In this document: piece after piece, positions 1-64,000 of the stretch
Position numbering within the stretch: position 1 is the stretch's first letter
How the letters are laid out: each line of letters starts with the position of its first letter
Origin: Parapedobacter pyrenivorans
GTDB lineage: Bacteria > Bacteroidota > Bacteroidia > Sphingobacteriales > Sphingobacteriaceae
Direction of reading: 5' to 3'
Assembly: GCF_014636865.1 (NCBI RefSeq)
Contig: NZ_BMER01000001.1
Location: 2,592,718 to 2,656,717 of the forward strand
Length of the DNA stretch: 64,000 nucleotides
The notes under the pieces: model-generated
Database searches by the model: none
What the model was told of the DNA's origin: nothing
What the model saw: the letters and a program-made list of their open reading frames with translations, nothing else
Made by a program: the position numbers and the translations under genes

Positions 1-2219
1 ACCGCTAAACCTGCGTCTGCGGGTGGGCGGCGACGCGCCAGTAGATCTTCTTTGGACGTCGGTCGGTCGCCCGGTTTCCACACGAATCCTTCCAAAATTT
101 CAACTTCCTGTGGGATGAGATGTATCGGGTATACTTTACCGTCGACACGCCTAATGGGGCTAAATTCCACAATTTGATTGCTGTCTACCAAGATTTTGAT
201 ACGGCTGCTCCGGCTATGGTACATATTGGTATAAGTCTGCTGCTTCTCATCAATCATGTAATAGATACTCTCGGCGTTGCCATCTATAAACATCCTGTCC
301 AACGCATTATTGGTAAAAAATCCGGTAATCCGACGGCCCTTTACTTGATTATATTTGCTTGAGTCCAATTGCGTATTCACCATAAAGGCATTGTTCATCA
401 AAAGCATATTATCCAATTGCTCATTACGAACCTGCATGAATATGGTGTCCGCGGTCATCTGAGAACCCTGTGCCCAGATCATCGGTCTGCCGAAAAAACG
501 CATCATCGAATCAGGGTAACCGTAATAGACCGAATCCGCCACCGCTTGTAAATCTGACTTGAACAGCCTCACATTATAATACGCTTTGATGATACGTGTC
601 TTGGCGGTGTCGTTCGCTAATGAATCCTGCAGTATGGTATCTATTGCCTGACTAGAAATGGCAGCCACGGCATCGGCCATAAGGCTATCTGCCTCGCCCC
701 CTTTGGGAATTACGGCTTCAGCCCGTAATACACTGTCGGCAGCAAGGTTCCGTGTGAGTGCATCGTGACCTAGCTGCACCGCTAATGGTACAGCGCCCAC
801 CCGTTTGATATGCGTTTTCAGTACCGCTGAATCGGTCTCGAGGACCATATCGGTGGCGCGTGTCGAATCCTTGCCTGACTTCGTTAAGCTATCAGGCGGT
901 GCCTTCAGCGAATCCGCAGGAGTGCTGATGGAGTCCGCCGGCAGTTGCTTGATACTATCTTGGGAAGTGGTGTCCATATCGACTTGGGGCCTAGTCAGCG
1001 TCGCTGGGCCCAAATCGTCGGGCACGCCCGTTTCATTTATGGTGTCAAAGTCTTCGCCAAAGTCCTCGTCCTCATATTCGTCGAGGTCGCCACCTTCCCG
1101 ATTGAGCTCAAAAACCTTGGGTATATACTCTTTTAGGGGGATCAGGCGAGAAAACAGGGTGTCTGCCGTCAGGTAAATGGTGTCTGCTGCCGGTCGCGCC
1201 GCGGGGGGCACGCCAAGGCTGTCTGGAGAACGTTTTGCACGCTTGGAGGTGTCCGTATCAAGGCTATCTAACGAGATTGCTGCGCTGTCCACCGCCAGGC
1301 TATCCATCGTGGCGCTATCAGTCGTCGTGCTATCGCTGCGGGTAATGGTCATGACGAGCGGATTTCTAGTCATGGTTATGGATTCATCCATTCGGTTGTA
1401 TACCCCCTCGCCGCCGAAGGTGAAATACTGGTCGGCAGTATCGACGAATACGACGTTCTGCACGGCGCGGCCGTTTCCGGACTGGCCATCGTAATAAATA
1501 CTATCGCCGCGGAGAAACCGGCTCCCTTCGGTATAGAGATTATTTCGGTCAAACCATGCTTGCTCGGTTTCCGTATTGTATTCGCCGCGTTCGGTATACA
1601 GGTTTTCCCCTTCGTTGCCCTTGATGTTGGTGGGCCCATAGAAGTAGGTCACCTTGGTGCCCGAGTTATAACGCATGGTGTCTGTATAGATCTTCACATC
1701 GGGTGTGCGCACAATCACGTCATGGCGGAAGTAGGCATCTTTGGTGTTATCGAAATAGTAAGCCCTTTGGCTGGTAATGGTATCCGTGGCGTTTAAAATC
1801 CGACCACCATCTGTGTAGGTGCCTACGCTACTTTTCATATTGTAGGTGAGGTGGTTGGTAGTGAGTACCGAATTGCCGTCCACCATGCGTACATTGTTGG
1901 TGAGTGTTGCTAGTTGTGTTTCCGCTGCGTAATGCAGTTTGTCTGCATAAATGACCGTACCATTGGGCTGGGTAATGATGACTTTCCCGAAGGCATCGAA
2001 GTACTGCTTGCCTTCATCGTCGTTATAGATATAGCCGCTATCCGCCGAGAGTGTAGAACCATGGTGCTCATAAACCGGGCGGTAATTCATCATGTTGCCG
2101 GTGGTAGCATTCAAGCGACTGTGGGAAGATGATATGAGCCTCAGCTCATCCCGCTGCTGTGCATGTAGCAAGGAGCAAACCAGTGTGGTAGCGCATATCA
2201 GCAGCAGGCTTTTCTTCAC
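1..2219 (-). CDS. OstA-like envelope protein (C-terminus beyond window)
   Basis: Reading the minus strand from a GTG at 2219 gives an open frame of about 739 codons with no stop before the left edge, so the gene is partial. An in-frame TAA lies a few codons upstream of the GTG, so no ATG start is available. The product begins with a Sec signal peptide (MKKSLLLICATTLVCSLLHA, then QQR). Residues of about 30-280 have the repeating Y-x-A-D / T-D-T-x-x-Y pattern of OstA/LptA-like beta-jellyroll repeats (for example YADKLHYAAETQLATL and RGDSIYYDGQSGNGRA). This is followed by a long Asp/Ser-rich low-complexity stretch of roughly residues 290-540, then OstA-like repeats again near ADSVYYGYPDSMMRFFGRP and AESIYYMIDEKQQTYTNM. 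Family members are thought to act in LPS transport across the periplasm or at the outer membrane; the exact role here is inferred. Confidence 0.85.
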   Translation of the reverse strand, partial: MKKSLLLICATTLVCSLLHAQQRDELRLISSSHSRLNATTGNMMNYRPVYEHHGSTLSADSGYIYNDDEGKQYFDAFGKVIITQPNGTVIYADKLHYAAETQLATLTNNVRMVDGNSVLTTNHLTYNMKSSVGTYTDGGRILNATDTITSQRAYYFDNTKDAYFRHDVIVRTPDVKIYTDTMRYNSGTKVTYFYGPTNIKGNEGENLYTERGEYNTETEQAWFDRNNLYTEGSRFLRGDSIYYDGQSGNGRAVQNVVFVDTADQYFTFGGEGVYNRMDESITMTRNPLVMTITRSDSTTTDSATMDSLAVDSAAISLDSLDTDTSKRAKRSPDSLGVPPAARPAADTIYLTADTLFSRLIPLKEYIPKVFELNREGGDLDEYEDEDFGEDFDTINETGVPDDLGPATLTRPQVDMDTTSQDSIKQLPADSISTPADSLKAPPDSLTKSGKDSTRATDMVLETDSAVLKTHIKRVGAVPLAVQLGHDALTRNLAADSVLRAEAVIPKGGEADSLMADAVAAISSQAIDTILQDSLANDTAKTRIIKAYYNVRLFKSDLQAVADSVYYGYPDSMMRFFGRPMIWAQGSQMTADTIFMQVRNEQLDNMLLMNNAFMVNTQLDSSKYNQVKGRRITGFFTNNALDRMFIDGNAESIYYMIDEKQQTYTNMYHSRSSRIKILVDSNQIVEFSPIRRVDGKVYPIHLIPQEVEILEGFVWKPGDRPTSKEDLLARRRPPADAGLA

Positions 2220-2223
2220 TGTG

Positions 2224-2231
2224 CAAACTTA
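2224..2231 (-). promoter_or_regulatory. -7 box of OstA-like gene, 4 bases from start codon
   Basis: On the minus strand TAAGTTTG matches the Bacteroidota -7 consensus TAnnTTTG. Only four bases separate it from the GTG start at 2219, so transcription would begin at or within a base or two of the start codon. No clear TTG -33 element is seen at the usual distance. Confidence 0.5.
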
Positions 2232-2579
2232 GCTAAAATGGATGGTATTCGTAAATACTGCGAGAAATTCCGGCAAAGCATTGGATGCCGTCCAATAGTT
2301 TTTTTATCGCGGTTTACTTTTGATTTGTACTTTCTTTAATCTAAATTTAATAATTTGTCGAAGTTTATCATAAAATAACCCTGAATTCATTCGGATATTA
2401 TTCGGGTATATCTGAATTAACTCCGAACAAACTCCGAATAAATCCCGTTTTATTTCCGTGATATCCATAACTATCATATAAAGCAATGTCAGAGAAAAAG
2501 TAATGACCGTAGGTAAACAGGTTAACTATTTCATGCGCTGTGTTGCTGGCTGTGCGCTATAGGTTGTAGCCCGACCGTT

Positions 2580-2609
2580 TTGTGCCATTGCGAATATCCC
2601 GTACCTTTG
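2580..2609 (+). promoter_or_regulatory. tilS promoter (TTG-N19-TACCTTTG)
   Basis: TTG at 2580-2582 and TACCTTTG at 2602-2609 are 19 bases apart, a full match to the Bacteroidota -33/-7 promoter. The -7 box ends five bases before the ATG at 2615, so the mRNA is probably leaderless. It also argues against the in-frame GTG at 2582 as the start, because that codon overlaps the -33 element. Confidence 0.7.
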
Positions 2610-2614
2610 ATCCC

Positions 2615-3943
2615 ATGAGCGTACAGGAACGACTTGGCCAATACCTTAGCGAGCAGGCGCTGTGCAATCCACATGACCGGATTCTCCTCGCGGTAAGCGG
2701 CGGCAAGGACTCGGTATTAATGACGCACCTTTTTGCCGAGGCTGGTTACGTCATTGGTATCGCTCACTGTAATTTCCGATTACGGGGTACGGAATCTGAT
2801 GCTGATGAAACATTGGTCTATCAACTTGCCAAGACCTTAGGGGTTCCATTCTATGCAACGGCATTTGATACGGAGGCATATGCCCGGCAGCACAAGGTTT
2901 CCATCCAAATGGCGGCGCGCGAACTGCGATACGAATGGTTCGAAACCATCCGTACTTCGCAGGATTATGACTATGTCGCGGTGGCACAACACCAAAATGA
3001 CCATGTAGAGACCTTGTTGCTCAACTTGGTGCGTGGTACGGGGCTCGCGGGCTTACAGGGTATCCAACCCAAACGTGGCTGCATCATCCGCCCGCTTTTA
3101 TTTCTCAATGCCGAGGAGGTAGGGCGTGAGGTGAAGGAGCGGGGACTGGAATACCGTGACGATGCCTCCAATTTTTCCACCAAATATGCCCGCAATAAAA
3201 TCCGGTTGGAAATTATTCCCCAGCTGAGCGTACTTAATCCTTCACTTGAGCGTACCATTGCAACGGAAATGACTCGATTTGCTGACACCTATGCCGTATT
3301 GCAAACCCATGTTACGGCAATGCGTAGTAAACTATTCACGGAGCAGGCGGCAGGGGAATGGCACATTCCCATCGCCGAACTGATTTCACTTGAACCACAG
3401 CGATTTTTGCTGTATGAGTTGTTTAAGCCGTTCGGGTTTACGGAAGCTGTTTTGGGCGATTTGGCAAGGGCCTTGTCGGGCGTGTCCGGTAAGCAGTTTT
3501 TATCACAGTCGCATGTATTGTACCTCGATCGCGATGAGGTCGTGCTGAAACCCTGCAAAGCAATCCGTGAGGAGATGGTAGTCATCGGAAAACCAGGGGA
3601 CCATGTACAATGGGGCGGACACTGCTTCCAATCGGATTGTTCTTCCGATACGGGTATCGATACAGCCACCCATGTTGCACAGTTCGATGCGGATTTGATG
3701 GTGTTTCCCATCCGGATTCGATCATGGCAGGAGGGCGATGTGTTTTGCCCGTTGGGGATGAAGGGACGCAAAAAGCTGAGCGATTTTTTTGTGTCGCTCA
3801 AAATCCCGGTTTATCGTAAACATACTGTACCGGTGCTCGTTAATGGTAACGGCGATATTATTTGGGTTGTCCCTTATCGATTGGATAATCGCTATAAAAT
3901 TACGGGCAAAACGAAAAAAGTGTTTACATTAGCACGTTCTTAA
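2615..3943 (+). CDS. tilS: tRNA(Ile)-lysidine synthase
   Basis: TilS uses ATP and lysine to convert C34 of the tRNA(Ile) CAU anticodon to lysidine, so that the tRNA reads AUA and is charged with Ile. The 442-residue product has the PP-loop ATP-binding motif SGGKDS at residues 28-33, followed by the HCNFRLRG segment, and then the typical TilS C-terminal domain (GMKGRKKLSDFFVSLKIP..., with GDIIWVVPYRLDNRYKIT near the end). The length is normal for the family. ATG 2615 is chosen because the protein then starts as MSVQERL, like homologues, and because the promoter lies just upstream; an in-frame GTG at 2582 is rejected. The next gene begins four bases after the stop. Confidence 0.96.
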   Translation: MSVQERLGQYLSEQALCNPHDRILLAVSGGKDSVLMTHLFAEAGYVIGIAHCNFRLRGTESDADETLVYQLAKTLGVPFYATAFDTEAYARQHKVSIQMAARELRYEWFETIRTSQDYDYVAVAQHQNDHVETLLLNLVRGTGLAGLQGIQPKRGCIIRPLLFLNAEEVGREVKERGLEYRDDASNFSTKYARNKIRLEIIPQLSVLNPSLERTIATEMTRFADTYAVLQTHVTAMRSKLFTEQAAGEWHIPIAELISLEPQRFLLYELFKPFGFTEAVLGDLARALSGVSGKQFLSQSHVLYLDRDEVVLKPCKAIREEMVVIGKPGDHVQWGGHCFQSDCSSDTGIDTATHVAQFDADLMVFPIRIRSWQEGDVFCPLGMKGRKKLSDFFVSLKIPVYRKHTVPVLVNGNGDIIWVVPYRLDNRYKITGKTKKVFTLARS

Positions 3944-3947
3944 AGTG

Positions 3948-4442
3948 ATGGGAGAAAAACCAATATACGTGGAAAATCAATACCTGGGGCGCGATCGCGG
4001 CTGGGTAAGCGTGAGGCTTGTACTTGCGTTGTTTTGTTTCACGGCCTATTACATAAACATCGATAGGGAGAGCGAAAGCCAATTGTTCCTTGTGGTGGGA
4101 ATTGCAATTTTGTTTGTGTCAATTGTGATGATGTACATGCTTCAATATCGCATTACGGTAGAAACCGGCTGTGTGAAATTAAGTGGCCTGTGGACCACAC
4201 GCCTTGTGAAGATTGATCTCAACAGTATTGTGAAGGTAGAATGCAAGCCGTATAGTAAGTTCTTTATCAATAATCCGGTATATAATCTCCATCAAAAGGG
4301 CAGAATAAAATTTTATGCTGGGGGAAAGGATGCCATATGGCTCACCGACCGTGACGGCTTACTGTACATCATCGGTACACAGCGTCAGGTCGAACTCCAG
4401 CAGGCCATTTCAAAAGCTAAAGCGAAGTCGTCAATCAGTTGA
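3948..4442 (+). CDS. Small membrane protein of unknown function
   Basis: A 164-residue protein with two adjacent hydrophobic segments (about residues 21-36 and 45-65) followed by a soluble beta-rich C-terminus (RITVETGCVKLSGLW...). The topology, two helices then a small PH-like or bacterial PH-domain-like module, is seen in many Bacteroidota proteins of unknown function. The ATG at 3948 follows the tilS stop by four bases, and a GTG one codon earlier is also possible, so the gene is probably co-transcribed with tilS. I do not recognise a specific family and assign no function. Confidence 0.75.
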   Translation: MGEKPIYVENQYLGRDRGWVSVRLVLALFCFTAYYINIDRESESQLFLVVGIAILFVSIVMMYMLQYRITVETGCVKLSGLWTTRLVKIDLNSIVKVECKPYSKFFINNPVYNLHQKGRIKFYAGGKDAIWLTDRDGLLYIIGTQRQVELQQAISKAKAKSSIS

Positions 4443-4449
4443 CGTAAAC

Positions 4450-4480
4450 TTGCATATAAATACAATTTTATTTAAGTTTG
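4450..4480 (+). promoter_or_regulatory. Promoter of DUF4834 gene (TTG-N20-TAAGTTTG)
   Basis: TTG at 4450-4452 and TAAGTTTG at 4473-4480 with 20 bases between them match the Bacteroidota consensus closely. The -7 box ends seven bases before the ATG at 4488. Confidence 0.7.
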
Positions 4481-4487
4481 TATTAAT

Positions 4488-4784
4488 ATGGGATTGTTGA
4501 AATTTTTATTCATTGCGATAGCCGTTCTTTGGTTGGTGCGTTTGGTAGCGCGGCTTCTTTTCCCGTGGGCGATGCGCAAGATGGCACAGAAAGTAATGGG
4601 CGATGCTCAACGCCAACACGACTTTAAAAATACGACTTATCGAGGTGCCAATACCAATCAGCGGCGCCAGCCGGATGGCAAGGTTCGGATTGACTATATG
4701 CCTCCCATAGAGAAACCAAAAAAGGGGGCTAAAAGTGCAGGGGAATTCGTGGAGTTCGAAGAAATCAAATCATCCACTGAATAG
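4488..4784 (+). CDS. DUF4834 family small membrane protein
   Basis: A 98-residue protein with one N-terminal transmembrane helix (about residues 3-27, MGLLKFLFIAIAVLWLVRLVARLLF), then a charged cytoplasmic tail containing KVRIDYMPP and an acidic end (GEFVEFEEIK). This architecture and the RIDYMPP-like motif match DUF4834, a family confined to Bacteroidota and often found beside recF, as here. Function is unknown. It has its own strong promoter just upstream and is followed after 26 bases by recF. Confidence 0.8.
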   Translation: MGLLKFLFIAIAVLWLVRLVARLLFPWAMRKMAQKVMGDAQRQHDFKNTTYRGANTNQRRQPDGKVRIDYMPPIEKPKKGAKSAGEFVEFEEIKSSTE

Positions 4785-4797
4785 CCAAGGAAAACCT

Positions 4798-4805
4798 TAC
4801 CTTTG
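4798..4805 (+). promoter_or_regulatory. -7 box of recF, 5 bases from ATG
   Basis: TACCTTTG matches the Bacteroidota -7 element and ends five bases before the recF ATG at 4811. No convincing TTG is present 19-21 bases upstream. If used, it gives a leaderless recF mRNA. Confidence 0.5.
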
Positions 4806-4810
4806 CGGGT

Positions 4811-5926
4811 ATGTGGCTTAAGCAACTTTCCGTTTTTAGTTTCAAGAATTATGCCGAAGCCACGCTTTACTTCGTGCCCGAAGTGAACGCATTCACGGGT
4901 ACTAACGGAGCGGGGAAGACCAATCTGTTGGATGCCATCCACTACATTTCACTTTGTAAGAGTTTTCTCAATCCGGTAGACTCCCAGCACATCCGACAGG
5001 GTGGAGACTGGTTTATGGTGCAAGGCGATTTTGATAAAGACGGGCAATCGGAGATCGTGGCGTGTAGTCTCAAACGCAATCAGAAAAAGCAATTCAAGCG
5101 GAATAAAAAAGCTTATACCCGTCTTGCGGACCACATCGGCCTCTTTCCCTTGGTCATGGTTTCCCCCAATGACTCCGCCATCGTGGCCGATGGCAGTGAG
5201 GAACGCCGACGCTTCATCGATAATGTGATTTCACAAACCGATCTGGGTTACCTCGACGGGTTGATTGCCTATAACCACTGCCTTACGCAGCGTAATAGCC
5301 TGTTGAAGCAAGCCGTCAAAAATGGATCATTGGATAAAGGGCTGCTCGACGTGTTGAGTATGCAGCTCGTGGAACTGGGAGTACCGATTTTCGAGAAACG
5401 ACAGGCGTTTATGGCTGAGTTTATCCCCGAGTTCAATAAGCATTATCAATTCCTTACCGAGACGGCTGAAAGGGTGTCGTTAGTGTACGAATCGCAGCTG
5501 TTGGGAGGGCTGTTTGCCGACCTGTTGGAACAACAGCTGGAACGCGACCGCCTGCTGGAGCGTACCACGGTAGGCATCCATAAGGATGATCTGTTGTTTT
5601 CCATACACGGAGATATGTCGCTCAAAAAATTCGGCTCACAAGGACAGCAAAAGTCGTTTCTCATTGCGCTGAAACTGGCGCAGTACAGTTTCCTGCACCG
5701 TCAAAAAGGATTCAAGCCATTGCTGTTGTTGGATGATATCTTCGATAAGCTCGACGATAAGCGTACGCGCAAGCTGATGCAGATGGTATCTGCAGATGAT
5801 TTTGGGCAGATATTTCTGACGGATACGGATTCGGGTCGAATAAACCGTATCTTTGAAGAAATAGGCCGGAAAGTGCGGGTTTTCGAAATCAATGACGGCA
5901 CGGTACAGCAATTGGAAACGGCGTGA
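4811..5926 (+). CDS. recF: DNA replication and repair protein RecF
   Basis: RecF is an SMC-like ATPase that helps load RecA on gapped DNA through RecO and RecR. The 371-residue product has a Walker A motif GTNGAGKT at residues 30-37, the ABC/SMC signature region GSQGQQKS near residue 275 and the Walker B segment LLLLDDIFDKLD near residue 304. The N-terminal LSVFSFKNY segment is also typical. Length is normal for the family. Its stop codon overlaps the GTG of the DUF721 gene by four bases, suggesting translational coupling. Confidence 0.97.
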   Translation: MWLKQLSVFSFKNYAEATLYFVPEVNAFTGTNGAGKTNLLDAIHYISLCKSFLNPVDSQHIRQGGDWFMVQGDFDKDGQSEIVACSLKRNQKKQFKRNKKAYTRLADHIGLFPLVMVSPNDSAIVADGSEERRRFIDNVISQTDLGYLDGLIAYNHCLTQRNSLLKQAVKNGSLDKGLLDVLSMQLVELGVPIFEKRQAFMAEFIPEFNKHYQFLTETAERVSLVYESQLLGGLFADLLEQQLERDRLLERTTVGIHKDDLLFSIHGDMSLKKFGSQGQQKSFLIALKLAQYSFLHRQKGFKPLLLLDDIFDKLDDKRTRKLMQMVSADDFGQIFLTDTDSGRINRIFEEIGRKVRVFEINDGTVQQLETA

Positions 5927-6216
5927 GCAGCAGGGGTGACGATATGACCATCAAGGAAGCCATCGAGAAGATGTTCGATGTGTACAAGCTGCGACGCAAG
6001 TTTGATGAAACCTCATTGGTGGCAGCTTGGCCGCAACTGATGGGTAAAGCCATTGCGAACCGTACCAAGCAACTGTATATCCGCGATAAAAAGCTGTTTG
6101 TGAAAGTAGAATCGTCGGTCATCAAAAGCGAGCTGGTGCTGATGCGCTCGCAAATCATCGGTCGCCTGAATGAATTTGTGGGACAGGCGGTGATTGAGGA
6201 ATTGGTCGTACTTTGA
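5923..6216 (+). CDS. DUF721 / DciA-like protein
   Basis: A 97-residue protein with the DUF721 pattern (TIKEAIEKMF, then ETSLVAAWPQLMGKAIANRTKQLYIRDKKLFVKVESSVIKSEL). DUF721 proteins include DciA, a loader of the replicative helicase DnaB, which makes a replication role plausible but not shown here. The GTG start at 5923 overlaps the recF stop by four bases and gives the short N-terminal extension usual in Sphingobacteriales homologues; the ATG at 5944 is the alternative. It converges on the DUF1304 gene with six bases between the stops. Confidence 0.85.
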   Translation: MSSRGDDMTIKEAIEKMFDVYKLRRKFDETSLVAAWPQLMGKAIANRTKQLYIRDKKLFVKVESSVIKSELVLMRSQIIGRLNEFVGQAVIEELVVL

Positions 6217-6222
6217 ATTTGT

Positions 6223-6588
6223 TCAAAACAGCAGGAGCATCGCTAACGCGATAATCGCGGGCAATCCCTGGATAATTAATATCTTCCTACTGGCAGTAAT
6301 TGTACCGTATATCGCAGCTACGATGATGCATACAAGAAAGAATATCGCTATATACTTGCTCCATATAGCATCTTCAATAAGTAGCGACCAAATGAGACCC
6401 GCTGCTAGAAAGCCATTATATAATCCCTGGTTCGCCGCTAATTTTTTGGTTGGCGTAAAAAGGTGGTCAGGTAAGCTGCCTCTGAAAGCCTTTTTCCCCG
6501 CAGTTTCCCAAGCAAACATTTCTATCCATAGAATGTAGAGATGCTCAAAAGCGACTACCAATACGAGTACATTCTTCAATAGTTCCAT
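6223..6588 (-). CDS. DUF1304 family integral membrane protein
   Basis: A 121-residue, four-helix membrane protein. The conserved family features are the early AFEHLYILWIEMFAW segment, the central ANQGLYNGFLAAGL motif and the C-terminal glycine/alanine-rich helix. Family function is unknown; homologues include YwdK-type proteins. It starts 17 bases downstream of the response-regulator stop on the same strand, so it is probably the last gene of a kinase / regulator / DUF1304 operon. Confidence 0.85.
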   Translation of the reverse strand: MELLKNVLVLVVAFEHLYILWIEMFAWETAGKKAFRGSLPDHLFTPTKKLAANQGLYNGFLAAGLIWSLLIEDAIWSKYIAIFFLVCIIVAAIYGTITASRKILIIQGLPAIIALAMLLLF

Positions 6589-6605
6589 GATGTTGATTTT
6601 ATTCT

Positions 6606-7304
6606 CTAAGGTACTGATAAAATGAAGCCGACACCATAAATGTTCTCAATCCGTACTCCTGAAGAGGAATGCCGTAACAACTTACGCAATCGGGATATGA
6701 ATACATCCAAGCTACGGCCCATGAAATAGTCGTTTTCACCCCAAAACCGGACGAGGAGGTCCTCACGCTTTACAATGCTGTTTCGATAGGTATAAAGGTA
6801 TTCCAGCAGTTCGGCCTCGCGCAGTGTCAACGTAGTTTTGATATGTCCGTCTACCGAGAGGCTGAGAGATTCCTTATTTAAAACGATATTGCCGATTTCG
6901 ATGGTGTCCGGTTGGCTTTTTTCTTCGGTGGGCTTTGTTCGCCTTGTTATATTGCGTATCCGTAATACCAACTCATCGATGTCGAAGGGTTTGGTGATGT
7001 AATCCATTGCACCAATATCCAGCCCATATAGCCGGTCCTTTTTTTCCTTCCGTGCCGTTAGGAAGAGGAAAAAGGCATTTTTGTTGTATTCCACGATCTT
7101 TCGCGCCAAGTCAAAACCATTGATGTCCGGCAACTGGATATCAATGATGACCAGACTGTATGTTGTCTCATGGTGCAGGTACTCTTGATAAGCATTTTTA
7201 CCATTCGTACACCAGGTAACCTCGAAATTCATTGCTTCCAGGTATTGTTTGGTTACATTGCCCAAATCCAGCTCATCTTCTACATAGAGTAATTTCGGTT
7301 TCAT
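6606..7304 (-). CDS. OmpR/PhoB-type response regulator
   Basis: A 232-residue DNA-binding response regulator. The receiver domain (about residues 1-118) has the acidic pair E9-D10, the phospho-acceptor Asp55 in IIDIQLPDINGF, Thr in FLTARKE and Lys in DYITKPFD. The C-terminal winged helix (about residues 130-232) contains TLREAELLEYLYTYRNSIVKREDLLVRFWGEND. ATG 7304 is used; a GTG one codon earlier is possible. It follows the histidine kinase stop by six bases and is its obvious partner. The target genes are unknown; direct repeats upstream of the kinase are a candidate binding site. Confidence 0.94.
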   Translation of the reverse strand: MKPKLLYVEDELDLGNVTKQYLEAMNFEVTWCTNGKNAYQEYLHHETTYSLVIIDIQLPDINGFDLARKIVEYNKNAFFLFLTARKEKKDRLYGLDIGAMDYITKPFDIDELVLRIRNITRRTKPTEEKSQPDTIEIGNIVLNKESLSLSVDGHIKTTLTLREAELLEYLYTYRNSIVKREDLLVRFWGENDYFMGRSLDVFISRLRKLLRHSSSGVRIENIYGVGFILSVP

Positions 7305-7310
7305 CACTGA

Positions 7311-8741
7311 TCAACTTTTATAAGGAATGAGTATGGAGAATTGACTGCCCACTGCTTCCTTACTCACTACGGACAGTGTCCAACCGTGGCTTTTAATGCA
7401 CTGATAGGTATAGTAGAGGCCTAAACCTAGTCCGGGGATGTGCCGTGTCCCCTGCTTTTGGAAGCGGTAGAACTTTTCGAAAACATGCTCAATCTCCTTG
7501 TTGGGAATGCCTGTTCCGTTGTCTGAAATCTGTATTTTGATCGCATGATCGGCGAGTTCAGTAGCTATCGTAATCTGCTTGTGATCATTATGGTTGTATT
7601 TGATCGCATTGTCAAACAGGTTTAAAAGCATGGTCGTGAAGAAAAATTTATTTAATTCGACAGCCAGGGGCTGACGCGAGGTGCGAAGCGCAACAGCAGT
7701 GTTTTGAACCGAGAGCTTCACGTTGTAATCGTTAACGATTTCGTGGAGTAGTTGGTTAAGTTCGTGAGGTTCCTTCTGCAGGGTAGAATTATCCATCGTT
7801 GTGATATCCATCAGCTGGTCAAACAGTTTCTGCAGGCGTAATGATTGGCGTTCAATAATTTTCGTAAGGGGCCTGATATTTTCTGTATTAGCTTGTATTT
7901 TGCTGTTTTGCATGTTTTTATTGGCCACAATGATGGTCGAGAGGGGCGTGTTAAACTCGTGCGTGATGCCGTTGACGAAGTCAGACTTCATTTCGGCGAG
8001 TTTTTTTTGTCTCAGCCAATTTCGGTAGGTGACGTAGTAAATTGATACGACGCAGCCGATGGCAAAGAGGGCCAGCAAAAATGTGGGCATCATCAACTTC
8101 ATGATACGCCAGGTACGGTTGCGGTGGTCTGCATGCAAGGAAAAAGTCATCCAATAGTTGTAGTCTTCAGCATTGCTGACCGTGATGCTCGCTATTTGGT
8201 TTTGCGGCAACGGTGTGTTCAACGCGCCACCAATATGGGCGCCGATTGTAGTCTTCAAACTGTCGGCTAAGAAAGGGGACGGTTGGTTGGCATGGTAGAT
8301 GTTGACCAAGTGCATGTTTTCGAAGACCAGTTGTATCGCATTGATGGTCAGCAAATATTCGAGATCTCCGTCCAGTTTATACTCGGTTTTTATTTCTGCG
8401 AAAAGGACATCCATGGTGTTTCCCGCCCGGAGCGCACGGAACATGCTATCCAATACCTTGTTCTTTTCACGTTCAAATACATCCCGATCGAGGTGGTAAG
8501 CGGATTCCAGTGCATGGATGTTGGTCATCAGATAGCGGTCAATAATGGCCACACCTCCCGGAAATAGCTTGTCATTGCGGATGCGTTGTGTATAGCGGTC
8601 ATTGATGAGGGTCTTTTCTACAGCCTGGTACTGTTCGTCTTCAAGTTTAAACGTATTGTACGTGAGATAAAACAGAACGGAAATCAATAGGGTGAGCCCC
8701 AATAGTGAAATGCCTTTATGTATGCTCAACGAATACCTCAT
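7311..8741 (-). CDS. Membrane sensor histidine kinase
   Basis: A 476-residue kinase. A first transmembrane helix lies at about residues 11-30 and a second at about 219-240, with a periplasmic sensor region of unknown ligand between them. The dimerisation/phospho-acceptor motif is ITHEFNTPLSTI with His261. The ATPase domain has the N box (LLNLFDNAIKYN), G1 box (ISDNGTGIP), F box (FEKFYRFQ) and G2 box (GLGLGLYY). The regulator gene follows directly, giving a standard two-component pair resembling RprX/RprY-type systems of Bacteroidota. The stimulus is not evident from sequence. Confidence 0.93.
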   Translation of the reverse strand: MRYSLSIHKGISLLGLTLLISVLFYLTYNTFKLEDEQYQAVEKTLINDRYTQRIRNDKLFPGGVAIIDRYLMTNIHALESAYHLDRDVFEREKNKVLDSMFRALRAGNTMDVLFAEIKTEYKLDGDLEYLLTINAIQLVFENMHLVNIYHANQPSPFLADSLKTTIGAHIGGALNTPLPQNQIASITVSNAEDYNYWMTFSLHADHRNRTWRIMKLMMPTFLLALFAIGCVVSIYYVTYRNWLRQKKLAEMKSDFVNGITHEFNTPLSTIIVANKNMQNSKIQANTENIRPLTKIIERQSLRLQKLFDQLMDITTMDNSTLQKEPHELNQLLHEIVNDYNVKLSVQNTAVALRTSRQPLAVELNKFFFTTMLLNLFDNAIKYNHNDHKQITIATELADHAIKIQISDNGTGIPNKEIEHVFEKFYRFQKQGTRHIPGLGLGLYYTYQCIKSHGWTLSVVSKEAVGSQFSILIPYKS

Positions 8742-8795
8742 TGATTTGTCTGATCAAACGCTGTTATAGCACGAGCGAATATAGCAATGAAATTA

Positions 8796-8815
8796 GTGTG
8801 ATAGCTATCTCACAC
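8796..8815. promoter_or_regulatory. Palindromic candidate operator upstream of kinase
   Basis: GTGTGA and TCACAC arms flank a central region that includes the perfect 10-base palindrome GATAGCTATC. It lies 55-75 bases upstream of the kinase start, where the -33 region would fall relative to a possible minus-strand -7 box TATATTCG at 8776-8783. A repressor or activator site is inferred only from symmetry and position. Confidence 0.4.
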
Positions 8816-8829
8816 CTATTTATTTGGTT

Positions 8830-8862
8830 TTTGTTAACATTTCATTAGGCATTTGTTAACAT
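8830..8862. repeat. 22-base-period direct repeat TTTGTTAACAT
   Basis: Two exact copies of the 11-mer TTTGTTAACAT begin at 8830 and 8852, exactly two helical turns apart. Tandem repeats in this phase are typical binding sites of OmpR/PhoB-type regulators. The site lies between the divergent kinase/regulator operon and the secreted peptidase-like gene, so autoregulation or control of the latter is possible. Confidence 0.45.
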
Positions 8863-8936
8863 GCTTCATCGAGCTCATGTATTATTTTTGTTGCAGAAAG
8901 TCCTGTTGTACCCTATTAAAATAAATATATCCAATG

Positions 8937-8985
8937 CCGAATGGGCAATTTTTGTAACGACAAAGGTTGCCCATTTCGGTTTTTT
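8937..8985 (+). terminator. Terminator-like hairpin in leader of secreted peptidase gene
   Basis: CCGAATGGGCAA at 8937-8948 pairs with TTGCCCATTTCGG at 8967-8979 (one bulged base), followed by a run of six T. This is a rho-independent terminator shape on the plus strand, yet no plus-strand gene lies upstream and the next gene starts ten bases later. It could be an attenuator of that gene or the end of a short untranslated RNA. Confidence 0.55.
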
Positions 8986-8994
8986 AATCCGAGC

Positions 8995-9702
8995 ATGATG
9001 ATACGTTTTTCAGTTATTTCGTTATTGTTTATCGCCACCCAATATGTTTTGTTAGCGAGTAATGGCCACTCGCAGATCGTTAAGACAGCATGTGAAAAAG
9101 GTCGTGACACGTTGGATAACAACGGGTTTCGGCTTATCTTTATTCAGCAAGATTCGAACTTTGATACCGCGGTAGCTACCCGGTTAAAAGAAACCTTTTT
9201 TGCAGTATATCCCGTGCTTGTGGAGACATTTAACTCGGATGCCGTACATCAGGTGGTCCTTACTGTTGATACCGCCTACAAAGGTGTGGCGTACGCACAT
9301 GATGGGCGGGTGGTCATCAGCCAGGACTGGTTGGCGAAAAAGCCCCATGATGTGGATGTAGTCACCCATGAGGTGATGCATATTGTACAAGCCTATCCTG
9401 CCGGTAGTGAGCCGGGCTGGTTGGTGGAAGGAATTGCGGACTATGTACGCCATAAATATGGTGTGGATAATGCTGGTGCCGGATGGTCTTTGCCTCACTT
9501 GCAGGATGATCATCATTATACCAACAGCTACCGGGTAACGGCCCGTTTCCTAAATTGGATAGAGAGCACCCAGAAGGCTGGCTTTGTGAAAGCGCTAGAC
9601 AGCGCTATGCGTAGCCGTACGTATACGGAAGATATCTGGAAGTCTGAAACGGGACTTGATCTGGGTGCGTTGTGGGCAGCTTATGTTGAGCATGACCGGT
9701 GA
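8995..9702 (+). CDS. Secreted basic-secretory-protein-like putative zinc peptidase
   Basis: A 235-residue protein with an N-terminal hydrophobic signal (MMIRFSVISLLFIATQYVLLASNGHS) and the zinc-binding motif THEVMHIVQ (His125, Glu126, His129 from ATG 8995). It continues with EPGWLVEGIADYVRHKYG, the pattern of the plant/bacterial basic secretory protein family (a gluzincin-like fold). ATG 8995 or 8998 is chosen because it places the signal peptide at the N-terminus; the ATG at 8941 lies inside the upstream hairpin and would add an unlikely extension. Substrate is unknown. It is a single-gene unit and converges on nhaA. Confidence 0.82.
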   Translation: MMIRFSVISLLFIATQYVLLASNGHSQIVKTACEKGRDTLDNNGFRLIFIQQDSNFDTAVATRLKETFFAVYPVLVETFNSDAVHQVVLTVDTAYKGVAYAHDGRVVISQDWLAKKPHDVDVVTHEVMHIVQAYPAGSEPGWLVEGIADYVRHKYGVDNAGAGWSLPHLQDDHHYTNSYRVTARFLNWIESTQKAGFVKALDSAMRSRTYTEDIWKSETGLDLGALWAAYVEHDR

Positions 9703-9720
9703 AGAGTATCGCTCAAACCA

Positions 9721-10893
9721 TTATTGCTTTTCGGCGATGTGTTTTCGTCCCATATTTTTCAGGATGAAATAGCCAATAATGCCCGACAATGCCGACGCCA
9801 CAAGGATGGCAAATTTTGCTTCCGTTTGATGCGATATATCGCTGAACGATAATAATGCGATGAATATGGACATCGTAAACCCAATGCCACCCATGAGACC
9901 AATCGCCAAAACCTGGGTCCATTTGGTTCCTTTCGGCAACTCACTTAATCCCAATTTAACCGAAATCCAGGAAAGCAGAGTAATCCCCAAGGGTTTGCCG
10001 ATAAAGAGCCCGGCAATAATGCCTAAGCCAAGTGGGCTGACTAGCCCGTCTATCATCCCGCTTTCAAAACGGATGTTCGTGTTGGCTAATGCAAATAACG
10101 GCATGATCACAAAATTGACAGGGGTACTGATTGCATGTTCTACGGTTTGGATAGGGGAGTGCCCCTGTTTACGTCCCTTGATGGGTATGGCAAATGCTGT
10201 AAGCACACCGGCGATGGTAGCGTGGATGCCGGAGTGATGGATGAAATACCAGATAAATAGGCCAGGGATTAAGTAAAACCATATCGATTTTACGCCCATG
10301 CGATTCATGAACATCAAGAGGGCGAATAATCCCAATGCATAAAGCAGGTAGCTGGATTCGAGTTGAGTGGTATAAAAGATGGCAATGACCAAAATGGCGC
10401 CCAGATCATCTACAATTGCCAAAGCTGTAAGGAACACCTTCAATGCGATGGGTACACGTTTGCCCAAGAGGGATAATATACCAATCGCAAAGGCGATATC
10501 CGTAGCCATCGGGATACCCCATCCGTGACCGGTTTCGGTGCCCGTGTTAAATAACGCGTAGAAACCGGCTGGAACAACCATACCTCCCAAAGCAGCGAAA
10601 AATGGTAATGATGCTTTCTTCGCTGATGAAAGTTGCCCATGAGCCAGCTCTTGCTTGATTTCGATGCCCACCATCAAAAAGAACAGCGCCATCAAACCGT
10701 CGTTGATCCACAGCAAAACGCTGTATTTGAGGTGTATTTGCTGAGTTTCTATTCCGATTTGCTGGGCAAGCAGCGATTCAAAATGTGGCCCCCAAGGAGA
10801 ATTGGCGATAATAAGAGAAATGACCAAAAAAACAAGTAGGGTAATGCCACTTGCGGAATCCGCCTCGAAAAATTGCTTGATTTGCTTACGCAT
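9721..10893 (-). CDS. nhaA: Na+/H+ antiporter NhaA
   Basis: NhaA exchanges internal Na+ for external protons in the inner membrane. The 390-residue product has about 12 hydrophobic segments, the family's TDIAFAIG motif (Asp132) and the paired aspartates Asp162-Asp163 in ALAIVDDLGAI, which bind Na+/H+ in characterised members. Length and start (MRKQIKQFFEADSASG) are typical. It lies 47 bases downstream of the Sua5/YciO gene on the same strand and may be read through from it. Confidence 0.96.
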   Translation of the reverse strand: MRKQIKQFFEADSASGITLLVFLVISLIIANSPWGPHFESLLAQQIGIETQQIHLKYSVLLWINDGLMALFFLMVGIEIKQELAHGQLSSAKKASLPFFAALGGMVVPAGFYALFNTGTETGHGWGIPMATDIAFAIGILSLLGKRVPIALKVFLTALAIVDDLGAILVIAIFYTTQLESSYLLYALGLFALLMFMNRMGVKSIWFYLIPGLFIWYFIHHSGIHATIAGVLTAFAIPIKGRKQGHSPIQTVEHAISTPVNFVIMPLFALANTNIRFESGMIDGLVSPLGLGIIAGLFIGKPLGITLLSWISVKLGLSELPKGTKWTQVLAIGLMGGIGFTMSIFIALLSFSDISHQTEAKFAILVASALSGIIGYFILKNMGRKHIAEKQ

Positions 10894-10940
10894 CTGGAAA
10901 AATAGCTGTTAATGAAAATGACACTAAACTGGCAGCTAAG

Positions 10941-11561
10941 TTACAAAAAGAGGCTCAGATCTCCCTTGCCTTCGCGGAGAATTTCGAAATCGTCCGACGT
11001 AGCGTCCACGACCGTGGAGGCCACATTGCCACCATATCCGCCATCAATGACGATATCCACCAGATCGCCGAATTTTTCATAGATGAGTTCGGGATCGGTA
11101 GAATATTCAATAATTTCATCTTCATCGTGGATAGATGCCGATACGATGGGGTTGCCTAATTCGCGTACAATTTCACGGGCAATGTTGTTGTCCGGAACCC
11201 GGATGCCCACTGTTTTTTTCTTTGAGCTTAACAATTTCGGTACTTGCCCGCTGGCATTGAAGATAAACGTAAAGGGCCCGGGTAGGGCCCTTTTCAGTAT
11301 CCTGAATGTAACCGTGCCAAAAGGTTTGGTGTATTGAGAAATTGCCGTGAGATCATAGCAGATAAAGGAAAGGTTGGCTTTTTCCGGTTTGATCCCCCGC
11401 AATTCGCATACGCGCTCAATGGCTTTGTGGTTGTTGATGTCACACCCCAGTCCATAAACGGTATCAGTAGGGTAAATGATGAGGCCGCCCCGCCGTAGCA
11501 CGTTCGCTACCTGCTGGATAGCCTTGGGGTTTGGATTTTGTTCGTAGATTTTGAGGAGCAT
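10941..11561 (-). CDS. Sua5/YciO/YrdC-type L-threonylcarbamoyladenylate synthase
   Basis: A 206-residue single YrdC-domain protein. The conserved segments are GGLIIYPTDTVYGLGCD, KANLSFIC, PGPFTFI, TVGIRVPDN and NPIVSAS. Family members make threonylcarbamoyl-AMP for the tRNA t6A modification, but the RGIKPEKANLSFIC version resembles the YciO branch, so it may be a paralogue rather than the main enzyme. The ATG at 11561 follows the asnS stop by two bases; a TTG two codons upstream would overlap that stop. Confidence 0.85.
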   Translation of the reverse strand: MLLKIYEQNPNPKAIQQVANVLRRGGLIIYPTDTVYGLGCDINNHKAIERVCELRGIKPEKANLSFICYDLTAISQYTKPFGTVTFRILKRALPGPFTFIFNASGQVPKLLSSKKKTVGIRVPDNNIAREIVRELGNPIVSASIHDEDEIIEYSTDPELIYEKFGDLVDIVIDGGYGGNVASTVVDATSDDFEILREGKGDLSLFL

Positions 11562-11563
11562 GG

Positions 11564-13009
11564 TCAAAATTCCGCATTGTTTGGCGTTCTGGGAAAAGGT
11601 ATGACATCCCGGATGTTGGTCATACCCGTGACGAATAGCACGAGGCGCTCGAACCCGACACCGAAACCGGAATGCGGGGCAGTGCCGAAACGCCGGGTAT
11701 CCAGAAACCAGTCCATTTCGGCAGTCGGGACGCCCATTTCTTTCATCCGTTGGATCAGTTTGTCGTAACGCTCCTCCCGCTGGGAGCCGCCCACCATTTC
11801 GCCAATGCCGGGAAATAGGATGTCCATAGCGGCAACAGTAAGTCTCCCTTCATCATCCGGTTCGTTCATCCGCATATAAAACGATTTAATGTCTGCTGGA
11901 TAGTCTGTAAGGATGACGGGTTTCTTGAAATGTTTTTCGACAAGGTACCGTTCGTGTTCGGACTGTAAGTCCGTTCCCCAGCCTTCAATCAGGTATTTGA
12001 ATTGTTTTTTTTGGTTCGGTTTGCTGCGTTGCAAAATGTGAATAGCTTCTGTATAGGTGAGCCGTTCAAAGCGATTGTCCAGGCAAAAATTGAGCTTGGC
12101 AATCAAGTCCATTTCAGATCGCTCGTTCTGAGGTTTGTTCTTTTCCTCTTCGAGCAGCCGATTTTTGAGAAATTCGATTTCATCGGGGCAATGATCGAGG
12201 GCAGACCGGATTACATATTTAAGCAACTCTTCCGCCAAATCCATGTTATCTTCCAATTCATAGAACGCCATTTCGGGTTCGATCATCCAAAACTCTGCCA
12301 AGTGGCGTGTCGTGTTGGAATTTTCAGCACGGAACGTCGGGCCAAACGTATAGATGTTGCCCAGGGCCATAGCAGCCAGCTCGCCCTCCAATTGTCCGGA
12401 AACCGTGAGATTGGTCGGCTTGCCGAAGAAATCCTCCCTGTAGTCAATCGAACCATCGGCGTTCCGTGGGGTGTCGTCGAGGTCGAGTGTGGTTACTTTG
12501 AACATTTCGCCAGCACCCTCCGCATCCGAGCCTGTAATGATTGGAGTATGCATGTATACAAACCCGCGCTCGTAAAAAAACTGATGCACGGCAAAGGATA
12601 GTGCATTGCGCACCTTGAATATGGCATTGAATGTACTGGTGCGGAAACGGAGATGTGCGATTTCGCGCAGGAATTCAAGGCTGTGCTTTTTAGGTTGCAG
12701 GGGGAATTTTTCGGGATCGCTATCGCCCAAGATTTCCAAGACTTCGACTTTGATTTCCACGCGCTGCCCTTTGCCCACTGATTCCACCAAAGGCCCCGTA
12801 ACGGCGACAGCCGCACCCGTGGTAATCCGCTTCAGCAACGCTTCATCGGTATTGTTGAAGTCGACGACCGCTTGAATATTACCCAATGTAGAACCATCGT
12901 TGATGGCGATGAATTGGTTGTTCCGGAACGTTTTTATCCAGCCCTTTACGGTTATCTGTTGCCCATATTCCGTGGCATTCAACAGGTCTTTTATACGTGT
13001 ATGTTTCAT
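11564..13009 (-). CDS. asnS: Asparagine--tRNA ligase
   Basis: A 481-residue class IIb aminoacyl-tRNA synthetase. An N-terminal OB-fold anticodon-binding domain (about residues 15-100, [21 protein letters not shown]) precedes the catalytic core. Motif 2 is in [21 protein letters not shown] and motif 3 in [15 protein letters not shown]. The insertion and ERDR-free active-site pattern match AsnRS rather than AspRS. Length is normal. The stop is two bases from the start of the Sua5/YciO gene, so the two are co-transcribed. The 5' region carries two copies of TATCAGC but no recognisable leader peptide. Confidence 0.96.
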
Positions 13010-13079
13010 GTTTTGTTATCAGCTATCAGCGCCTCGAGTCCTTATTATACAGTGCACAACATATTGGTTTGCCTAAACC

Positions 13080-13105
13080 AAAAAACCTCCACTACTATGG
13101 AGGTT
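13080..13105 (-). terminator. Rho-independent terminator after sucC
   Basis: On the minus strand AACCTCC (13105-13099) pairs with GGAGGTT (13090-13084), separated by eight bases and followed by a run of T. It lies about 50 bases past the sucC stop and separates sucC from asnS. Confidence 0.8.
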
Positions 13106-13156
13106 CATGATGAAGTGATCGCTTAATTTGAAATCTAAAATCTACTGTCTATATAA

Positions 13157-14347
13157 TCAAGACAAGACTTTCGTTACCAGATCAGCGGCTTCTTTGAGTA
13201 GAATCGCGGAGTATACCTCCAATCCCGATTCGTCAATCAACTTTTTGGCCTCTTCGGCATTGGTGCCTTGAAGACGCACGATGATGGGGACCGGAATGTC
13301 GCCGATTTCCCTATATGCATCGATGACCCCTTGGGCAACACGATCGCAACGGACAATTCCGCCAAAGATGTTAATCAGGATTGCTTTTACATTCGGATCT
13401 TTGAGGATGATATTAAATCCTGCTTTTACCGTCTGTGCATTGGCCGTACCGCCTACATCGAGGAAGTTGGCTGGCTCGCCACCTGCGAGTTTGATGATAT
13501 CCATCGTAGCCATGGCCAATCCGGCGCCATTGACCATACAGCCCACATTGCCATCGAGTTTTACATAGTTGAGGTTGGATTCACCTGCCTCCACTTCCGT
13601 GGGGTCTTCTTCCGTAACATCGCGCATGGCCGCATAGTCCGGGTGCCGGAACAAGCCGTTTTCGTCTAGATTTACCTTGGCATCTACGGCCAGTATTTTA
13701 TCATCGGAGGTCTTTAGCACGGGGTTAATCTCAAACATGGATGAATCCGTGGCTTCGTAGGCTTGATAGAGGGCAGCTACAAATTTGGTCATTTCCTTGA
13801 GAGCTCCTCCATTCAACCCCAGGTTGAACGCTATCTTTCGGGCCTGGAACCCCTGAAGCCCGACCTTCGGGTCAATTTCTTCCTTGAATATCAGGTGTGG
13901 TGTCTTTTCGGCCACTTCCTCGATGTCCATCCCACCTTCGGTGGAATACATGATAATGTTACGGCCCCGCCCCCGATCAAGTAGGACGCTCATATAAAAT
14001 TCCTTGGTATCGCTTTCACCAGGATAGTATACATCCTGTGCTATCAAAACCTTGTTAACCTTCTTGCCTTCCGGGCCGGTCTGTGGAGTTACCAGCTGCA
14101 TACCGATGATATCGGAAGCACGTTGTTTCACTTCATCAAGGTTTTTTGCAAGTTTTACACCCCCACCTTTGCCTCGGCCGCCTGCATGGATTTGGGCTTT
14201 CACCACCACCCAATCCGAACTGTAATCTTCCTTCAATTTCTTGGCTGCCTCTACAGCTTGCTCTGGTGTTTCGGCCACTATGCCCTCTTGTACCCGCACA
14301 CCGAAACCTTTCAGTATTTGTTTGCCTTGATATTCGTGAATATTCAT
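13157..14347 (-). CDS. sucC: Succinyl-CoA ligase [ADP/GDP-forming] beta subunit
   Basis: SucC pairs with SucD to interconvert succinyl-CoA and succinate in the TCA cycle, with substrate-level phosphorylation. The 396-residue product starts [12 protein letters not shown], as usual, and has the ATP-grasp domain ([21 protein letters not shown]) and the C-terminal ligase-CoA domain ([14 protein letters not shown]..., [16 protein letters not shown]). Length is normal. No sucD is adjacent, so the alpha subunit must be encoded elsewhere. A near-consensus -7 box TACTTTTA lies at 14365-14372 on the minus strand. Confidence 0.97.
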
Positions 14348-14488
14348 TTGCGAAAAATTTGCCGTAAAAGTAGGGTTTTAATCGGGAACGGTCAAGCGAT
14401 AAGCTTGGTATTTTTCAGGTAAGGCTGCGGATTTGCCCGCTTTATCTTTTGCGCCACTACATTGCTGCCGGAAACCCCGAAAAATTTC

Positions 14489-14496
14489 TACCTTCG
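14489..14496 (+). promoter_or_regulatory. -7 box of LolD-type ATPase gene, 4 bases from ATG
   Basis: TACCTTCG differs from TAnnTTTG at one position and ends four bases before the ATG at 14501. It fits the leaderless arrangement seen at tilS and recF, but there is no clear -33 element. Confidence 0.4.
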
Positions 14497-14500
14497 CAAC

Positions 14501-15163
14501 ATGCTACAAGCAAACGGCATATACAAATCATATGGCACACTACCTATCCTGAAGGGAGTAGACCTACAGGTCGCAAAGGGGGAGATCGTCAGCCTCGTTG
14601 GTGCATCTGGCGCTGGTAAAAGTACATTGCTGCATATTGTCGGTACGTTGGATAAACCGGATAGCGGTACCGTAACCATCAATCGAACGGATATCAGTAC
14701 GCTTAACGGCAAACAACTGAGCGCTTTCCGAAATGAGCATATCGGCTTTGTTTTCCAGTTTCACCACCTGCTGCCAGAGTTTACGGCATTGGAAAACGTA
14801 TGTATCCCCGCTTTTATCAGGAAGGTGAGTAGGACCCAGGCTGAGCACCGAGCGATCGAATTGCTGGAGTTACTCGGTGTAAATCATCGCAAGAACCATA
14901 AGCCCAATGAATTGTCGGGAGGTGAGCAACAGCGGGTTGCAGTGGCGCGAGCGTTGGTCAATAGCCCTGCTATTGTCCTCGCTGATGAGCCATCCGGCAA
15001 CCTCGACTCCGAGAATGCTACCGCTTTACATCAGCTGTTTGTAGAATTACGTAGCAAACTCGATCAAACATTTGTCATCGTGACGCACAATGAGGAATTA
15101 GCCAATATTGCTGACCGTACGGTGCATATCAAGGATGGCATGATTGAAGCAAATCAGGAATAA
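14501..15163 (+). CDS. LolD/MacB-type ABC transporter ATP-binding protein
   Basis: A 220-residue ABC ATPase. It has Walker A GASGAGKS, the Q-loop [18 protein letters not shown], signature LSGGEQQR, Walker [14 protein letters not shown] and the H-loop VTHNEE. The [13 protein letters not shown] pattern is that of the LolCDE/MacB branch, which drives lipoprotein release or MacB-type periplasmic work rather than solute uptake. No permease gene is adjacent, so its membrane partner must be elsewhere, as is common for LolD in Bacteroidota. The ATG at 14501 is chosen over a TTG at 14462. A small gene follows after five bases. Confidence 0.9.
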
Positions 15164-15168
15164 TCAAT

Positions 15169-15657
15169 ATGGCGGGAGCGGTGCTGATTACTTGGGGTAC
15201 AAGGCCCTTTGCACAGCGGGTGGCTAAGCTGTTGCCGGCAGCGCAGCCCGTGTTGTTTTGCGCAGCGGATGAGTTGCCCGAGGTACTGTTGCGTGCAGGC
15301 AATTACCTTAGGGCGCCACGGGCAGATTCGCCGGCTTTTGTGCATGAAATGCTCAGAATCTGCTTGGATAACAACGTCGAGAACCTGATACCGCTAGGCA
15401 GCAATGAGCTTTATGCAATGGCGGAGGCTCGACAACTTTTTTCCGAATATGGTATCGCCATATGGGTGCCCGAGGTAATCGACCTGGCGGAATTGGCAGT
15501 GATTGAAAACCCACCGCGACAGCTACCACTGCTGCTGCTCCACAAGGGCAATACAGTGACCGGCGCTCGCGAAGATGAACAGTATGATACGCTCTCCGGC
15601 GTTTTCACGCCATCGGATTCGGGTGACGAGTTGGCACTATGTTGCATAGCCGATTAA
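15169..15657 (+). CDS. Conserved protein resembling a pre-ATP-grasp Rossmann domain
   Basis: A 162-residue protein starting MAGAVLITWGTRPFAQRVAKLL, with NVENLIPLGSNELYAMAEA in the middle. The layout resembles the N-terminal Rossmann-like (pre-ATP-grasp) half of CarB-type ATP-grasp enzymes, but no ATP-grasp domain follows. It follows the ABC ATPase by five bases and is probably in the same transcript. Function is unknown; the fold assignment is inference from pattern only. Confidence 0.6.
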   Translation: MAGAVLITWGTRPFAQRVAKLLPAAQPVLFCAADELPEVLLRAGNYLRAPRADSPAFVHEMLRICLDNNVENLIPLGSNELYAMAEARQLFSEYGIAIWVPEVIDLAELAVIENPPRQLPLLLLHKGNTVTGAREDEQYDTLSGVFTPSDSGDELALCCIAD

Positions 15658-15735
15658 CTGAGTGAAACGGTCTCAATGATGCCATTGCAATAAACATGAT
15701 TAAACCAATCCGGTGTTTTTGATTCAAACCGATAT

Positions 15736-16377
15736 ATGTTAACATACGCGGATATCGATACCCATAAGAAAGCGCTGATATTTGAATTGGACGATGTGCT
15801 TTTTCCGAAAAGGGATTATTTGTTGCAGGTGTATTACCTGTTCGCTCATCTGCTCGAATATACCGAAACGGTACCTCCGGCAAATGAGCTTACAGGATTT
15901 CTCAAAACCGCCTATGAACACCACGGCGAAGAAGGCCTTTTTGAACGCGCTGCGGAAACATTTGCCATTGATCATAAGTATAAAGCCCACTTTGACCGCA
16001 TGCATCTTACCGCCCAACTACCAGCGAAACTCTTGCTGTATCAACCCATGTTGGAACTGATGCAGGCATCGCACCAAAGCGGAAAGCGGTTGCTGATCCT
16101 GACGAAGGGAGACCCAACCATGCAACTGAATAAACTTCGGCAAGTGGAGTGGAATGGGTTGGATCGGATAATGAAAGTATATTTCCAGGAGGAATTGCAG
16201 GAGAAAGGGCATGATCCTTTTGGTTATTTATTGGGCGATAACGGGTTGCAGAAGTCGGAAGTGCTGTATATCCATGCTGAAAGCAAGCTAGTGTCTGCTA
16301 TAGTACCGGGTATCGATTGCATGGGAGCAAAAAGTTTCTGGGAGAAACCGACCGCCCCGCCACATCAATCATATTAA
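15736..16377 (+). CDS. HAD-fold protein lacking the nucleophilic Asp
   Basis: A 213-residue protein with the shape of a small HAD hydrolase (motif I region ALIFELDDVLFPK, helical cap, motif II region LLILTKGD). The motif I nucleophile, normally Asp in DxDxT, is Glu17 (codon GAA), while the general acid Asp19 is kept. The motif IV region reads VLYIHAESKLVSAIVPG, where the usual Gly-Asp and later Asp are absent. It is thus unlikely to be a normal phosphatase and may be a binding or regulatory pseudo-enzyme. It lies five bases upstream of the S41 protease gene. Confidence 0.8.
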   Translation: MLTYADIDTHKKALIFELDDVLFPKRDYLLQVYYLFAHLLEYTETVPPANELTGFLKTAYEHHGEEGLFERAAETFAIDHKYKAHFDRMHLTAQLPAKLLLYQPMLELMQASHQSGKRLLILTKGDPTMQLNKLRQVEWNGLDRIMKVYFQEELQEKGHDPFGYLLGDNGLQKSEVLYIHAESKLVSAIVPGIDCMGAKSFWEKPTAPPHQSY

Positions 16378-16382
16378 TAGAA

Positions 16383-17837
16383 ATGAAGATAACACATATA
16401 AAATTCATTGCAGTTGCATTGCTATCTGGCAGCTTAATGGTGGGCTGTAGCCGGGAAACCGTCATGCCCGAGCTTGAACGCCCGACGCGCCCAGATACCG
16501 ACGAAGACCTGTTGAAGGACTCTGTATACCATTATACGTATGGGTTTTACCTATGGCAGGCGGACTTGCCGAATTGGTTTGCTGACGTGCGCGGAAATAC
16601 CAAGCGATACAACTCTGCGGACGCTGTATTGGAGACTTTAAAAGGATATGCCCGAGACGATGCCGGTAATGCGTATGACCGATTTAGTTTCCTGGATCGG
16701 TGGGGTACGGTAAATGCAGAAATTCAGCAGGGACTTGCCGGTAGCTTTGGGTTTGATGTGCGATACAACAGTGATACCGACCTTTATGTGAAGAAGGTCG
16801 ATGCCGGTTCACCGGCTTATCAGAAAGGCCTCCGACGCGGCTGGAAAATCCTTAGTATCAATGGTAATAGTGACCTCTCCCCTGCATCTATGGAGCGGGA
16901 TAATTTTACGTTTCTTTTTGGGGCATTGGATGCCGGCAGCATCAGCCTGTTGCTTCGGAAACCGGATGGCGATGAAGTTTCCGTAACCCTCGAGCGTGGA
17001 ACATATCAGCTCCAACCGATATTGAACCAAAAGCGATATGATGTAGCGGGGAAAAAAGTAGGATATTTTGCGTTTGATATTTTTGTATCGACGCTTGATG
17101 ATCGGGGTAACCCAACCTATGTGAAAGACCAGTTGGACAAATTGGTCGCGCAGTTTGAGGCAGATGGCATCCAGGAGTTAATCGTGGACCTGCGGTATAA
17201 TGGGGGAGGTGCAGTGGTAACCGCGGAATACCTATCGAATCTGCTGGTGCCCTCAGCGGTCGGTAACGGCATCATGTACACCAATAAGGTAAATGCGGGA
17301 CTTGACGATTTTTTGCTTGCCAACAACGTCAGGATTGATTTTTCCCCGGTTCATTTCAATAAGAGGAATTCGCTTAATCTAAGCCGGATCTATTTTTTGG
17401 TCACAGAGGGTACGGCCTCTGCAAGTGAATTACTGATCAATAACCTGAGACCACACATCGATGTGAAGCTCATCGGTGAGCATAAGACGTATGGAAAGCC
17501 GGTTGGCTATTTTAACTGGAATATATTGGGGGTTGACCTGTACGCGGTTTCTTTCCAGACCTTCAACGCTGCTGGATATGGCGACTATTTTTCGGGTATG
17601 ACCGTGGACAAGGTGGTGTTTGATGACTTGACCAGGGATTTCGGCGATGCACAGGAAGATATGGTTGCAGAAGCGTTGCATTATGCGAGTCAAGGTGGAT
17701 TTTCATCGGATGGCGCGGGCCTGCAAGCAACGGCACGAATGGGTATTGCGAAGCAAATGTCGGCCCCAATTAATCAAACGCTGGATAGGCACGGAAGGAA
17801 GGGGATGTACAATTTTGGCAAAAAGGCGAACCAATAA
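16383..17837 (+). CDS. Lipoprotein S41 family peptidase
   Basis: A 484-residue protein with a lipoprotein signal peptide (LLSGSLMVGCSRE, lipid-modified Cys at about residue 21). It then has an N-terminal helical region, a PDZ-like domain (about residues 120-205, YVKKVDAGSPAYQKGLRRGWKILSINGN) and the tail-specific protease core. The catalytic Ser is in TEGTASASELLINNL (Ser346) and the Lys region is in GEHKTYGKPVG. S41 enzymes degrade proteins from exposed C-termini; this one would face the periplasm or outer membrane. ATG 16383 is chosen because it gives the signal peptide; the upstream in-frame extension overlaps the HAD gene. Confidence 0.92.
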   Translation: MKITHIKFIAVALLSGSLMVGCSRETVMPELERPTRPDTDEDLLKDSVYHYTYGFYLWQADLPNWFADVRGNTKRYNSADAVLETLKGYARDDAGNAYDRFSFLDRWGTVNAEIQQGLAGSFGFDVRYNSDTDLYVKKVDAGSPAYQKGLRRGWKILSINGNSDLSPASMERDNFTFLFGALDAGSISLLLRKPDGDEVSVTLERGTYQLQPILNQKRYDVAGKKVGYFAFDIFVSTLDDRGNPTYVKDQLDKLVAQFEADGIQELIVDLRYNGGGAVVTAEYLSNLLVPSAVGNGIMYTNKVNAGLDDFLLANNVRIDFSPVHFNKRNSLNLSRIYFLVTEGTASASELLINNLRPHIDVKLIGEHKTYGKPVGYFNWNILGVDLYAVSFQTFNAAGYGDYFSGMTVDKVVFDDLTRDFGDAQEDMVAEALHYASQGGFSSDGAGLQATARMGIAKQMSAPINQTLDRHGRKGMYNFGKKANQ

Positions 17838-17930
17838 AGAACGTTTCGCGGAAGCAACCTGCTTACGTTAAAATTTAGTATATTGCGCTTTCCAACGGCT
17901 GTTGGAACTGGCCATTTAATAAGAAATCTG

Positions 17931-18944
17931 ATGAAGGAAGGCAAACCTGCAACGATAAAGGAAATCGCAAGACGGCTGAAGATTTCACCTTCTACGGTGT
18001 CCCGGGCATTGAATGACCATCCTAGTATTGGGTTGGTAACGACAATGCGTGTCAAAAAAGTCGCCGCTGAAATGAATTATGAACCCAACCAAACCGCTAT
18101 TTTTTTCAAGCAACGTAAAACATTTACCGTGGGCGTGGTACTGCCGAGCCTATCGGAGCCCTTTTTCTCCGCAGCGATCAGCGAAATAGAGAATGTGGCC
18201 AACGAAAGGAATTATACCGTCATCATGGGCCAGTCGCTCGATGATGCCGATCGCGAACTCCGTATCCTGCAGACCCTAAAAACACATCGAGTGGATGGCG
18301 TATTGATGTCGATTGGTAAAAATACCCGAGATTACCCCTTTATCGAACTACTTGAAGCTGCAGGCATTCCCATCGTATTCTTCGACTGCGTACCCGATTT
18401 GAATACCATTAATCGGGTGGTAAGTGATCTCGAAACCGGGATGTTGGAGGCTATCGATATTTTCGTTTCCTGTGGGCACCTTGCGATATCGCTCATCAAT
18501 GGTCCCGTTCTTTTGCCCGCCAGTATCGAGCGCAAGAAAGCGTACCTCAAGGGGCTTAGCAAATGCGGTATTCCGTTTAGGGAAGAATATATCGTGAACA
18601 CAGACCTTACGCCTGAAGGAAATGAGGCCGCCATCTCCCAATTGCTCGCCCTTTCCGACCGACCTTCTGCGGTGGTTTCTTTTAACGATTACGTGGCCTT
18701 GGATGTCATGAAGACCGTCCGTCAAAAGGGGCTTGCACTCAACCAAGATATCCATTTTATCAGTTATGCCAATTACCCGCTCTGGAAGTATATGGAGAAC
18801 CCGCCAATGGCGTCCATAGAGCAATTTCCAGGAGAACAGGGAAAGAAAGCTGCTGAGTTGCTTTTTGAGCTGATTGATGCCGTAGAGCGCCCAGAACCGG
18901 TTAAGGTCGTGTTTAAATCCCGGTTGGTCAACCAAGTATCGTGA
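17931..18944 (+). CDS. LacI family transcriptional regulator
   Basis: A 337-residue regulator with an N-terminal helix-turn-helix and hinge (ATIKEIARRLKISPSTVSRALNDHPSIG, then MNYEPNQTA) and a periplasmic-binding-protein-like effector domain (TVGVVLPSLSEPFFSAAISEIENVANERNY to the C-terminus). ATG 17931 is used because it places the HTH at the N-terminus. No sugar-utilisation genes are adjacent, so the effector and targets are not evident; such regulators in this group often control distant polysaccharide genes or act alone. Confidence 0.93.
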   Translation: MKEGKPATIKEIARRLKISPSTVSRALNDHPSIGLVTTMRVKKVAAEMNYEPNQTAIFFKQRKTFTVGVVLPSLSEPFFSAAISEIENVANERNYTVIMGQSLDDADRELRILQTLKTHRVDGVLMSIGKNTRDYPFIELLEAAGIPIVFFDCVPDLNTINRVVSDLETGMLEAIDIFVSCGHLAISLINGPVLLPASIERKKAYLKGLSKCGIPFREEYIVNTDLTPEGNEAAISQLLALSDRPSAVVSFNDYVALDVMKTVRQKGLALNQDIHFISYANYPLWKYMENPPMASIEQFPGEQGKKAAELLFELIDAVERPEPVKVVFKSRLVNQVS

Positions 18945-19024
18945 CCGCCCCTGCTTCGGGAACCGATGGCAGGCATTAAGCTGCAAGCATATCACATACA
19001 GCCTAATACCTGCTATTTCGTGCT

Positions 19025-20413
19025 TTACAAGTGTATCACTTCGCCGTACGCATCTGCGGCAGCTTCCATAATGGCTTCGCTCATGGTGGGGTGCGGGTGT
19101 ATGGCTTTGATTATTTCATGGCCAGTGGTTTCCAGCTTACGTGCCACCACCACTTCGCCAATCATCTCAGTAACATTAGCACCAATCATATGGGCGCCAA
19201 GAAACTCGCCGTATTTGGCGTCAAAGATAACCTTTACAAAGCCATCCTTCGCTCCGGCAGCACTGGCCTTGCCCGATGCGGAAAAAGGGAATTTGCCTAC
19301 TTTGACGTCATATCCAGCATCCCGAGCGGCTTTCTCGGTGTACCCAACCGATGCGATCTCCGGAGCGCAATACGTGCAACCTGGTATGTTATTGTAGTCA
19401 ATTGGCGATACCTCCATCCCTTTAATCTTCTCCACGCAGGTGATGCCTTCGGCAGACGCTACGTGTGCCAATGCCTGGCCTTTCACAATGTCGCCAATGG
19501 CATAAACGCCCTCAATATTGGTTTTATAGAAATCGTCGACCAACACGCGACCCTTGTCCGTCTTAACGCCTACTTCTTCCAAGCCAATGCCCTCGATATT
19601 GGGTGCGATACCTACAGCCGACAAAACGGTCTCTGCTTCAATGGTTTCGGTGCCCTTTGCTGTTTTGATTTGTACCTTGCACTGTTTGCCTGAAGTATCG
19701 ACAGACTGTACTTCGGCGCTGGTGAGGATGCTTATCCCGGCCTTTTTAAGGCTACGCTCCAATTGTTTGGATACCTCCTCATCTTCCACAGGTACAACGC
19801 GATCGAGGTACTCGACGACGGTAACCTTGGTGCCAATGGCATTGTAGAAATATGCGAATTCAACGCCGATGGCACCGGATCCAACAACGACAATGGATTC
19901 AGGCTGCTTCTCAAGGTTCATCGCCTGGCGATATCCGATGATCCGTTTACCATCTTGATTAAGGTTGGGCAGCTCGCGTGAGCGGGCACCAGTGGCTAAT
20001 ATCGTATGCTTTGCACTGTATGTTTTAGTTGCGCCATCGCTGTCTTTTACTTCTACCTTCCCGCCTTTCGCGATTTTGGCAGTGCCCATGATCACATCGA
20101 TCTTGTTCTTTTTCATCAGGAACTGGATTCCCTTGCTCATGCCTTCAGCCACTCCGCGACTACGCTTAACAATGGCGCTAAAATCTGCTTCGCCACCGCT
20201 TACTTTTATGCCATAATCTTCAGCATGATTGAGGTATTCAAATACCTGAGCGCTTTTAAGCAGTGCTTTGGTGGGGATACATCCCCAATTGAGGCAGATG
20301 CCCCCCAAGGATTCCCGTTCTACAATGGCCGTCTTAAAACCAAGTTGGGAAGCCCGAATGGCTGCTACATAACCCCCTGGTCCGCTTCCGATTACAATGA
20401 TGTCGTAGTTCAT
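19025..20413 (-). CDS. lpdA: Dihydrolipoamide dehydrogenase (E3), copy 1
   Basis: A 462-residue FAD/NAD flavoprotein that reoxidises dihydrolipoamide in 2-oxoacid dehydrogenase complexes. It has the FAD-binding GSGPGGYVAAIRASQLG, the redox-active disulfide GGICLNWGCIPTKALL, the NAD-binding GSGAIGVEFAYFY and the C-terminal HPHPTMSEAIMEA active-site His-Glu region. The promoter-like TAAGTTTG lies at 20482-20489 on the minus strand. A second, clearly different lpd copy is encoded 0.9 kb upstream on the same strand; this one, with NWGCIPTK, resembles the E3 used by pyruvate or branched-chain complexes. No E1/E2 genes are in the window. Confidence 0.95.
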   Translation of the reverse strand: MNYDIIVIGSGPGGYVAAIRASQLGFKTAIVERESLGGICLNWGCIPTKALLKSAQVFEYLNHAEDYGIKVSGGEADFSAIVKRSRGVAEGMSKGIQFLMKKNKIDVIMGTAKIAKGGKVEVKDSDGATKTYSAKHTILATGARSRELPNLNQDGKRIIGYRQAMNLEKQPESIVVVGSGAIGVEFAYFYNAIGTKVTVVEYLDRVVPVEDEEVSKQLERSLKKAGISILTSAEVQSVDTSGKQCKVQIKTAKGTETIEAETVLSAVGIAPNIEGIGLEEVGVKTDKGRVLVDDFYKTNIEGVYAIGDIVKGQALAHVASAEGITCVEKIKGMEVSPIDYNNIPGCTYCAPEIASVGYTEKAARDAGYDVKVGKFPFSASGKASAAGAKDGFVKVIFDAKYGEFLGAHMIGANVTEMIGEVVVARKLETTGHEIIKAIHPHPTMSEAIMEAAADAYGEVIHL

Positions 20414-20481
20414 ATACCGATACTGTTTCTTAAGATTGATTCATCGTTTCTGTCGCTGCTCCGAACATGCCGGGGCGGCTA

Positions 20482-20489
20482 CAAACTTA
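20482..20489 (-). promoter_or_regulatory. -7 box of first lpd gene
   Basis: Minus-strand TAAGTTTG matches TAnnTTTG and lies about 70 bases upstream of the lpd start at 20413, giving a normal-length leader. No other element was recognised in this divergent gap. Confidence 0.45.
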
Positions 20490-20596
20490 CATATTTTTTT
20501 ATTAACTACCCCAACGGTCACAATTCAGTCAAACCCGGTACGGTAGCGACTACGGGTTCGATAATTTGCCTAACTTGCCGCTCCAAATCGTTAATC

Positions 20597-20899
20597 ATGA
20601 GTACGAATAAACAATTCCTGAACTGGTTTCGAAACATCGCCCTTATAGAGGGAATATCCATGGTGGTGTTGGTCACGTTTTCTGTGTTAAAGCGCACCAC
20701 CGACTACGAGTGGGCCTTACTAGGGGTCAAGTATATCGGTTGGGCCCATGGTATCCTATTCATTGCATACGTATATCTGTTGTGGGCATGTGCGGACAAG
20801 TACAAATGGAAATTTGGCCGTGTTGTGCTGTTCTTTGTAGCCTCTTTGCTTCCATTTGCGCCATTTTTTGTAGAGCGGAAATTGCGACACGAAGGGTAA
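20597..20899 (+). CDS. DUF3817 integral membrane protein
   Basis: A 100-residue protein with three hydrophobic segments (about residues 15-32, 44-64 and 76-92). The pattern FRNIALIEGISMVVLVTFSVLKR, then GWAHGILFIAYVYLLW, matches DUF3817, a family of small membrane proteins of unknown function. ATG 20597 is chosen; the same frame extends far upstream through the lpd gene on the other strand, but that extension is a shadow. It converges on the thioesterase gene with one base between the stops. Confidence 0.8.
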   Translation: MSTNKQFLNWFRNIALIEGISMVVLVTFSVLKRTTDYEWALLGVKYIGWAHGILFIAYVYLLWACADKYKWKFGRVVLFFVASLLPFAPFFVERKLRHEG

Positions 20900-20900
20900 G

Positions 20901-21290
20901 TTATGGCTTGTCGCCCGCAAAGGCATAGGTAATCTCCGTTTTGCCGTGCGGTGCCGGGTTGCCATCACGATCCAGATTTACAAATACCAGTTTGTCTATG
21001 GTCAGGATGCTTTTCCGCGTAATCTTATTGCGTACCTGACAGGTAAGCGTAATGGATGTACGCCCGAAATGCGTAGCGGTGATGCCGAGTTCAATGATAT
21101 CACCCTGTGTGGCCGAACTTACAAAGTTGATTTCGGATATAAACTTGGTTACCACAAGCGGGTTTCCCAATTGTACGATGGCGTAGATAACGGCCTCTTC
21201 GTCAATCCAGCGGAGCAAGGTGCCACCAAACAAAGACCCATTAGGATTGAGGTCCTCCGGTTTGACCCATTTGCGAGTATGGAAATTCAT
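20901..21290 (-). CDS. Hotdog-fold acyl-CoA thioesterase (YciA-like)
   Basis: A 129-residue protein with the hotdog-fold pattern of acyl-CoA thioesterases: DLNPNGSLFGGTLLRWIDEEAVIYAI, in which the N-G-x-x-F-G-G region precedes the catalytic Asp on the long helix, and the later GDIIELGITATHFGRTSITLTCQVRN strands. Such enzymes hydrolyse fatty acyl-CoAs. It starts eight bases after the second lpd stop on the same strand, so it is probably co-transcribed with that gene; the functional link is unclear. Confidence 0.88.
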   Translation of the reverse strand: MNFHTRKWVKPEDLNPNGSLFGGTLLRWIDEEAVIYAIVQLGNPLVVTKFISEINFVSSATQGDIIELGITATHFGRTSITLTCQVRNKITRKSILTIDKLVFVNLDRDGNPAPHGKTEITYAFAGDKP

Positions 21291-21298
21291 ATGCTTTT

Positions 21299-22705
21299 TT
21301 ACATATGGATGGCACGGTTTGCCGTTGCAGCAAGCGATGCTTCCCTGAATGCTTCAGTATAGGTGGGATGAGCGTGGCAAATCCGGGCAATGTCTTCGGC
21401 CGAGGCTCTGTACTCCATTGCCACCGTCGCTTCGGCGATCATATCTGCGGCTCGGGGACCAATCATGTGTACCCCCAATACTTCGTCGGTATTTGCATCG
21501 GCCAGCACCTTCACGAAGCCATCAGTGTCACCGCTGGCCTTGGCACGGCCGCTCGCCTTAAACGGGAACGAACCTGTCTTATACTTCAAGCCTGCTTCTT
21601 TTAGCTGTTCTTCGGTTTTGCCTACGCTGGCTACTTCCGGCCAGGTATACACCACACCGGGAATCAGGTTGTAGTCGACGTGCGGTTTCTGCCCAGCGAT
21701 AAGCTCGGCAACGAAAACCCCTTCGTCTTCAGCCTTATGGGCTAGCATGGCCCCCTTGATGACGTCACCAATGGCATACACCCCCTGCACCGGGGTTTCT
21801 AGGTGTTCATTTACGGGTATTTTCTTTCCCCGCTCTTCCAGCGTGATGCCAATATTTTCCAAGCCTAGCCCTTCGGTATAAGCGGTGCGGCCCACGGCCA
21901 CAATGCAATAATCGCCTTCCCATTTTACCGCTTCCCCTTTGGTATTTTCTGCAGCGACTGTTACTTTTTTTCCTTTGGTAGTCGCGCCGGTCACCTTGTG
22001 TCCAAGGTAGAATTCCATGCCAAGTGTTTTCTTCAATACGCGTTGCAGTTCCTTGCCGAGTCCTCCATCCATGGTTGGAATAATAGTCTTTTCGTACTCT
22101 ACAACAGACACCTTTGCCCCCAAGCGCGCATATACCGAACCGAGTTCCAGACCGATAACACCACCACCGATAACAATGAGGTGTTTAGGGATCTCGGTCA
22201 ATGTCAAGGCTTCCGTAGACGTAATAACCCTTTTCTTATCAATCGGGAGGAATGGTAAGGAGGTGGGCTTAGACCCCGAAGCGATAATGACATGTTTGCC
22301 GGTAATCTGTTCGGCTTTTCCGTCTGCTTTGGTCACCTTAATGGTGTTTTTGTCGACGAATGAACCAACACCGATGAAGCTGTCTATTTTATTCTTTTTG
22401 AAGAGGAATTCGATGCCGGCTACATTTTGGGCAATGACATCATCCTTTCGAGCTATCATTTGCTTCATGTCTACCGCGAGCTCACTTAGGTTAATGCCGT
22501 GTGCCGTGAAGTGGTGGGCAGCATTGTGATAATGTTCCGAAGAATCCAGCAACGCCTTGGAAGGAATACATCCTACATTTAGGCAAGTGCCTCCGAAAGT
22601 GTCGTATTTTTCTATAACGGCTGTTTTCAAGCCCAATTGTGCGCAGCGAATGGCGGCTACGTAGCCTCCGGGCCCGCTACCAATTACAATGACGTCGTAT
22701 TGCAT
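21299..22705 (-). CDS. lpdA: Dihydrolipoamide dehydrogenase (E3), copy 2
   Basis: A 468-residue paralogue of the lpd gene at 19025. It has FAD-binding GSGPGGYVAAIRCAQLG, the redox disulfide GGTCLNVGCIPSKALL, NAD-binding GGGVIGLELGSVYARLG and the C-terminal CHAHPTYTEAFREA with the active-site His. The NVGCIPSK version and the C-terminus are those of the E3 most often serving 2-oxoglutarate dehydrogenase. A consensus TACCTTTG lies upstream at 22738-22745. The two copies are diverged throughout, so this is not a recent duplication. Confidence 0.95.
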   Translation of the reverse strand: MQYDVIVIGSGPGGYVAAIRCAQLGLKTAVIEKYDTFGGTCLNVGCIPSKALLDSSEHYHNAAHHFTAHGINLSELAVDMKQMIARKDDVIAQNVAGIEFLFKKNKIDSFIGVGSFVDKNTIKVTKADGKAEQITGKHVIIASGSKPTSLPFLPIDKKRVITSTEALTLTEIPKHLIVIGGGVIGLELGSVYARLGAKVSVVEYEKTIIPTMDGGLGKELQRVLKKTLGMEFYLGHKVTGATTKGKKVTVAAENTKGEAVKWEGDYCIVAVGRTAYTEGLGLENIGITLEERGKKIPVNEHLETPVQGVYAIGDVIKGAMLAHKAEDEGVFVAELIAGQKPHVDYNLIPGVVYTWPEVASVGKTEEQLKEAGLKYKTGSFPFKASGRAKASGDTDGFVKVLADANTDEVLGVHMIGPRAADMIAEATVAMEYRASAEDIARICHAHPTYTEAFREASLAATANRAIHM

Positions 22706-22737
22706 GTTGTGTAATGAAATTAGTCAATTCGATGACC

Positions 22738-22745
22738 CAAAGGTA
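22738..22745 (-). promoter_or_regulatory. -7 box of second lpd gene
   Basis: Minus-strand TACCTTTG is an exact TAnnTTTG match, about 33 bases upstream of the lpd ATG at 22705, so this transcript has an ordinary short leader. Confidence 0.6.
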
Positions 22746-22775
22746 CATATTATTACACTGGGGTGGAAACGGAAC

Positions 22776-22805
22776 AAAAAAAAGACAGCCGTTTGACTGT
22801 CTTTT
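22776..22805 (-). terminator. Rho-independent terminator after azurin-like gene
   Basis: On the minus strand AAAGACAG pairs with CTGTCTTT across an eight-base loop, followed by a run of T. It lies about 25 bases past the azurin-like stop and separates it from the lpd promoter. Confidence 0.8.
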
Positions 22806-22829
22806 CCGTAATCGCTTGCGGAGAATTTC

Positions 22830-23363
22830 TTATTCGGCTACGATTTTTCCCTGCATGACACCGTAGTGGCCAGGGAAACTGCAAAGGAAAGGATATACGC
22901 CTTTTTCCTCCAATGTGAATTCAATGGCATCCGTTTCGCCGGGGCCAAGTAGTTTGGTGTGGGCGATGATGGACGATGCGAAGGTAACCGGTATGTATTC
23001 GGTATCGACGGCCTTGATGGCTTCGCCACCTAAAGCGGGTAGGTCGGTTCCAGGTTGTACCACAACGACATTGTGGCCCATGGATTCCTTGGGCATCTCG
23101 CCAGCATTTTTAAATGTCAGTTTTATCGGTTGTCCAGCCTTGACCCGGAAAAGTGTCTTATTGTATTGCATCAAATCATTACCTTCCAGAGCCACCTCAT
23201 TACTCACGGCAACATCTTCCAAACCGGGTATATCTACCGCAGGTGCTTGTTGCTCGGTCGTTGCCGCTGCTGTTTCAGTCGACTCTTCACTTTTCTGGTT
23301 GCCACCGCAGGCAGCGATAAAAACTGCGCCCGCTACCACGGGGACTAAAAAAATTTTTTTCAT
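22830..23363 (-). CDS. Azurin/auracyanin-like blue copper lipoprotein
   Basis: A 177-residue protein with a lipobox (GAVFIAACGG, Cys19), a low-complexity linker, and a cupredoxin domain from about residue 50. The type-1 copper ligands expected of azurin are present: His97 in SMGHNVVVV, then Cys161, His166 and Met170 in CSFPGHYGVM. It should carry electrons on the periplasmic side, tethered by lipid. A consensus -7 box TACCTTTG lies at 23435-23442 on the minus strand. No oxidase or reductase partner is adjacent. Confidence 0.92.
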   Translation of the reverse strand: MKKIFLVPVVAGAVFIAACGGNQKSEESTETAAATTEQQAPAVDIPGLEDVAVSNEVALEGNDLMQYNKTLFRVKAGQPIKLTFKNAGEMPKESMGHNVVVVQPGTDLPALGGEAIKAVDTEYIPVTFASSIIAHTKLLGPGETDAIEFTLEEKGVYPFLCSFPGHYGVMQGKIVAE

Positions 23364-23434
23364 TTGTGTTTAAAATCTAATTTGTCAGATTATCCAATAT
23401 AGCAACAGTGTAAGTATGCTGTTTGTTTGCGCTT

Positions 23435-23442
23435 CAAAGGTA
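23435..23442 (-). promoter_or_regulatory. -7 box of azurin-like gene
   Basis: Minus-strand TACCTTTG matches TAnnTTTG exactly and lies 72 bases upstream of the azurin-like start, giving a longer leader than most genes in this window. Confidence 0.5.
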
Positions 23443-23496
23443 GCTGAATTTGGAAAGGAACAAAAACGCATTTATCATTGAAATGTAAATTTAGTA

Positions 23497-25110
23497 TTAC
23501 GAATTGGTTTTATCTTTGGCCTGCGTCAACGTTTTGATGATTTGGTACAAGGATACGGGATCGAAGGGCTTCCCCACCACGGCGTCGGCACCGGCGGCGT
23601 ACGCCGCCTGCTGTTCCCGTTGAAGCACCGAAGCCGAAATGGAGATGATGGGGACATTTCGGATGTGTTCACGCTGGTCGTTCCTGATTGCTCGAATGGC
23701 GTCAAATCCACTCATCACGGGCATGTGTGCGTCCATGAGAATAAGGCTATAGCTTATGTTTTCTACTTTGTCAAGCGCTTCTTTTCCGTTTTTTACCGTA
23801 TCCACGGTAATCCCCCAGGTGTTGAGCATATGGGTGACCATGAAACTGTTTAATTCGTTGTCTTCAGCCAGAAGGATACGGATGCCGTCGAGCATTGGCA
23901 AATCCGTATATTGTTTTTTGTCCGACTTGGGTGCGGCTTCGGAAGCTTCTTCGTCAAACCAACATTGGAATACGAATTCACTGCCCATACCCAATTCACT
24001 GTAAGCGTGGATTTGTCCCTGGTGCAGGTTCACCAGTCGCTTTACAATCGCTAACCCCAGTCCGGTGCCGCCGAAACGCTTTGTAATGCCCTCTTCTCCC
24101 TGTTCAAACGAATGGAAGATTTTGTCGATTGCGTTGCTGTTAATACCGATGCCCGTATCTTTTACTGAAAATTGGATATGAACCCGTTGTTTCGATCGCT
24201 TCAGTAATTTTGTTTCCAATGTCACGCTTCCTTCCTCCGTGAATTTAATGCCATTTGAAATCAAATTACTCAGTATCTGGGTCAATCGTAGGGAGTCTGC
24301 AAGGATATGTTTGGGTAGCTTGTCGTCGTTAACAGCGTGAAAGGTTATGCCCTTCTGCTCGGCTTTGTAAGTGAATAGTTTGGTAAGCTCTTTAATGACT
24401 CCGGCAAGCGAGGTTTTGGCAAAGTCCAATCGCATTTTTCCCGAATCGATCTTAGAGAGATCCAAAATGTCATTGATGATGAGCAATAGTTGCTGTGAGG
24501 CATTTTCGAGGTAATCCAGCCACTCGGATTGTTCTTCATTGAGCGGCGAATTCCGAAGCATGGTGGTGATTCCCGTAATACCATTAATGGGGGTCCGGAT
24601 CTCATGACTCATGTTGGCGAGAAAATTCTCCTTTGATTTACGAGCCAGGTCCGCTTCTTTTTTGGCCTTGACCAATTCCATGTGAGACCGTTCCAGCTCT
24701 TCGTTTTTCCGCTTAAGTTCCCGTTGAATGTATACTTGTTGCATAAACGATTTGACCTTGGCCACGGTGATATCCGGGTTAAGGGGTTTATACAGGTAGT
24801 CAATCGCCCCGCTATGTAGCCCTTTAAGTAAGAATTTATCTTCTTTGGATATGGCAGTAACCATAATGACCATGATCTGCCACGTTTTTGGGTTGCTTTG
24901 TAATAGGGAAACGAACTCAAACCCGTTGATTTCGGGCATCTGGACATCTACCAGCGCGATGGCAATATCTTGGTTCCAACAATAGCGAAGCGCTTCGTTG
25001 GGTGAAGTACTTCCCCAAATATCAAGATTGTCCACGTCTGCTAACAATGCCTTTAGACTCAATACGTTCTCCTCTTTGTCGTCTACGATGACTAACTTCA
25101 ATTTCTCCAT
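23497..25110 (-). CDS. Soluble hybrid histidine kinase, REC-HisKA-HATPase-REC
   Basis: A 537-residue protein without membrane helices. A receiver domain (residues 1-125, phospho-acceptor Asp55 in ALVDVQMPEINGF, Lys in YLYKPLNP) is joined by a coiled coil (about 126-165) to a HisKA domain with His169 in NMSHEIRTPINGI. The ATPase domain has SNGIKFTEEG, VKDTGIGI and GGTGLGLAI. A second receiver (about 408-530) has Asp460 in LILMDAHMPVMSGF. It starts two bases after the CheB stop, so it belongs to the cheR-cheB operon. Input probably comes through the N-terminal receiver, perhaps from the larger hybrid kinase upstream. Confidence 0.93.
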   Translation of the reverse strand: MEKLKLVIVDDKEENVLSLKALLADVDNLDIWGSTSPNEALRYCWNQDIAIALVDVQMPEINGFEFVSLLQSNPKTWQIMVIMVTAISKEDKFLLKGLHSGAIDYLYKPLNPDITVAKVKSFMQQVYIQRELKRKNEELERSHMELVKAKKEADLARKSKENFLANMSHEIRTPINGITGITTMLRNSPLNEEQSEWLDYLENASQQLLLIINDILDLSKIDSGKMRLDFAKTSLAGVIKELTKLFTYKAEQKGITFHAVNDDKLPKHILADSLRLTQILSNLISNGIKFTEEGSVTLETKLLKRSKQRVHIQFSVKDTGIGINSNAIDKIFHSFEQGEEGITKRFGGTGLGLAIVKRLVNLHQGQIHAYSELGMGSEFVFQCWFDEEASEAAPKSDKKQYTDLPMLDGIRILLAEDNELNSFMVTHMLNTWGITVDTVKNGKEALDKVENISYSLILMDAHMPVMSGFDAIRAIRNDQREHIRNVPIISISASVLQREQQAAYAAGADAVVGKPFDPVSLYQIIKTLTQAKDKTNS

Positions 25111-25112
25111 GG

Positions 25113-25730
25113 CTAATCTCTTCTCAAAATATAGTTGTTCAATTGGCGGCTGAATGTTAAAAGTTCATCGTTCTTAAGGATGACGTCTACCACACCCAGT
25201 GCGATAGCGGATGCGGGCATCGTTGCAATTTCCGCCTGCTCGGGGTGTTGTGCAATACATAGCCCGCCCGCCTGATGGATGGATTGCATGCCTTTTGCGC
25301 CATCTTGGTTTGCCCCAGATAGCAAGATTGCTGCCGTGGATGCTCCGTATACATCAGAAACACTTTGCATCGTCACATCGATAGACGGCCTGCAAAAATT
25401 TACAGGTTCCGAAACGTCCAAAGACATGCTGTGATCGGGCTCCATTAATAAATGGTATCCGGCCGGCGCAAAATATGCCGTTGCCGGTTTAACATACTCT
25501 TTCTCTTCGGCCATCTTGACGACGATCCGACATTTATCGGATAAGCTTGTTTCGATATTGGTTTCATATTTGGCATTCCGGTGAATAATCACCAAGACTC
25601 CTATAGAAAGGTTTTCTGGTAGTACTTGTAACATATTTAACAAGACCTTAAACCCGCCTGCAGAACAGGCCAATACGAGTACTTCAATCCGTTGAAGTTT
25701 GCTGGCGATATGTGGGCTTAACTTAAGCAA
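25113..25730 (-). CDS. cheB: Stand-alone CheB-type protein-glutamate methylesterase
   Basis: A 205-residue CheB methylesterase domain without the usual receiver domain. The catalytic triad is visible: Ser23 in ACSAGGF, His50 in VIIHRN and Asp143 in SGANQDGAKG. CheB normally removes methyl groups from chemoreceptors, but no chemoreceptor, CheA or CheW is in the window. The start is probably the TTG at 25730, which overlaps the cheR stop by eight bases; no ATG lies near the expected N-terminus. Confidence 0.88.
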   Translation of the reverse strand: MLKLSPHIASKLQRIEVLVLACSAGGFKVLLNMLQVLPENLSIGVLVIIHRNAKYETNIETSLSDKCRIVVKMAEEKEYVKPATAYFAPAGYHLLMEPDHSMSLDVSEPVNFCRPSIDVTMQSVSDVYGASTAAILLSGANQDGAKGMQSIHQAGGLCIAQHPEQAEIATMPASAIALGVVDVILKNDELLTFSRQLNNYILRRD

Positions 25731-26535
25731 TTTTCTGATAAATATTCTGTGTCTTATTGACTAGCCTGAACTTGTCCGTGAGGTGGTCTGAACGAAGTGT
25801 CTCTTTTGATCCCAGGCAAAGAAAACCAAATAGCGCGAGGCTTGCATAAAGCAAATCCAACACCCGATGTTGTAGTGTGACGTTGAAGTAAATAAGTACA
25901 TTTCGACAGGTAATCAGTTGAAACTCGTTGAATACACCGCCTGACACCAGATTATGGATGGAAAACAAGCTATTTTTGCGTAAATGGTGATGGATGATGG
26001 CTGCGTCGTATCTCGCGGTATAATATTCTGATAACGAATCGCCGGAACCGGTCTGGAAATAGTTGTCGGAATATGCTTTCATCTTTTTCAGATCGATGAT
26101 TCCCCGTTTGGCGTGTTCGATCACATCCGAGTTAATATCGGTACCATATATGAAGGCTCTTTGGTACAAATTCTGCTTTTCGAGTAAGATGGCTAAGGAG
26201 TATACTTCTTCACCGGTAGCACATCCTGCACTCCAAATTTTGATATGTGGAAAGGTGGCAAGGTAGGGGAAGACTTCGTCGCGCAATGCAATATAAAATG
26301 ACGGATCGCGAAACATCTCCGTTACATTGACGGTGATTTCAATGAGAAACTTGTTGAAAAAGCCGGGCGTGTTTGTCAAATTGTCTTTTAAACTGGAGAA
26401 ATCCAGGCTGTATAGATCCATGATACGGGATACACGTCGTTTGAGCGACGCACGCGAATAGCCATTTAAGTCAAAACTGTAAATGTTGTTGACTAATTCG
26501 ATTAATTCTTCCAGGTTCCCAAATGATATACCCAT
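25723..26535 (-). CDS. cheR: CheR-type protein-glutamate O-methyltransferase
   Basis: A 270-residue SAM-dependent methyltransferase. It has the CheR N-terminal helical domain (YSRASLKRRVSRIMDLY), the EITVNVTEMFRDP motif, the SAM-binding IWSAGCATGEEVYSLA, DINSDVIEHA and the ITCRNVLIYFN motif. It overlaps cheB by eight bases and follows the large hybrid kinase by ten bases. With no chemoreceptors nearby, its substrate may be a kinase or an unlinked protein; this CheR/CheB/hybrid-kinase grouping recurs in Bacteroidota and is of uncertain role. Confidence 0.92.
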   Translation of the reverse strand: MGISFGNLEELIELVNNIYSFDLNGYSRASLKRRVSRIMDLYSLDFSSLKDNLTNTPGFFNKFLIEITVNVTEMFRDPSFYIALRDEVFPYLATFPHIKIWSAGCATGEEVYSLAILLEKQNLYQRAFIYGTDINSDVIEHAKRGIIDLKKMKAYSDNYFQTGSGDSLSEYYTARYDAAIIHHHLRKNSLFSIHNLVSGGVFNEFQLITCRNVLIYFNVTLQHRVLDLLYASLALFGFLCLGSKETLRSDHLTDKFRLVNKTQNIYQKIA

Positions 26536-26545
26536 CGTTCTTCGA

Positions 26546-29500
26546 TTAACTTAGCCACACACGCATTAGGGAAAGTAACTTGTTTACGTCCACCGGCTTG
26601 GCGATGTAATCGTTAGCGCCTGCATCCAGTACACGTTGCCGATCCCCCTGCATTGCCTTTGCCGTAATGGCAATCACAGGTAATTTCATGAACTTTTTAA
26701 TGCTTCTGATTTTCATTATGGCTTCATAGCCGTCCATTTCCGGCATCATAATGTCCATCAATACCAGGTCTATCTCTGGATTTTTACGAAGTGCTTCCAA
26801 GGCTTCCAGTCCGTTGTTGGCAGTTTCAATGTGCATCCTATAGGACGCAAATATCGTGCTCAAAGCAAAGATGTTGCGCATATCGTCGTCTGCCAACAAG
26901 ATCCGTTTACCCTCTAACACGTTGTCGAACTGTACCGTTTTCGATTCCGAATGGTTGAACATACGGAGCGGATTGGATATTGATGTATCGTTTTTTACCC
27001 TATTGATAAACAAATTGACTTCATCGAGGATGCGGTTATTGGACTTTTCGGATTTAAGCACCATGGTTTTGGTGTGCTGTGCAATACGGCTGGTCATTTC
27101 GGGATTGAGCTCCATGGCTGTATTGATAATGACCGGAATATCTGTGTATTGGTCGATGTGCTTAATGTCGTCTAGCAGATCCATTCCGGATTTATCGGGA
27201 AGATTAATGTCGAGGATAATGCAGTCGTAGTGTTCGCCAGATTTCAAGGCGTCCATGGCCTGAGCACCGGTAAAGGCCTGCTTTACGTCCACGCCGCTTT
27301 CCAGTAGCCGCGACTTCAGGCTGTCGCTTTGGACTTCGTGATCCTCCACCACCAATACTTTTCTCAGTGGTGATTCGATTGTCTTATGTAGCTGTTCGAA
27401 TACATCGTCCAACGATTTCTTGTCGACCGGTTTTTTGAGGAACCCGATGGCTTCCGCTTCGATCTTATGTTTGCTTGGCCGGTCAGCCGACATCATATGT
27501 ACGGGTATATCCCGGGTATCGGGATTATTCTTGAGCTCTTTGAGTACCGTCCATCCATTCATCACCGGCAGCATAATATCCAAAATGATGGCATCAGGCA
27601 GCTGCTCCAGAGCCATCTGCAAACCGGTGTCACCCTGGTAAGCCGCGAGGGTTTCAAATCCGCGGTCACGGGCGTATGTACCGAGGATATCGGCAAAATT
27701 TCGATCGTCTTCGACAATAAGAAGCCGTTTCGGCCCAGGTTTTTCTTGTGTTATCGAAGACGCTGGTTTGTGTTGTTTTTCTTTTTCGGGTACAGGTTTC
27801 GAGATTTTTCCGTCTTCATCCTGTGGATTGCGGCCAGCGGTATCGGTGCTTTTTAGCGGTAGGAATAGGGTAAAGGTGCTGCCTTTTCCAGATTGGCTTG
27901 TTACGTGGATTTCGCCATTTAGCATGGCTGTAAGTTCGTTGCAGATGGATAGTCCCAATCCCGTACCACCGAATTTGCGGCTGGTGGAACCATCTGCCTG
28001 TTTAAAGGCCTCGAAAATAAGCTGTTGCTTATCCTCTGGGATGCCGATACCGGTATCTATCACGGAAAATGCAATGGCCTCATTTGGCGGCATGCCACCA
28101 AGCATCCCCGCTCTCCAATCCGGAGATTGGCTTGCCAAGCCACAGCGTAATTCTACACGGCCTTTTTCATTGGTGAATTTGAACGCATTGGAGAGCAGGT
28201 TCTTCAACACCTGTTTGAGGCGCTGTTCATCCGTATCAATGGTGGTTGGGGTCCCCTCCGCAATCGTGATGCGGAAGTCGATAGCTTTGCTGTCGGCAAC
28301 ACTGTTGAATAGTTCGAGTAGATCTTGGGCAACGTCGGATAGCGGCGTTTCCTCGATCTGCAATTCTATGTTTCCTGCTTCGATTTTTGACAAATCAAGG
28401 ATGTTATTGATTAAATTGAGGAGATCAGTGCCGGCACTATAGATGACGGATGCATACTTTACCTGGTCGGGCACGAGGTTGCCGGATTTGTTGTCCTCCA
28501 GCAATTTTGCAAGTATGAGTATGCTATTGAGCGGCGTACGCAGTTCGTGGCTCATATTGGCCAGGAACTCTGACTTGTATTTGCCAGACAGTTCCAGCTC
28601 ATTGGCTTTCATTGCAATGGATTGACGAGCCTGTTCGATGGAGAAATTACGTTCTTCCAACTGCCTCGCTTTCTCTTCGAGTTCAAGATTGGCGTGTTTC
28701 AGTTCTTCCTGCTGCACCCGAAGCTCTTCTTCGGACGCCTCCAAAAGATGTGTCTGTTGTATCAACTCGTCGTTGGTCGTCCGTAGTTCTTCCTGTTGTG
28801 CTTCCAGCTCTTCGGCTTGCTGCTGGATTTCTTCAAAGAGGTGGGTAAGTGCTGAATGGTTATGAGCTACTTTGCTGGCCACTGCCAGCGTGACACCGGC
28901 TCGTTGCAGAAACTGCAACGTGGGGGAATTGACTTTGCGGAAGAATCCAATTTCCATCACGCCGAGAATCTCGTCTTCGTACAAAAAAGGCTGTATGACG
29001 ATGTTTTCTGGGGCAGCGTTGCCCAACGATGATGTCACTGTTAAATAGTTTTCGGGTATATCCGATATTACGAGCTGTTTTTTGGAAGCAATGCTTTCGC
29101 CAATCAGCCCTTGGCTTTTCATGATTTTCGGCTCTATATGTTGTTGCGCGGCGGCATAAGAACCAGCATGTACGAATACGTCATCCGTTGATGGGCTTTT
29201 AAGGTAGATGGTTCCGATCTTTGCGTTGACGTGCTGACAAACGGCCTGTATTGCATTCGCAGCGATTTCCTTTTCGCTTCTTCCGCCACGGGTCTGGTCA
29301 TCGAGCGCAGTCAAGCCACTTAGTATCCAATTGTCGGCTTCTTTTTCTTTTGACAGCCTACTTAAGTCGGCATTGGACTTGCGGATGAGCCGTCCCGTCT
29401 TTTTCTGATGCTCAAAGGTCTTCGTGACGTATACCAGTAGCCAAACGATAACCCCAAAAACAAATATGGCGGTGACAATGAAGGTGATCTTGATGCTTTC

Positions 29501-29626
29501 CAGCGTGGCATGCGCGATGTCAATCTGCTTAAATAACAACGACAGGTAAAACAGGCTGGCGAGTAAGATAGCGATCAAAAGAAAAAAACCTAGATAGATA
29601 TGCATCTTAAACGTTAGTTTTTTCAT
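26546..29626 (-). CDS. Large hybrid histidine kinase, TM-GAF-HisKA-HATPase-REC3
   Basis: A 1026-residue protein. Two transmembrane helices (about residues 10-32 and 46-67) are followed by a GAF domain (about 105-255), a Glu/Gln-rich coiled coil (about 262-350), HisKA with His360 in NMSHELRTPLNSI, the ATPase domain (SNAFKFTNEKG, VIDTGIGIP, GGTGLGLSI) and three C-terminal receivers. Their Asp motifs are AIILDIMLPVMNGW, CIILDINLPDKSGM and LVLMDIMMPEMDGY. ATG 29626 is chosen because an upstream in-frame extension has no domain content and overlaps the GNAT gene. It is the first gene of the kinase-cheR-cheB-kinase group; phosphate may be passed on through CheR/CheB or the second kinase. Confidence 0.93.
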   Translation of the reverse strand: MKKLTFKMHIYLGFFLLIAILLASLFYLSLLFKQIDIAHATLESIKITFIVTAIFVFGVIVWLLVYVTKTFEHQKKTGRLIRKSNADLSRLSKEKEADNWILSGLTALDDQTRGGRSEKEIAANAIQAVCQHVNAKIGTIYLKSPSTDDVFVHAGSYAAAQQHIEPKIMKSQGLIGESIASKKQLVISDIPENYLTVTSSLGNAAPENIVIQPFLYEDEILGVMEIGFFRKVNSPTLQFLQRAGVTLAVASKVAHNHSALTHLFEEIQQQAEELEAQQEELRTTNDELIQQTHLLEASEEELRVQQEELKHANLELEEKARQLEERNFSIEQARQSIAMKANELELSGKYKSEFLANMSHELRTPLNSILILAKLLEDNKSGNLVPDQVKYASVIYSAGTDLLNLINNILDLSKIEAGNIELQIEETPLSDVAQDLLELFNSVADSKAIDFRITIAEGTPTTIDTDEQRLKQVLKNLLSNAFKFTNEKGRVELRCGLASQSPDWRAGMLGGMPPNEAIAFSVIDTGIGIPEDKQQLIFEAFKQADGSTSRKFGGTGLGLSICNELTAMLNGEIHVTSQSGKGSTFTLFLPLKSTDTAGRNPQDEDGKISKPVPEKEKQHKPASSITQEKPGPKRLLIVEDDRNFADILGTYARDRGFETLAAYQGDTGLQMALEQLPDAIILDIMLPVMNGWTVLKELKNNPDTRDIPVHMMSADRPSKHKIEAEAIGFLKKPVDKKSLDDVFEQLHKTIESPLRKVLVVEDHEVQSDSLKSRLLESGVDVKQAFTGAQAMDALKSGEHYDCIILDINLPDKSGMDLLDDIKHIDQYTDIPVIINTAMELNPEMTSRIAQHTKTMVLKSEKSNNRILDEVNLFINRVKNDTSISNPLRMFNHSESKTVQFDNVLEGKRILLADDDMRNIFALSTIFASYRMHIETANNGLEALEALRKNPEIDLVLMDIMMPEMDGYEAIMKIRSIKKFMKLPVIAITAKAMQGDRQRVLDAGANDYIAKPVDVNKLLSLMRVWLS

Positions 29627-29714
29627 AGCCAACCGAATCGTTTTTTTTTCAAAAATACAAAAAGTCCAAATATGAAGGCCTGTCCAACAGAAAACGATCG
29701 AACAACATCCATGG

Positions 29715-30881
29715 TTAAAGGATAGGGTGCCTTTCAAATGGCTGGGTGCGGTCAAACAGGTATCGGTAGGTATGGTGGGTTTTATAGACGCTGCCGCCGA
29801 TGTGCCGGGCCACATTCATCATCTTCGGGTTAAAATCGCCAATCCAATTCATCTGCACTTCTTCATAATGCGAACGGGAGGGATCCTGCAAGACTTTCGT
29901 AGCCGTCACCACCAGTGCTGCTTCTACGCCTTTCCGCTGGTGCGCTGGCACAACACCGAATACGATACCAAACATGGTTTTGCAGCGTTTCGTCCATCGG
30001 TTCCAAATAAACCGGATTTTTCCCGATAGCGTCAGTCGCCCATTCATGTATTTAACAATCAATTGGTTAACATCCGGGATGTTGACCCAAAAGGCTACGG
30101 GTTGTTCATGGTGATAGGCAAACCAAATGATATTCGGATCGATGATAGGTTTCATGCTTTGCATCAGCTTACTGGCGTCCTCCAGACTCATCGGGCTTAC
30201 CCCTTCATGCTTGGCCCATGCTTCATTATATACGGTACAGAAATCTGCAGCCGCCTTATCAAGTCGTCTCCGGTCTATCGGAGCGAAGGTATAGCCCGTA
30301 TCTTTCATGGCATGAATCGCTTTTTCACCTATCCTGCTGGAGAGCTTGGTTGCAATCTCTCGCCGATAGGTAAATTGCTTGAAAAACACTTCAAATCCAT
30401 AGTGCTCAAAAAGCTGCTGGTAGTATGGGGGGTTGTAATTGCAGCAATAGCATGGCGGATGGAACCCATCGACAAGCAAACCCCACCAGCGCTCCCGGTT
30501 GCCAAAGTTGATCGGGCCGTCCATGGCTTGTATGCCTGCTTTTGATAACCATTCCTTTGCCGTATCAAAAAGTATATCAGCCGCCCTTTGATCATCAATG
30601 CATTCAAAGAACCCGCACCCACCGACGGGAAGTTCATCGCGTTCGAATGTGTCTAAACTGTAAAATGCGGCTATGCGACCGATGGTGCGGCCTGCATCGT
30701 CATGAAGCAACCAACGCGCACAATGCCCGTTTTCATAACGGGGATTTATGAGTGGGTCGAATACGTGATGCACGTCGCTATCGAACGGTCTGATATAATG
30801 CGGGTCATCTCGATAAAGTGCCGGTGCCATCGTGATAAACAGCTGTTCCAGTTCTTTTCCAACTACAGGCAGAATTTTCAT
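29715..30881 (-). CDS. GNAT-fold N-acyltransferase-like protein
   Basis: A 388-residue soluble protein that belongs to a conserved bacterial family with a C-terminal GNAT-like acyl-CoA N-acyltransferase fold. Visible marks are WLLHDDAGRTIGRIAAFYS in the N-terminal half and FGVVPAHQRKGVEAALVVTATK, which resembles the acetyl-CoA pyrophosphate loop, in the C-terminal half. The Cys-rich stretch GFHPPCYCCNYNPPYYQQLFEHYGF lies between. Substrate is unknown. It sits 88 bases upstream of the hybrid kinase on the same strand. Confidence 0.75.
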   Translation of the reverse strand: MKILPVVGKELEQLFITMAPALYRDDPHYIRPFDSDVHHVFDPLINPRYENGHCARWLLHDDAGRTIGRIAAFYSLDTFERDELPVGGCGFFECIDDQRAADILFDTAKEWLSKAGIQAMDGPINFGNRERWWGLLVDGFHPPCYCCNYNPPYYQQLFEHYGFEVFFKQFTYRREIATKLSSRIGEKAIHAMKDTGYTFAPIDRRRLDKAAADFCTVYNEAWAKHEGVSPMSLEDASKLMQSMKPIIDPNIIWFAYHHEQPVAFWVNIPDVNQLIVKYMNGRLTLSGKIRFIWNRWTKRCKTMFGIVFGVVPAHQRKGVEAALVVTATKVLQDPSRSHYEEVQMNWIGDFNPKMMNVARHIGGSVYKTHHTYRYLFDRTQPFERHPIL

Positions 30882-31080
30882 AAAAAAGACATGGTAAACT
30901 CAAAACGCTTTAAAAGTAGGGGTTTGTGTCCGTTTATGCAAGAAATGACCTATTCGGAAGCTTTGCAAAAAAAAACATATTGCTTGCAACGTATGGTGAT
31001 TTATGGCGTCTTATTTTGAGAAAGTAAATACTATGTAACCAGCAGGTTCCATAAGGCCGTTAAAATTAAACAAATTACGA

Positions 31081-31800
31081 ATGAAATTAAGATTGTCATC
31101 GTTAGGTTGGTTAGCGTTAGTGCTGCCAGTCTTTTGTGTGGGGTTGGCCCACGCTGCTTCCTCGCTGTCGATTCAGGACGAAGTCCGGGATGTCTCCGGG
31201 TTTCATGCACTATCCAATAGTGGCAGTATCGAAGTGGAAGTGCGTTTTGGTAGCAGTGAATCTGTGAGGCTGGAGGGCGATGGGGCCGCCATCCGGGAGA
31301 TAGAGACCGTGGTAGAAGGCGGCACATTGAAAATCAGGTATCGGAAGCGGTCTGAGTCAGGTGGTCGCAACTGGGGTAAAGTGACAGCCTTTGTAACCGC
31401 TAAGCAGCTGGATGCACTCTCACAGTCGGGCTCGGGCAGAATCGCCGTAATCGGAGCGGTTTCGGGTAAGGAGCTGAATGCCGCCCTGAGCGGGTCTGGA
31501 CGGATAGCCTTCGAGTCTGATGCCAGTGTGATCAACGCATCCATCAGTGGTTCGGGGCGGATAGTTGCCAATGGGAATGCTACCGAAAGTAATATTTCCA
31601 TCAGCGGCTCGGGCCGGTTTGATGGGGGCGATCTGAAGACCCAGTCTGCCAGCCTTAAAATATCAGGTTCAGGAAACATTTCCATTCATGCTGATCGGCA
31701 ATTGGATGCCGCCATCAGCGGGTCCGGTAATGTCAGTTACAGCGGTAATGCAGAGACCAATGTGCGGACATCCGGCTCGGGACGGGTCCGGAAAATTTAA
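31081..31800 (+). CDS. Secreted GIN-domain (DUF2807) protein with seven SGSG rungs
   Basis: A 239-residue protein with a signal peptide (MKLRLSSLGWLALVLPVFCVGLAHAA) followed by a right-handed beta-helix-like DUF2807/GIN domain. Seven copies of a Ser-Gly-Ser-Gly motif (mostly ISGSGR) recur about every 19-20 residues between roughly residues 115 and 235, each one marking a rung of the predicted helix. Family members are called putative autotransporter adhesin heads, but no autotransporter is evident here, and they are common exported proteins in Bacteroidota. FloA follows in the same direction after 134 bases. Confidence 0.88.
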   Translation: MKLRLSSLGWLALVLPVFCVGLAHAASSLSIQDEVRDVSGFHALSNSGSIEVEVRFGSSESVRLEGDGAAIREIETVVEGGTLKIRYRKRSESGGRNWGKVTAFVTAKQLDALSQSGSGRIAVIGAVSGKELNAALSGSGRIAFESDASVINASISGSGRIVANGNATESNISISGSGRFDGGDLKTQSASLKISGSGNISIHADRQLDAAISGSGNVSYSGNAETNVRTSGSGRVRKI

Positions 31801-31934
31801 CATGCCGACAAGCGTAACCGTCGGTAGCTCGGGATTAGCAGGCACTGCGCAAACTGTTTTCAGTCTTTTTTGAATTGACTGCGAAAAAGTCATATCTTTA
31901 GGAGCTTTAAACGCTTTTAAACTTATTGAACCTT

Positions 31935-32936
31935 ATGGATCCCAGCTTCACTCCAATTTTGATGATCGTAGGAGCAATTGTAGCATTTTTTATCTTGCTT
32001 TATCTGCTCCCCGTAAACCTGTGGTTTACCGCCCAGTTATCAGGCGTCCGCGTCAACCTGCTAAACCTGTTGTTGATGCGTTTGCGCAAAGTTTCACCGG
32101 CGCTGGTCACCAACGCAATGATTACCTCCACCAAAGCCGGATTAAATATCTCGTCAAATGAGATTGAAACCCATTTTTTGGCCGGTGGCAATGTCAACAA
32201 CGTGATTAAGGCGTTGATTTCTGCCGATAAGGCGAACATTCCATTGGATTTCAAATTGGCTACGGCTATTGACCTCGCCGGGCGCGATGTGTTCGACGCG
32301 GTACAGCTATCGGTCAATCCACGGGTTATCAATACGCCCCCCGTGGCTGCAGTAGCCAAAGACGGTATCCAACTCATTGCCAAAGCGCGGGTGACGGTAA
32401 GGGCAAACATCAACCAATTGGTGGGCGGTGCCGGTGAGGAAACCATCCTTGCCCGTGTAGGGGAGGGGATCGTGACAACTATCGGTTCGGCGCTTAATCA
32501 TAAAGAAGTGTTGGAGAATCCCGACCGTATTTCAAAGACCGTGTTGGCCAAAGGGCTGGACAGTGGCACGGCATTCGAGATCCTGTCTATCGATATTGCT
32601 GACATTGATATTGGTGAAAACGTAGGTGCAAAATTACAGACCGACCAAGCCGAGGCAGATCTCAAAGTTGCAAACGCGCGTGCCGAAGAGCGCCGAGCAA
32701 TGGCCGTGGCATCCGAACAGGAAATGCGCTCCAAGGCGCAGGAGGCCCGCGCGAAGGTTATCGAGGCGGAAGCACAGGTACCTCTTGCCATGGCCGAGGC
32801 ATTTCGGAACGGCAATCTGGGGGTGATGGATTATTATAAGATGCAGAATATCCAAGCCGATACCGATATGCGCGGTTCTATTGCCAAGCCAGGCGGAGAT
32901 ACAAGCAAAGGGGGCGAAGGCGACCGGAAAAAATAG
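31935..32936 (+). CDS. floA: Flotillin-like protein FloA
   Basis: A 333-residue protein with an N-terminal membrane segment (about residues 7-28), then the conserved core [29 protein letters not shown] and a flotillin/band-7-like domain, and an Ala/Glu/Arg-rich coiled coil (about 230-300). This matches FloA (YqfA), which organises membrane microdomains and affects secretion and signalling in bacteria. The ATG at 31935 (MDPSFTPI) is chosen over a TTG three codons upstream. A strong terminator follows. A different flotillin (floT-like) is encoded 5 kb away. Confidence 0.93.
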
Positions 32937-32952
32937 AAAAGCCTTAAAAACA

Positions 32953-32979
32953 AAACCCCGGTGATGGGCACCGGGGTTT
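32953..32979 (+). terminator. Rho-independent terminator after floA
   Basis: AAACCCCGGTG at 32953-32963 pairs perfectly with CACCGGGGTTT at 32969-32979 around a five-base loop, 16 bases past the floA stop. The following bases are GTTTAC, so the T-run is weak but the stem is strong. Confidence 0.85.
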
Positions 32980-33368
32980 GTTTACTAACCAATTATAAAC
33001 CTAAATTATGAAAAGACAATAATAAATTCCCGCAACTATCCGGGTTAATCATAGTGCAAAAATAAACACTATTTTGTTATTTCTAATGAAACTTTTGTTA
33101 ATAAATTGTCAAAAGAACATTGTTTGAACCTGCCTTAATGATATCGCTTCGGCGTTCATAAGGGTTGTTTCAAACACCGTGCCAAAAAAATCGATAGATA
33201 AGTAATGTTTTTCAATGATCTAATCAAGCGCGGGCTCTGATCCCTCGACGGCCAACAACTTCACTAAACAAGACAACTTGTGCGCATAATTGACACCGAT
33301 GTTTTTTTATTGGAATGGACTGGATTTCTTATTTTGTGTTAAGTTTGACGTCAAATTGTCGGTGTGTC
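32980..33368. other. Intergenic region between floA and KdsC-like gene
   Basis: AT-rich. It contains the promoter of the next gene (TAAGTTTG at 33340-33347) and, at 33008, a five-codon open frame MKRQ-stop in a sequence context (ACCTAAATTATG) resembling Bacteroidota gene starts. I see no RNA gene or repeat of note. Confidence 0.4.
33340..33347 (+). promoter_or_regulatory. -7 box of KdsC-like gene
   Basis: TAAGTTTG matches TAnnTTTG and ends 21 bases before the ATG at 33369. No TTG at the best spacing was found. Confidence 0.45.
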
Positions 33369-33863
33369 ATGTTATTTAATCGATTGAAACGGGTAAAAGC
33401 CTTCATGTTTGCTGTAGATGGTGTTTTAACGGATGGAAAGATTTGGCTGACGCCAGGTGGCGAGCAGTTGCACCGCTTGGACGGCAAGGATGACTATGCC
33501 CTACAGCTAGCCATAAAGCGAGACTATCCGATTGCTGTAGTGAGCGCGGGCAATCTCCAGGGGGTAAAAAGAAGGATGGAATTCATTGGGGGGGTAGACT
33601 TATTCTTTGGTGTTGATGACAAAAAGGCGGTGCTGCACGATTGGCTGTCGCACAAGGGGCTGACGGCCGGAGACGTGCTTTATATGGGAAGTGATATCCC
33701 GGATTTATTAGGTATGCAACTTGCTGGGTTCGCGACATGCCCTGCGGATGCAGCGACCGAAGTCAGGGCGGTAGCTGCATACATCTCATTTTGTAGAGGT
33801 GGCGATGGCGCCGTCCGGGATGTCGTCGAAAAAGTGATGAAACTTCAAGATACGTGGGTATGA
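33369..33863 (+). CDS. KdsC-like HAD protein with altered catalytic residues
   Basis: A 164-residue protein of the KdsC (Kdo-8-phosphate phosphatase) class by length and pattern (VKAFMFAVDGVLTDGKIWL, HRLDGKDDYALQLAIKRDYPIAVVSAGN, LYMGSDIPDLLGMQLAGF). KdsC enzymes carry DxD at the nucleophile, but here the first Asp is Ala15 (codon GCT) while Asp17 remains. The motif IV first Asp is Ser108 in GSDIPD. Both changes argue against phosphatase activity. The gene overlaps maf by four bases (ATGA), so the two are translated together. It may be a structural or regulatory remnant, with true KdsC elsewhere. Confidence 0.85.
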   Translation: MLFNRLKRVKAFMFAVDGVLTDGKIWLTPGGEQLHRLDGKDDYALQLAIKRDYPIAVVSAGNLQGVKRRMEFIGGVDLFFGVDDKKAVLHDWLSHKGLTAGDVLYMGSDIPDLLGMQLAGFATCPADAATEVRAVAAYISFCRGGDGAVRDVVEKVMKLQDTWV

Positions 33864-34417
33864 AAATCATCCTCGCCTCCCAATCACCACGCCGCCGTGA
33901 ATTGTTGGCCCTTATGGGCATTCCTTTCGAAGTCGCCCTGCGGGAAGTGGATGAATCCTTTCCAGATCAGTTGGACCCCATCGCAGCTGTCCGGCATATT
34001 GCCGAAAAGAAGGCAAGGGCTTTTATCGATGGCGCGAAAGACGAGTTGGTTATCACAGCGGATACCATTGTCACTATCGACGGCCAGATACTGGGTAAGC
34101 CGGTAGATGCCGTCCATGCCACCGAAATGCTTACGCAATTGTCCGGGCAGAAACACGAGGTCATCACGGCGGTGGCATTACTCCATAAGGGTAAAATCAA
34201 ACTATTCCATGAAGTAACGGAGGTTTATTTCCGGGTGATCACCATTGAAGAAATTGAACATTACATCGAGCATTTCAAACCTTTTGATAAAGCGGGAGCA
34301 TATGGCATTCAGGAATGGATTGGTGTTGTGGCCGTCGACAAAATCGTGGGTTCCTATATGAATGTGGTCGGTCTTCCTACCGCAAGACTAAGCAAGGAAT
34401 TGCACAACTTCCTTTAG
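33860..34417 (+). CDS. maf: Maf-like nucleotide pyrophosphatase
   Basis: A 185-residue Maf/YhdE-type protein. It has the SQSPRRRELLALMGIPFE motif near the N-terminus, EKKARA, VITADTIV and KPFDKAGAYGIQE, all conserved in nucleoside triphosphate pyrophosphatases that hydrolyse dTTP, UTP or related modified NTPs. ATG 33860 is chosen because it overlaps the previous stop by four bases and gives the family N-terminus MKIILASQSPRR; a GTG two codons earlier is also possible. Confidence 0.95.
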   Translation: MKIILASQSPRRRELLALMGIPFEVALREVDESFPDQLDPIAAVRHIAEKKARAFIDGAKDELVITADTIVTIDGQILGKPVDAVHATEMLTQLSGQKHEVITAVALLHKGKIKLFHEVTEVYFRVITIEEIEHYIEHFKPFDKAGAYGIQEWIGVVAVDKIVGSYMNVVGLPTARLSKELHNFL

Positions 34418-34470
34418 CGAATGAAGATGAGAAAATTTGATATTGAGAGACTGACGAACGCTTAAGGATA

Positions 34471-34505
34471 AACATTAAGGAGCAAGCGCTCCTTAATGTT
34501 TGTTC
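34471..34505. terminator. Bidirectional terminator between maf and TonB receptor
   Basis: AACATTAAGGAGC at 34471-34483 pairs perfectly with GCTCCTTAATGTT at 34488-34500 around a four-base loop, with T-rich sequence following on the plus strand. It lies between the convergent maf and TonB receptor stops, so it can serve both. Confidence 0.8.
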
Positions 34506-34508
34506 TTT

Positions 34509-37073
34509 TTAGTCGATACTAAACCTGATCCCCGCATAAAACATCCTGCCGGTAAGCGGCCCCCAAAGCATTGACGTGTCGAAAAATTCGCTGAAGGGCT
34601 GATCTGCAGCCAGCACCGGGTTCTGCTGGAAAAAGTTAGTCAGGTTTTCCCCCCCGATATACAGATCGATGGGACGCACCTTACCGATTGTTTTGCTGAT
34701 TTGGGCGTTCATCGTTACGTATGCATTTGAATATTCGGGCATCTGATACGCCGTGGGGTTGCTGGCGGTTGAAGGCAAGCGCTTTTGGCCGGTTATATTG
34801 AGTGTATAGTCAAAATGCCATCCGCCGCTATGCGTGTTATATCCCAGGTTTACGAAACCCCGGTGGCGAGCTACAAGTGGCTTTCGCAACAATTCGTCAC
34901 CATAAGTGGTCTTCACATCGAAAAACCGATAAGCCAATCGTGTCTCGAAATGGGGTAGTGGTATAAACCGCAATTCAGTCTGTAAACTGTTGGAGTATGA
35001 CTCGCCTTCGAGGTTGTAGAAAGCTAGCTCCCGAGGGTTTTCGTAATCGACAACCACTTGATTGATGAAATCATTTCGGAAAAACTCCGTGCTAAAGGAA
35101 GCCTCGCGGTGGAACAAGCGGAAGGATTGGTCAAAGCTGATACCCGTGTTCCAGGCGATTTCCGGCTTGAGGCCGTAAGCGTTTTCGGCGGTGTTGGCCG
35201 CAGCAATGCGAACAACCCGGGCACTAGCTAAGGCAGCGGTATTTTCCGCAAAGATATTGGCTGTACGCTGACCTCGCCCACCGCTGAGCCTAAAGGTGGT
35301 GCCCTGTATGGGCTGATAACGCAGGTGTGCGCGTGGTGTTGCAAACCAGCCATACAGGTTGTTGTAATCACCCCGTATGCCCACTACGGCGTCGAACTTA
35401 TCAGAAGGGCTGAAGGTGTATTCAAAAAAGCCACCCGGAACGATTTCAGTGCGTTCAAATCGCTCGCCGATGTAGCGCTCATCATAGCGGTCGTATTGCA
35501 TGCTCAAACCCGTGCGGTATTTGTGCACTACCGTTCCTATAATATCCTGATAAATCAGATTGGCATAGGCGTTCTGTTGTTCGGCATCATAGGTGCGTAG
35601 ACCGAAATAGGATTTTTGATTATAAGATGTACCTGATAGCTGCAAGCCAATGCTTCGCTGTGTGTTTTGGGGAAACACATAGCCGATTTTGGCAAAAGCC
35701 TCATAGCGGTCGATGTCGAAGCCCAGTCCGTACCGGTTTTCGGTAAGCTTGTCGGTTTCGGGGTCAAAATCAGTTTGCCCACCGGTACGGTTGTCGCTGA
35801 GGAATTTGACGCCGAACTGGAGGATAAAGCCTTTTCCGTCTTCATATTTCCAGCGGTTTACTCCCGAAAAGAGATTTCCTACAGGAATATCCCTGAAACC
35901 GTTATCGCTGAAGTTCATGGACTTGTTGTACATGAAATTATCGTGTAGGAGCAAGCTGCCCGACCAACGCTCATTGAATCGCTGGGACAGGTTGAGGTTG
36001 ATGTCAGATCTCCCCATGTTGTTCCCGTACGCATTGAAGAACAGTTTTTCTGATGTTTCCGGCTTTTTCAACTCCACATTAATTTGTCCGGCTATATTCT
36101 CGAAACCATTCACCACAGAGCCTATGCCCTTGCCGATCTGGATGGATTCAATCCATGTACCGGAGATACTGTTGAGCCCCAGCGGCGTGGCCAATCCGCG
36201 CGGCCCCGGAAGATTTTCCACGGTGAGTTGTGTGTAGATGCCACTAAGTCCGAGCATCTGGATCTGCTTACTGCCCGTGACGGCATCGCTGCTGACAACA
36301 TCGACAGAAGCATTGGTCTCAAAGCTTTCGCTGAGGTCGCAGCAAGCAGCTTTAAAAAGTTCCTGGCCCGTCAGTACCTCCAGCCGTGTAGGACTAAGTG
36401 CCGATATGTAATTTGAGCTACGCCTTGCCGATATGGTCACTTCGGCCAATACGTTTTCCTTGGCAGTGACTACCACAATCTCTTGTGGATCGTTGATGGT
36501 CAATGTATCGGATCGAAACCCTGTGTAGGAAATGACGAGTTGCTTGAAATGTGATTGATGATCGATCTTAAATACACCCGATGCATCTGACCGCGTATTT
36601 ACGGATGTGTCTTCTAACCAATGGATATTGGCCGATTCAATCGGATTGAGTTCACCACGATTGTTTTCCTGCATGATCACGCCGGTAACGGGATGGTCGT
36701 GATCATCGTATCCGCCAGTTTTGTGTACATTTTTTTCATCGTGATAATGACAGCATGCAGGCAGCTTCTTATATGCAATTGGGTCAGCTTGCCGGCCTTC
36801 CACATCGTGGCCCACCGCTAGAATACGTTGTTTTGCAGCTTCGACATCGTAGCTATCGAAGTCGAATGTGAGGGTAAGCGATTGGCTGCCCGCATCCCAA
36901 GCTGCTTTTTTCAGCCCGTCCGCTCCAGCCGCCTTTTCTATCCTGGATTTGCACATGCCGCACACTCCGGCCACATTGAAGGTAGCCGTACTGTCTTGGG
37001 CGTTGGCTACCGATAGGAATGCTATTGGCAGTGAGATAACTATGAAGGAAAATATGTTTATGAAAAATGTCAT
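34509..37073 (-). CDS. TonB-dependent receptor with fused HMA metal-binding domain
   Basis: An 854-residue outer-membrane receptor. After a signal peptide (cleavage near VANAQD) comes a heavy-metal-associated domain (about residues 28-95) with the metal-site motif GVCGMCKSR (Cys38, Cys41), then a Cys/His-rich linker with CCHYH (107-111) and DDHDHP. A carboxypeptidase-like regulatory segment (about 129-210), plug (about 225-340, with GLSGIYTQLTVENLPGPRG) and 22-strand-type barrel follow, ending GRMFYAGIRFSID. This is a metal-linked TonB receptor in which the usually separate HMA protein is fused to the receptor. Copper or a related ion is a likely cargo by inference. Confidence 0.93.
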   Translation of the reverse strand: MTFFINIFSFIVISLPIAFLSVANAQDSTATFNVAGVCGMCKSRIEKAAGADGLKKAAWDAGSQSLTLTFDFDSYDVEAAKQRILAVGHDVEGRQADPIAYKKLPACCHYHDEKNVHKTGGYDDHDHPVTGVIMQENNRGELNPIESANIHWLEDTSVNTRSDASGVFKIDHQSHFKQLVISYTGFRSDTLTINDPQEIVVVTAKENVLAEVTISARRSSNYISALSPTRLEVLTGQELFKAACCDLSESFETNASVDVVSSDAVTGSKQIQMLGLSGIYTQLTVENLPGPRGLATPLGLNSISGTWIESIQIGKGIGSVVNGFENIAGQINVELKKPETSEKLFFNAYGNNMGRSDINLNLSQRFNERWSGSLLLHDNFMYNKSMNFSDNGFRDIPVGNLFSGVNRWKYEDGKGFILQFGVKFLSDNRTGGQTDFDPETDKLTENRYGLGFDIDRYEAFAKIGYVFPQNTQRSIGLQLSGTSYNQKSYFGLRTYDAEQQNAYANLIYQDIIGTVVHKYRTGLSMQYDRYDERYIGERFERTEIVPGGFFEYTFSPSDKFDAVVGIRGDYNNLYGWFATPRAHLRYQPIQGTTFRLSGGRGQRTANIFAENTAALASARVVRIAAANTAENAYGLKPEIAWNTGISFDQSFRLFHREASFSTEFFRNDFINQVVVDYENPRELAFYNLEGESYSNSLQTELRFIPLPHFETRLAYRFFDVKTTYGDELLRKPLVARHRGFVNLGYNTHSGGWHFDYTLNITGQKRLPSTASNPTAYQMPEYSNAYVTMNAQISKTIGKVRPIDLYIGGENLTNFFQQNPVLAADQPFSEFFDTSMLWGPLTGRMFYAGIRFSID

Positions 37074-37110
37074 TATCGTAATTGATTTTAGTCCTGATCA
37101 TGAATAGTGT

Positions 37111-37126
37111 TTGTGCGGTTGCACAA
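37111..37126. promoter_or_regulatory. Inverted repeat TTGTGC-N4-GCACAA upstream of TonB receptor
   Basis: Perfect six-base arms around four bases, 38-53 bases upstream of the TonB receptor start and inside the gap after the Cys/His-rich gene. A short hairpin or a metal-responsive operator is possible; I recognise no specific regulator consensus. Confidence 0.35.
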
Positions 37127-37190
37127 TTTTTACGCAAGCCAAATACGGAAATCTGGTGCAGCGGTTGCTAATGATTTGATGAGACTTTAA

Positions 37191-37643
37191 TCAGATAAGG
37201 TAGGTGCAGTGCCGGACAAATAGGGGGATCGCGTCTGCGGGTGGCGGGGCGTCCATGGCTTGGACACTGTGGTGGATGTCCAAAGGAAAGCCAACGAAAC
37301 TAACCAACGCAAACGCCAACAATTCAGCAGGATAGATTTTTGCCGGATTTTTATCATTCGCGGGAAGGTGATCTCCGGTTGTTTTTTGAGCGTCTACTTT
37401 TACACTCTTGCAATGGCTTTGCGATTGTTGATCGGTGGCGCAGTGCTCACTGCTATTGCAGTCCTCGGTTTTTTTGCTTTCCTGCTGTGTCAAGCAAAGC
37501 GGGCAATCATCATGACTGGCGCTTTTCTGATCTTGAATGGCAAGTTCCTGGAGCTTTCCACAACAATAATGCAGGTGCACAGTCGCCCCAGTCGCCGAAA
37601 ATGCGTATACACACATGAGCAATATGGAGAAGACCTTAACCAT
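37191..37643 (-). CDS. Cys/His-rich exported protein next to metal TonB receptor
   Basis: A 150-residue protein with a signal-like N-terminus (MVKVFSILLMCVYAFSATGATV), then HLHYCCGKLQELAI, CPLCLTQQ and a stretch with several Cys and His (CNSSEHCATD, SHCKSV). A hydrophobic segment lies near residues 105-120. The Cys pairs suggest metal or disulfide chemistry. It is 117 bases upstream of the HMA-TonB receptor on the same strand, so the two probably act together on metal uptake or resistance. I do not recognise a named family. Its -7 box TATCTTTG (37653-37660) ends nine bases before the ATG. Confidence 0.75.
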   Translation of the reverse strand: MVKVFSILLMCVYAFSATGATVHLHYCCGKLQELAIQDQKSASHDDCPLCLTQQESKKTEDCNSSEHCATDQQSQSHCKSVKVDAQKTTGDHLPANDKNPAKIYPAELLAFALVSFVGFPLDIHHSVQAMDAPPPADAIPLFVRHCTYLI

Positions 37644-37652
37644 CTATCGGTG

Positions 37653-37660
37653 CAAAGATA
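37653..37660 (-). promoter_or_regulatory. -7 box of Cys/His-rich gene, 9 bases from ATG
   Basis: Minus-strand TATCTTTG matches TAnnTTTG and ends nine bases before the ATG at 37643, giving an mRNA with an extremely short leader. It presumably also drives the TonB receptor downstream. Confidence 0.5.
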
Positions 37661-37663
37661 ACG

Positions 37664-37697
37664 AAAAACCTCACAGGTTTCAAAGCACCTGTGAGGT
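37664..37697 (-). terminator. Rho-independent terminator after flotillin gene
   Basis: On the minus strand ACCTCACAGGT pairs perfectly with ACCTGTGAGGT around an eight-base loop and is followed by TTTTTCG. It lies nine bases beyond the flotillin stop and ahead of the Cys/His-rich gene promoter. Confidence 0.88.
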
Positions 37698-37705
37698 CTG
37701 GGCTA

Positions 37706-39289
37706 TTATTTCACTTCTTCGGCATCCTGGATATCATCGCCAGGCCTGTCATTTTTCTGTTTCTTGCTCGATCCGGGTATGGCCGGTGATTGTTTATCTT
37801 TGCTTTCACCGAGGTAGCTGGGCAATTCCATACCAGCCATATCAAAGATGTCTTTCAGTGGGGGTACGGATTTATAAAGACCGGATACAAAGTTGGCTGT
37901 GGACGTCTTGCCATCTTCTCCGCCACCATTGCCACCATCCCATACCGTGACTTTATCGATCTTGATGTTTTTGATGGCTTCTGTCTGCAGCTTGACCAGC
38001 TCTGGCAATTTATCGGCAATAAGCAGCAATACCGCATCTTTCGGATTATTGCCTGCAGATTTGACAATTTCGTTGAGTCCTTCAGCCTGTTTAGTAAGCA
38101 TTTCGTATACGCCGCGGGCTTCGGCTTCCAGTTTAGCAAAAATCGCATCGGCTTCACCCCGTGCTTTTTCACGGAGCTGCTCGGCTTCAGCCTGTGCTTC
38201 GATGATGGCCTTTTGTTTTTGGATTTCGGCGGCTACCACAATGGTTGCATTTTGTGCCGCGCGGTCGCGCTCGGCACGGGCATCTTCGGCAAGTTGTTCT
38301 GCTCGATAAGCCTCTTCCAGTGCTTTTGCCTGTTGCACCTTTTCGGCGGCCACCGCCTTTTTCAGCGCCTCTGCTTCCCGTTCGCGACGTTGGGCATCAG
38401 ACGCGGCGATTTGGATCTTTGATTGGTTTTCTCCTTGTACAGCAATGGCATTGGCGTCGGCTATTTTTACACGGGTATCACGTTCCGCCTCAGCCTTACC
38501 GATGTTTTCGTCTCTAGAAGCCCCCGCTATGCTCACCTCCCTGTCTTTGTCGGCGATAGCCACTTCAATATCCCGGTCACGCTGCATTTCAGCCACCTTG
38601 ATATCCCGTTCTTTTTCGGCCTCGGTTTTCCCGATATCACCCAAGCGTTCTTGATCGGCTACCCTTATTTTCGCTTCATTGATTGCCTTGGCGGCTGCTT
38701 CTTTACCTAACGCATCGATGTAGCCGCTTTCGTCTTTGATATCGGTGACGTTGACGTTGATCATTTTAAGGCCGATCTTATTGAGTTCGGCCTCCACGTT
38801 AGTGGCAATGTTATGCAGGAATTTGTCACGGTTGTTGTTGATTTCTTCAATATCCATCATAGCGACCACAAGACGCATTTGCCCTAGGATAATGTCTTTG
38901 GCCAGTTCATGGACTTGCGGGCGTTGCATACCCAATAGGCGCTCCGCCGCATTCATCATTACAGATGGTTCTGTGGAGATACCTACCGTATAGCGTGAAG
39001 GAACGTCTACCCGGATATTTTGTTTACTGAGTGCGCTGGTGAGGTTTACCTCAATGGATATCGGGGTGAGATCCAAAAAAGAGTAATCCTGAATGACCGG
39101 CCAAATAAACGCCGCCCCGCCGTGGATGCATTTTGCGGTCCGGGTGTTGTCAGTAGCATTTTTCCCTACTTTACCATAGACCACCAAAATGCGGTCCGAC
39201 GGACAGCGCTTATAGCGCTTGAATAGTGAGATGACAAATACGAATACGATAATGATGCCAACGGCAATCGCAATCAACATAAATTCCAT
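37706..39289 (-). CDS. Flotillin family protein (FloT/YuaG type)
   Basis: A 527-residue membrane scaffold. An N-terminal transmembrane segment (about residues 2-24) is followed by a band-7/PHB domain (about 30-210) and a long Ala/Glu/Arg-rich coiled coil (about 225-420, for example AEKERDIKVAEMQRDRDIEVA), then a short tail ending in a Gly/acidic segment. This is the standard layout of bacterial FloT. It lies 69 bases downstream of an NfeD-like gene on the same strand, the usual partnership for this family. Confidence 0.93.
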   Translation of the reverse strand: MEFMLIAIAVGIIIVFVFVISLFKRYKRCPSDRILVVYGKVGKNATDNTRTAKCIHGGAAFIWPVIQDYSFLDLTPISIEVNLTSALSKQNIRVDVPSRYTVGISTEPSVMMNAAERLLGMQRPQVHELAKDIILGQMRLVVAMMDIEEINNNRDKFLHNIATNVEAELNKIGLKMINVNVTDIKDESGYIDALGKEAAAKAINEAKIRVADQERLGDIGKTEAEKERDIKVAEMQRDRDIEVAIADKDREVSIAGASRDENIGKAEAERDTRVKIADANAIAVQGENQSKIQIAASDAQRREREAEALKKAVAAEKVQQAKALEEAYRAEQLAEDARAERDRAAQNATIVVAAEIQKQKAIIEAQAEAEQLREKARGEADAIFAKLEAEARGVYEMLTKQAEGLNEIVKSAGNNPKDAVLLLIADKLPELVKLQTEAIKNIKIDKVTVWDGGNGGGEDGKTSTANFVSGLYKSVPPLKDIFDMAGMELPSYLGESKDKQSPAIPGSSKKQKNDRPGDDIQDAEEVK

Positions 39290-39358
39290 ACGGCTTTAAG
39301 TGTTATTTGGTGTAAAAATATAGTTCGGTAATCGTTAAATTGTCACGTCTTCAAATCT

Positions 39359-39952
39359 TCACATTTTCCCGGTGACGAGGAGTACACTGTCGTTTACAAT
39401 TCCGATGACCGTTACGGGTTTTCCCGTCGGAACATCAACTTCATCATCCGTTAACGCCCGCAATTCGCGCAGTGACCCTTGTACACGGATGTGTACTTTG
39501 CCATAGCCACCACGAGCGGCCGGTATCCGCAAATACGTTTCTGCTTGTTTATGCAGTGCATTCTGGATCAGTAATGTACCACTTGAGCGAAGTTTCGCCA
39601 TCCGCGAAAAGAGCAAAAACATGACCATTACGATCGCGATGCCGGATAAGGATGACCAAAGGATGACCTGCGCGAGCGGCAGATTACCTTGAAGGCAGGC
39701 CAATCCTACCCAGCCGAATACCGTGAAAAAGGTAATGAAGTTTTTGATGGTAAAAAACTGGTAATCGATTCCACCATCACCATCCACGTATTCATCCGAA
39801 TCGCCGAATGCACCGTCGTCATCACCCCCGATAAATGAGATAATGGTTTGGACAACAAACATAAAGGAGAATAGTAGTGCGACGGCCCAAAAGAATTTTT
39901 CGACACCCCCGAGGGTTTGCCACCAAGATGCTATGGATAGTGTTTTCATCAT
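39359..39952 (-). CDS. NfeD/YuaF-like membrane protein
   Basis: A 197-residue protein with three membrane segments (about residues 20-40, 72-92 and 96-116) and a C-terminal OB-fold-like domain (about 125-197, GGYGKVHIRVQGSLRELRALTDDEVDVPTGKPVTVIGI). This is the pattern of NfeD-type proteins that pair with flotillins. It lies directly upstream of the flotillin gene, which supports a joint role in membrane microdomains. Two ATG codons stand in tandem at the start. Confidence 0.85.
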   Translation of the reverse strand: MMKTLSIASWWQTLGGVEKFFWAVALLFSFMFVVQTIISFIGGDDDGAFGDSDEYVDGDGGIDYQFFTIKNFITFFTVFGWVGLACLQGNLPLAQVILWSSLSGIAIVMVMFLLFSRMAKLRSSGTLLIQNALHKQAETYLRIPAARGGYGKVHIRVQGSLRELRALTDDEVDVPTGKPVTVIGIVNDSVLLVTGKM

Positions 39953-40130
39953 TTAGTGTATAGATTTACGCTGTGTTCGTCAATTGGTGTTACTCAACCA
40001 ACATGGCGATTGGGTAACGTGTGTTTGTTTATTAGATGTCAAATTTGGGAAGATGTTACAAGAATTCCTAATTTCCCAAGTTTTTCCCGTTTTAGGGCTT
40101 TATTTTGTGGGTGTTACAAAATATACTGAT

Positions 40131-40580
40131 ATGAAAAAGCTACTATTAGGCCTGACGGTTATTACTTTTATAAGTCTTTCCGCGGTGGGACAAGATGCCC
40201 AGCGGCGTGGCGTACCAGCTGTGGTATTGAATGCGTTTCAGCAACAGTTCCCAAAGGCGCGGCAAGTGGAGTGGGAAAAAAAGAAAGACGGCAACTACGA
40301 AGTGGAGTTTGACATAGGCTTGATAAGCCGCGACCATCAGGCGATTATCAGTCCCGAAGGGAAAGTGCTTCGATACGAAGAAGAAATAACGTCTTCTTCG
40401 CTTCCGGATGCTGTCAAGACACAAATCAAGACAGAATTTGCCGAATACCGCATTGGAGATGTTAAGAAAATCGAGGTAGACGGCAAGATTACCTATGCGG
40501 TTGAACTGGATAATCGCTATGGTGATTTGAAAGTGGATTTTGACCCCGAAGGAAAGATCGTCAAGGAACGGATGGACTAA
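40131..40580 (+). CDS. Secreted PepSY-like (DUF2874-type) protein
   Basis: A 149-residue protein with a signal peptide (MKKLLLGLTVITFISLSAVGQ) and two PepSY-like repeats: PAVVLNAFQQQFPKARQVEWEKKKDGNYEVEFD and LPDAVKTQIKTEFAEYRIGDVKKIEVDGKITYAVELD. Such proteins are common small periplasmic proteins in Bacteroidota and may bind or inhibit peptidases; no function is shown here. ATG 40131 is chosen because it gives a clean signal peptide. It converges on the trp operon with a shared hairpin between. Confidence 0.85.
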   Translation: MKKLLLGLTVITFISLSAVGQDAQRRGVPAVVLNAFQQQFPKARQVEWEKKKDGNYEVEFDIGLISRDHQAIISPEGKVLRYEEEITSSSLPDAVKTQIKTEFAEYRIGDVKKIEVDGKITYAVELDNRYGDLKVDFDPEGKIVKERMD

Positions 40581-40596
40581 GGCCCATCCGTTTCAT
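40568..40596 (+). terminator. Terminator between PepSY-like gene and trpA
   Basis: ACGGATGG at 40568-40575 pairs with CCATCCGT at 40584-40591 around an eight-base loop and is followed by a T-rich stretch on the plus strand. The PepSY-like stop lies inside the loop. It may also help end the convergent trp transcript. Confidence 0.65.
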
Positions 40597-41370
40597 TTAT
40601 CCCTTCAGTTGGCGGATGAATTGCGGTATTTTCCTGCTGTAATCGGTTTCTCCCAGCAATTTTACGAACGCACTACCCACGATGGCACCATCGGCGTGAT
40701 CGGTAGCCCGTGTAAAGGCATGGTGGCCTGAGATGCCAAAGCCGATGGCCACCGGGTTTTTCAATTGCATTGCGCGGATGCGTGAAAAATAGGCTTCGGT
40801 ATTTTCAGACACCGAAAGGTTTTTGCCGGTGGTGGCCGAAGAAGACAAGAGGTAAATAAAACCGGTCGATAGGTCGTCAATTTTCCGGATGCGTTCTTCG
40901 GATGTTTGCGGGGTCACAAGGAAAATGTTGCTCAGCCCATTTTCTTCGAATACGCTCCGGTACCGCTCTTCGTACTCGTACATGGGCAGGTCGGGAACAA
41001 TTACCCCATCCACGCCAACCGCTTTACAGGATTTGCAGAAGCTTTCCACGCCATACTGCAGCACCGGATTGACGTAGCCCATGAGCAGCACCGGGATGTT
41101 GACCCGTCGGCGAAGGTCCTTGAGCTGTTCGAAGAGGACACCGAGCGACATGCCGTTGCGTAAGGCCGCTTCCGAACTATGCTGGATAACCGGCCCGTCC
41201 GCCACCGGATCAGAGTAGGGGAATCCGATTTCAAGGAAATCCACTCCTGCGTTTTCTAACGTTTCGGCGATATCCACTGTGCTTTCCAATGTCGGATATC
41301 CGGCTGTATAATAAATAGAGAGTATGCGTTTGCTGCCTTTGTCGGCAAATAAGCGATTGATCCTGTTCAT
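40597..41370 (-). CDS. trpA: Tryptophan synthase alpha chain
   Basis: TrpA cleaves indole-3-glycerol phosphate to indole, which passes to TrpB. The 257-residue TIM barrel has the catalytic Glu in FLEIGFPYSDPVADGPVIQ and the second acid in the DGVIVPDLP loop. Length is typical. It is the last gene of trpDFBA and starts two bases after the trpB stop. Confidence 0.97.
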   Translation of the reverse strand: MNRINRLFADKGSKRILSIYYTAGYPTLESTVDIAETLENAGVDFLEIGFPYSDPVADGPVIQHSSEAALRNGMSLGVLFEQLKDLRRRVNIPVLLMGYVNPVLQYGVESFCKSCKAVGVDGVIVPDLPMYEYEERYRSVFEENGLSNIFLVTPQTSEERIRKIDDLSTGFIYLLSSSATTGKNLSVSENTEAYFSRIRAMQLKNPVAIGFGISGHHAFTRATDHADGAIVGSAFVKLLGETDYSRKIPQFIRQLKG

Positions 41371-41372
41371 GG

Positions 41373-42557
41373 TTAAAACCCAAAATACTTCATGTAATTA
41401 TCCAAATCCTTGTCGCCGCGCCCGGAAAGACAAACGACCACATTTTCGTCACCCTTGAAAGTCATTTTCTCCAGTTGAGCCAGCGCATGAGCGCTTTCAA
41501 TTGCGGGGATGATGCCTTCCAGCCGGGTGAGTAGTAAACCCGCTTGCATGGCTTCATCATCCGTAATATTAACGTAGGTAGCACGCCCCTTTTCATATAG
41601 CCAGGCATGCTGCGGCCCGACACCCGGATAATCCAATCCGGCGGAAATGGAATAGGGCTCGATAACCTGTCCGTCATCGGTCTGCATCAATAACGAACGG
41701 CTACCGTGCAACACGCCCTCGCGCCCAAGGACGGTTGTCGCCGCCGATTCACCGGAATCCACCCCTTTGCCGGCGGCTTCTACAGCCACCAGTTTCACGT
41801 CATGATCGTCTAGGAAGTGATAGAACATGCCGGCGGCATTGCTACCACCGCCTACGCAAGCTATCACATGGTCGGGCGTTTCGCGGCCGGTTTTTTCCAG
41901 CAATTGTTTTCGCGTTTCGGCCGAGATGACCGACTGGAAACGGGCCACCATATCCGGATAGGGGTGTGGACCAACGACCGATCCGATGATATAATGCGTA
42001 TCTACGGGATTATTTATCCAGTCGCGCAGTGCTTCGTTGGTTGCATCTTTCAACGTTTTACTGCCCGACTCGGCGGCGATTACCTCGGCACCCATCATTT
42101 TCATCCGCGCTACGTTGGGTGCTTGCCTCTCGATATCAATAGCGCCCATATAGACCACGCATTTTAGGCCTTTGAGTGCGCACACCGTGGCGGTAGCCAC
42201 GCCGTGTTGCCCGGCGCCTGTCTCGGCAATGATGCGTTTCTTGCCAAGCCGCTCCGCGAGTAAGATCTGGCCAATGGTATTATTGATTTTATGCGCACCG
42301 GTGTGGTTGAGGTCTTCCCGCTTGAGGAAGATATTAGTGCCGTAACGTTCCGAAAGTCGTTGCGCGGGGTAAAGGGGAGAGGGCCGGCCTACGTAGTCCC
42401 TCAGCAACTTGTCAAATTCTTGCCTGAAATCATCACTGTGGATGATCGCTAAGTATTGCTGCCGCAGTTCCTCCACATTGGGGTACAGCATTTCGGGGAT
42501 GTAGGCTCCGCCAAAATGGCCATAGTAGCCTTTCTCGTTTACTTGATATTCACTCAT
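41373..42557 (-). CDS. trpB: Tryptophan synthase beta chain
   Basis: TrpB joins indole and serine with PLP to make tryptophan. The 394-residue product has the PLP-binding Lys90 in [22 protein letters not shown], and the phosphate-binding [10 protein letters not shown] segment. Length and the start ([17 protein letters not shown]) are typical of the TrpB1 class that works with TrpA. It overlaps the trpF stop by eight bases. Confidence 0.98.
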
Positions 42558-43176
42558 CGTTGATGGTTTGTAACGTTCGTTTTAATAATGCAATGTCCTT
42601 GATGCCTGGTTCCGTCTCGAATCTTGAGTTCAGATCAACGGCGTAGAGGCGGCTGTCACCCAGCAGTAGGGCGTCTGCTATGTTTTCAGCGCCTATTCCA
42701 CCACTCAGGAAAAACGGTTTATCGGATGGGTAGCCGTCGAGTAGTTTCCAATCAAACCGTATACCTGTGCCACCATGATGTGCGCTTTGGGTATCAAATA
42801 GATAATAGTCAGTTACCCCCTCGTAGTCCGCCAATTTAGCCCAATCAAAATGCGCGTTGATGCCGAAGGCTTTGACGATTTCAACGTGATTTTCCTTTAA
42901 GTCGGCGCAATACGCCGGACTTTCATTTCCATGCAATTGTATTGCTTGGAAAGCATATTGGCTGGCCGTCGCCTTCACATGGTCAATATCAGCATTGACA
43001 AAAACCCCTGTTTTCTTGACCCCTTTCAATCGGGCAACCCACGCTGCCTCGAGTTGTCCCACGAAACGTTTAGAACCGGGGTAGAAAATGAAACCGATGT
43101 AATCCGGCTGCAAGCTAAGCACTTCCCGGATGTTCTCGGGGTGCTTAAGGCCACATATTTTTATTTTCGGTTTCAT
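42550..43176 (-). CDS. trpF: Phosphoribosylanthranilate isomerase
   Basis: TrpF converts phosphoribosylanthranilate to the ribulose form in tryptophan synthesis. The 208-residue TIM barrel has [11 protein letters not shown] with the catalytic Cys, the [14 protein letters not shown] segment, [20 protein letters not shown] with the catalytic Asp, and [10 protein letters not shown] for phosphate binding. It overlaps trpD by four bases (ATGA) and trpB by eight. trpC, which normally lies between trpD and trpF, is absent. Confidence 0.96.
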
Positions 43177-44159
43177 TTCACCAATTTCCTGAAACTTTCG
43201 AGCGCTTTCTTTCCCAGTAATGAGGCTTCCGCTTCATAGTAACAATCCCCGAAACTCTTCTCCGGATGGATAGTCTGGATGGCGATGGATGCGTTGGCGA
43301 GCACTACCGCATTTTGTTCGGCGTTGCCGTCGCCATGAAGCACGGTCGTAAAGATCTTGGCGGCTTCTTCGACGGTTTCTCCGCCGTGGATACAGTCAGC
43401 AGATATCGGGGTGAAGCCGAGGTGCTCGATCGCATAGATATGCTCTCCCTTATTGCTGATTGTTTTGAAGTCTCCTGTGAGGGAAACTTCGTCGTATCCA
43501 TCCAACGCATGGAGGATCGTGTATTGTTTATCGGTTTGCTGATAAAGGTAGCCATATAAACGGGCTAGTTCCAAACTAAACACGCCTACGGACTGGTAAT
43601 GTGGGTTTGTAGGATTAACCAAGGGGCCGATCATGTTGAAGAACGTTTTCACGCCCAGTTCGCGACGGATAGGGGCCACGGTCTTCATGGCCGGATGGAA
43701 AAGCGGCGCATGGAGAAAGCAGATACAGGCGCTTTCCAATTGCTGGCTGATAATCGCTTTGTCATTGGTGAATTGATAGCCAAGGTACTCCATCACGTTG
43801 GACGATCCGCACCCGGATGACACACCATAGTTACCATGTTTAGCCACGGGATAACCGGCACCGGCTACCACGAAGGAAGCTAGCGTAGAGATGTTGAAGG
43901 TGTTTTTGCCGTCGCCCCCCGTACCACAGAGGTCGATGAGCTTATAGCCGGGAAAATCCAACTGCAGGCATAAATCATACATGGCATCGCGGAATCCCTC
44001 CAATTCTTCCACACGGATGCTTCGCATCCCATAAGCAGTCATGAATGCCGCTATTTGGGAATTGTTATACTTTCCGGATGCGATATTGGTCAATATTTCA
44101 TACGCCTCACGACGGGTGAAGGTCTTGAATTCGAAAAGATGCGCTAAGATCTGTTTCAT
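43173..44159 (-). CDS. trpD: Anthranilate phosphoribosyltransferase
   Basis: TrpD transfers phosphoribose from PRPP to anthranilate. The 328-residue product has the PRPP-binding DLCGTGGDGKNTFNIST, GNYGVSSGCGSSNVMEYLG and the C-terminal glycine-rich region of the family. It is the first structural gene of this trp operon and is preceded by a 150-base leader with an attenuator. It lacks an adjacent trpE, trpG and trpC, which must lie elsewhere. Confidence 0.96.
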   Translation of the reverse strand: MKQILAHLFEFKTFTRREAYEILTNIASGKYNNSQIAAFMTAYGMRSIRVEELEGFRDAMYDLCLQLDFPGYKLIDLCGTGGDGKNTFNISTLASFVVAGAGYPVAKHGNYGVSSGCGSSNVMEYLGYQFTNDKAIISQQLESACICFLHAPLFHPAMKTVAPIRRELGVKTFFNMIGPLVNPTNPHYQSVGVFSLELARLYGYLYQQTDKQYTILHALDGYDEVSLTGDFKTISNKGEHIYAIEHLGFTPISADCIHGGETVEEAAKIFTTVLHGDGNAEQNAVVLANASIAIQTIHPEKSFGDCYYEAEASLLGKKALESFRKLVK

Positions 44160-44176
44160 CGTTGTTTCATATCCAT

Positions 44177-44204
44177 AAAAAAAGCTTGCCGATGATGGGC
44201 AAGC
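44177..44204 (-). terminator. trp attenuator terminator
   Basis: Seven-base stem GCTTGCC/GGCAAGC with a seven-base loop and a run of seven T on the minus strand, ending 18 bases before the trpD ATG. It lies within the trp leader, so it is regulatory rather than a normal end-of-operon signal. Confidence 0.88.
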
Positions 44205-44253
44205 CGCTATACGTTTCAGTAACTATTACTTACAATAGGAGGTTGCCACAGCC

Positions 44254-44301
44254 TTAATTGCTATGCCACCACCAAGTAATATGTCCTGTTTGAAAATCCA
44301 T
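44254..44301 (-). CDS. trpL: trp leader peptide
   Basis: A 15-codon open frame MDFQTGHITWWWHSN ending in TAA. Codons 10-12 are three consecutive TGG (44274-44266), far above chance in such a short frame. The stop falls just before the proposed antiterminator arm. The ATG lies about ten bases downstream of the predicted transcription start. It is too short to be expected among ordinary gene calls and is the sensor part of the attenuator. Confidence 0.88.
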   Translation of the reverse strand: MDFQTGHITWWWHSN

Positions 44302-44314
44302 TATTGTTGTGAGG

Positions 44315-44345
44315 CAAATATGGGCTTTTGTTTTGAAAGATGCAA
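44315..44345 (-). promoter_or_regulatory. trp operon promoter
   Basis: On the minus strand TTG (44345-44343) and CATATTTG (44322-44315) are separated by 20 bases. The -7 box matches TAnnTTTG at seven of eight positions. It lies just after the DUF2795 terminator and starts the trp leader. Confidence 0.65.
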
Positions 44346-44380
44346 GAGCGGTCGGGCTTTTATGTGTTTGGTGTAAAACA

Positions 44381-44407
44381 AAACCGCCCCGGACTCTTGT
44401 TCGGGGC
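44381..44407 (-). terminator. Rho-independent terminator after DUF2795 gene
   Basis: On the minus strand GCCCCG pairs with CGGGGC across a ten-base loop, followed by GGTTTTGTTTT. It lies ten bases beyond the DUF2795 stop and insulates that gene from the trp promoter. Confidence 0.75.
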
Positions 44408-44416
44408 AGCTATGCT

Positions 44417-44638
44417 TCAGTATTCATCTTCATTGAAGAAGAAATCATCCTTGGTCGGATAATCGGGCCAGATCTCCTCTATATTTTCATAGGGTTCACC
44501 ATCGTCTTCCAGGGCCTGCAAGTTCTCAATCACTTCCACAGGGGCCCCTGAGCGGATGGCGTAGTCAATCAGCTCGTCTTTCGTGGCCGGCCAAGGTGCA
44601 TCTTCCAAATGTGAGGCTAACTCTAATGTCCAATACAT
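44417..44638 (-). CDS. DUF2795 family small acidic protein
   Basis: A 73-residue acidic protein (MYWTLELASHLEDAPWPATKDELIDYAIRSGAPVEVIENLQALEDD...). The LASHLEDAPWPATKDELIDYAIRSGAP pattern is that of DUF2795, a helical domain of unknown function; Bacteroidota members carry the extra C-terminal EIWPDYPTKDDF tail seen here. Promoter-like TATTTTTG lies at 44669-44676 on the minus strand and a terminator follows, so it is a single-gene unit. Confidence 0.88.
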   Translation of the reverse strand: MYWTLELASHLEDAPWPATKDELIDYAIRSGAPVEVIENLQALEDDGEPYENIEEIWPDYPTKDDFFFNEDEY

Positions 44639-44859
44639 AACCTATCAATTTAAGTTTTCATTTTTGCGCAAAAATATAATATTTCTATTATGATTTTTGA
44701 GTTTTTTGTTAATATTTTTTATGATCGATTTAAGTTATTGATATACAGTTGTTTATTGTTCGTTCTGGGCGTCTTTTTTACAAAAAAATGGCTTTTCCCG
44801 GAGAATAAAATACAATATGAGGTATGCTCATATGCAAGGCATCACCCCCGTGAAAACCA

Positions 44860-45618
44860 CTAAATATTCTCGAAATCGCTGCCTTTTTCTCGTAGCGCCG
44901 CAAGCCGTGGTGACACGCTCTTGATGTCATTATTGAGATAGTCATCTTCGATAAGCCCATCCCGCATGCGGACGATGCGGTGTGCGTGTTGGGCGATGTC
45001 TTCTTCGTGAGTTACGAGAATGATGGTATTGCCATTGGAATGTATTTCTTCCAACAGCGCCATGATTTCAACAGACGTCTTGGTATCCAGGTTGCCTGTT
45101 GGTTCGTCGGCCAGGATGATCGACGGATTATTGATCAAAGCCCTGGCCACCGCCACCCGTTGACGCTGGCCACCAGAAAGTTCGTTCGGCTTGTGGTCCA
45201 CGCGGTTGCCCAAGCCGACACTCTCCAATACTTTTTGGGCCATTTCGCTCCGTTTGCTCTTGCTGTATCCTGCATACACCAGCGGTAAGGCTACATTATC
45301 AAGCGATGTAGACCGCGGCAATAGGTTGAATGTTTGGAAGACGAAACCGATTTCCTTATTGCGTACCTCGGCCAGCTCGTCATCGGTCATGTCGCTTACA
45401 TTGATGCCATTGAGGATATATTCACCACGGGTAGGCGTATCCAAACAACCCAGGATATTCATCAGCGTGGATTTACCGGAACCCGAGGGACCCATCAATG
45501 CGACAAATTCACCCTTGTTGATATTCAGCGTCACCGACTTCAGCGCGTGGATGGTCTCCGCGCCAATGACGTATTTACGCCCGATATCCGTAATTTCAAT
45601 GAGTGGCTGTTGCGACAT
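44860..45618 (-). CDS. MacB-type ABC transporter ATP-binding protein
   Basis: A 252-residue ABC ATPase with Walker [10 protein letters not shown]-loop [18 protein letters not shown], signature LSGGQRQR, Walker [14 protein letters not shown] and H-loop VTHEED. The pattern is that of the MacB/YknY branch. It has no permease in the same operon; the upstream plsC gene ends 41 bases before its start. ATG 45618 is chosen over an upstream in-frame ATG that would overlap plsC. Confidence 0.92.
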
Positions 45619-45659
45619 AGCTCTTTCTTTTTGCTTAAGACGTGCTAATATAGGAAAAG

Positions 45660-46403
45660 TTACAGGCCGCCCGTTCCATTCCAATGATTTTTTATCAGGG
45701 CATGTACCTCGCCCAGTAACTGTTCGGCATCTTTTAGCAGGAGGTTGGTCGTACTGATGGGAGGTAGTACATCGATGTGCACGATACCTGGCCGACTTCC
45801 TAATTGTTTAGCATCGTCCCAGCAGATTTTCCAGGCATTATGGATGACTACGGGGATGATATCCACTTTGGTTTCGATGGCTAGTTTGAAAGGTCCGCTC
45901 TTGAAATCACACAAATGCGGTGGATATTCATTCCCGATCTGGCCTTCTGGAAAAATCACCATGGATCGTCCGTTCTTAAGCTGCTCATCCGCTCGTTTGA
46001 AGGCCTTGAAAGCAGAAATCTTGCGCTGCCGGTCGAGCGGGATGTCAATGGTCCTGAAGAACATTCCGGTAACCGGGTTATTGAGCAGTTCGATTTTGCC
46101 CATAAACGAGAAGTCGGAGGGGCAGAGCAACACCATCGCTGTGATATCCAGGTTGGAGGTGTGATTGGCGCAGATCACGCAAGGCTTCGACCAATCAATA
46201 GGCGTTTTGTATCTGAACCGGTAAAATATCCCTACGGATGTCGAGCTCAGGAACGCGATGATGCGGCGGCAACGGGCGAGATGATGGGAATGCCGCTGGG
46301 GATCTTTTGCTAAAAAGAACAATACCGGATAAAAGAGCAGAAAGAAAAATAAAACAGATGCCAAATATAGGCACCTGTGTATTTTTCTTAATAAACGTAT
46401 CAT
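45660..46403 (-). CDS. plsC: 1-acyl-sn-glycerol-3-phosphate acyltransferase
   Basis: A 247-residue membrane enzyme that adds the second acyl chain in phosphatidic acid synthesis. It has two hydrophobic N-terminal segments, the acyltransferase motif ANHTSNLD (His, Asp), the substrate-binding FPEGQIGNE region and IIPVVIHNA. It follows the dipeptidase stop by 21 bases on the same strand and is probably in that transcript. Confidence 0.92.
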
Positions 46404-46424
46404 CCCATTTAGGCTTTGCGTTCG

Positions 46425-47792
46425 CTAGCTCAACTCCGCAAAATACTTGTGAAACAGCGGAATGGTTTCGATCCCTTTGAAATAATTGGCAATATCATAC
46501 TTCTCATTGGGTGAATGCAGGTTGTCACTATCAAGCCCAAAGCCCATCAGTACTGTTTTCAAGCCGAGTTCGTCTTCAAATAAAGAAACGATGGGGATAC
46601 TGCCCCCGCCGCGTGTAGGAATCGGTTTTTTCCCAAAAGCTTCTTCAATGGCCTTCTCGGCAGCACGGTAGGCGATACTGTCAGTGGGCGTAACCGCGGG
46701 CTGGCCGCCGTGATGGGGAGTTACTTTTACCGTTACGTAATCGGGTGCGATGCTTTCAAAATGCTTGCTAAAGAGCGCAGTGATTTTATTGGAATCCTGA
46801 TTGGGTACCAGGCGCATCGAAATTTTGGCGTGTGCCTTTGATGGAAGGACGGTCTTGGCGCCTTTGCCGATATACCCACCCCAGATACCGTTTACTTCGA
46901 GCGTGGGCCGGATACCCGTACGTTCGATGGTGGTATAGCCATTTTCACCCCAAAGCGCCTTAATCCCTAAATCACTTTTGTAATCGGTTTCATCGAAAGG
47001 CGCTTCATTCAACGCCTTGCGTTCGACATCACTTAATTCAACGACATCGTCATAGAAACCGGGGATGTTGATGCGGTTGCTCTCATCATGCAATGAGGCG
47101 ATCAGTTTGGCCAATATGGTCGCTGGATTAGCCACAGCACCTCCGTATACCCCTGAATGCAGATCGCGGTTTGGCCCTGTTACCTCCACTTCGAGGTACG
47201 ACAAACCGCGTAAGCCCGTTTCCAACGACGGGCTATCCAGGCTAATCATCGCCGTATCCGAAATAAGCACGACATCCGCATCGAGCCGTTGTTTGTTGGC
47301 CTTTACGAATGTGCCGAGGTTGTCGGAACCCACTTCTTCCTCACCTTCGATCATGAATTTGATATTACACGCCAGTGTACCGGTTTCCTGCATCAATTCA
47401 AAAGCTTTCACATGCATGTAAAATTGTCCTTTATCGTCGCACGCGCCACGGGCAAAGATTTTACCATCGCGCACCGTCGGTTCAAAAGGCGGAGTTTCCC
47501 AAAGCTCCAGCGGGTCGGCCGGCTGTACATCATAATGGCCATAAACCAACACGGTTGGCTTGCTGGAATCAATGATTTTTTCACCATATACGATGGGATG
47601 GCCTGCGGTGGGGCATACTTCCACGTTGTCCGCACCAGCATCCCGTAATTTTTCGGCTACATATTCCGCAGCATTTCGTACGTCGTCCTTGTATTTCGGA
47701 TCGGCACTTACGGAAGGAAAACGAAGCAATTCAAATAGCTCATCCAGAAAGCGCTGTTTGTTCGCTTCCACATATTTTTTTATTGTTTGCAT
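46425..47792 (-). CDS. M20 family dipeptidase
   Basis: A 455-residue zinc metallopeptidase. Metal-binding motifs typical of M20 are visible: VYGHYDVQPADP (His, Asp), GACDDKGQ, EGEEEVGS (Glu general base and ligand) and the C-terminal LHSPNEKYDI His. The closest pattern is the CNDP/dipeptidase group that hydrolyses short peptides. The upstream promoter region carries a 74-base-period tandem repeat. Confidence 0.95.
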   Translation of the reverse strand: MQTIKKYVEANKQRFLDELFELLRFPSVSADPKYKDDVRNAAEYVAEKLRDAGADNVEVCPTAGHPIVYGEKIIDSSKPTVLVYGHYDVQPADPLELWETPPFEPTVRDGKIFARGACDDKGQFYMHVKAFELMQETGTLACNIKFMIEGEEEVGSDNLGTFVKANKQRLDADVVLISDTAMISLDSPSLETGLRGLSYLEVEVTGPNRDLHSGVYGGAVANPATILAKLIASLHDESNRINIPGFYDDVVELSDVERKALNEAPFDETDYKSDLGIKALWGENGYTTIERTGIRPTLEVNGIWGGYIGKGAKTVLPSKAHAKISMRLVPNQDSNKITALFSKHFESIAPDYVTVKVTPHHGGQPAVTPTDSIAYRAAEKAIEEAFGKKPIPTRGGGSIPIVSLFEDELGLKTVLMGFGLDSDNLHSPNEKYDIANYFKGIETIPLFHKYFAELS

Positions 47793-47809
47793 ATCCTAAG
47801 GCTTTGCCG

Positions 47810-47817
47810 CAAACTTA
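47810..47817 (-). promoter_or_regulatory. -7 box of dipeptidase gene
   Basis: Minus-strand TAAGTTTG matches TAnnTTTG exactly and ends 17 bases before the ATG at 47792. It lies at the edge of the first copy of the 74-base tandem repeat; the second copy carries TAAGTTTC at the equivalent place. Confidence 0.5.
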
Positions 47818-47938
47818 GCTAATTTGCCAAAGAAAGGCAAATTAGCGATCTCTCGCTTGCCTTAAAAAATTAGCGTGACAAGCGAAACTTAGCTAATTTG
47901 TCAGAGATAGGCAAGTTAGCGATCGCTCGCCTGCTTTT
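47811..47938. repeat. Two-copy tandem repeat, period 74 bases, with internal palindrome
   Basis: Copies at 47811-47864 and 47885-47938 share AAACTTAGCTAATTTG, then AGGCAA-TTAGCGATC-CTCGC with a few substitutions. Each contains a near-palindrome, TTAGCTAATTTGCC facing GGCAAATTAGCGA in the first copy. The second copy also holds GCGATCGC. The unit overlaps the dipeptidase promoter. Confidence 0.8.
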
Positions 47939-48206
47939 GAAAACTAAAAGTCGAGATGAAATTTAGGTAAAAACGATCGGTTTTTGCAACATCTAACGCG
48001 GAAGCACGTCTAAGACCAAAACTGGAGTGCGTGCGCGGTGTCCGATTTGCTAAAAAATGTTAAAAAATGCGACCGAACCTAAAAACTAATTTTTTAGTTC
48101 TATATTTGCCGGCGGTTGGAGACGAAGGGGAGCAGTGTTAGGCACGGACGGGATCGTTTGCAACCGTACGATAAACTTGCAATAAACTGTAGTATTGAAG
48201 GCCATT
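47939..48206. other. Leader region of outer-membrane protein gene
   Basis: No gene is seen. A consensus -7 box TATATTTG lies at 48101-48108, and just upstream an inverted repeat AACTAA-N4-TTAGTT (48084-48099). A direct repeat TAAAAAATG occurs twice near 48050-48070. The leader downstream of the -7 box is about 90 bases. Confidence 0.5.
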
Positions 48207-50999
48207 ATGAAAAGATCGCTTTTTACGTTAGTTGTAACCTGCTTATGCTGGTTGGGGGCCGTTGCTCAAGAGGGGAACTATTCCATTATGGGCACGGTAA
48301 TAGACACCGCTTCCAGTAAAACGCTGGCGAAGTCGTCCATTGTACTTGTGCATGCGCAGGATTCGATGCTGTACCGTTTTACACGGACGGATGAATCCGG
48401 TCGCTTTCAGATGGAAGGGCTGGATACAGGAGCGTATATTCTTTTCGCCACCTTTCCGGAATATGCGGACTACGTTGAACACTTTACATTGGATAGTACG
48501 GCAAGCACCGTGGATCTCGGTCATCTGGGATTGGTACTACGCGCCAAGCTATTGGAAGAAGTGTTGGTTAACCGCAGTCAGGCAATCACCATCCGGGGGG
48601 ATACGACAGAGTACGATGCAGCGAGTTTTACGATACAGCCCAACTCCAAGGTGGAGGACCTGCTGAAACAACTTCCGGGTATACAGGTAGACCAAGATGG
48701 GAAAATCACCGCACAGGGACAGACCGTGAATAAGGTGCTCGTAGATGGGGAGGAATTTTTTGGTGATGACCCCACGTTGGTTACCCGTAACCTTCGCGGT
48801 GATATGGTAGACAAGGTGCAACTGTATGATAAGCGGAGTGATCAAGCGGAGTTTACCGGCGTGGATGATGGCGAACGCTCGAAAACCCTCAACATCAAGC
48901 TAAAGGAAGATAAAAAGAAGGGGTATTTCGGTAAGGTAGATGTGGGGGCAGGTACCAATGAAATGTATCAGGGGCAGGCGATGTTCAATCGCTTTAATAA
49001 TAAGCAGCGCTTTTCGGCTTTCGGTACCATCGGAAACACGGGGCGTACTGGGCTGAGCTGGCAGGATGCCGACCGTTATGCGCCTTCAGGTTCTACAACC
49101 CTCACTGACGACGGCGGTATCATGATTTCGATGGGGGGTGGGCAGGATGACATCGAATCATGGGGCGGACGGTATGACGGCCGGGGAATCCCATCTGTAC
49201 TGAATGGTGGAGCTTTTTATAGCAATAAGTGGGATGATGATAAACAGTCGATCAACGGCAATTATAAGATCGGAGAATTGGGCGTAAAGGGCACAAGCAA
49301 TACGATCAGCCAGAACAACCTTCCTACCGGGATCATCAATACCAATTCCGGCCAGACGTTCGATCGCCGGATATTCCGGCAGCGGGGTGGAGCGATTTAT
49401 GACGTGCAGTTGGATTCCACGTCTACATTAAAGGTAACGGTAGATGGGACCCTCCGTAATGGTGAAACGACAGAGTTCAACCAGTCAACGGGTACAGATG
49501 GCGACGGCGGGATGCTCAACCAGTCCACGCGCAGGACGACCAATGATACGGAAGGGCAAAGCGCTTATCTCACGGCGCTGTGGACAAAGAAAATGAGGAA
49601 AAAGGGGCGAACGCTCTCTTGGGAAGTCAATGAGACCATTAACCAGAGCAAAGCCAACGGATTCCTGTTTTCCGAAAACAGCTTCTACAGCGATGGGGGA
49701 GTAGACAGCGTGCTGTTGGTCGACCAAATGAAGGTTAATAACAGCAGCAGTTCGGTGTTCAACTCAAACGTTACGTATTCAGAGCCGTTTACCGAGGCGC
49801 TGGCCCTGGTGCTGAATTACCGGCTTACCGCAAATAATGCCACATCGCTCAGGCAGGCCTTCAACCCGGCAAATGGTGAATACACCGAATTAGATTCCTT
49901 GTTCAGCAACGATTTCAAACTCAACCAGCTTTCCAACCAGTTGGGCGCGATATTCAATTTCAAGAAGGGAAAGTCAACCCTCAATTTTGGAACGCGGGTA
50001 AGCCGCGTCCAATTCGACCAAACGGATCGGTATGTGGATAGCCGCTTTGAGCGGAGTTTTACGAACCACAATCCACAATTGAGGTACCAGTATCGGTTTT
50101 CCCAACAGAAGTCGTTTACGGTTTCGTACAACGGCAACAATACGCAGCCCTCGATCAACCAGATTCAGCCGGTAACGGTTAATGACGACCCAATGAACAT
50201 CATACTCGGGAATCCTGATCTGAAGCCCTCCTACACCAATAGGTTTAACATGTCTTACAACTCATTTAAGGTTATAGGCAATCAATACGTCTATTTTTCG
50301 GGTAGTTTCTCTAACACCAACAATCCGATCGTGAGCAATACCTATACCGATTCGGTAGGGAGAAATACGTTCCAATACGCCAACCTGACCGACAAAGCGC
50401 CCATGAACTATTATTTCTACGGCAGTTTCAGCAAGAATCTGAAAAAGTGGAATATCAATGTAGGGGGTGGTCTTAATACAAACGGCAACATTTACTATAA
50501 CCTAACCAACGGAGAATTGAATAAAACCCAGAGTACAACGTATTCAGGTACACTCAATCTCAGGCAATATATCCAGAAGAAATACGACTTCTACCTCACC
50601 TTCGGTCCAACTTATACCTACGGTGAATCTTCCTTACAGCGGCAGCAAAACAACAATGGCTGGGGGTTGAATGGTAACTATTCTTTTAATATCTATCTGC
50701 CATTGAAATTTCAGATATCTTCTGAAGGCCGGTATACGTATACGGCAGCTACTCAGTCTTTTGATGAAAATTTCGAACGGCTTATTGTCGATGCTTCCGT
50801 AAGCAAGAAATTCTTGAAAGATGAAACACTCCGCTTTTCAGTAGGTGTAAACGATATCTTTAACCAGAATGTAGGCTTTAGCCGTTATGCGAATAATAAT
50901 ATAATTTCACAAAATAGGTATACGACGATTACGCGCTTCCTCATGTTCTCCCTTGCCTGGGATTTCAACAAAATGGGTGGTGCTTCCATACAAAATTGA
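48207..50999 (+). CDS. Outer-membrane beta-barrel protein with carboxypeptidase-like N-terminus
   Basis: A 930-residue protein. After a signal peptide (MKRSLFTLVVTCLCWLGAVAQ) comes a CarboxypepD-regulatory-like beta-sandwich (about residues 25-110), a plug-like segment (VEDLLKQLPGIQVDQDGKITAQGQTVNKVLVDGEEFFGDDP) and a large barrel rich in alternating aromatic strands (about 250-930). This is the TonB-receptor-like outer_membrane_beta_barrel type common in Bacteroidota, which lacks a SusD partner. The GLPGLI gene follows after five bases, the usual neighbour of this type. ATG 48207 is chosen over a TTG four codons upstream. Confidence 0.9.
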   Translation: MKRSLFTLVVTCLCWLGAVAQEGNYSIMGTVIDTASSKTLAKSSIVLVHAQDSMLYRFTRTDESGRFQMEGLDTGAYILFATFPEYADYVEHFTLDSTASTVDLGHLGLVLRAKLLEEVLVNRSQAITIRGDTTEYDAASFTIQPNSKVEDLLKQLPGIQVDQDGKITAQGQTVNKVLVDGEEFFGDDPTLVTRNLRGDMVDKVQLYDKRSDQAEFTGVDDGERSKTLNIKLKEDKKKGYFGKVDVGAGTNEMYQGQAMFNRFNNKQRFSAFGTIGNTGRTGLSWQDADRYAPSGSTTLTDDGGIMISMGGGQDDIESWGGRYDGRGIPSVLNGGAFYSNKWDDDKQSINGNYKIGELGVKGTSNTISQNNLPTGIINTNSGQTFDRRIFRQRGGAIYDVQLDSTSTLKVTVDGTLRNGETTEFNQSTGTDGDGGMLNQSTRRTTNDTEGQSAYLTALWTKKMRKKGRTLSWEVNETINQSKANGFLFSENSFYSDGGVDSVLLVDQMKVNNSSSSVFNSNVTYSEPFTEALALVLNYRLTANNATSLRQAFNPANGEYTELDSLFSNDFKLNQLSNQLGAIFNFKKGKSTLNFGTRVSRVQFDQTDRYVDSRFERSFTNHNPQLRYQYRFSQQKSFTVSYNGNNTQPSINQIQPVTVNDDPMNIILGNPDLKPSYTNRFNMSYNSFKVIGNQYVYFSGSFSNTNNPIVSNTYTDSVGRNTFQYANLTDKAPMNYYFYGSFSKNLKKWNINVGGGLNTNGNIYYNLTNGELNKTQSTTYSGTLNLRQYIQKKYDFYLTFGPTYTYGESSLQRQQNNNGWGLNGNYSFNIYLPLKFQISSEGRYTYTAATQSFDENFERLIVDASVSKKFLKDETLRFSVGVNDIFNQNVGFSRYANNNIISQNRYTTITRFLMFSLAWDFNKMGGASIQN

Positions 51000-51004
51000 T
51001 TATT

Positions 51005-51781
51005 ATGAAGACTGTCCGTATCATATGTAGTCTGTCTGCGCTGATGTTTTTAACACAGCCATTGATCGCCCAGTATGCCCGTTTCGTGGAAAGCGGTGTG
51101 GTTGAGTTCGAAAAACGCGTAAACATGTATGCCAAAATCAAGAATCGGGTTGGCAACAGCACGTTTATGGAGCAGGCATTTGAACAATACCAGCGCAGCA
51201 ATCCGCAGTTTAAAGCGTTCAAATATAGTTTGGCATTCGACCTAAACAAAACACGCTTTTGGCCCCACGCTGAGCAAGGGAGTTCCTCAGGAGGTTTCTT
51301 TGGTAACGATCCGTCTATAGACTTGGGCAATATCATCTTTACCGACCTGCTCGCCGGTCAGAGCATTAGTCAGAAAAGTATCTATGAGGAAACGTATCTC
51401 ATCACCGACAGTACCCGGCGCATCCAATGGCGCTTCACAAACGAAACACGTGAGATAGCAGGGTATGAATGCCGCCGTGCCAATGCGCTGGTGCTCGATT
51501 CGATCTATGTGGTCGCTTTTTATACCGATCAGATTCCCGTTTCGGGCGGGCCGGAATCATTCACTGGCCTACCGGGCATGATCCTAGGGGTAGCGCTTCC
51601 GTATGAAAACACAACCTTTTTTGCAACGAAGGTCGATGATCGACCGGTATCGGCGAAGGAATTGGAAGCCCCGAAAAAAGGGAAGGCCGTCAACTACCGC
51701 GAGCTGCGGGAGCAGCTGGAAGCCAGTCTGAAGAATTGGGGCGATTATGCACAATCCATTGTGAAGGCAATGATGCTTTAG
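51005..51781 (+). CDS. GLPGLI family secreted protein
   Basis: A 258-residue protein with a signal peptide (MKTVRIICSLSALMFLTQPLIAQ) and the family motif FTGLPGMILGVALP near residue 180, preceded by CRRANALVLDSIYVVAFYTDQIPVSGGPE. GLPGLI proteins are exported proteins of unknown function usually encoded beside beta-barrel outer-membrane proteins, as here (five bases after the barrel stop). Confidence 0.92.
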   Translation: MKTVRIICSLSALMFLTQPLIAQYARFVESGVVEFEKRVNMYAKIKNRVGNSTFMEQAFEQYQRSNPQFKAFKYSLAFDLNKTRFWPHAEQGSSSGGFFGNDPSIDLGNIIFTDLLAGQSISQKSIYEETYLITDSTRRIQWRFTNETREIAGYECRRANALVLDSIYVVAFYTDQIPVSGGPESFTGLPGMILGVALPYENTTFFATKVDDRPVSAKELEAPKKGKAVNYRELREQLEASLKNWGDYAQSIVKAMML

Positions 51782-52038
51782 GGGCTGTTTAGCTAAACCT
51801 GTAGGAAGGCTGTGCACCTGCTCCCCGACGGCTCCCGGACTGCTGCGCGTGGCCTAGCTATTTGCGTGCTGTGGCCTGGCTGTGTGGTGGGTGTTTGCAG
51901 CACCGTTAAAGCAGGCCAACAGCAGTGTGACAGCAAGCTGACCCCTCCGTGATGCAACGCTTTCTTGCGCCGGGCACACAGCGCATTATTGTGTAGTATG
52001 GTTTAACCCAACGAAGGCAAAAAAAATCAAACATTTTC
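51782..52038. other. GC-rich intergenic region
   Basis: About 250 bases of unusually GC-rich, repetitive-looking sequence between the GLPGLI stop and the ABC operon promoter. A 12-base palindrome GTTTAGCTAAAC lies at 51787-51798 next to the GLPGLI stop. I see no open frame, terminator with a T-run or RNA gene. Confidence 0.4.
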
Positions 52039-52068
52039 TTGTATTTTTAAACCGAACTATTACTTTTG
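52039..52068 (+). promoter_or_regulatory. ABC/GntR operon promoter (TTG-N19-TACTTTTG)
   Basis: TTG at 52039-52041 and TACTTTTG at 52061-52068, 19 bases apart, are a full Bacteroidota promoter match. The -7 box abuts the inverted repeat described next, so a bound repressor would block initiation. Confidence 0.75.
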
Positions 52069-52094
52069 TAGTGTACTATTTAACTAATACACTA
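52069..52094. promoter_or_regulatory. YtrA-type operator
   Basis: TAGTGTACTA and TAATACACTA form 10-base half-sites matching at nine positions around six central bases. The AGTGTA...TACACT core is the kind of inverted repeat recognised by YtrA-subfamily GntR repressors. It directly follows the -7 box and ends four bases before the first gene of an operon that encodes such a repressor, so autoregulation is the natural reading. Confidence 0.72.
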
Positions 52095-52098
52095 AATT

Positions 52099-52944
52099 AT
52101 GGTTCGATTGACAGATTTGTCATTTGGTTACCGAAACCAACCATCGCTGTTCAGCGGCCTCAACCTGTCACTAGGGGTTGGGCATATTTATGGCTTACTG
52201 GGTAAAAATGGTTCGGGTAAGACAACATTGCTGAAAAATATGGTCGGGCTACGCAGCCCGCAGGCTGGCCGGGCAACGGTGGCCGGGGAGGATACGGCCA
52301 AGCGTCGCCCCAACGTGCTGAGTCGCATGTTTTTCCTGCCGGAAGAGCCCTACGTCCCAGACCAAACCGCAAAAGTTTTTTTGGGAATGAATAGCACGTT
52401 TTACCCGCAATTCGACCGGACATTATTCGGAGGTTATCTGGAAGCTTTTGAAGTGCCCGAGCAACGCGTGCTCACCAAGCTTTCACTGGGGCAGCAAAAG
52501 AAATTCATGGTGGCATTTGCCTTGGCGTGCCGCACGAAACTATTGGTGATGGATGAACCGACCAACGGTCTGGACATCCCGTCCAAAGTACAGTTCCGCA
52601 AAGTGCTGGCATCGGCATTTGATGAAGACCGCTGCATTGTGTTATCCACGCATCAGGTACGGGACCTCGATAACCTGATTGACTCGGTGATCATACTGCA
52701 TGGTGGAGCGATAAAACTCAACGCTCCATTGGATCAACTGACATCGCAAATCCGCTTTGGAAATGTTTCTGGAGCCGACACTGCGGACATCCTGTACGGC
52801 GAACAAGCAATTGATGGCACACATGCCATCCTCCCAAATCCGGAGGGGGCGTCAAGCAAGCCCAATTTAGAACTGCTATTCAATGCAGTGGTGAGTGATT
52901 CGGGGATATTGTTGGATTATTTAACAACGGAGGGAGTACGATGA
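52099..52944 (+). CDS. ABC transporter ATP-binding protein
   Basis: A 281-residue ABC ATPase with Walker A GKNGSGKT, a short signature LSLGQQKK, Walker B LLVMDEPTNGLD and the H-loop STHQVRD. The PNVLSRMFFLPEE insert and low signature similarity match the YtrB-type ATPases of GntR-linked transporters. It overlaps the permease gene by four bases (ATGA). Cargo is unknown; related systems respond to cell-wall-active compounds in other bacteria. Confidence 0.92.
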   Translation: MVRLTDLSFGYRNQPSLFSGLNLSLGVGHIYGLLGKNGSGKTTLLKNMVGLRSPQAGRATVAGEDTAKRRPNVLSRMFFLPEEPYVPDQTAKVFLGMNSTFYPQFDRTLFGGYLEAFEVPEQRVLTKLSLGQQKKFMVAFALACRTKLLVMDEPTNGLDIPSKVQFRKVLASAFDEDRCIVLSTHQVRDLDNLIDSVIILHGGAIKLNAPLDQLTSQIRFGNVSGADTADILYGEQAIDGTHAILPNPEGASSKPNLELLFNAVVSDSGILLDYLTTEGVR

Positions 52945-53744
52945 GCCAAATATTTGATTTGAACCGATTTCTACATCTAGTGGGCAGCCATTTTAGAAAG
53001 AACTTGAAGACATATTTGATCAGCTGCGTCGTGTTCGCCGGTGTGACCATCGGCTTGTTTGTATTGGTAGTCTCTTCTTATCGAGAGGAGGCAATAGTCG
53101 CCGGCAAGCAGTTTTTCGTGTACCTTATCGTAATCTATGCTGGCTTATTTATTTTCACCGTTGGAGTTTTCCAGCCCTTCCAACGACCAAGGGAAGGCCC
53201 GTTTCAGCTGATGCTTCCGGCATCAGGATTTGAAAAGTTCTTATTGGGTTGGTTGGTATCGTTGGTTGGTTACACGATTTGTGCAAATGTCGTGTTTTTT
53301 GTGATTCGCTACGCCGTGTTGCAGTATTATGCGGCACAGGGATATGAAGTGTCGGGATTTCTGGATTACGATCGGATTTTGTTTCAGCAGAACGGCATAT
53401 CGATGGCGTGGGTACTCGCAGCGATATATTTGTTTTTGCATTCGTTTGCACTCTATGGTTCGTTGATGTTCCGTAAAATGGCGGTGCTGAAGACTGCGCT
53501 GGCGCTGCTTTTGGTGGTGTTGGCGTATTGGGTGGTCAACGGGATGTTATATCGTTCGTTGTTCCAGCTGGATATCCAGCAGACACCGCTGTTGCCGTTG
53601 ATGCCACTATTTCTCCAAGGGGACGGTATGGTTTATCAAGTAGATATTCCAGATTGGCCTTATTGGTTACTTGCGCTTTCGATAGCGGTTATGGGCCTGC
53701 TCTGGGTCGCATCGTACCATAAATTACGCGAAAAGGAGGGGTGA
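52941..53744 (+). CDS. ABC-2-type membrane permease
   Basis: A 267-residue protein with about six hydrophobic segments (for example residues 25-45, 56-75, 108-128, 153-173, 184-205 and 242-259) and few charged loops. It has no motif I recognise, but position and topology make it the transmembrane partner of the preceding ATPase. It overlaps that gene by four bases, and the GntR gene follows after one base. Confidence 0.8.
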   Translation: MSQIFDLNRFLHLVGSHFRKNLKTYLISCVVFAGVTIGLFVLVVSSYREEAIVAGKQFFVYLIVIYAGLFIFTVGVFQPFQRPREGPFQLMLPASGFEKFLLGWLVSLVGYTICANVVFFVIRYAVLQYYAAQGYEVSGFLDYDRILFQQNGISMAWVLAAIYLFLHSFALYGSLMFRKMAVLKTALALLLVVLAYWVVNGMLYRSLFQLDIQQTPLLPLMPLFLQGDGMVYQVDIPDWPYWLLALSIAVMGLLWVASYHKLREKEG

Positions 53745-53745
53745 T

Positions 53746-54132
53746 ATGGAGTTTAAAAGCAAAGATGCCATTTACATGCAGATCGCTGACTACGTCAATG
53801 AGCACATTCTGTTGGGGCGATGGGCGGTCAATGAAAAGATTCCTTCGGTGAGGGAGCTGGCGGCAGACCTTCAGGTAAACCCGAATACCGTGATGCGGAC
53901 GTACGAGCACCTTCAGCAGTCGGGCGTCATTTTCAACAAACGGGGTATTGGGTTTTTCGTCGCTGAACAGGCGAAGCGCCACATCAAGAAGCAGCAACGC
54001 GAGCGCTTTTTAGACCGCGACCTGCCGGAGTTTTTTAGAAACATGTACCTATTAGGTATCTCGCCGGATGAAATTGCGGCAAGATACCAGGCGTACCTAA
54101 ATGAAAATTATACAGATCATGAAGACGAGTAA
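53746..54132 (+). CDS. GntR-family (YtrA subfamily) transcriptional regulator
   Basis: A 128-residue regulator with an N-terminal winged helix (AIYMQIADYVNEHILLGRWAVNEKIPSVRELAADLQVNPNTVMRTYEHLQQSGVIFNKRGIGFFV) and only a short helical tail, so it has no effector domain. This short form is typical of the YtrA subfamily, which represses adjacent ABC operons. The inverted repeat in front of the operon is its likely binding site. The next gene overlaps its end by 14 bases. Confidence 0.92.
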   Translation: MEFKSKDAIYMQIADYVNEHILLGRWAVNEKIPSVRELAADLQVNPNTVMRTYEHLQQSGVIFNKRGIGFFVAEQAKRHIKKQQRERFLDRDLPEFFRNMYLLGISPDEIAARYQAYLNENYTDHEDE

Positions 54133-54865
54133 TAAATTATTGGTAGCGGCTGTGCTGCTATTGGTTACGGCTGCGGTGGTCAATGCGCTGACGCTTAAGA
54201 GCCGATTTGCCGAGATGGTTTCAAGTAAAGCAACGCGGTTCACGGAGTTTCCAATGGCAAGTTTCAACACCGTTGAAATCTCGGGCACGGCGCCGCGCAA
54301 CATCGGTAAGCGGTTACATGTCACCGTGAAGTACGCCGAGCGTGTCAACGTGCGGTATACCGCGCTGGATTTCATCCGTATGGAACTGGTGGGGGAGACC
54401 CTTAAAATCAATGTCGACCATGTGAAAGACTATGAAACCGATATCAAAAGACAACCGGAAATCATCATCGAATGCCCGGATTTGATTGCGTTAACCGCTA
54501 TCGGGATTCCGCTGGATAGCCTGGACCTCCCGGCAGACGCTCACGTGATCACGCGGCGGTATTACCAGAAAAGCCAGGTGACCATCGAGGGTTTTCACGG
54601 CGCGGGGCTGAATGTTTTGGCAGTGGATGGTATGGAAGTAGTCTTAGACGGTTTAACGGTCGACTCTCTGATCGCTAGGGCAGACCGCGCGGGCGTGGTG
54701 GAGATTCGGGGGAATGAGTTAGGACATGCCTCCTTAACCGTGGGCGATGAGGCTACAATTACGTTGGATCACACACAAATCGGCGCAGTGTCTACCGACG
54801 TAGCCGATAAGGGCCAGTTCATTGTTAAAGGTGCCCAACTAACAGCCCATGGAGCACATCATTGA
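54119..54865 (+). CDS. GIN-domain-like (DUF2807-type) exported protein
   Basis: A 248-residue protein with an N-terminal hydrophobic signal or anchor (MKTSNKLLVAAVLLLVTAAVVNA) and a beta-rich body with the FNTVEISGTAP start typical of DUF2807/GIN-like domains, repeated short strands and no SGSG rungs. Start is uncertain: ATG 54119 is chosen; ATG 54101 would add six residues and a larger overlap with GntR. It is encoded inside the ABC/GntR operon and overlaps the next short frame by 17 bases, so it probably works with the transporter in the envelope. Confidence 0.72.
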   Translation: MKTSNKLLVAAVLLLVTAAVVNALTLKSRFAEMVSSKATRFTEFPMASFNTVEISGTAPRNIGKRLHVTVKYAERVNVRYTALDFIRMELVGETLKINVDHVKDYETDIKRQPEIIIECPDLIALTAIGIPLDSLDLPADAHVITRRYYQKSQVTIEGFHGAGLNVLAVDGMEVVLDGLTVDSLIARADRAGVVEIRGNELGHASLTVGDEATITLDHTQIGAVSTDVADKGQFIVKGAQLTAHGAHH

Positions 54866-54959
54866 AACACACGGATTGAGCTTCACCTACGGAAAGCCGA
54901 TGCCGTCCGAAAACACGTTTGAGATGATATTGAATAGTACGCTCGGGGTGGTGGATTGA
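54849..54959 (+). pseudogene. Putative internally deleted ABC ATPase gene
   Basis: A 36-codon open frame whose first residues MEHIIETHGLSFTYGKP look like the start of an ABC ATPase (conserved beta strand and aromatic A-loop, LSFTYG). The rest, PSENTFEMILNSTLGVVD, resembles the C-terminal tail of such proteins (compare PNLELLFNAVV in the ATPase at 52099). All nucleotide-binding motifs between are missing. It overlaps the GIN-like gene by 17 bases. The simplest reading is a large in-frame deletion of a second ATPase gene; a small unrelated protein is the alternative. Confidence 0.55.
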
Positions 54960-54973
54960 ACGCCGGCAAGCGA

Positions 54974-56458
54974 TCACCCCACCAGCCAGTTGGGGAATAT
55001 CCCAAGTATCCAAATTACCACAGTAAGCAGTACGGCCAACCATAGGATGGAATACCGCAAGGGTTTCATTTCCGGTTCCTTTTCCGCTGTTTTTAGGAAT
55101 GCATGCAACGGTATTTTAAAGTAAAAGAAAAGGGAAATGACGGTGGTGAGGGCACCGATAATCAACAGCACGACCATACCGATCTCGCCCGTGGCCTGCC
55201 AATCATGGAACACCGCAGTAAACACCAGCAACTTCGCTACGAAGCCTGATGTAGGCGGAATACCCGTGAGCGATATCATGATTAGCGTAAAACAGATCAT
55301 TGCCAATGGCATGGACTTGCCCAAGCCGTGGTATTGCGCCACGTTTACAGCGCCTGTGCGCGATTCGATGTAGCCGGTAAGCATGAATACCCCCATGTTC
55401 ATCAGCGAGTAAACGGCGAGGTAATATAATAAAACGGTATAATCCTGAGCGGAGTAGGCCAGTACAGCCATCATCAGAAAACCGGTATGGCCGATGGATG
55501 AATAGGCCATCATGCGTTTCACATCAGTTTGCCGCAACGCCGCCAGATTACCCCACAGCATCGTCACGGCAGCGGCAGCCACTAACATCAACCGGAGGTT
55601 CTGATAGGCAAAACTGTCTTCCGGCCAAGCATACAGGATATGGGCTAGCAAGGCAATACCGGCGATTTTCGGAGCAGTGGAAAGGAATGCGGTAACCGGT
55701 GTAGGTGCGCCCTGATACACATCCGGTGTCCAGAAGTGGAAAGGAACGAAGGTAAGTTTGAAGCCGATGCCGGTGAAGACGAAGAGGAGGGCCAGGGTAA
55801 CCAGTAGGGGGGATGCATCGTTGAGCCCTTGGATGTGTTGGGCCGACGTGTAATCGAGGTTGCCGGTCAACCCGTACAGCAGTGACATCCCGTATAGCAT
55901 CACGGCGGAACACACGGCACCGAACAATACGTATTTCATCGCGGCTTCGGTTTGCCGTGCCTCTTTGGCCAAATAGCCCACCATGAGATAGGAACCGATT
56001 GATACCATTTCTATCGCAACGAATGTCATCAGCCAATTGGTGGCAAGCGTCATCAAGTTTAGACCGATCTGCACGGCAATCAAAATGCTGTACAAGTCGG
56101 CTGTTTTTTTTCGGTGTACCCTAAAATCGGGGCTGGCGTTTACGAAGAGGACAAACAGCATACATACAAGAGCGATCAGTATGCGCATATACTGGCCGAA
56201 CGCATCGGTCGCCACCATGCCGAATAATACCCCATCGGCGTTGGGTTCGTAAAGCAAGAAGCCACTGTACAACGCAGAAAGGGCCATCCCGATTACCGTA
56301 ATGAAAAAGGTGCTGTGGCGCCACAGTCGGTCGACGAACAGTCCGGTTAGGATACTCGCTATGAATGCTGCAATCAACACCAACTCTGGTGTCAACGCGG
56401 GTAAGCCACTGAGGATGTGGTCCAGTTTTTCGGTGATGTCAGGTAGCATGGAATTCAT
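54974..56458 (-). CDS. nuoN: NADH-quinone oxidoreductase subunit N
   Basis: A 494-residue antiporter-like subunit of complex I, with about 14 transmembrane helices. It has the conserved proton-pathway segments, for example VSIGSYLMVGYL, GIGFKLTFVPFHFWTPDVYQGAPTPVTAFLSTAPKIAG and MMAYSSIGHTGF. It helps pump protons during NADH or reduced-carrier oxidation. It is the last gene of nuoHIJKLMN and overlaps nuoM by four bases. Confidence 0.96.
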   Translation of the reverse strand: MNSMLPDITEKLDHILSGLPALTPELVLIAAFIASILTGLFVDRLWRHSTFFITVIGMALSALYSGFLLYEPNADGVLFGMVATDAFGQYMRILIALVCMLFVLFVNASPDFRVHRKKTADLYSILIAVQIGLNLMTLATNWLMTFVAIEMVSIGSYLMVGYLAKEARQTEAAMKYVLFGAVCSAVMLYGMSLLYGLTGNLDYTSAQHIQGLNDASPLLVTLALLFVFTGIGFKLTFVPFHFWTPDVYQGAPTPVTAFLSTAPKIAGIALLAHILYAWPEDSFAYQNLRLMLVAAAAVTMLWGNLAALRQTDVKRMMAYSSIGHTGFLMMAVLAYSAQDYTVLLYYLAVYSLMNMGVFMLTGYIESRTGAVNVAQYHGLGKSMPLAMICFTLIMISLTGIPPTSGFVAKLLVFTAVFHDWQATGEIGMVVLLIIGALTTVISLFFYFKIPLHAFLKTAEKEPEMKPLRYSILWLAVLLTVVIWILGIFPNWLVG

Positions 56459-58056
56459 TTCGTGATCAACTCAACCAACGCCAGTACCGACGCATTGATT
56501 TTATCCAACGCCAGGGCGGGGTATATGCCTAACACCAAAGCAAGGGCGAGCATGGGCACCATAATCACGGTCTCCCGTGGCGAAGCATCAGTAAGCGCAG
56601 CCGACCAAACGTTGCCACCTTTGAGCCGTACCTGCCCGAAAAACATGCGTTGCAAGGTCCACAGGAAATACACCGCGCTGAGTAAAATACCCAGTGAACC
56701 GGCGATAGCCATCCACCTCGGCAGTAGGCCATTTATGCTTTCCGCATTGAAGGCCCCGATGATCACGAATACCTCGCCGATGAATGCCGAAAATCCGGGT
56801 AAACCGAGTGAGGCAAAAAACGCGACCGCGATGAATACCGTGTACCGCGGCATCACGGTTGCCAGCCCTCTGAAATGGTAGATATTACGGTCGTGTACCC
56901 GGTCATAGAGCATACCTACCAGGAAAAATAGGGCTGCCGACAAAAAGCCGTGACTGACCATCTGGAATAGGGCGCCCGCAGTGCCCTCTGTGGTGAGTGA
57001 TGCAATACCGAGCAACACGAAGCCCATGTGAGACACCGACGAATAGGCAATCATGCGCTTCAAGTCGCGCTGCGCCAACGCGACAAGCGCGCCATAGACA
57101 ATGGATACGACACCAATTAAACCCAACCACCATGCGGATTGCAGGGCGGCATCCGGAAAGATGCTGAAGCAGATACGAAGGATACCATATCCGCCGACTT
57201 TCAACAAGATACCTGCCAGGATGATGGAGATCGGTGTCGGTGCCTCCACGTGCGCATCGGGCAACCAGGTATGCAGCGGTACAATGGGTACCTTGATCGC
57301 AAAAGCGATGAACAGTACAACAAAGCCCAGCAGCCGGGCGGATATGCCGAAAAGTTCCTGATTGGCTAATGCGGAAAAGAACGATCCATTGACGTAATTA
57401 GCAGGGTTCATCATATGCAGCATGTTGAACGTATGCGCACCTGTATCGGGGTTGGTCACCGAGAAATAAAGTCCCACCATGATGAGCAGCATGAATACCG
57501 AGCCGAACAGGGTGTAGAGGAAAAACTTCATCGCTGCATATTCGCGCCTGGCGCCACCCCAAATGCCGATGAGGAAATAGAGCGGGAGTAGCATCAGCTC
57601 ATAAAAAACGTAGAACAGGAAAAAATCGAGCGCGGAGAATACGCCCATCACTGCCATGTCGAGGATCATGAGTAGAATGAAATATCCTTTTACGCTTTTC
57701 TGAACGTTCCACGAGGCACCGATGGCGACGACCATAACCAGTGCCGATAGGAAGAGCAGGGGCATGGAGAGCCCGTCAACTCCGATGAAATAATCGATTT
57801 CCAGCCTGCCGAAGCTGCCCATATCTAACCGTATCCACGGGATGTGGTCTACGAACTGGTATAAGCGTTCCTCGGAGATGCCGGCGCCTTTTGGATGGAA
57901 CAGGCAATACATCCCACCGCTCAATACCAGTTGGAGGATACCCGTGATAAGGGCAATGTACTTGTAGGCAGCCCGTTTACCGGAAGGCACGATGAACATG
58001 ATCATCGCGGCAACCAACGGTATGAAAATGAGTATGGTTAATAGGTGTGGGTTCAT
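56455..58056 (-). CDS. nuoM: NADH-quinone oxidoreductase subunit M
   Basis: A 533-residue antiporter-like complex I subunit with about 14 membrane segments. Typical sequences are FIGVDGLSMPLLFLSAL, YELMLLPLYFLIGIWGG, AFAIKVPIVPLHTWLPDAHVEAPTPISIILAGILLKVGGYG and MIAYSSVSHMGFVLLG. Overlaps of four bases with nuoL and nuoN point to translational coupling. Confidence 0.97.
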   Translation of the reverse strand: MNPHLLTILIFIPLVAAMIMFIVPSGKRAAYKYIALITGILQLVLSGGMYCLFHPKGAGISEERLYQFVDHIPWIRLDMGSFGRLEIDYFIGVDGLSMPLLFLSALVMVVAIGASWNVQKSVKGYFILLMILDMAVMGVFSALDFFLFYVFYELMLLPLYFLIGIWGGARREYAAMKFFLYTLFGSVFMLLIMVGLYFSVTNPDTGAHTFNMLHMMNPANYVNGSFFSALANQELFGISARLLGFVVLFIAFAIKVPIVPLHTWLPDAHVEAPTPISIILAGILLKVGGYGILRICFSIFPDAALQSAWWLGLIGVVSIVYGALVALAQRDLKRMIAYSSVSHMGFVLLGIASLTTEGTAGALFQMVSHGFLSAALFFLVGMLYDRVHDRNIYHFRGLATVMPRYTVFIAVAFFASLGLPGFSAFIGEVFVIIGAFNAESINGLLPRWMAIAGSLGILLSAVYFLWTLQRMFFGQVRLKGGNVWSAALTDASPRETVIMVPMLALALVLGIYPALALDKINASVLALVELITK

Positions 58057-60095
58057 GCTTGCACGATTAGATGATATAGCAAAATCACCAAAATAATAAA
58101 AAATACGCTGGCCATGTAGTCTTGTAACCGCCCGGTCTGAGAACGTCTAAGCACATTGCCCAGCCCCCAGGCTAGTTTGCCAACAAGCCGTACGAAACCG
58201 TCTACCAGCCGCTGGTCTACCCATCCGGCAATTGCAGCCAATATGCGTCCCAGCGCAGCAAGGCCGTTTACTGCACCGTCTATGATGTGCTTATCGACCC
58301 AAAACAAGACGTTGGAACACCTCAGGACCGCTGCTGCCACGATTCGATCATAGAAAACATCCACGTAACCTTGTTGCTGGGATAAGCGGAAAAACAGACC
58401 ACCTGCCTTCAGCGGATATTTTTGTTTGACATACCATTGCCATACCAGCAGCGTCATGGCCACGGTAGCCATCGTCGTCAGTAGGGGAACAAGCACATGC
58501 AGCAAAGGAAGCGGAGGCAATGCCGCCATTGGTAAGATTTTCTGTAAAAGCCACGCTTGTCCGTAATTGAGCGGGCTCGTCGTAAATAGTGGGAAGAGGG
58601 AGCAAGCTGCCAGTACGAGCATGGGCACGAGCATCCATGCGGAGGCTTCATGAGGACGGGCACTCGTCATAACGCCTATAGCCGGCGATCCAAGGAAGAC
58701 CTTGGCCAACAAGCGAAGAATGTAAAAGCTGGTGAGGATACTCGCCACAGCAAGTACGTAAGGTATCGCGACTGATGCATCGTTCTGCAATGCCGCCCAT
58801 TCGAAGGCATGTATCAGTAGCGCATCTTTGGAGAGGTATCCGGCAGTGAGCGGGAACCCGGCCAGCGCCAAGGAGGCGATGAGCATGGTAACGAACGTAA
58901 TGGGCATGTACTTACGAAGTCCACCCATGTGGCGGATGTCTTGTGGGTCGATACCAAGCTGGTGCTTGTCGTTGAGGTGCTGCAACTCATGGATGATTGC
59001 TCCGGCACCAAGGAAAAGCAGGCATTTGAAGAATGCATGCGTAACCAGATAGAACAAGGCAAGTTGATACATGCCGATCCCGATACCAACCATCATAAAA
59101 CCCAGCTGGGAAATGGTAGAGTAGGCCAGTATCTTTTTAATGTCGTATTGGGTAAGTGCAAAATAGGCCGCGACGAAGGCGGTGACCGCGCCGGTAGTGG
59201 CGATCACCAATAGCGCGGTATCGTCAAATAATGGGAATATCCGAGCAAGCAGGAACACCCCGGCAGCCACCATAGTAGCTGCATGGATGAGCGATGAAAC
59301 CGATGTGGGCCCTTCCATCGCTGCGGGCAGCCATACGTGCAGGGGGAATTGTGCAGATTTGGCCATAGCTCCAAGAAAAAATGCCAATCCGGCGGTCGTG
59401 AGCCAACCGGCGGGGATTTTAGGATGCGCGATGATACCGGAGGCCTCTGCGCCGCTGGCGGTAGCGAAAAATCCCTCTTGTCCGAACAGCGTGTTTAGGT
59501 CTAAGGTGCCCAAAAAGCTGTAGAGGATGGCGAAGCCGATCAGGAAACCGATGTCTCCTATGCGGTTTACGATAAACGCCTTTTTATTGGCGGCCGCTGC
59601 GGCATCCCTCGTGAACCAGAAGCCGATAAGCAGGTAGGAGGCAAAGCCCACAAGCTCCCAGCAGACATACATCAGCAGCAGGTTATCGGCTACGACCAGT
59701 CCCAACATCGCCGAGCAAAACAGGCTGAGGTAGGTCCAGTACCGGTGGATACCGGAATCCCCCTTCATATAGGCAACCGAATAGGCATGTACCGGCAGCG
59801 CAACGAAAGCCACTAACAGCAGCATGAGTACGGAAACGTTATCCAGCAACAGGCCAACATAAAAGACCTGTTGCCCGATGGTAAACCAACGCCACTGGAC
59901 ATGGATCGGCTCATTGCCCCACACCTGTGCGAACGTGTAGCCGGCGGCCAGCAAGCTTAGTGCAATTGTAATGAGGGCGATGGCACCGTTTTGGCTTCTT
60001 TTACCCATCAAGGCCTGCAGGAGAAATCCGACGAACGGAAGCAGTACTGCCGAAACGGCAGCCAGCACGGGATATGTCAACGTCGGTAGGGGCAA
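58053..60095 (-). CDS. nuoL: NADH-quinone oxidoreductase subunit L
   Basis: A 680-residue antiporter-like complex I subunit with the long C-terminal extension that forms the lateral helix. Conserved parts include YVCWELVGFASYLLIGFW, AKSAQFPLHVWLPAAMEGPTSVSSLIHAATMVAAGV and ILAYSTISQLGFMMVG. It is somewhat longer than the usual 610-650 residues, mainly in the C-terminal half. It starts 11 bases after the nuoK stop. Confidence 0.97.
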   Translation of the reverse strand: MPLPTLTYPVLAAVSAVLLPFVGFLLQALMGKRSQNGAIALITIALSLLAAGYTFAQVWGNEPIHVQWRWFTIGQQVFYVGLLLDNVSVLMLLLVAFVALPVHAYSVAYMKGDSGIHRYWTYLSLFCSAMLGLVVADNLLLMYVCWELVGFASYLLIGFWFTRDAAAAANKKAFIVNRIGDIGFLIGFAILYSFLGTLDLNTLFGQEGFFATASGAEASGIIAHPKIPAGWLTTAGLAFFLGAMAKSAQFPLHVWLPAAMEGPTSVSSLIHAATMVAAGVFLLARIFPLFDDTALLVIATTGAVTAFVAAYFALTQYDIKKILAYSTISQLGFMMVGIGIGMYQLALFYLVTHAFFKCLLFLGAGAIIHELQHLNDKHQLGIDPQDIRHMGGLRKYMPITFVTMLIASLALAGFPLTAGYLSKDALLIHAFEWAALQNDASVAIPYVLAVASILTSFYILRLLAKVFLGSPAIGVMTSARPHEASAWMLVPMLVLAACSLFPLFTTSPLNYGQAWLLQKILPMAALPPLPLLHVLVPLLTTMATVAMTLLVWQWYVKQKYPLKAGGLFFRLSQQQGYVDVFYDRIVAAAVLRCSNVLFWVDKHIIDGAVNGLAALGRILAAIAGWVDQRLVDGFVRLVGKLAWGLGNVLRRSQTGRLQDYMASVFFIILVILLYHLIVQA

Positions 60096-60106
60096 TGTTT
60101 TCGTTT

Positions 60107-60412
60107 TTAGTCTCTTAATTTATTGATGTCTTCCGGATTTATCGTCTTATAGTGCTTATACACGTTGAGGATGATGGCCAACGCGACCGCCACACCAGCT
60201 GCTGCCAATACGATGGCAAACAATGCGAATGCCTGACCACCGTAACGTGTACTGTCATAGCGGCCGAAAGCGACAAGGTTGAGTATCGCGGCATTGATCA
60301 TCAATTCGATGCCAACCAATACCAGGATGGCATTGCGACGTGCGATGACTGCATACAGCCCGATAGCAAATATACATGCGCCGACAACAAGGAAGTGAGT
60401 AAGCGTAATCAC
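60107..60412 (-). CDS. nuoK: NADH-quinone oxidoreductase subunit K
   Basis: A 101-residue three-helix membrane subunit of complex I. The GIELMINAAILNLVAFG segment with the conserved Glu, and the later FALFAIVLAAAGVAVALAI helix with Ala-rich packing, match NuoK. It overlaps nuoJ by four bases. Confidence 0.95.
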   Translation of the reverse strand: MITLTHFLVVGACIFAIGLYAVIARRNAILVLVGIELMINAAILNLVAFGRYDSTRYGGQAFALFAIVLAAAGVAVALAIILNVYKHYKTINPEDINKLRD

Positions 60413-60957
60413 AATTTTCCCTCCTTCCGTGTGAGGTGGGCGGCACCGATCAAGGCCATCATGAGCAGCACCGAAACGATTTCGAAGGGCAACAGGTACC
60501 GTGTCATCACCTGCACGCCGATTTGCTGTACCGTATTGGCGGTGGGTTCGATAGCAGTGCCCGATTCCCTAGCTGTAACGATCCATGTTGGTTCGTGCGC
60601 GCCAAATTGCAGCGATGCATAGACCAATATGGCCAGAAAAGAAGCGGCAATTAGTAGTGATTGCCATACCGGTAACGCAAAAAAATGAGACGCACCGTTT
60701 TGCAACTGGTCAACAAGTGTTTTGCTGGACAGCATGAATGCAAAGAGCATCAGTACCAATACGCCGCCTACATATACCAAAATCTGCGTGATTGCCACAA
60801 AATCGGCCAGTGCAAAAACATACAGCCCGGCAACGGAGAAGAGCACGATGAAAAATAGGAACAATGCCCTGGCGATGTTGCGCATACTCACCAGCATGAC
60901 TGCCGATCCAATTGCTATTGCTGATAGACCATAAAATAAAAGCGTTTGTATCGTCAT
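60409..60957 (-). CDS. nuoJ: NADH-quinone oxidoreductase subunit J
   Basis: A 182-residue membrane subunit of complex I with about five helices; IARALFLFFIVLFSVAGLYVFALADFVAITQILVYVGGVLVLMLFAFML is the conserved core, in which the ALADFVAITQILVYVGG segment is diagnostic. It starts directly after the nuoI stop and overlaps nuoK by four bases. Confidence 0.95.
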   Translation of the reverse strand: MTIQTLLFYGLSAIAIGSAVMLVSMRNIARALFLFFIVLFSVAGLYVFALADFVAITQILVYVGGVLVLMLFAFMLSSKTLVDQLQNGASHFFALPVWQSLLIAASFLAILVYASLQFGAHEPTWIVTARESGTAIEPTANTVQQIGVQVMTRYLLPFEIVSVLLMMALIGAAHLTRKEGKL

Positions 60958-61518
60958 CTATTTGTTCTTTGCTGCCTCCTTTTCAGCTTGGAATCTGGTC
61001 CATTCCCGTTTCTTTTGCTCCACCTCCTCGGCCGTCATATCGGTAAAGGAATACGTCAGCTCGGCCAAGTTCGTCATGCTGCGGTCGTATTGATCGGTCA
61101 TCACAATGCACTCGGTGGGACATACCACCGTGCATAGCCCGCAATACATACACTTGGCCATGTCGATATCGAATTGCGCAGCATAAAGGCGTTTCACGCT
61201 TCCATCCGATGTCTTTCCGATGACATCCGGTGATTTAACGGATTCGATGGTGATGCAATCTACTGGGCAGGCTTTGGCGCAGAGATCACAGACAATGCAG
61301 TCGTCTATCTCGACATCCAATTGATAACGCGCTACCTCTGGTATAGGCATTTTTTCCCTAGGGAATTGCACAGTAGTTACACCATCCTGTTTATCGAAGT
61401 AGTCCACTTTACGTACATCCCGTATTTTGCGCGATCGGCGCGCACCGAAGAGGTGCGCAAGGGTAACTACCAGTCCCTTCGCTGCGGTGATGAATGCATG
61501 TAAGGTGGTTTTGAACAT
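60958..61518 (-). CDS. nuoI: NADH-quinone oxidoreductase subunit I
   Basis: A 186-residue iron-sulfur subunit on the cytoplasmic face of complex I. It carries two [4Fe-4S] ferredoxin motifs, CIVCDLCAKACP (about residues 80-91) and CMYCGLCTVVCP (about 122-133), which form clusters N6a and N6b. The N-terminal helical segment TAAKGLVVTLAHLFG is also typical. It starts 60 bases after nuoH. Confidence 0.97.
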   Translation of the reverse strand: MFKTTLHAFITAAKGLVVTLAHLFGARRSRKIRDVRKVDYFDKQDGVTTVQFPREKMPIPEVARYQLDVEIDDCIVCDLCAKACPVDCITIESVKSPDVIGKTSDGSVKRLYAAQFDIDMAKCMYCGLCTVVCPTECIVMTDQYDRSMTNLAELTYSFTDMTAEEVEQKKREWTRFQAEKEAAKNK

Positions 61519-61578
61519 TTTGATGTCTTATGCCGTATATTCTACTTTAATCTTTAGTGGCTAACTAATAGCTACAAC

Positions 61579-62652
61579 TCAAACCATTACCCATACCCGC
61601 CAAATTCCCGAAATGGCCATGCACAGAAAGGCTAGCGGCGTCAATACTTTCCAGCAGAGCGACATGAGCTGGTCAGCGCGCAGACGGGGCAGGGTCCATC
61701 GGATCCACATCTGTACCCCTACAACGAGCAAGGTCTTGGAGAGTGTCCAAAAGATACCCCATACCAACCCCGTGGTCCAATCGGCGAGTTTTAACGCTCC
61801 AATGTTAGGCAGTGGCGTGTTCCATGCGCCAAGGAAAACCACCACACCGATCATGGCCACTAAAAACATCATGGCATATTCAGCGAGGAAGATAAAAGCA
61901 AACCGCAAACCACCATATTCGGTGTGGAAGCCGCCCACCAGTTCCGATTCCGCTTCGGGTATATCGAACGGTGCCCGATTGCATTCGGCCAGTGAAGCAA
62001 TAAAGAAAATGACGTAAGCCAGCAGCAAATGGGGTGCCTGAAAAACATTCCACGCCAGTATTCCTCCGATTCCGCTGACATCCCATAGTCCGATAAAAAG
62101 TTGGGGGCTGGCCGCCTTAATGCCTTGGTTGAGTGCGATTTCCTGCAAATTAAGTGACTGAGCGATCATGACGACTGAAATCAGGGCGATGCCTGCCGGA
62201 ATTTCATACGAAACGATCTGTGCCACCGCCCGCATGGAGCCAAGCAGCGAAAATTTGTTGTTAGATCCCCAGCCAGCCATCAGCAGGCCGATGGCATCCA
62301 CCGAGATGATGGCGAGGACATAAAAAAGCCCCAGATTGAGCGCTGATGGAGCCATGCCGGGTGCCCATGGCATCACGGCAAAGCCGAGGAACACCGCCAC
62401 AAAGATAATTACCGGTGCCGCGGCAAACAATATGTTGTCGGCCGCTGAAGGTGTGATGAATTCTTTTTGAATAAGCTTGAGGATGTCTGCAAGCGTTTGC
62501 AAGCTGCCGTACTTGCCGGTTTCCATTGGCCCAAGCCGATCCTGCACGAACCCCGCTATTTTACGTTCGCTGTATACCGCAAACAACGTAAAGCCCGCGA
62601 TAAACCCGAACAAGACGATGCCGATAATGAGGTATGTGAGGTAAAAAGCCAC
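61579..62652 (-). CDS. nuoH: NADH-quinone oxidoreductase subunit H
   Basis: A 357-residue subunit of complex I with eight or nine membrane helices that helps form the quinone site. Visible marks are RKIAGFVQDRLGPMETGKYGSLQTLADILKLIQKE, AECNRAPFDIPEAESELVGGFHTEYGG and QMWIRWTLPRLRADQLMSLCWKVLTPLA. The start is GTG 62652; an in-frame TAG a few codons upstream excludes other starts. It is the first gene of a nuo operon that lacks nuoA-nuoG, and a consensus -7 box lies 27 bases upstream. Confidence 0.95.
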   Translation of the reverse strand: MAFYLTYLIIGIVLFGFIAGFTLFAVYSERKIAGFVQDRLGPMETGKYGSLQTLADILKLIQKEFITPSAADNILFAAAPVIIFVAVFLGFAVMPWAPGMAPSALNLGLFYVLAIISVDAIGLLMAGWGSNNKFSLLGSMRAVAQIVSYEIPAGIALISVVMIAQSLNLQEIALNQGIKAASPQLFIGLWDVSGIGGILAWNVFQAPHLLLAYVIFFIASLAECNRAPFDIPEAESELVGGFHTEYGGLRFAFIFLAEYAMMFLVAMIGVVVFLGAWNTPLPNIGALKLADWTTGLVWGIFWTLSKTLLVVGVQMWIRWTLPRLRADQLMSLCWKVLTPLAFLCMAISGIWRVWVMV

Positions 62653-62679
62653 GTTGCGCTATCCGCTGAAAATATCGTG

Positions 62680-62687
62680 CAAACATA
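62680..62687 (-). promoter_or_regulatory. -7 box of nuoHIJKLMN operon
   Basis: Minus-strand TATGTTTG matches TAnnTTTG and ends 27 bases before the GTG at 62652. There is no clear TTG at the expected -33 distance, so promoter strength is uncertain. Confidence 0.45.
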
Positions 62688-62769
62688 CGGATTTGGTGGG
62701 ATAATATATAGCGGATTGGTAGATTATTTTGAATGGTTCTAAGCACCTCAAATTTACCCCAATTTGTGT

Positions 62770-62777
62770 TACCTTTG
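62770..62777 (+). promoter_or_regulatory. -7 box of propeller sensor gene, 4 bases from start
   Basis: TACCTTTG matches TAnnTTTG exactly and ends four bases before the GTG start at 62782. It is another case of a nearly leaderless promoter arrangement. Confidence 0.5.
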
Positions 62778-62781
62778 AAGG

Positions 62782-64000
62782 GTGTATTTACATCTACTGA
62801 CCAGTTTGCTGGGAAAATGGCGTTTTCATATCGGCTGTTGTGTTTGGCTTTTGCTTATCGCGTTAGCTGGGCAGAGCCAAGAGTATACCATCGCCAAACT
62901 GAAGCTTTTCCCCGATCGTGAAGAAGTACTTATCAAAGATGTAACCGTAGACAGCCTTGGTTTTATTTGGTTCTTGACAAATGGCGAAATTTATCGCTAT
63001 GACGGCTATCGCTCGTTGGATATCCTGAAGACCATTGCAGATCAGCGGCTCACGGACGACATGCCTCAACGCATCCTCGTCGATCAACAGAATCGATTGT
63101 GGATGGCCGGGAATGCGAACCTGAGTTACCTCGATCTCAAAACGTGGCAGGTGCATGCCGTGGATTCGGCGTTGCTGCCGCCCGTGCAGGACCGAACGGT
63201 GGTTTGGATCGAGCAGCTACCCGATTCTTGCGTGATGGTGGCCTATGAGAACGGACACCTGCTCCTGATCAGGGGCGATACACAAACACGGATAGACGAA
63301 TTATACGAACGGGGCCATGTGGCCAATAATCGGGTATCGCCTCGATGCGTGGCTTTCTGGAAAGGGAAATACTGGGTAGGCACCACTGCCGGCAGCGTAT
63401 TGTCTATCGAGGCCACTGACCCCATCCATACCCGGTACCATCGGTTACCGGGCATCGACCATATTGTTAATTTCCTGATTGCCCAAGAAGACGCCTTGCT
63501 GCTGGACGTCTATGAACAGGGTGTTTTTCGATTCGATGCACAGGAGGGGCTTCGCGTTTATACACCCGATGAATTATTCTCCCTGTCGAACGATAAATCC
63601 TACGTTTTGGCGCAGGATGGTGGTATGTGCATCTACGCCGACGATGAATCGGCTTGTTTGTTAGACGCTGGCCTCGGTCTGCAACAGCAGCTGTCCATCC
63701 CGTCGATGCATCGGTTCAATACCACCAGCATTACGATTTCTAGAAATGAGGCACTGCTGGGTACCGACGAGGGGATTTTTGTGGTTTATCGAAAAACCGA
63801 TGGACTCTCGCAATTCATCCCTACCAATGCCGGTGCCAACAAAAGCACGCGGGGCATCTATATCTACCCCGATGGAGCGCGGTTCTATGGAACCTATAAC
63901 GGAGCCGGATTCGTCGCGCCCGATGGAGAAACAGTGGTTTTGGAGGATTTGAAGCATGCCTATGTGATGCTCCCGATGAGCGACAACGAACTGTTGATTG
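62782..64000 (+). CDS. Two-component-type periplasmic beta-propeller sensor (partial)
   Basis: Starting at the GTG at 62782, a frame of about 406 codons stays open to the right edge, so the gene is partial. The product begins with a hydrophobic signal (about residues 15-32, ending ALAGQSQ), then repeating blade-like units of the two-component regulator propeller type, such as VDSLGFIWFLTNGEIYRYDG, QRILVDQQNRLWMAGNANLSYLD and KGKYWVGTTAGSVLSIE. Such N-terminal propellers are typical of large sensors with a further membrane segment and a kinase, AraC or LuxR output module, which would lie beyond the window. The ligand is unknown. Confidence 0.8.
   Translation, partial: MYLHLLTSLLGKWRFHIGCCVWLLLIALAGQSQEYTIAKLKLFPDREEVLIKDVTVDSLGFIWFLTNGEIYRYDGYRSLDILKTIADQRLTDDMPQRILVDQQNRLWMAGNANLSYLDLKTWQVHAVDSALLPPVQDRTVVWIEQLPDSCVMVAYENGHLLLIRGDTQTRIDELYERGHVANNRVSPRCVAFWKGKYWVGTTAGSVLSIEATDPIHTRYHRLPGIDHIVNFLIAQEDALLLDVYEQGVFRFDAQEGLRVYTPDELFSLSNDKSYVLAQDGGMCIYADDESACLLDAGLGLQQQLSIPSMHRFNTTSITISRNEALLGTDEGIFVVYRKTDGLSQFIPTNAGANKSTRGIYIYPDGARFYGTYNGAGFVAPDGETVVLEDLKHAYVMLPMSDNELLI

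Follow-up and report, generated by a model that had tools for sequence, protein, structure and literature searches.

A predicted ribosome-mediated tryptophan attenuator before trpD in Parapedobacter pyrenivorans and its counterparts in other Sphingobacteriaceae

The stretch of DNA analyzed here (64,000 nucleotides, hereafter the window) belongs to the assembly of Parapedobacter pyrenivorans (5.9 Mb, 11 contigs), for which protein comparison placed the nearest named TrpD relatives in Parapedobacter species (82–89% identity). Four tryptophan genes follow each other on its minus strand, namely trpD, which would be the first regulated gene (43173..44159; TIGR01245 above cut-off, E 1.8e-84), trpF (42550..43176; best match NF002295, phosphoribosylanthranilate isomerase, E 2e-47, below the curated cut-off), trpB (41373..42557; TIGR00263 above cut-off), and trpA (40597..41370; TIGR00262 above cut-off). 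The pathway is split, as trpE-trpG-trpC are clustered elsewhere in the genome, on contig 5, where trpE was assigned by PF04715 and trpG and trpC by eye; a second, weaker PF04715 match was located on contig 3. No match to TrpR was obtained in this genome at E 0.001, and the E. coli and B. subtilis controls gave matches. Immediately upstream of the attenuator region, the minus strand carries a gene for a small acidic protein (MYWTLELASHLEDAPWPATKDELIDYA..., 73 codons, 44417-44638), behind which a GC-rich hairpin and a T run are found.

The original prediction had named a Bacteroidota promoter, a 15-codon leader with three TGG codons, a GGCAA/TTGCC pairing and a terminator in front of trpD, and all of these are present on the minus strand, some of them with amendments. 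The predicted promoter (44315..44345) comprises a TTG at 44345-44343 and a -7 box, CATATTTG, at 44322-44315, so that the promoter call stands, with one mismatch of the box to TAnnTTTG. Since the G of the -7 box was taken as position -5, the spacing given for F. johnsoniae in PMC6847099, the predicted start is A44310, 9 bases 5′ of the leader ATG and in agreement with the distance of about ten bases proposed earlier. The leader peptide ORF, MDFQTGHITWWWHSN (44254..44301, delimited from the sequence and from relatives), has 15 codons and a TAA stop lying 94 bases upstream of trpD, and it contains the three Trp codons TGGTGGTGG (44266..44274), a run that is kept in relatives and is the presumed stall site. 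Among the 1001 ATG-started ORFs of 8–35 aa in the window (both strands, nested starts counted), WWW occurs in this leader only. A promoter-ATG-TGGTGG pattern searched over the whole genome proved much too permissive (396 matches vs 197 in the backwards control) and was not used.

Behind the Trp codons, the RNA can be drawn in four segments. Segment 1 (44265-44260) pairs with 44252-44247 to form hairpin 1:2 over the stop codon (44247..44265, minus strand; pairing and covariation in 78 distinct sequences), a conserved element that had escaped the original prediction, which spoke of a full set of parts; the parts that it listed are there. Antiterminator segment 2, GGCAA (44243..44247, minus strand), has TTGCC (44202-44198) as its partner in the fold and in the alignments, and its outer portion, TCCTAT (44235..44240), pairs with ATAGCGG (44210-44204) in the fold and in 83.6% of the cells of 48 aligned sequences. 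Segment 3, GGCTTGCC (44198..44205), is, according to the alignments, the alternative partner of segment 2 and at the same time the 5′ arm of the intrinsic terminator (GGCUUGCC/GGCAAGCU, 44177..44205, minus strand; sequence and covariation). The terminator arms occupy 44205-44198 and 44190-44183, and U7 (44183-44177) ends 17 bases before the trpD ATG; the stem and the seven U are as described earlier, the stem having 8 pairs including a terminal G-U, not 7.

Taken singly, the fold of the whole trpD leader provided moderate evidence (z -2.46, 4 of 200 shuffles equally good), and its antiterminator part reached z -1.67 (16/200 equally good). The energies of the antiterminator and of the terminator hairpin were -12.0 and -11.9 kcal/mol, respectively, and the antiterminator fold of the window was not stabler than dinucleotide shuffles (z +0.19). 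Terminator-like sites were not enriched in 5 kb either (7 vs 6.2 in shuffles), and sites of this kind, taken alone, would fit a chance arrangement in which the terminator of the upstream gene happens to stand beside an unrelated small ORF. Because the single-sequence folds were only moderate and the terminator-like sites unenriched, the case rests on the comparison of relatives.

The near-relative sample consisted of the best 80 of 140 confirmed TrpD-relative loci (Parapedobacter, Sphingobacterium, Mucilaginibacter, Olivibacter, Nubsella, and others), and all 80 had a Trp-run leader ORF before trpD (WWW in 73, WW in 7) that started 125–230 bases upstream of the gene. For the second sample, 41 genomes were used, 31 of them with a TrpD match at E 0.001, from which 30 loci were taken (23 same-family); here a Trp-run leader preceded trpD in 20 of the 23 same-family loci, so the Trp codon run named in the original prediction is kept in relatives. 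The three same-family exceptions were L010, L020, and L023. L010 was read as an assembly break, since its contig begins 183 bases ahead of trpD and a leader was located close to one end of a different contig from this genome; L023 had no leader. At L020 (genome G010), which is perhaps a lost attenuator, a terminator (GGTTGCC..GCAACC plus a T run) is kept without a Trp-run leader before trpD. No leader was counted before trpD in the 7 other-family loci of the second sample. For L022 the upstream sequence was limited to 206 bases, and the region preceding trpD in L024, L025, L029, and L030 looks like the closing part of the gene ahead of it.

The samples together gave 110 trpD loci, of which 7 were without a Trp-run ORF according to the script (L010, L020, L022, L023, L025, L027, L028) and 3 were dropped as chance matches overlapping the end of the upstream gene (L024, L029, L030). 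The 100 leaders kept (some species twice) carried WWW in 88 cases, WW in 11, and WRW in 1, and the removal of 17 duplicates left 83 sequences that differed from one another between the Trp run and the terminator end (5 of them with GTG or TTG taken as the start codon). In this set, the leader had 15 codons in 65 sequences, the last Trp codon started 12 nt before the stop in 70, and a stem-loop with a T run was found by script in all 83, a count without a shuffled control. Boxes of the TANNTTTG type, with no more than one mismatch in the TA and no further than 34 nt upstream of the leader start, were present in 82/83 vs 161/1660 shuffled sequences, with a TTG upstream of the box in 81 of the 83 (this last count without a control). 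Outside the Trp run, the leader peptide drifts among relatives, N-terminus included, and this argues against a TnaC-like nascent-peptide arrest, sensing free tryptophan and induced by high Trp, as an arrest peptide is expected to keep its sequence; such an arrest would explain why Trp genes are preceded by a short leader ORF with Trp codons, but the genes downstream are biosynthetic, and we consider it very improbable.

Pairing was scored on an alignment of 48 sequences, representing the less divergent part of the 83 distinct leaders, and on a larger one obtained with a covariance model of hairpins 1:2 and 3:4 only (R1), which aligned 79 matches (78 distinct) from 80 sources. Hairpin 1:2 was paired in 95.8% of cells in the 48 sequences, with a covariation score reached by 0/500 shuffles, and in 95.0% of cells in the 78 sequences, where both-side changes occurred in 84 cells vs 27.1 in shuffles and the covariation score was 0.430 vs 0.176 shuffled (0/500 reaching it; slid controls ≤ 0.155). 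The terminator was paired in 99.7% of cells in the smaller set, with little variation, and in 98.9% in the larger one, with both-side changes in 6 of 8 pairs (38 cells vs 9.6 shuffled) and a covariation score of 0.325 vs 0.187 (0/500 shuffles reaching it; slid controls ≤ 0.113). The variation of the terminator stem in relatives is therefore compensated, a point on which the original prediction had staked its reading.

The antiterminator core GGCAA/TTGCC, scored on the alignment fitted to 1:2 and 3:4 only, was paired in 96.6% of cells of the 78 sequences vs at most 49.3% in slid controls. Its covariation was weak, with 2 both-side-change cells, below three of the six slid controls (6, 4, and 6), and a score reached by 3/500 shuffles; in the 48 sequences 90.7% of its cells were paired with covariation no higher than in shuffles, and the outer pairing of segment 2 with ATAGCGG likewise showed no covariation beyond shuffles. 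Segments 2 and 3 are near-invariant, which is expected where each has two mutually exclusive partners and which we count as constraint, not as covariation. In single leaders, complementarity to the terminator 5′ arm was weak (p 0.05 in 14 of 83). In folds of the RNA as far as the terminator 5′ arm, with a ribosome positioned at the last Trp codon, 6 or more arm bases paired upstream in 81/83 leaders, compared with 707/1660 when the upstream part was shuffled. A chance neighborhood of terminator and small ORF is hardly credible in view of the Trp run in 100 loci, the constant spacing, the promoter box in nearly every distinct leader, and the covariation, and the upstream gene is followed by its own GC-rich hairpin and T run.

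The trpD leader thus combines the features of a trp attenuator, i.e., an ORF with Trp codons, a terminator, a 1:2 hairpin, and an antiterminator (the last with weak or absent covariation). The sequences support the presence of these parts in this order, the conservation of each, and covariation in both 1:2 and 3:4. As judged from this comparison, which bears out the earlier reading, it is very probably a ribosome-mediated transcription attenuator that responds to charged tRNA-Trp. In the proposed mechanism, whose start site, leader translation, ribosome stalling, and termination step are inferred, RNA polymerase would start ~ 9 bases before the 15-codon leader ORF. Under a shortage of charged tRNA-Trp, the ribosome would stall on the three UGG codons and cover the 5′ arm of the stop-codon hairpin (segment 1), segment 2 (GGCAA with the CCTAT behind it) would be freed to pair with segment 3 (UUGCC with AUAGCGG), the terminator could not form, and trpD-F-B-A would be transcribed. 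With ample Trp, the ribosome would reach the stop codon and mask segment 2, and the 3:4 hairpin with U7 would terminate transcription before trpD; the same outcome would be expected of an untranslated leader, where hairpin 1:2 would hold segment 2.

The trpL attenuator of E. coli (Rfam RF00513) has four segments, with stalling on Trp codons, a 2:3 antiterminator, a 3:4 terminator, and a 1:2 hairpin, and the trpD leader shares this four-segment logic. It differs from trpL in having three Trp codons instead of two, other sequences, no TrpR among the matches obtained in its genome, trpD as the first gene, and a predicted 5′ end only 9 bases before the leader ATG.

The leader peptide could instead control the translation of trpD, by re-initiation or by masking of its start, and not transcription. 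Leader ORFs near genes have been proposed to supply ribosomes by re-initiation (PMC4833913), and the T run of the terminator is only 17 bases away from the trpD ATG. The same source, however, gives a peak of 11–14 bases for Bacteroidetes, far from the 94 bases between the leader stop and trpD, and a stem that covaries and has seven T behind it speaks for transcription; we therefore regard translational control as very unlikely.

Transcription attenuation seems to recur before the other half of the pathway. Upstream of trpE on contig 5, the same genome contains a second Trp attenuator of unlike sequence (L113:2908-3056, plus strand), whose leader, MAIKRFHIGLWWWLDSDNVGSVGTSIYS (L113:2908-2994, plus strand), stands behind a TACTTTTG box, 6 bases separating the -7 box from the ATG. 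CCCGACG...CGTCGGG and a T run follow this leader, and CGTCGGG is found once more upstream, inside the leader, as an alternative partner; the single fold had z -1.67, with 13/200 shuffles equally good. In a sample of 41 genomes, 30 had a TrpE match at E 1e-100, and 25 of the 30 loci obtained had a Trp-run leader before trpE (absent in L172, L176, L179, L186, and L187). Among the 9 trpE loci of the genus to which the window belongs, the 5′ arm of the terminator was fully paired upstream in the fold in 8 and was one base short in 1, as counted without a shuffled control. Because this second attenuator has the same logic and precedes trpE-trpG-trpC, both halves of the pathway would answer to one signal.

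Another small ORF, rich in His (MQIAFIHPFIHLHHRHCGDV) and lying behind a TATATTTG box, was noticed in the same genome at L197, 223 bases before hisG. It is possibly a histidine leader peptide, and inspection by eye found no clear terminator at L197 upstream of hisG.

The distance from the -7 box to the leader start was 5–32 bases (median 16) in the trpD leaders and, where a box was found before trpE (22 of 25 leaders), 5–8 bases in 19 of the 22. If the F. johnsoniae spacing applies, these 19 trpE leaders have predicted 5′ ends of 1–4 bases, that is, they would be nearly leaderless RNAs. It has been reported that 5.5% of the mapped mRNAs are leaderless in F. psychrophilum (PMC9723704) and ~ 3.7% of the 5′ UTRs are < 10 nt in B. 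thetaiotaomicron (PMC7366714). Should the leader truly function on an RNA that begins only a few bases upstream of the start codon, a close coupling of transcription and translation would be required in these bacteria.

Attenuators of this kind are already known, having been predicted in Bacteroidota since 2010. Rfam holds a predicted family, RF01692 (Bacteroid-trp, "Bacteroidete tryptophan peptide leader RNA"), taken from Weinberg et al. 2010 (PMC2864571), and PMC6414381 places a Bacteroid-Trp RNA before the trp operon of F. psychrophilum. For the same species, PMC9723704 reports strong indications, drawn from structure and from mapped start sites, that amino-acid operons are attenuated through leader peptides; these attenuators share with the trpD leader the phylum and the use of leader peptides and belong to another family. 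Together with RF01692, this report settles the doubt of the original prediction about precedents in the phylum. A literature search, which left subscription papers mostly outside its reach, returned no trp attenuator in Sphingobacteriaceae and no paired trpE/trpD attenuators. Vitreschak 2004, Lopatovskaya 2010, and Merino, Jensen and Yanofsky 2008 may cover Bacteroidetes.

The window had 0 Rfam matches at the gathering score (T-box and RF01692 included), and its leader stretch searched at E 1 returned two sRNA matches only, both far below their gathering scores, and no RF01692. Over the whole genome, RF01692 gave no match at E 10 (150 of 310 candidates scored), and its gathering score of 49 bits was not reached. 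Among 295 genomes of the class, it matched 14 at E 0.001 (strict filters), 10 of them above cut-off, and 1 of 10 Sphingobacteriaceae genomes was matched, below cut-off; that locus is the trpD leader L127 (46.5 bits), whose nearest named loci are from Mucilaginibacter. R1, in turn, scored 48–53 bits on three of 7 RF01692 loci of other families (L116, L118, L120) and 25–40 on the other 4. It matched 53/395 class genomes at E 0.01, including 15/15 Sphingobacteriaceae, and 120/151 genomes of the family; as the counts contain false matches at their weak end, we also quote 89/151 at ≥ 47 bits. Of 8 second matches to R1 in the 151 family genomes, the four examined, which were weaker ones (L199, L202, L203, and L204; 37.6–45.8 bits) were all ordinary gene-end terminators. 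The window element resembles RF01692 in its Trp-run leader ORF, the hairpin over the leader end, the terminator before a trp gene, and the phylum, and it differs in that RF01692 loci elsewhere precede genes read as trpE or trpB. It is thus of the same kind as Bacteroid-trp, and its score places it outside the present model of the Rfam family.

In the few sequences compared, RF01692-type loci elsewhere appear to be further set apart by their antiterminator. In these other families, whose members we take, from gene order, to be mostly Flavobacteriaceae and Bacteroidales, a stretch over the leader stop (e.g., GUCGUGA, with UGA as the stop) is complementary to the loop and 3′ arm of the terminator (UCACGAC); the loci precede trpE (L116, L118-L120, L122, L123, L153, and others) or trpB (L115, L117, L124). 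From 24 other-family loci, 19 remained after duplicates and misses, with L135 and L139 (neither geometry, p 0.225–0.605) and L155 and L157 (no leader found there) outside the set. Complementarity to the loop and 3′ arm at p 0.05 vs shuffles was found in 12/19 of them and in 2/83 Sphingobacteriaceae, and complementarity to the 5′ arm in 0/19 and 14/83, respectively; with a shorter stretch the other-family counts were 14/21 and 0/21 (L135 and L139, with neither geometry, being among the 21). In an alignment of 17 of the 19 (without L125 and L156), the loop and 3′-arm pairing held in 89.9% of cells vs at most 56.0% in slid controls, and its covariation score was reached by 1/500 shuffles. Changes from G-C to A-U at the second base of the stop codon were present in 3 of the 17 sequences, and 2 pairs had both-side changes, a number reached by 157/500 shuffles.

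To the known kind, the sequences analyzed here would add a family-wide branch in Sphingobacteriaceae that lies outside the RF01692 model, two attenuators per genome, and very short predicted 5′ ends. We tentatively propose, giving it slightly less than even weight, that Bacteroidota use two geometries, a classic 2:3 pairing in Sphingobacteriaceae and a 2:4 pairing via the stop-codon segment in other families (probably Flavobacteriaceae and Bacteroidales), and that the trpE leader RNA of Sphingobacteriaceae is leaderless, with attenuation by start-codon-first initiation. If true, attenuation would operate on leaderless RNA, a rare form of mRNA in this phylum, and a close coupling of transcription and translation would be implied there. 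R1 offers a covariance model for elements missed by the Rfam Bacteroid-trp family, and the trpD attenuator provides a testable case, family-wide, of ribosome-dependent transcription control in a phylum with unusual translation-start rules. For the organism itself, these observations suggest that two separate attenuators could keep a split trp pathway coordinated with no TrpR repressor.
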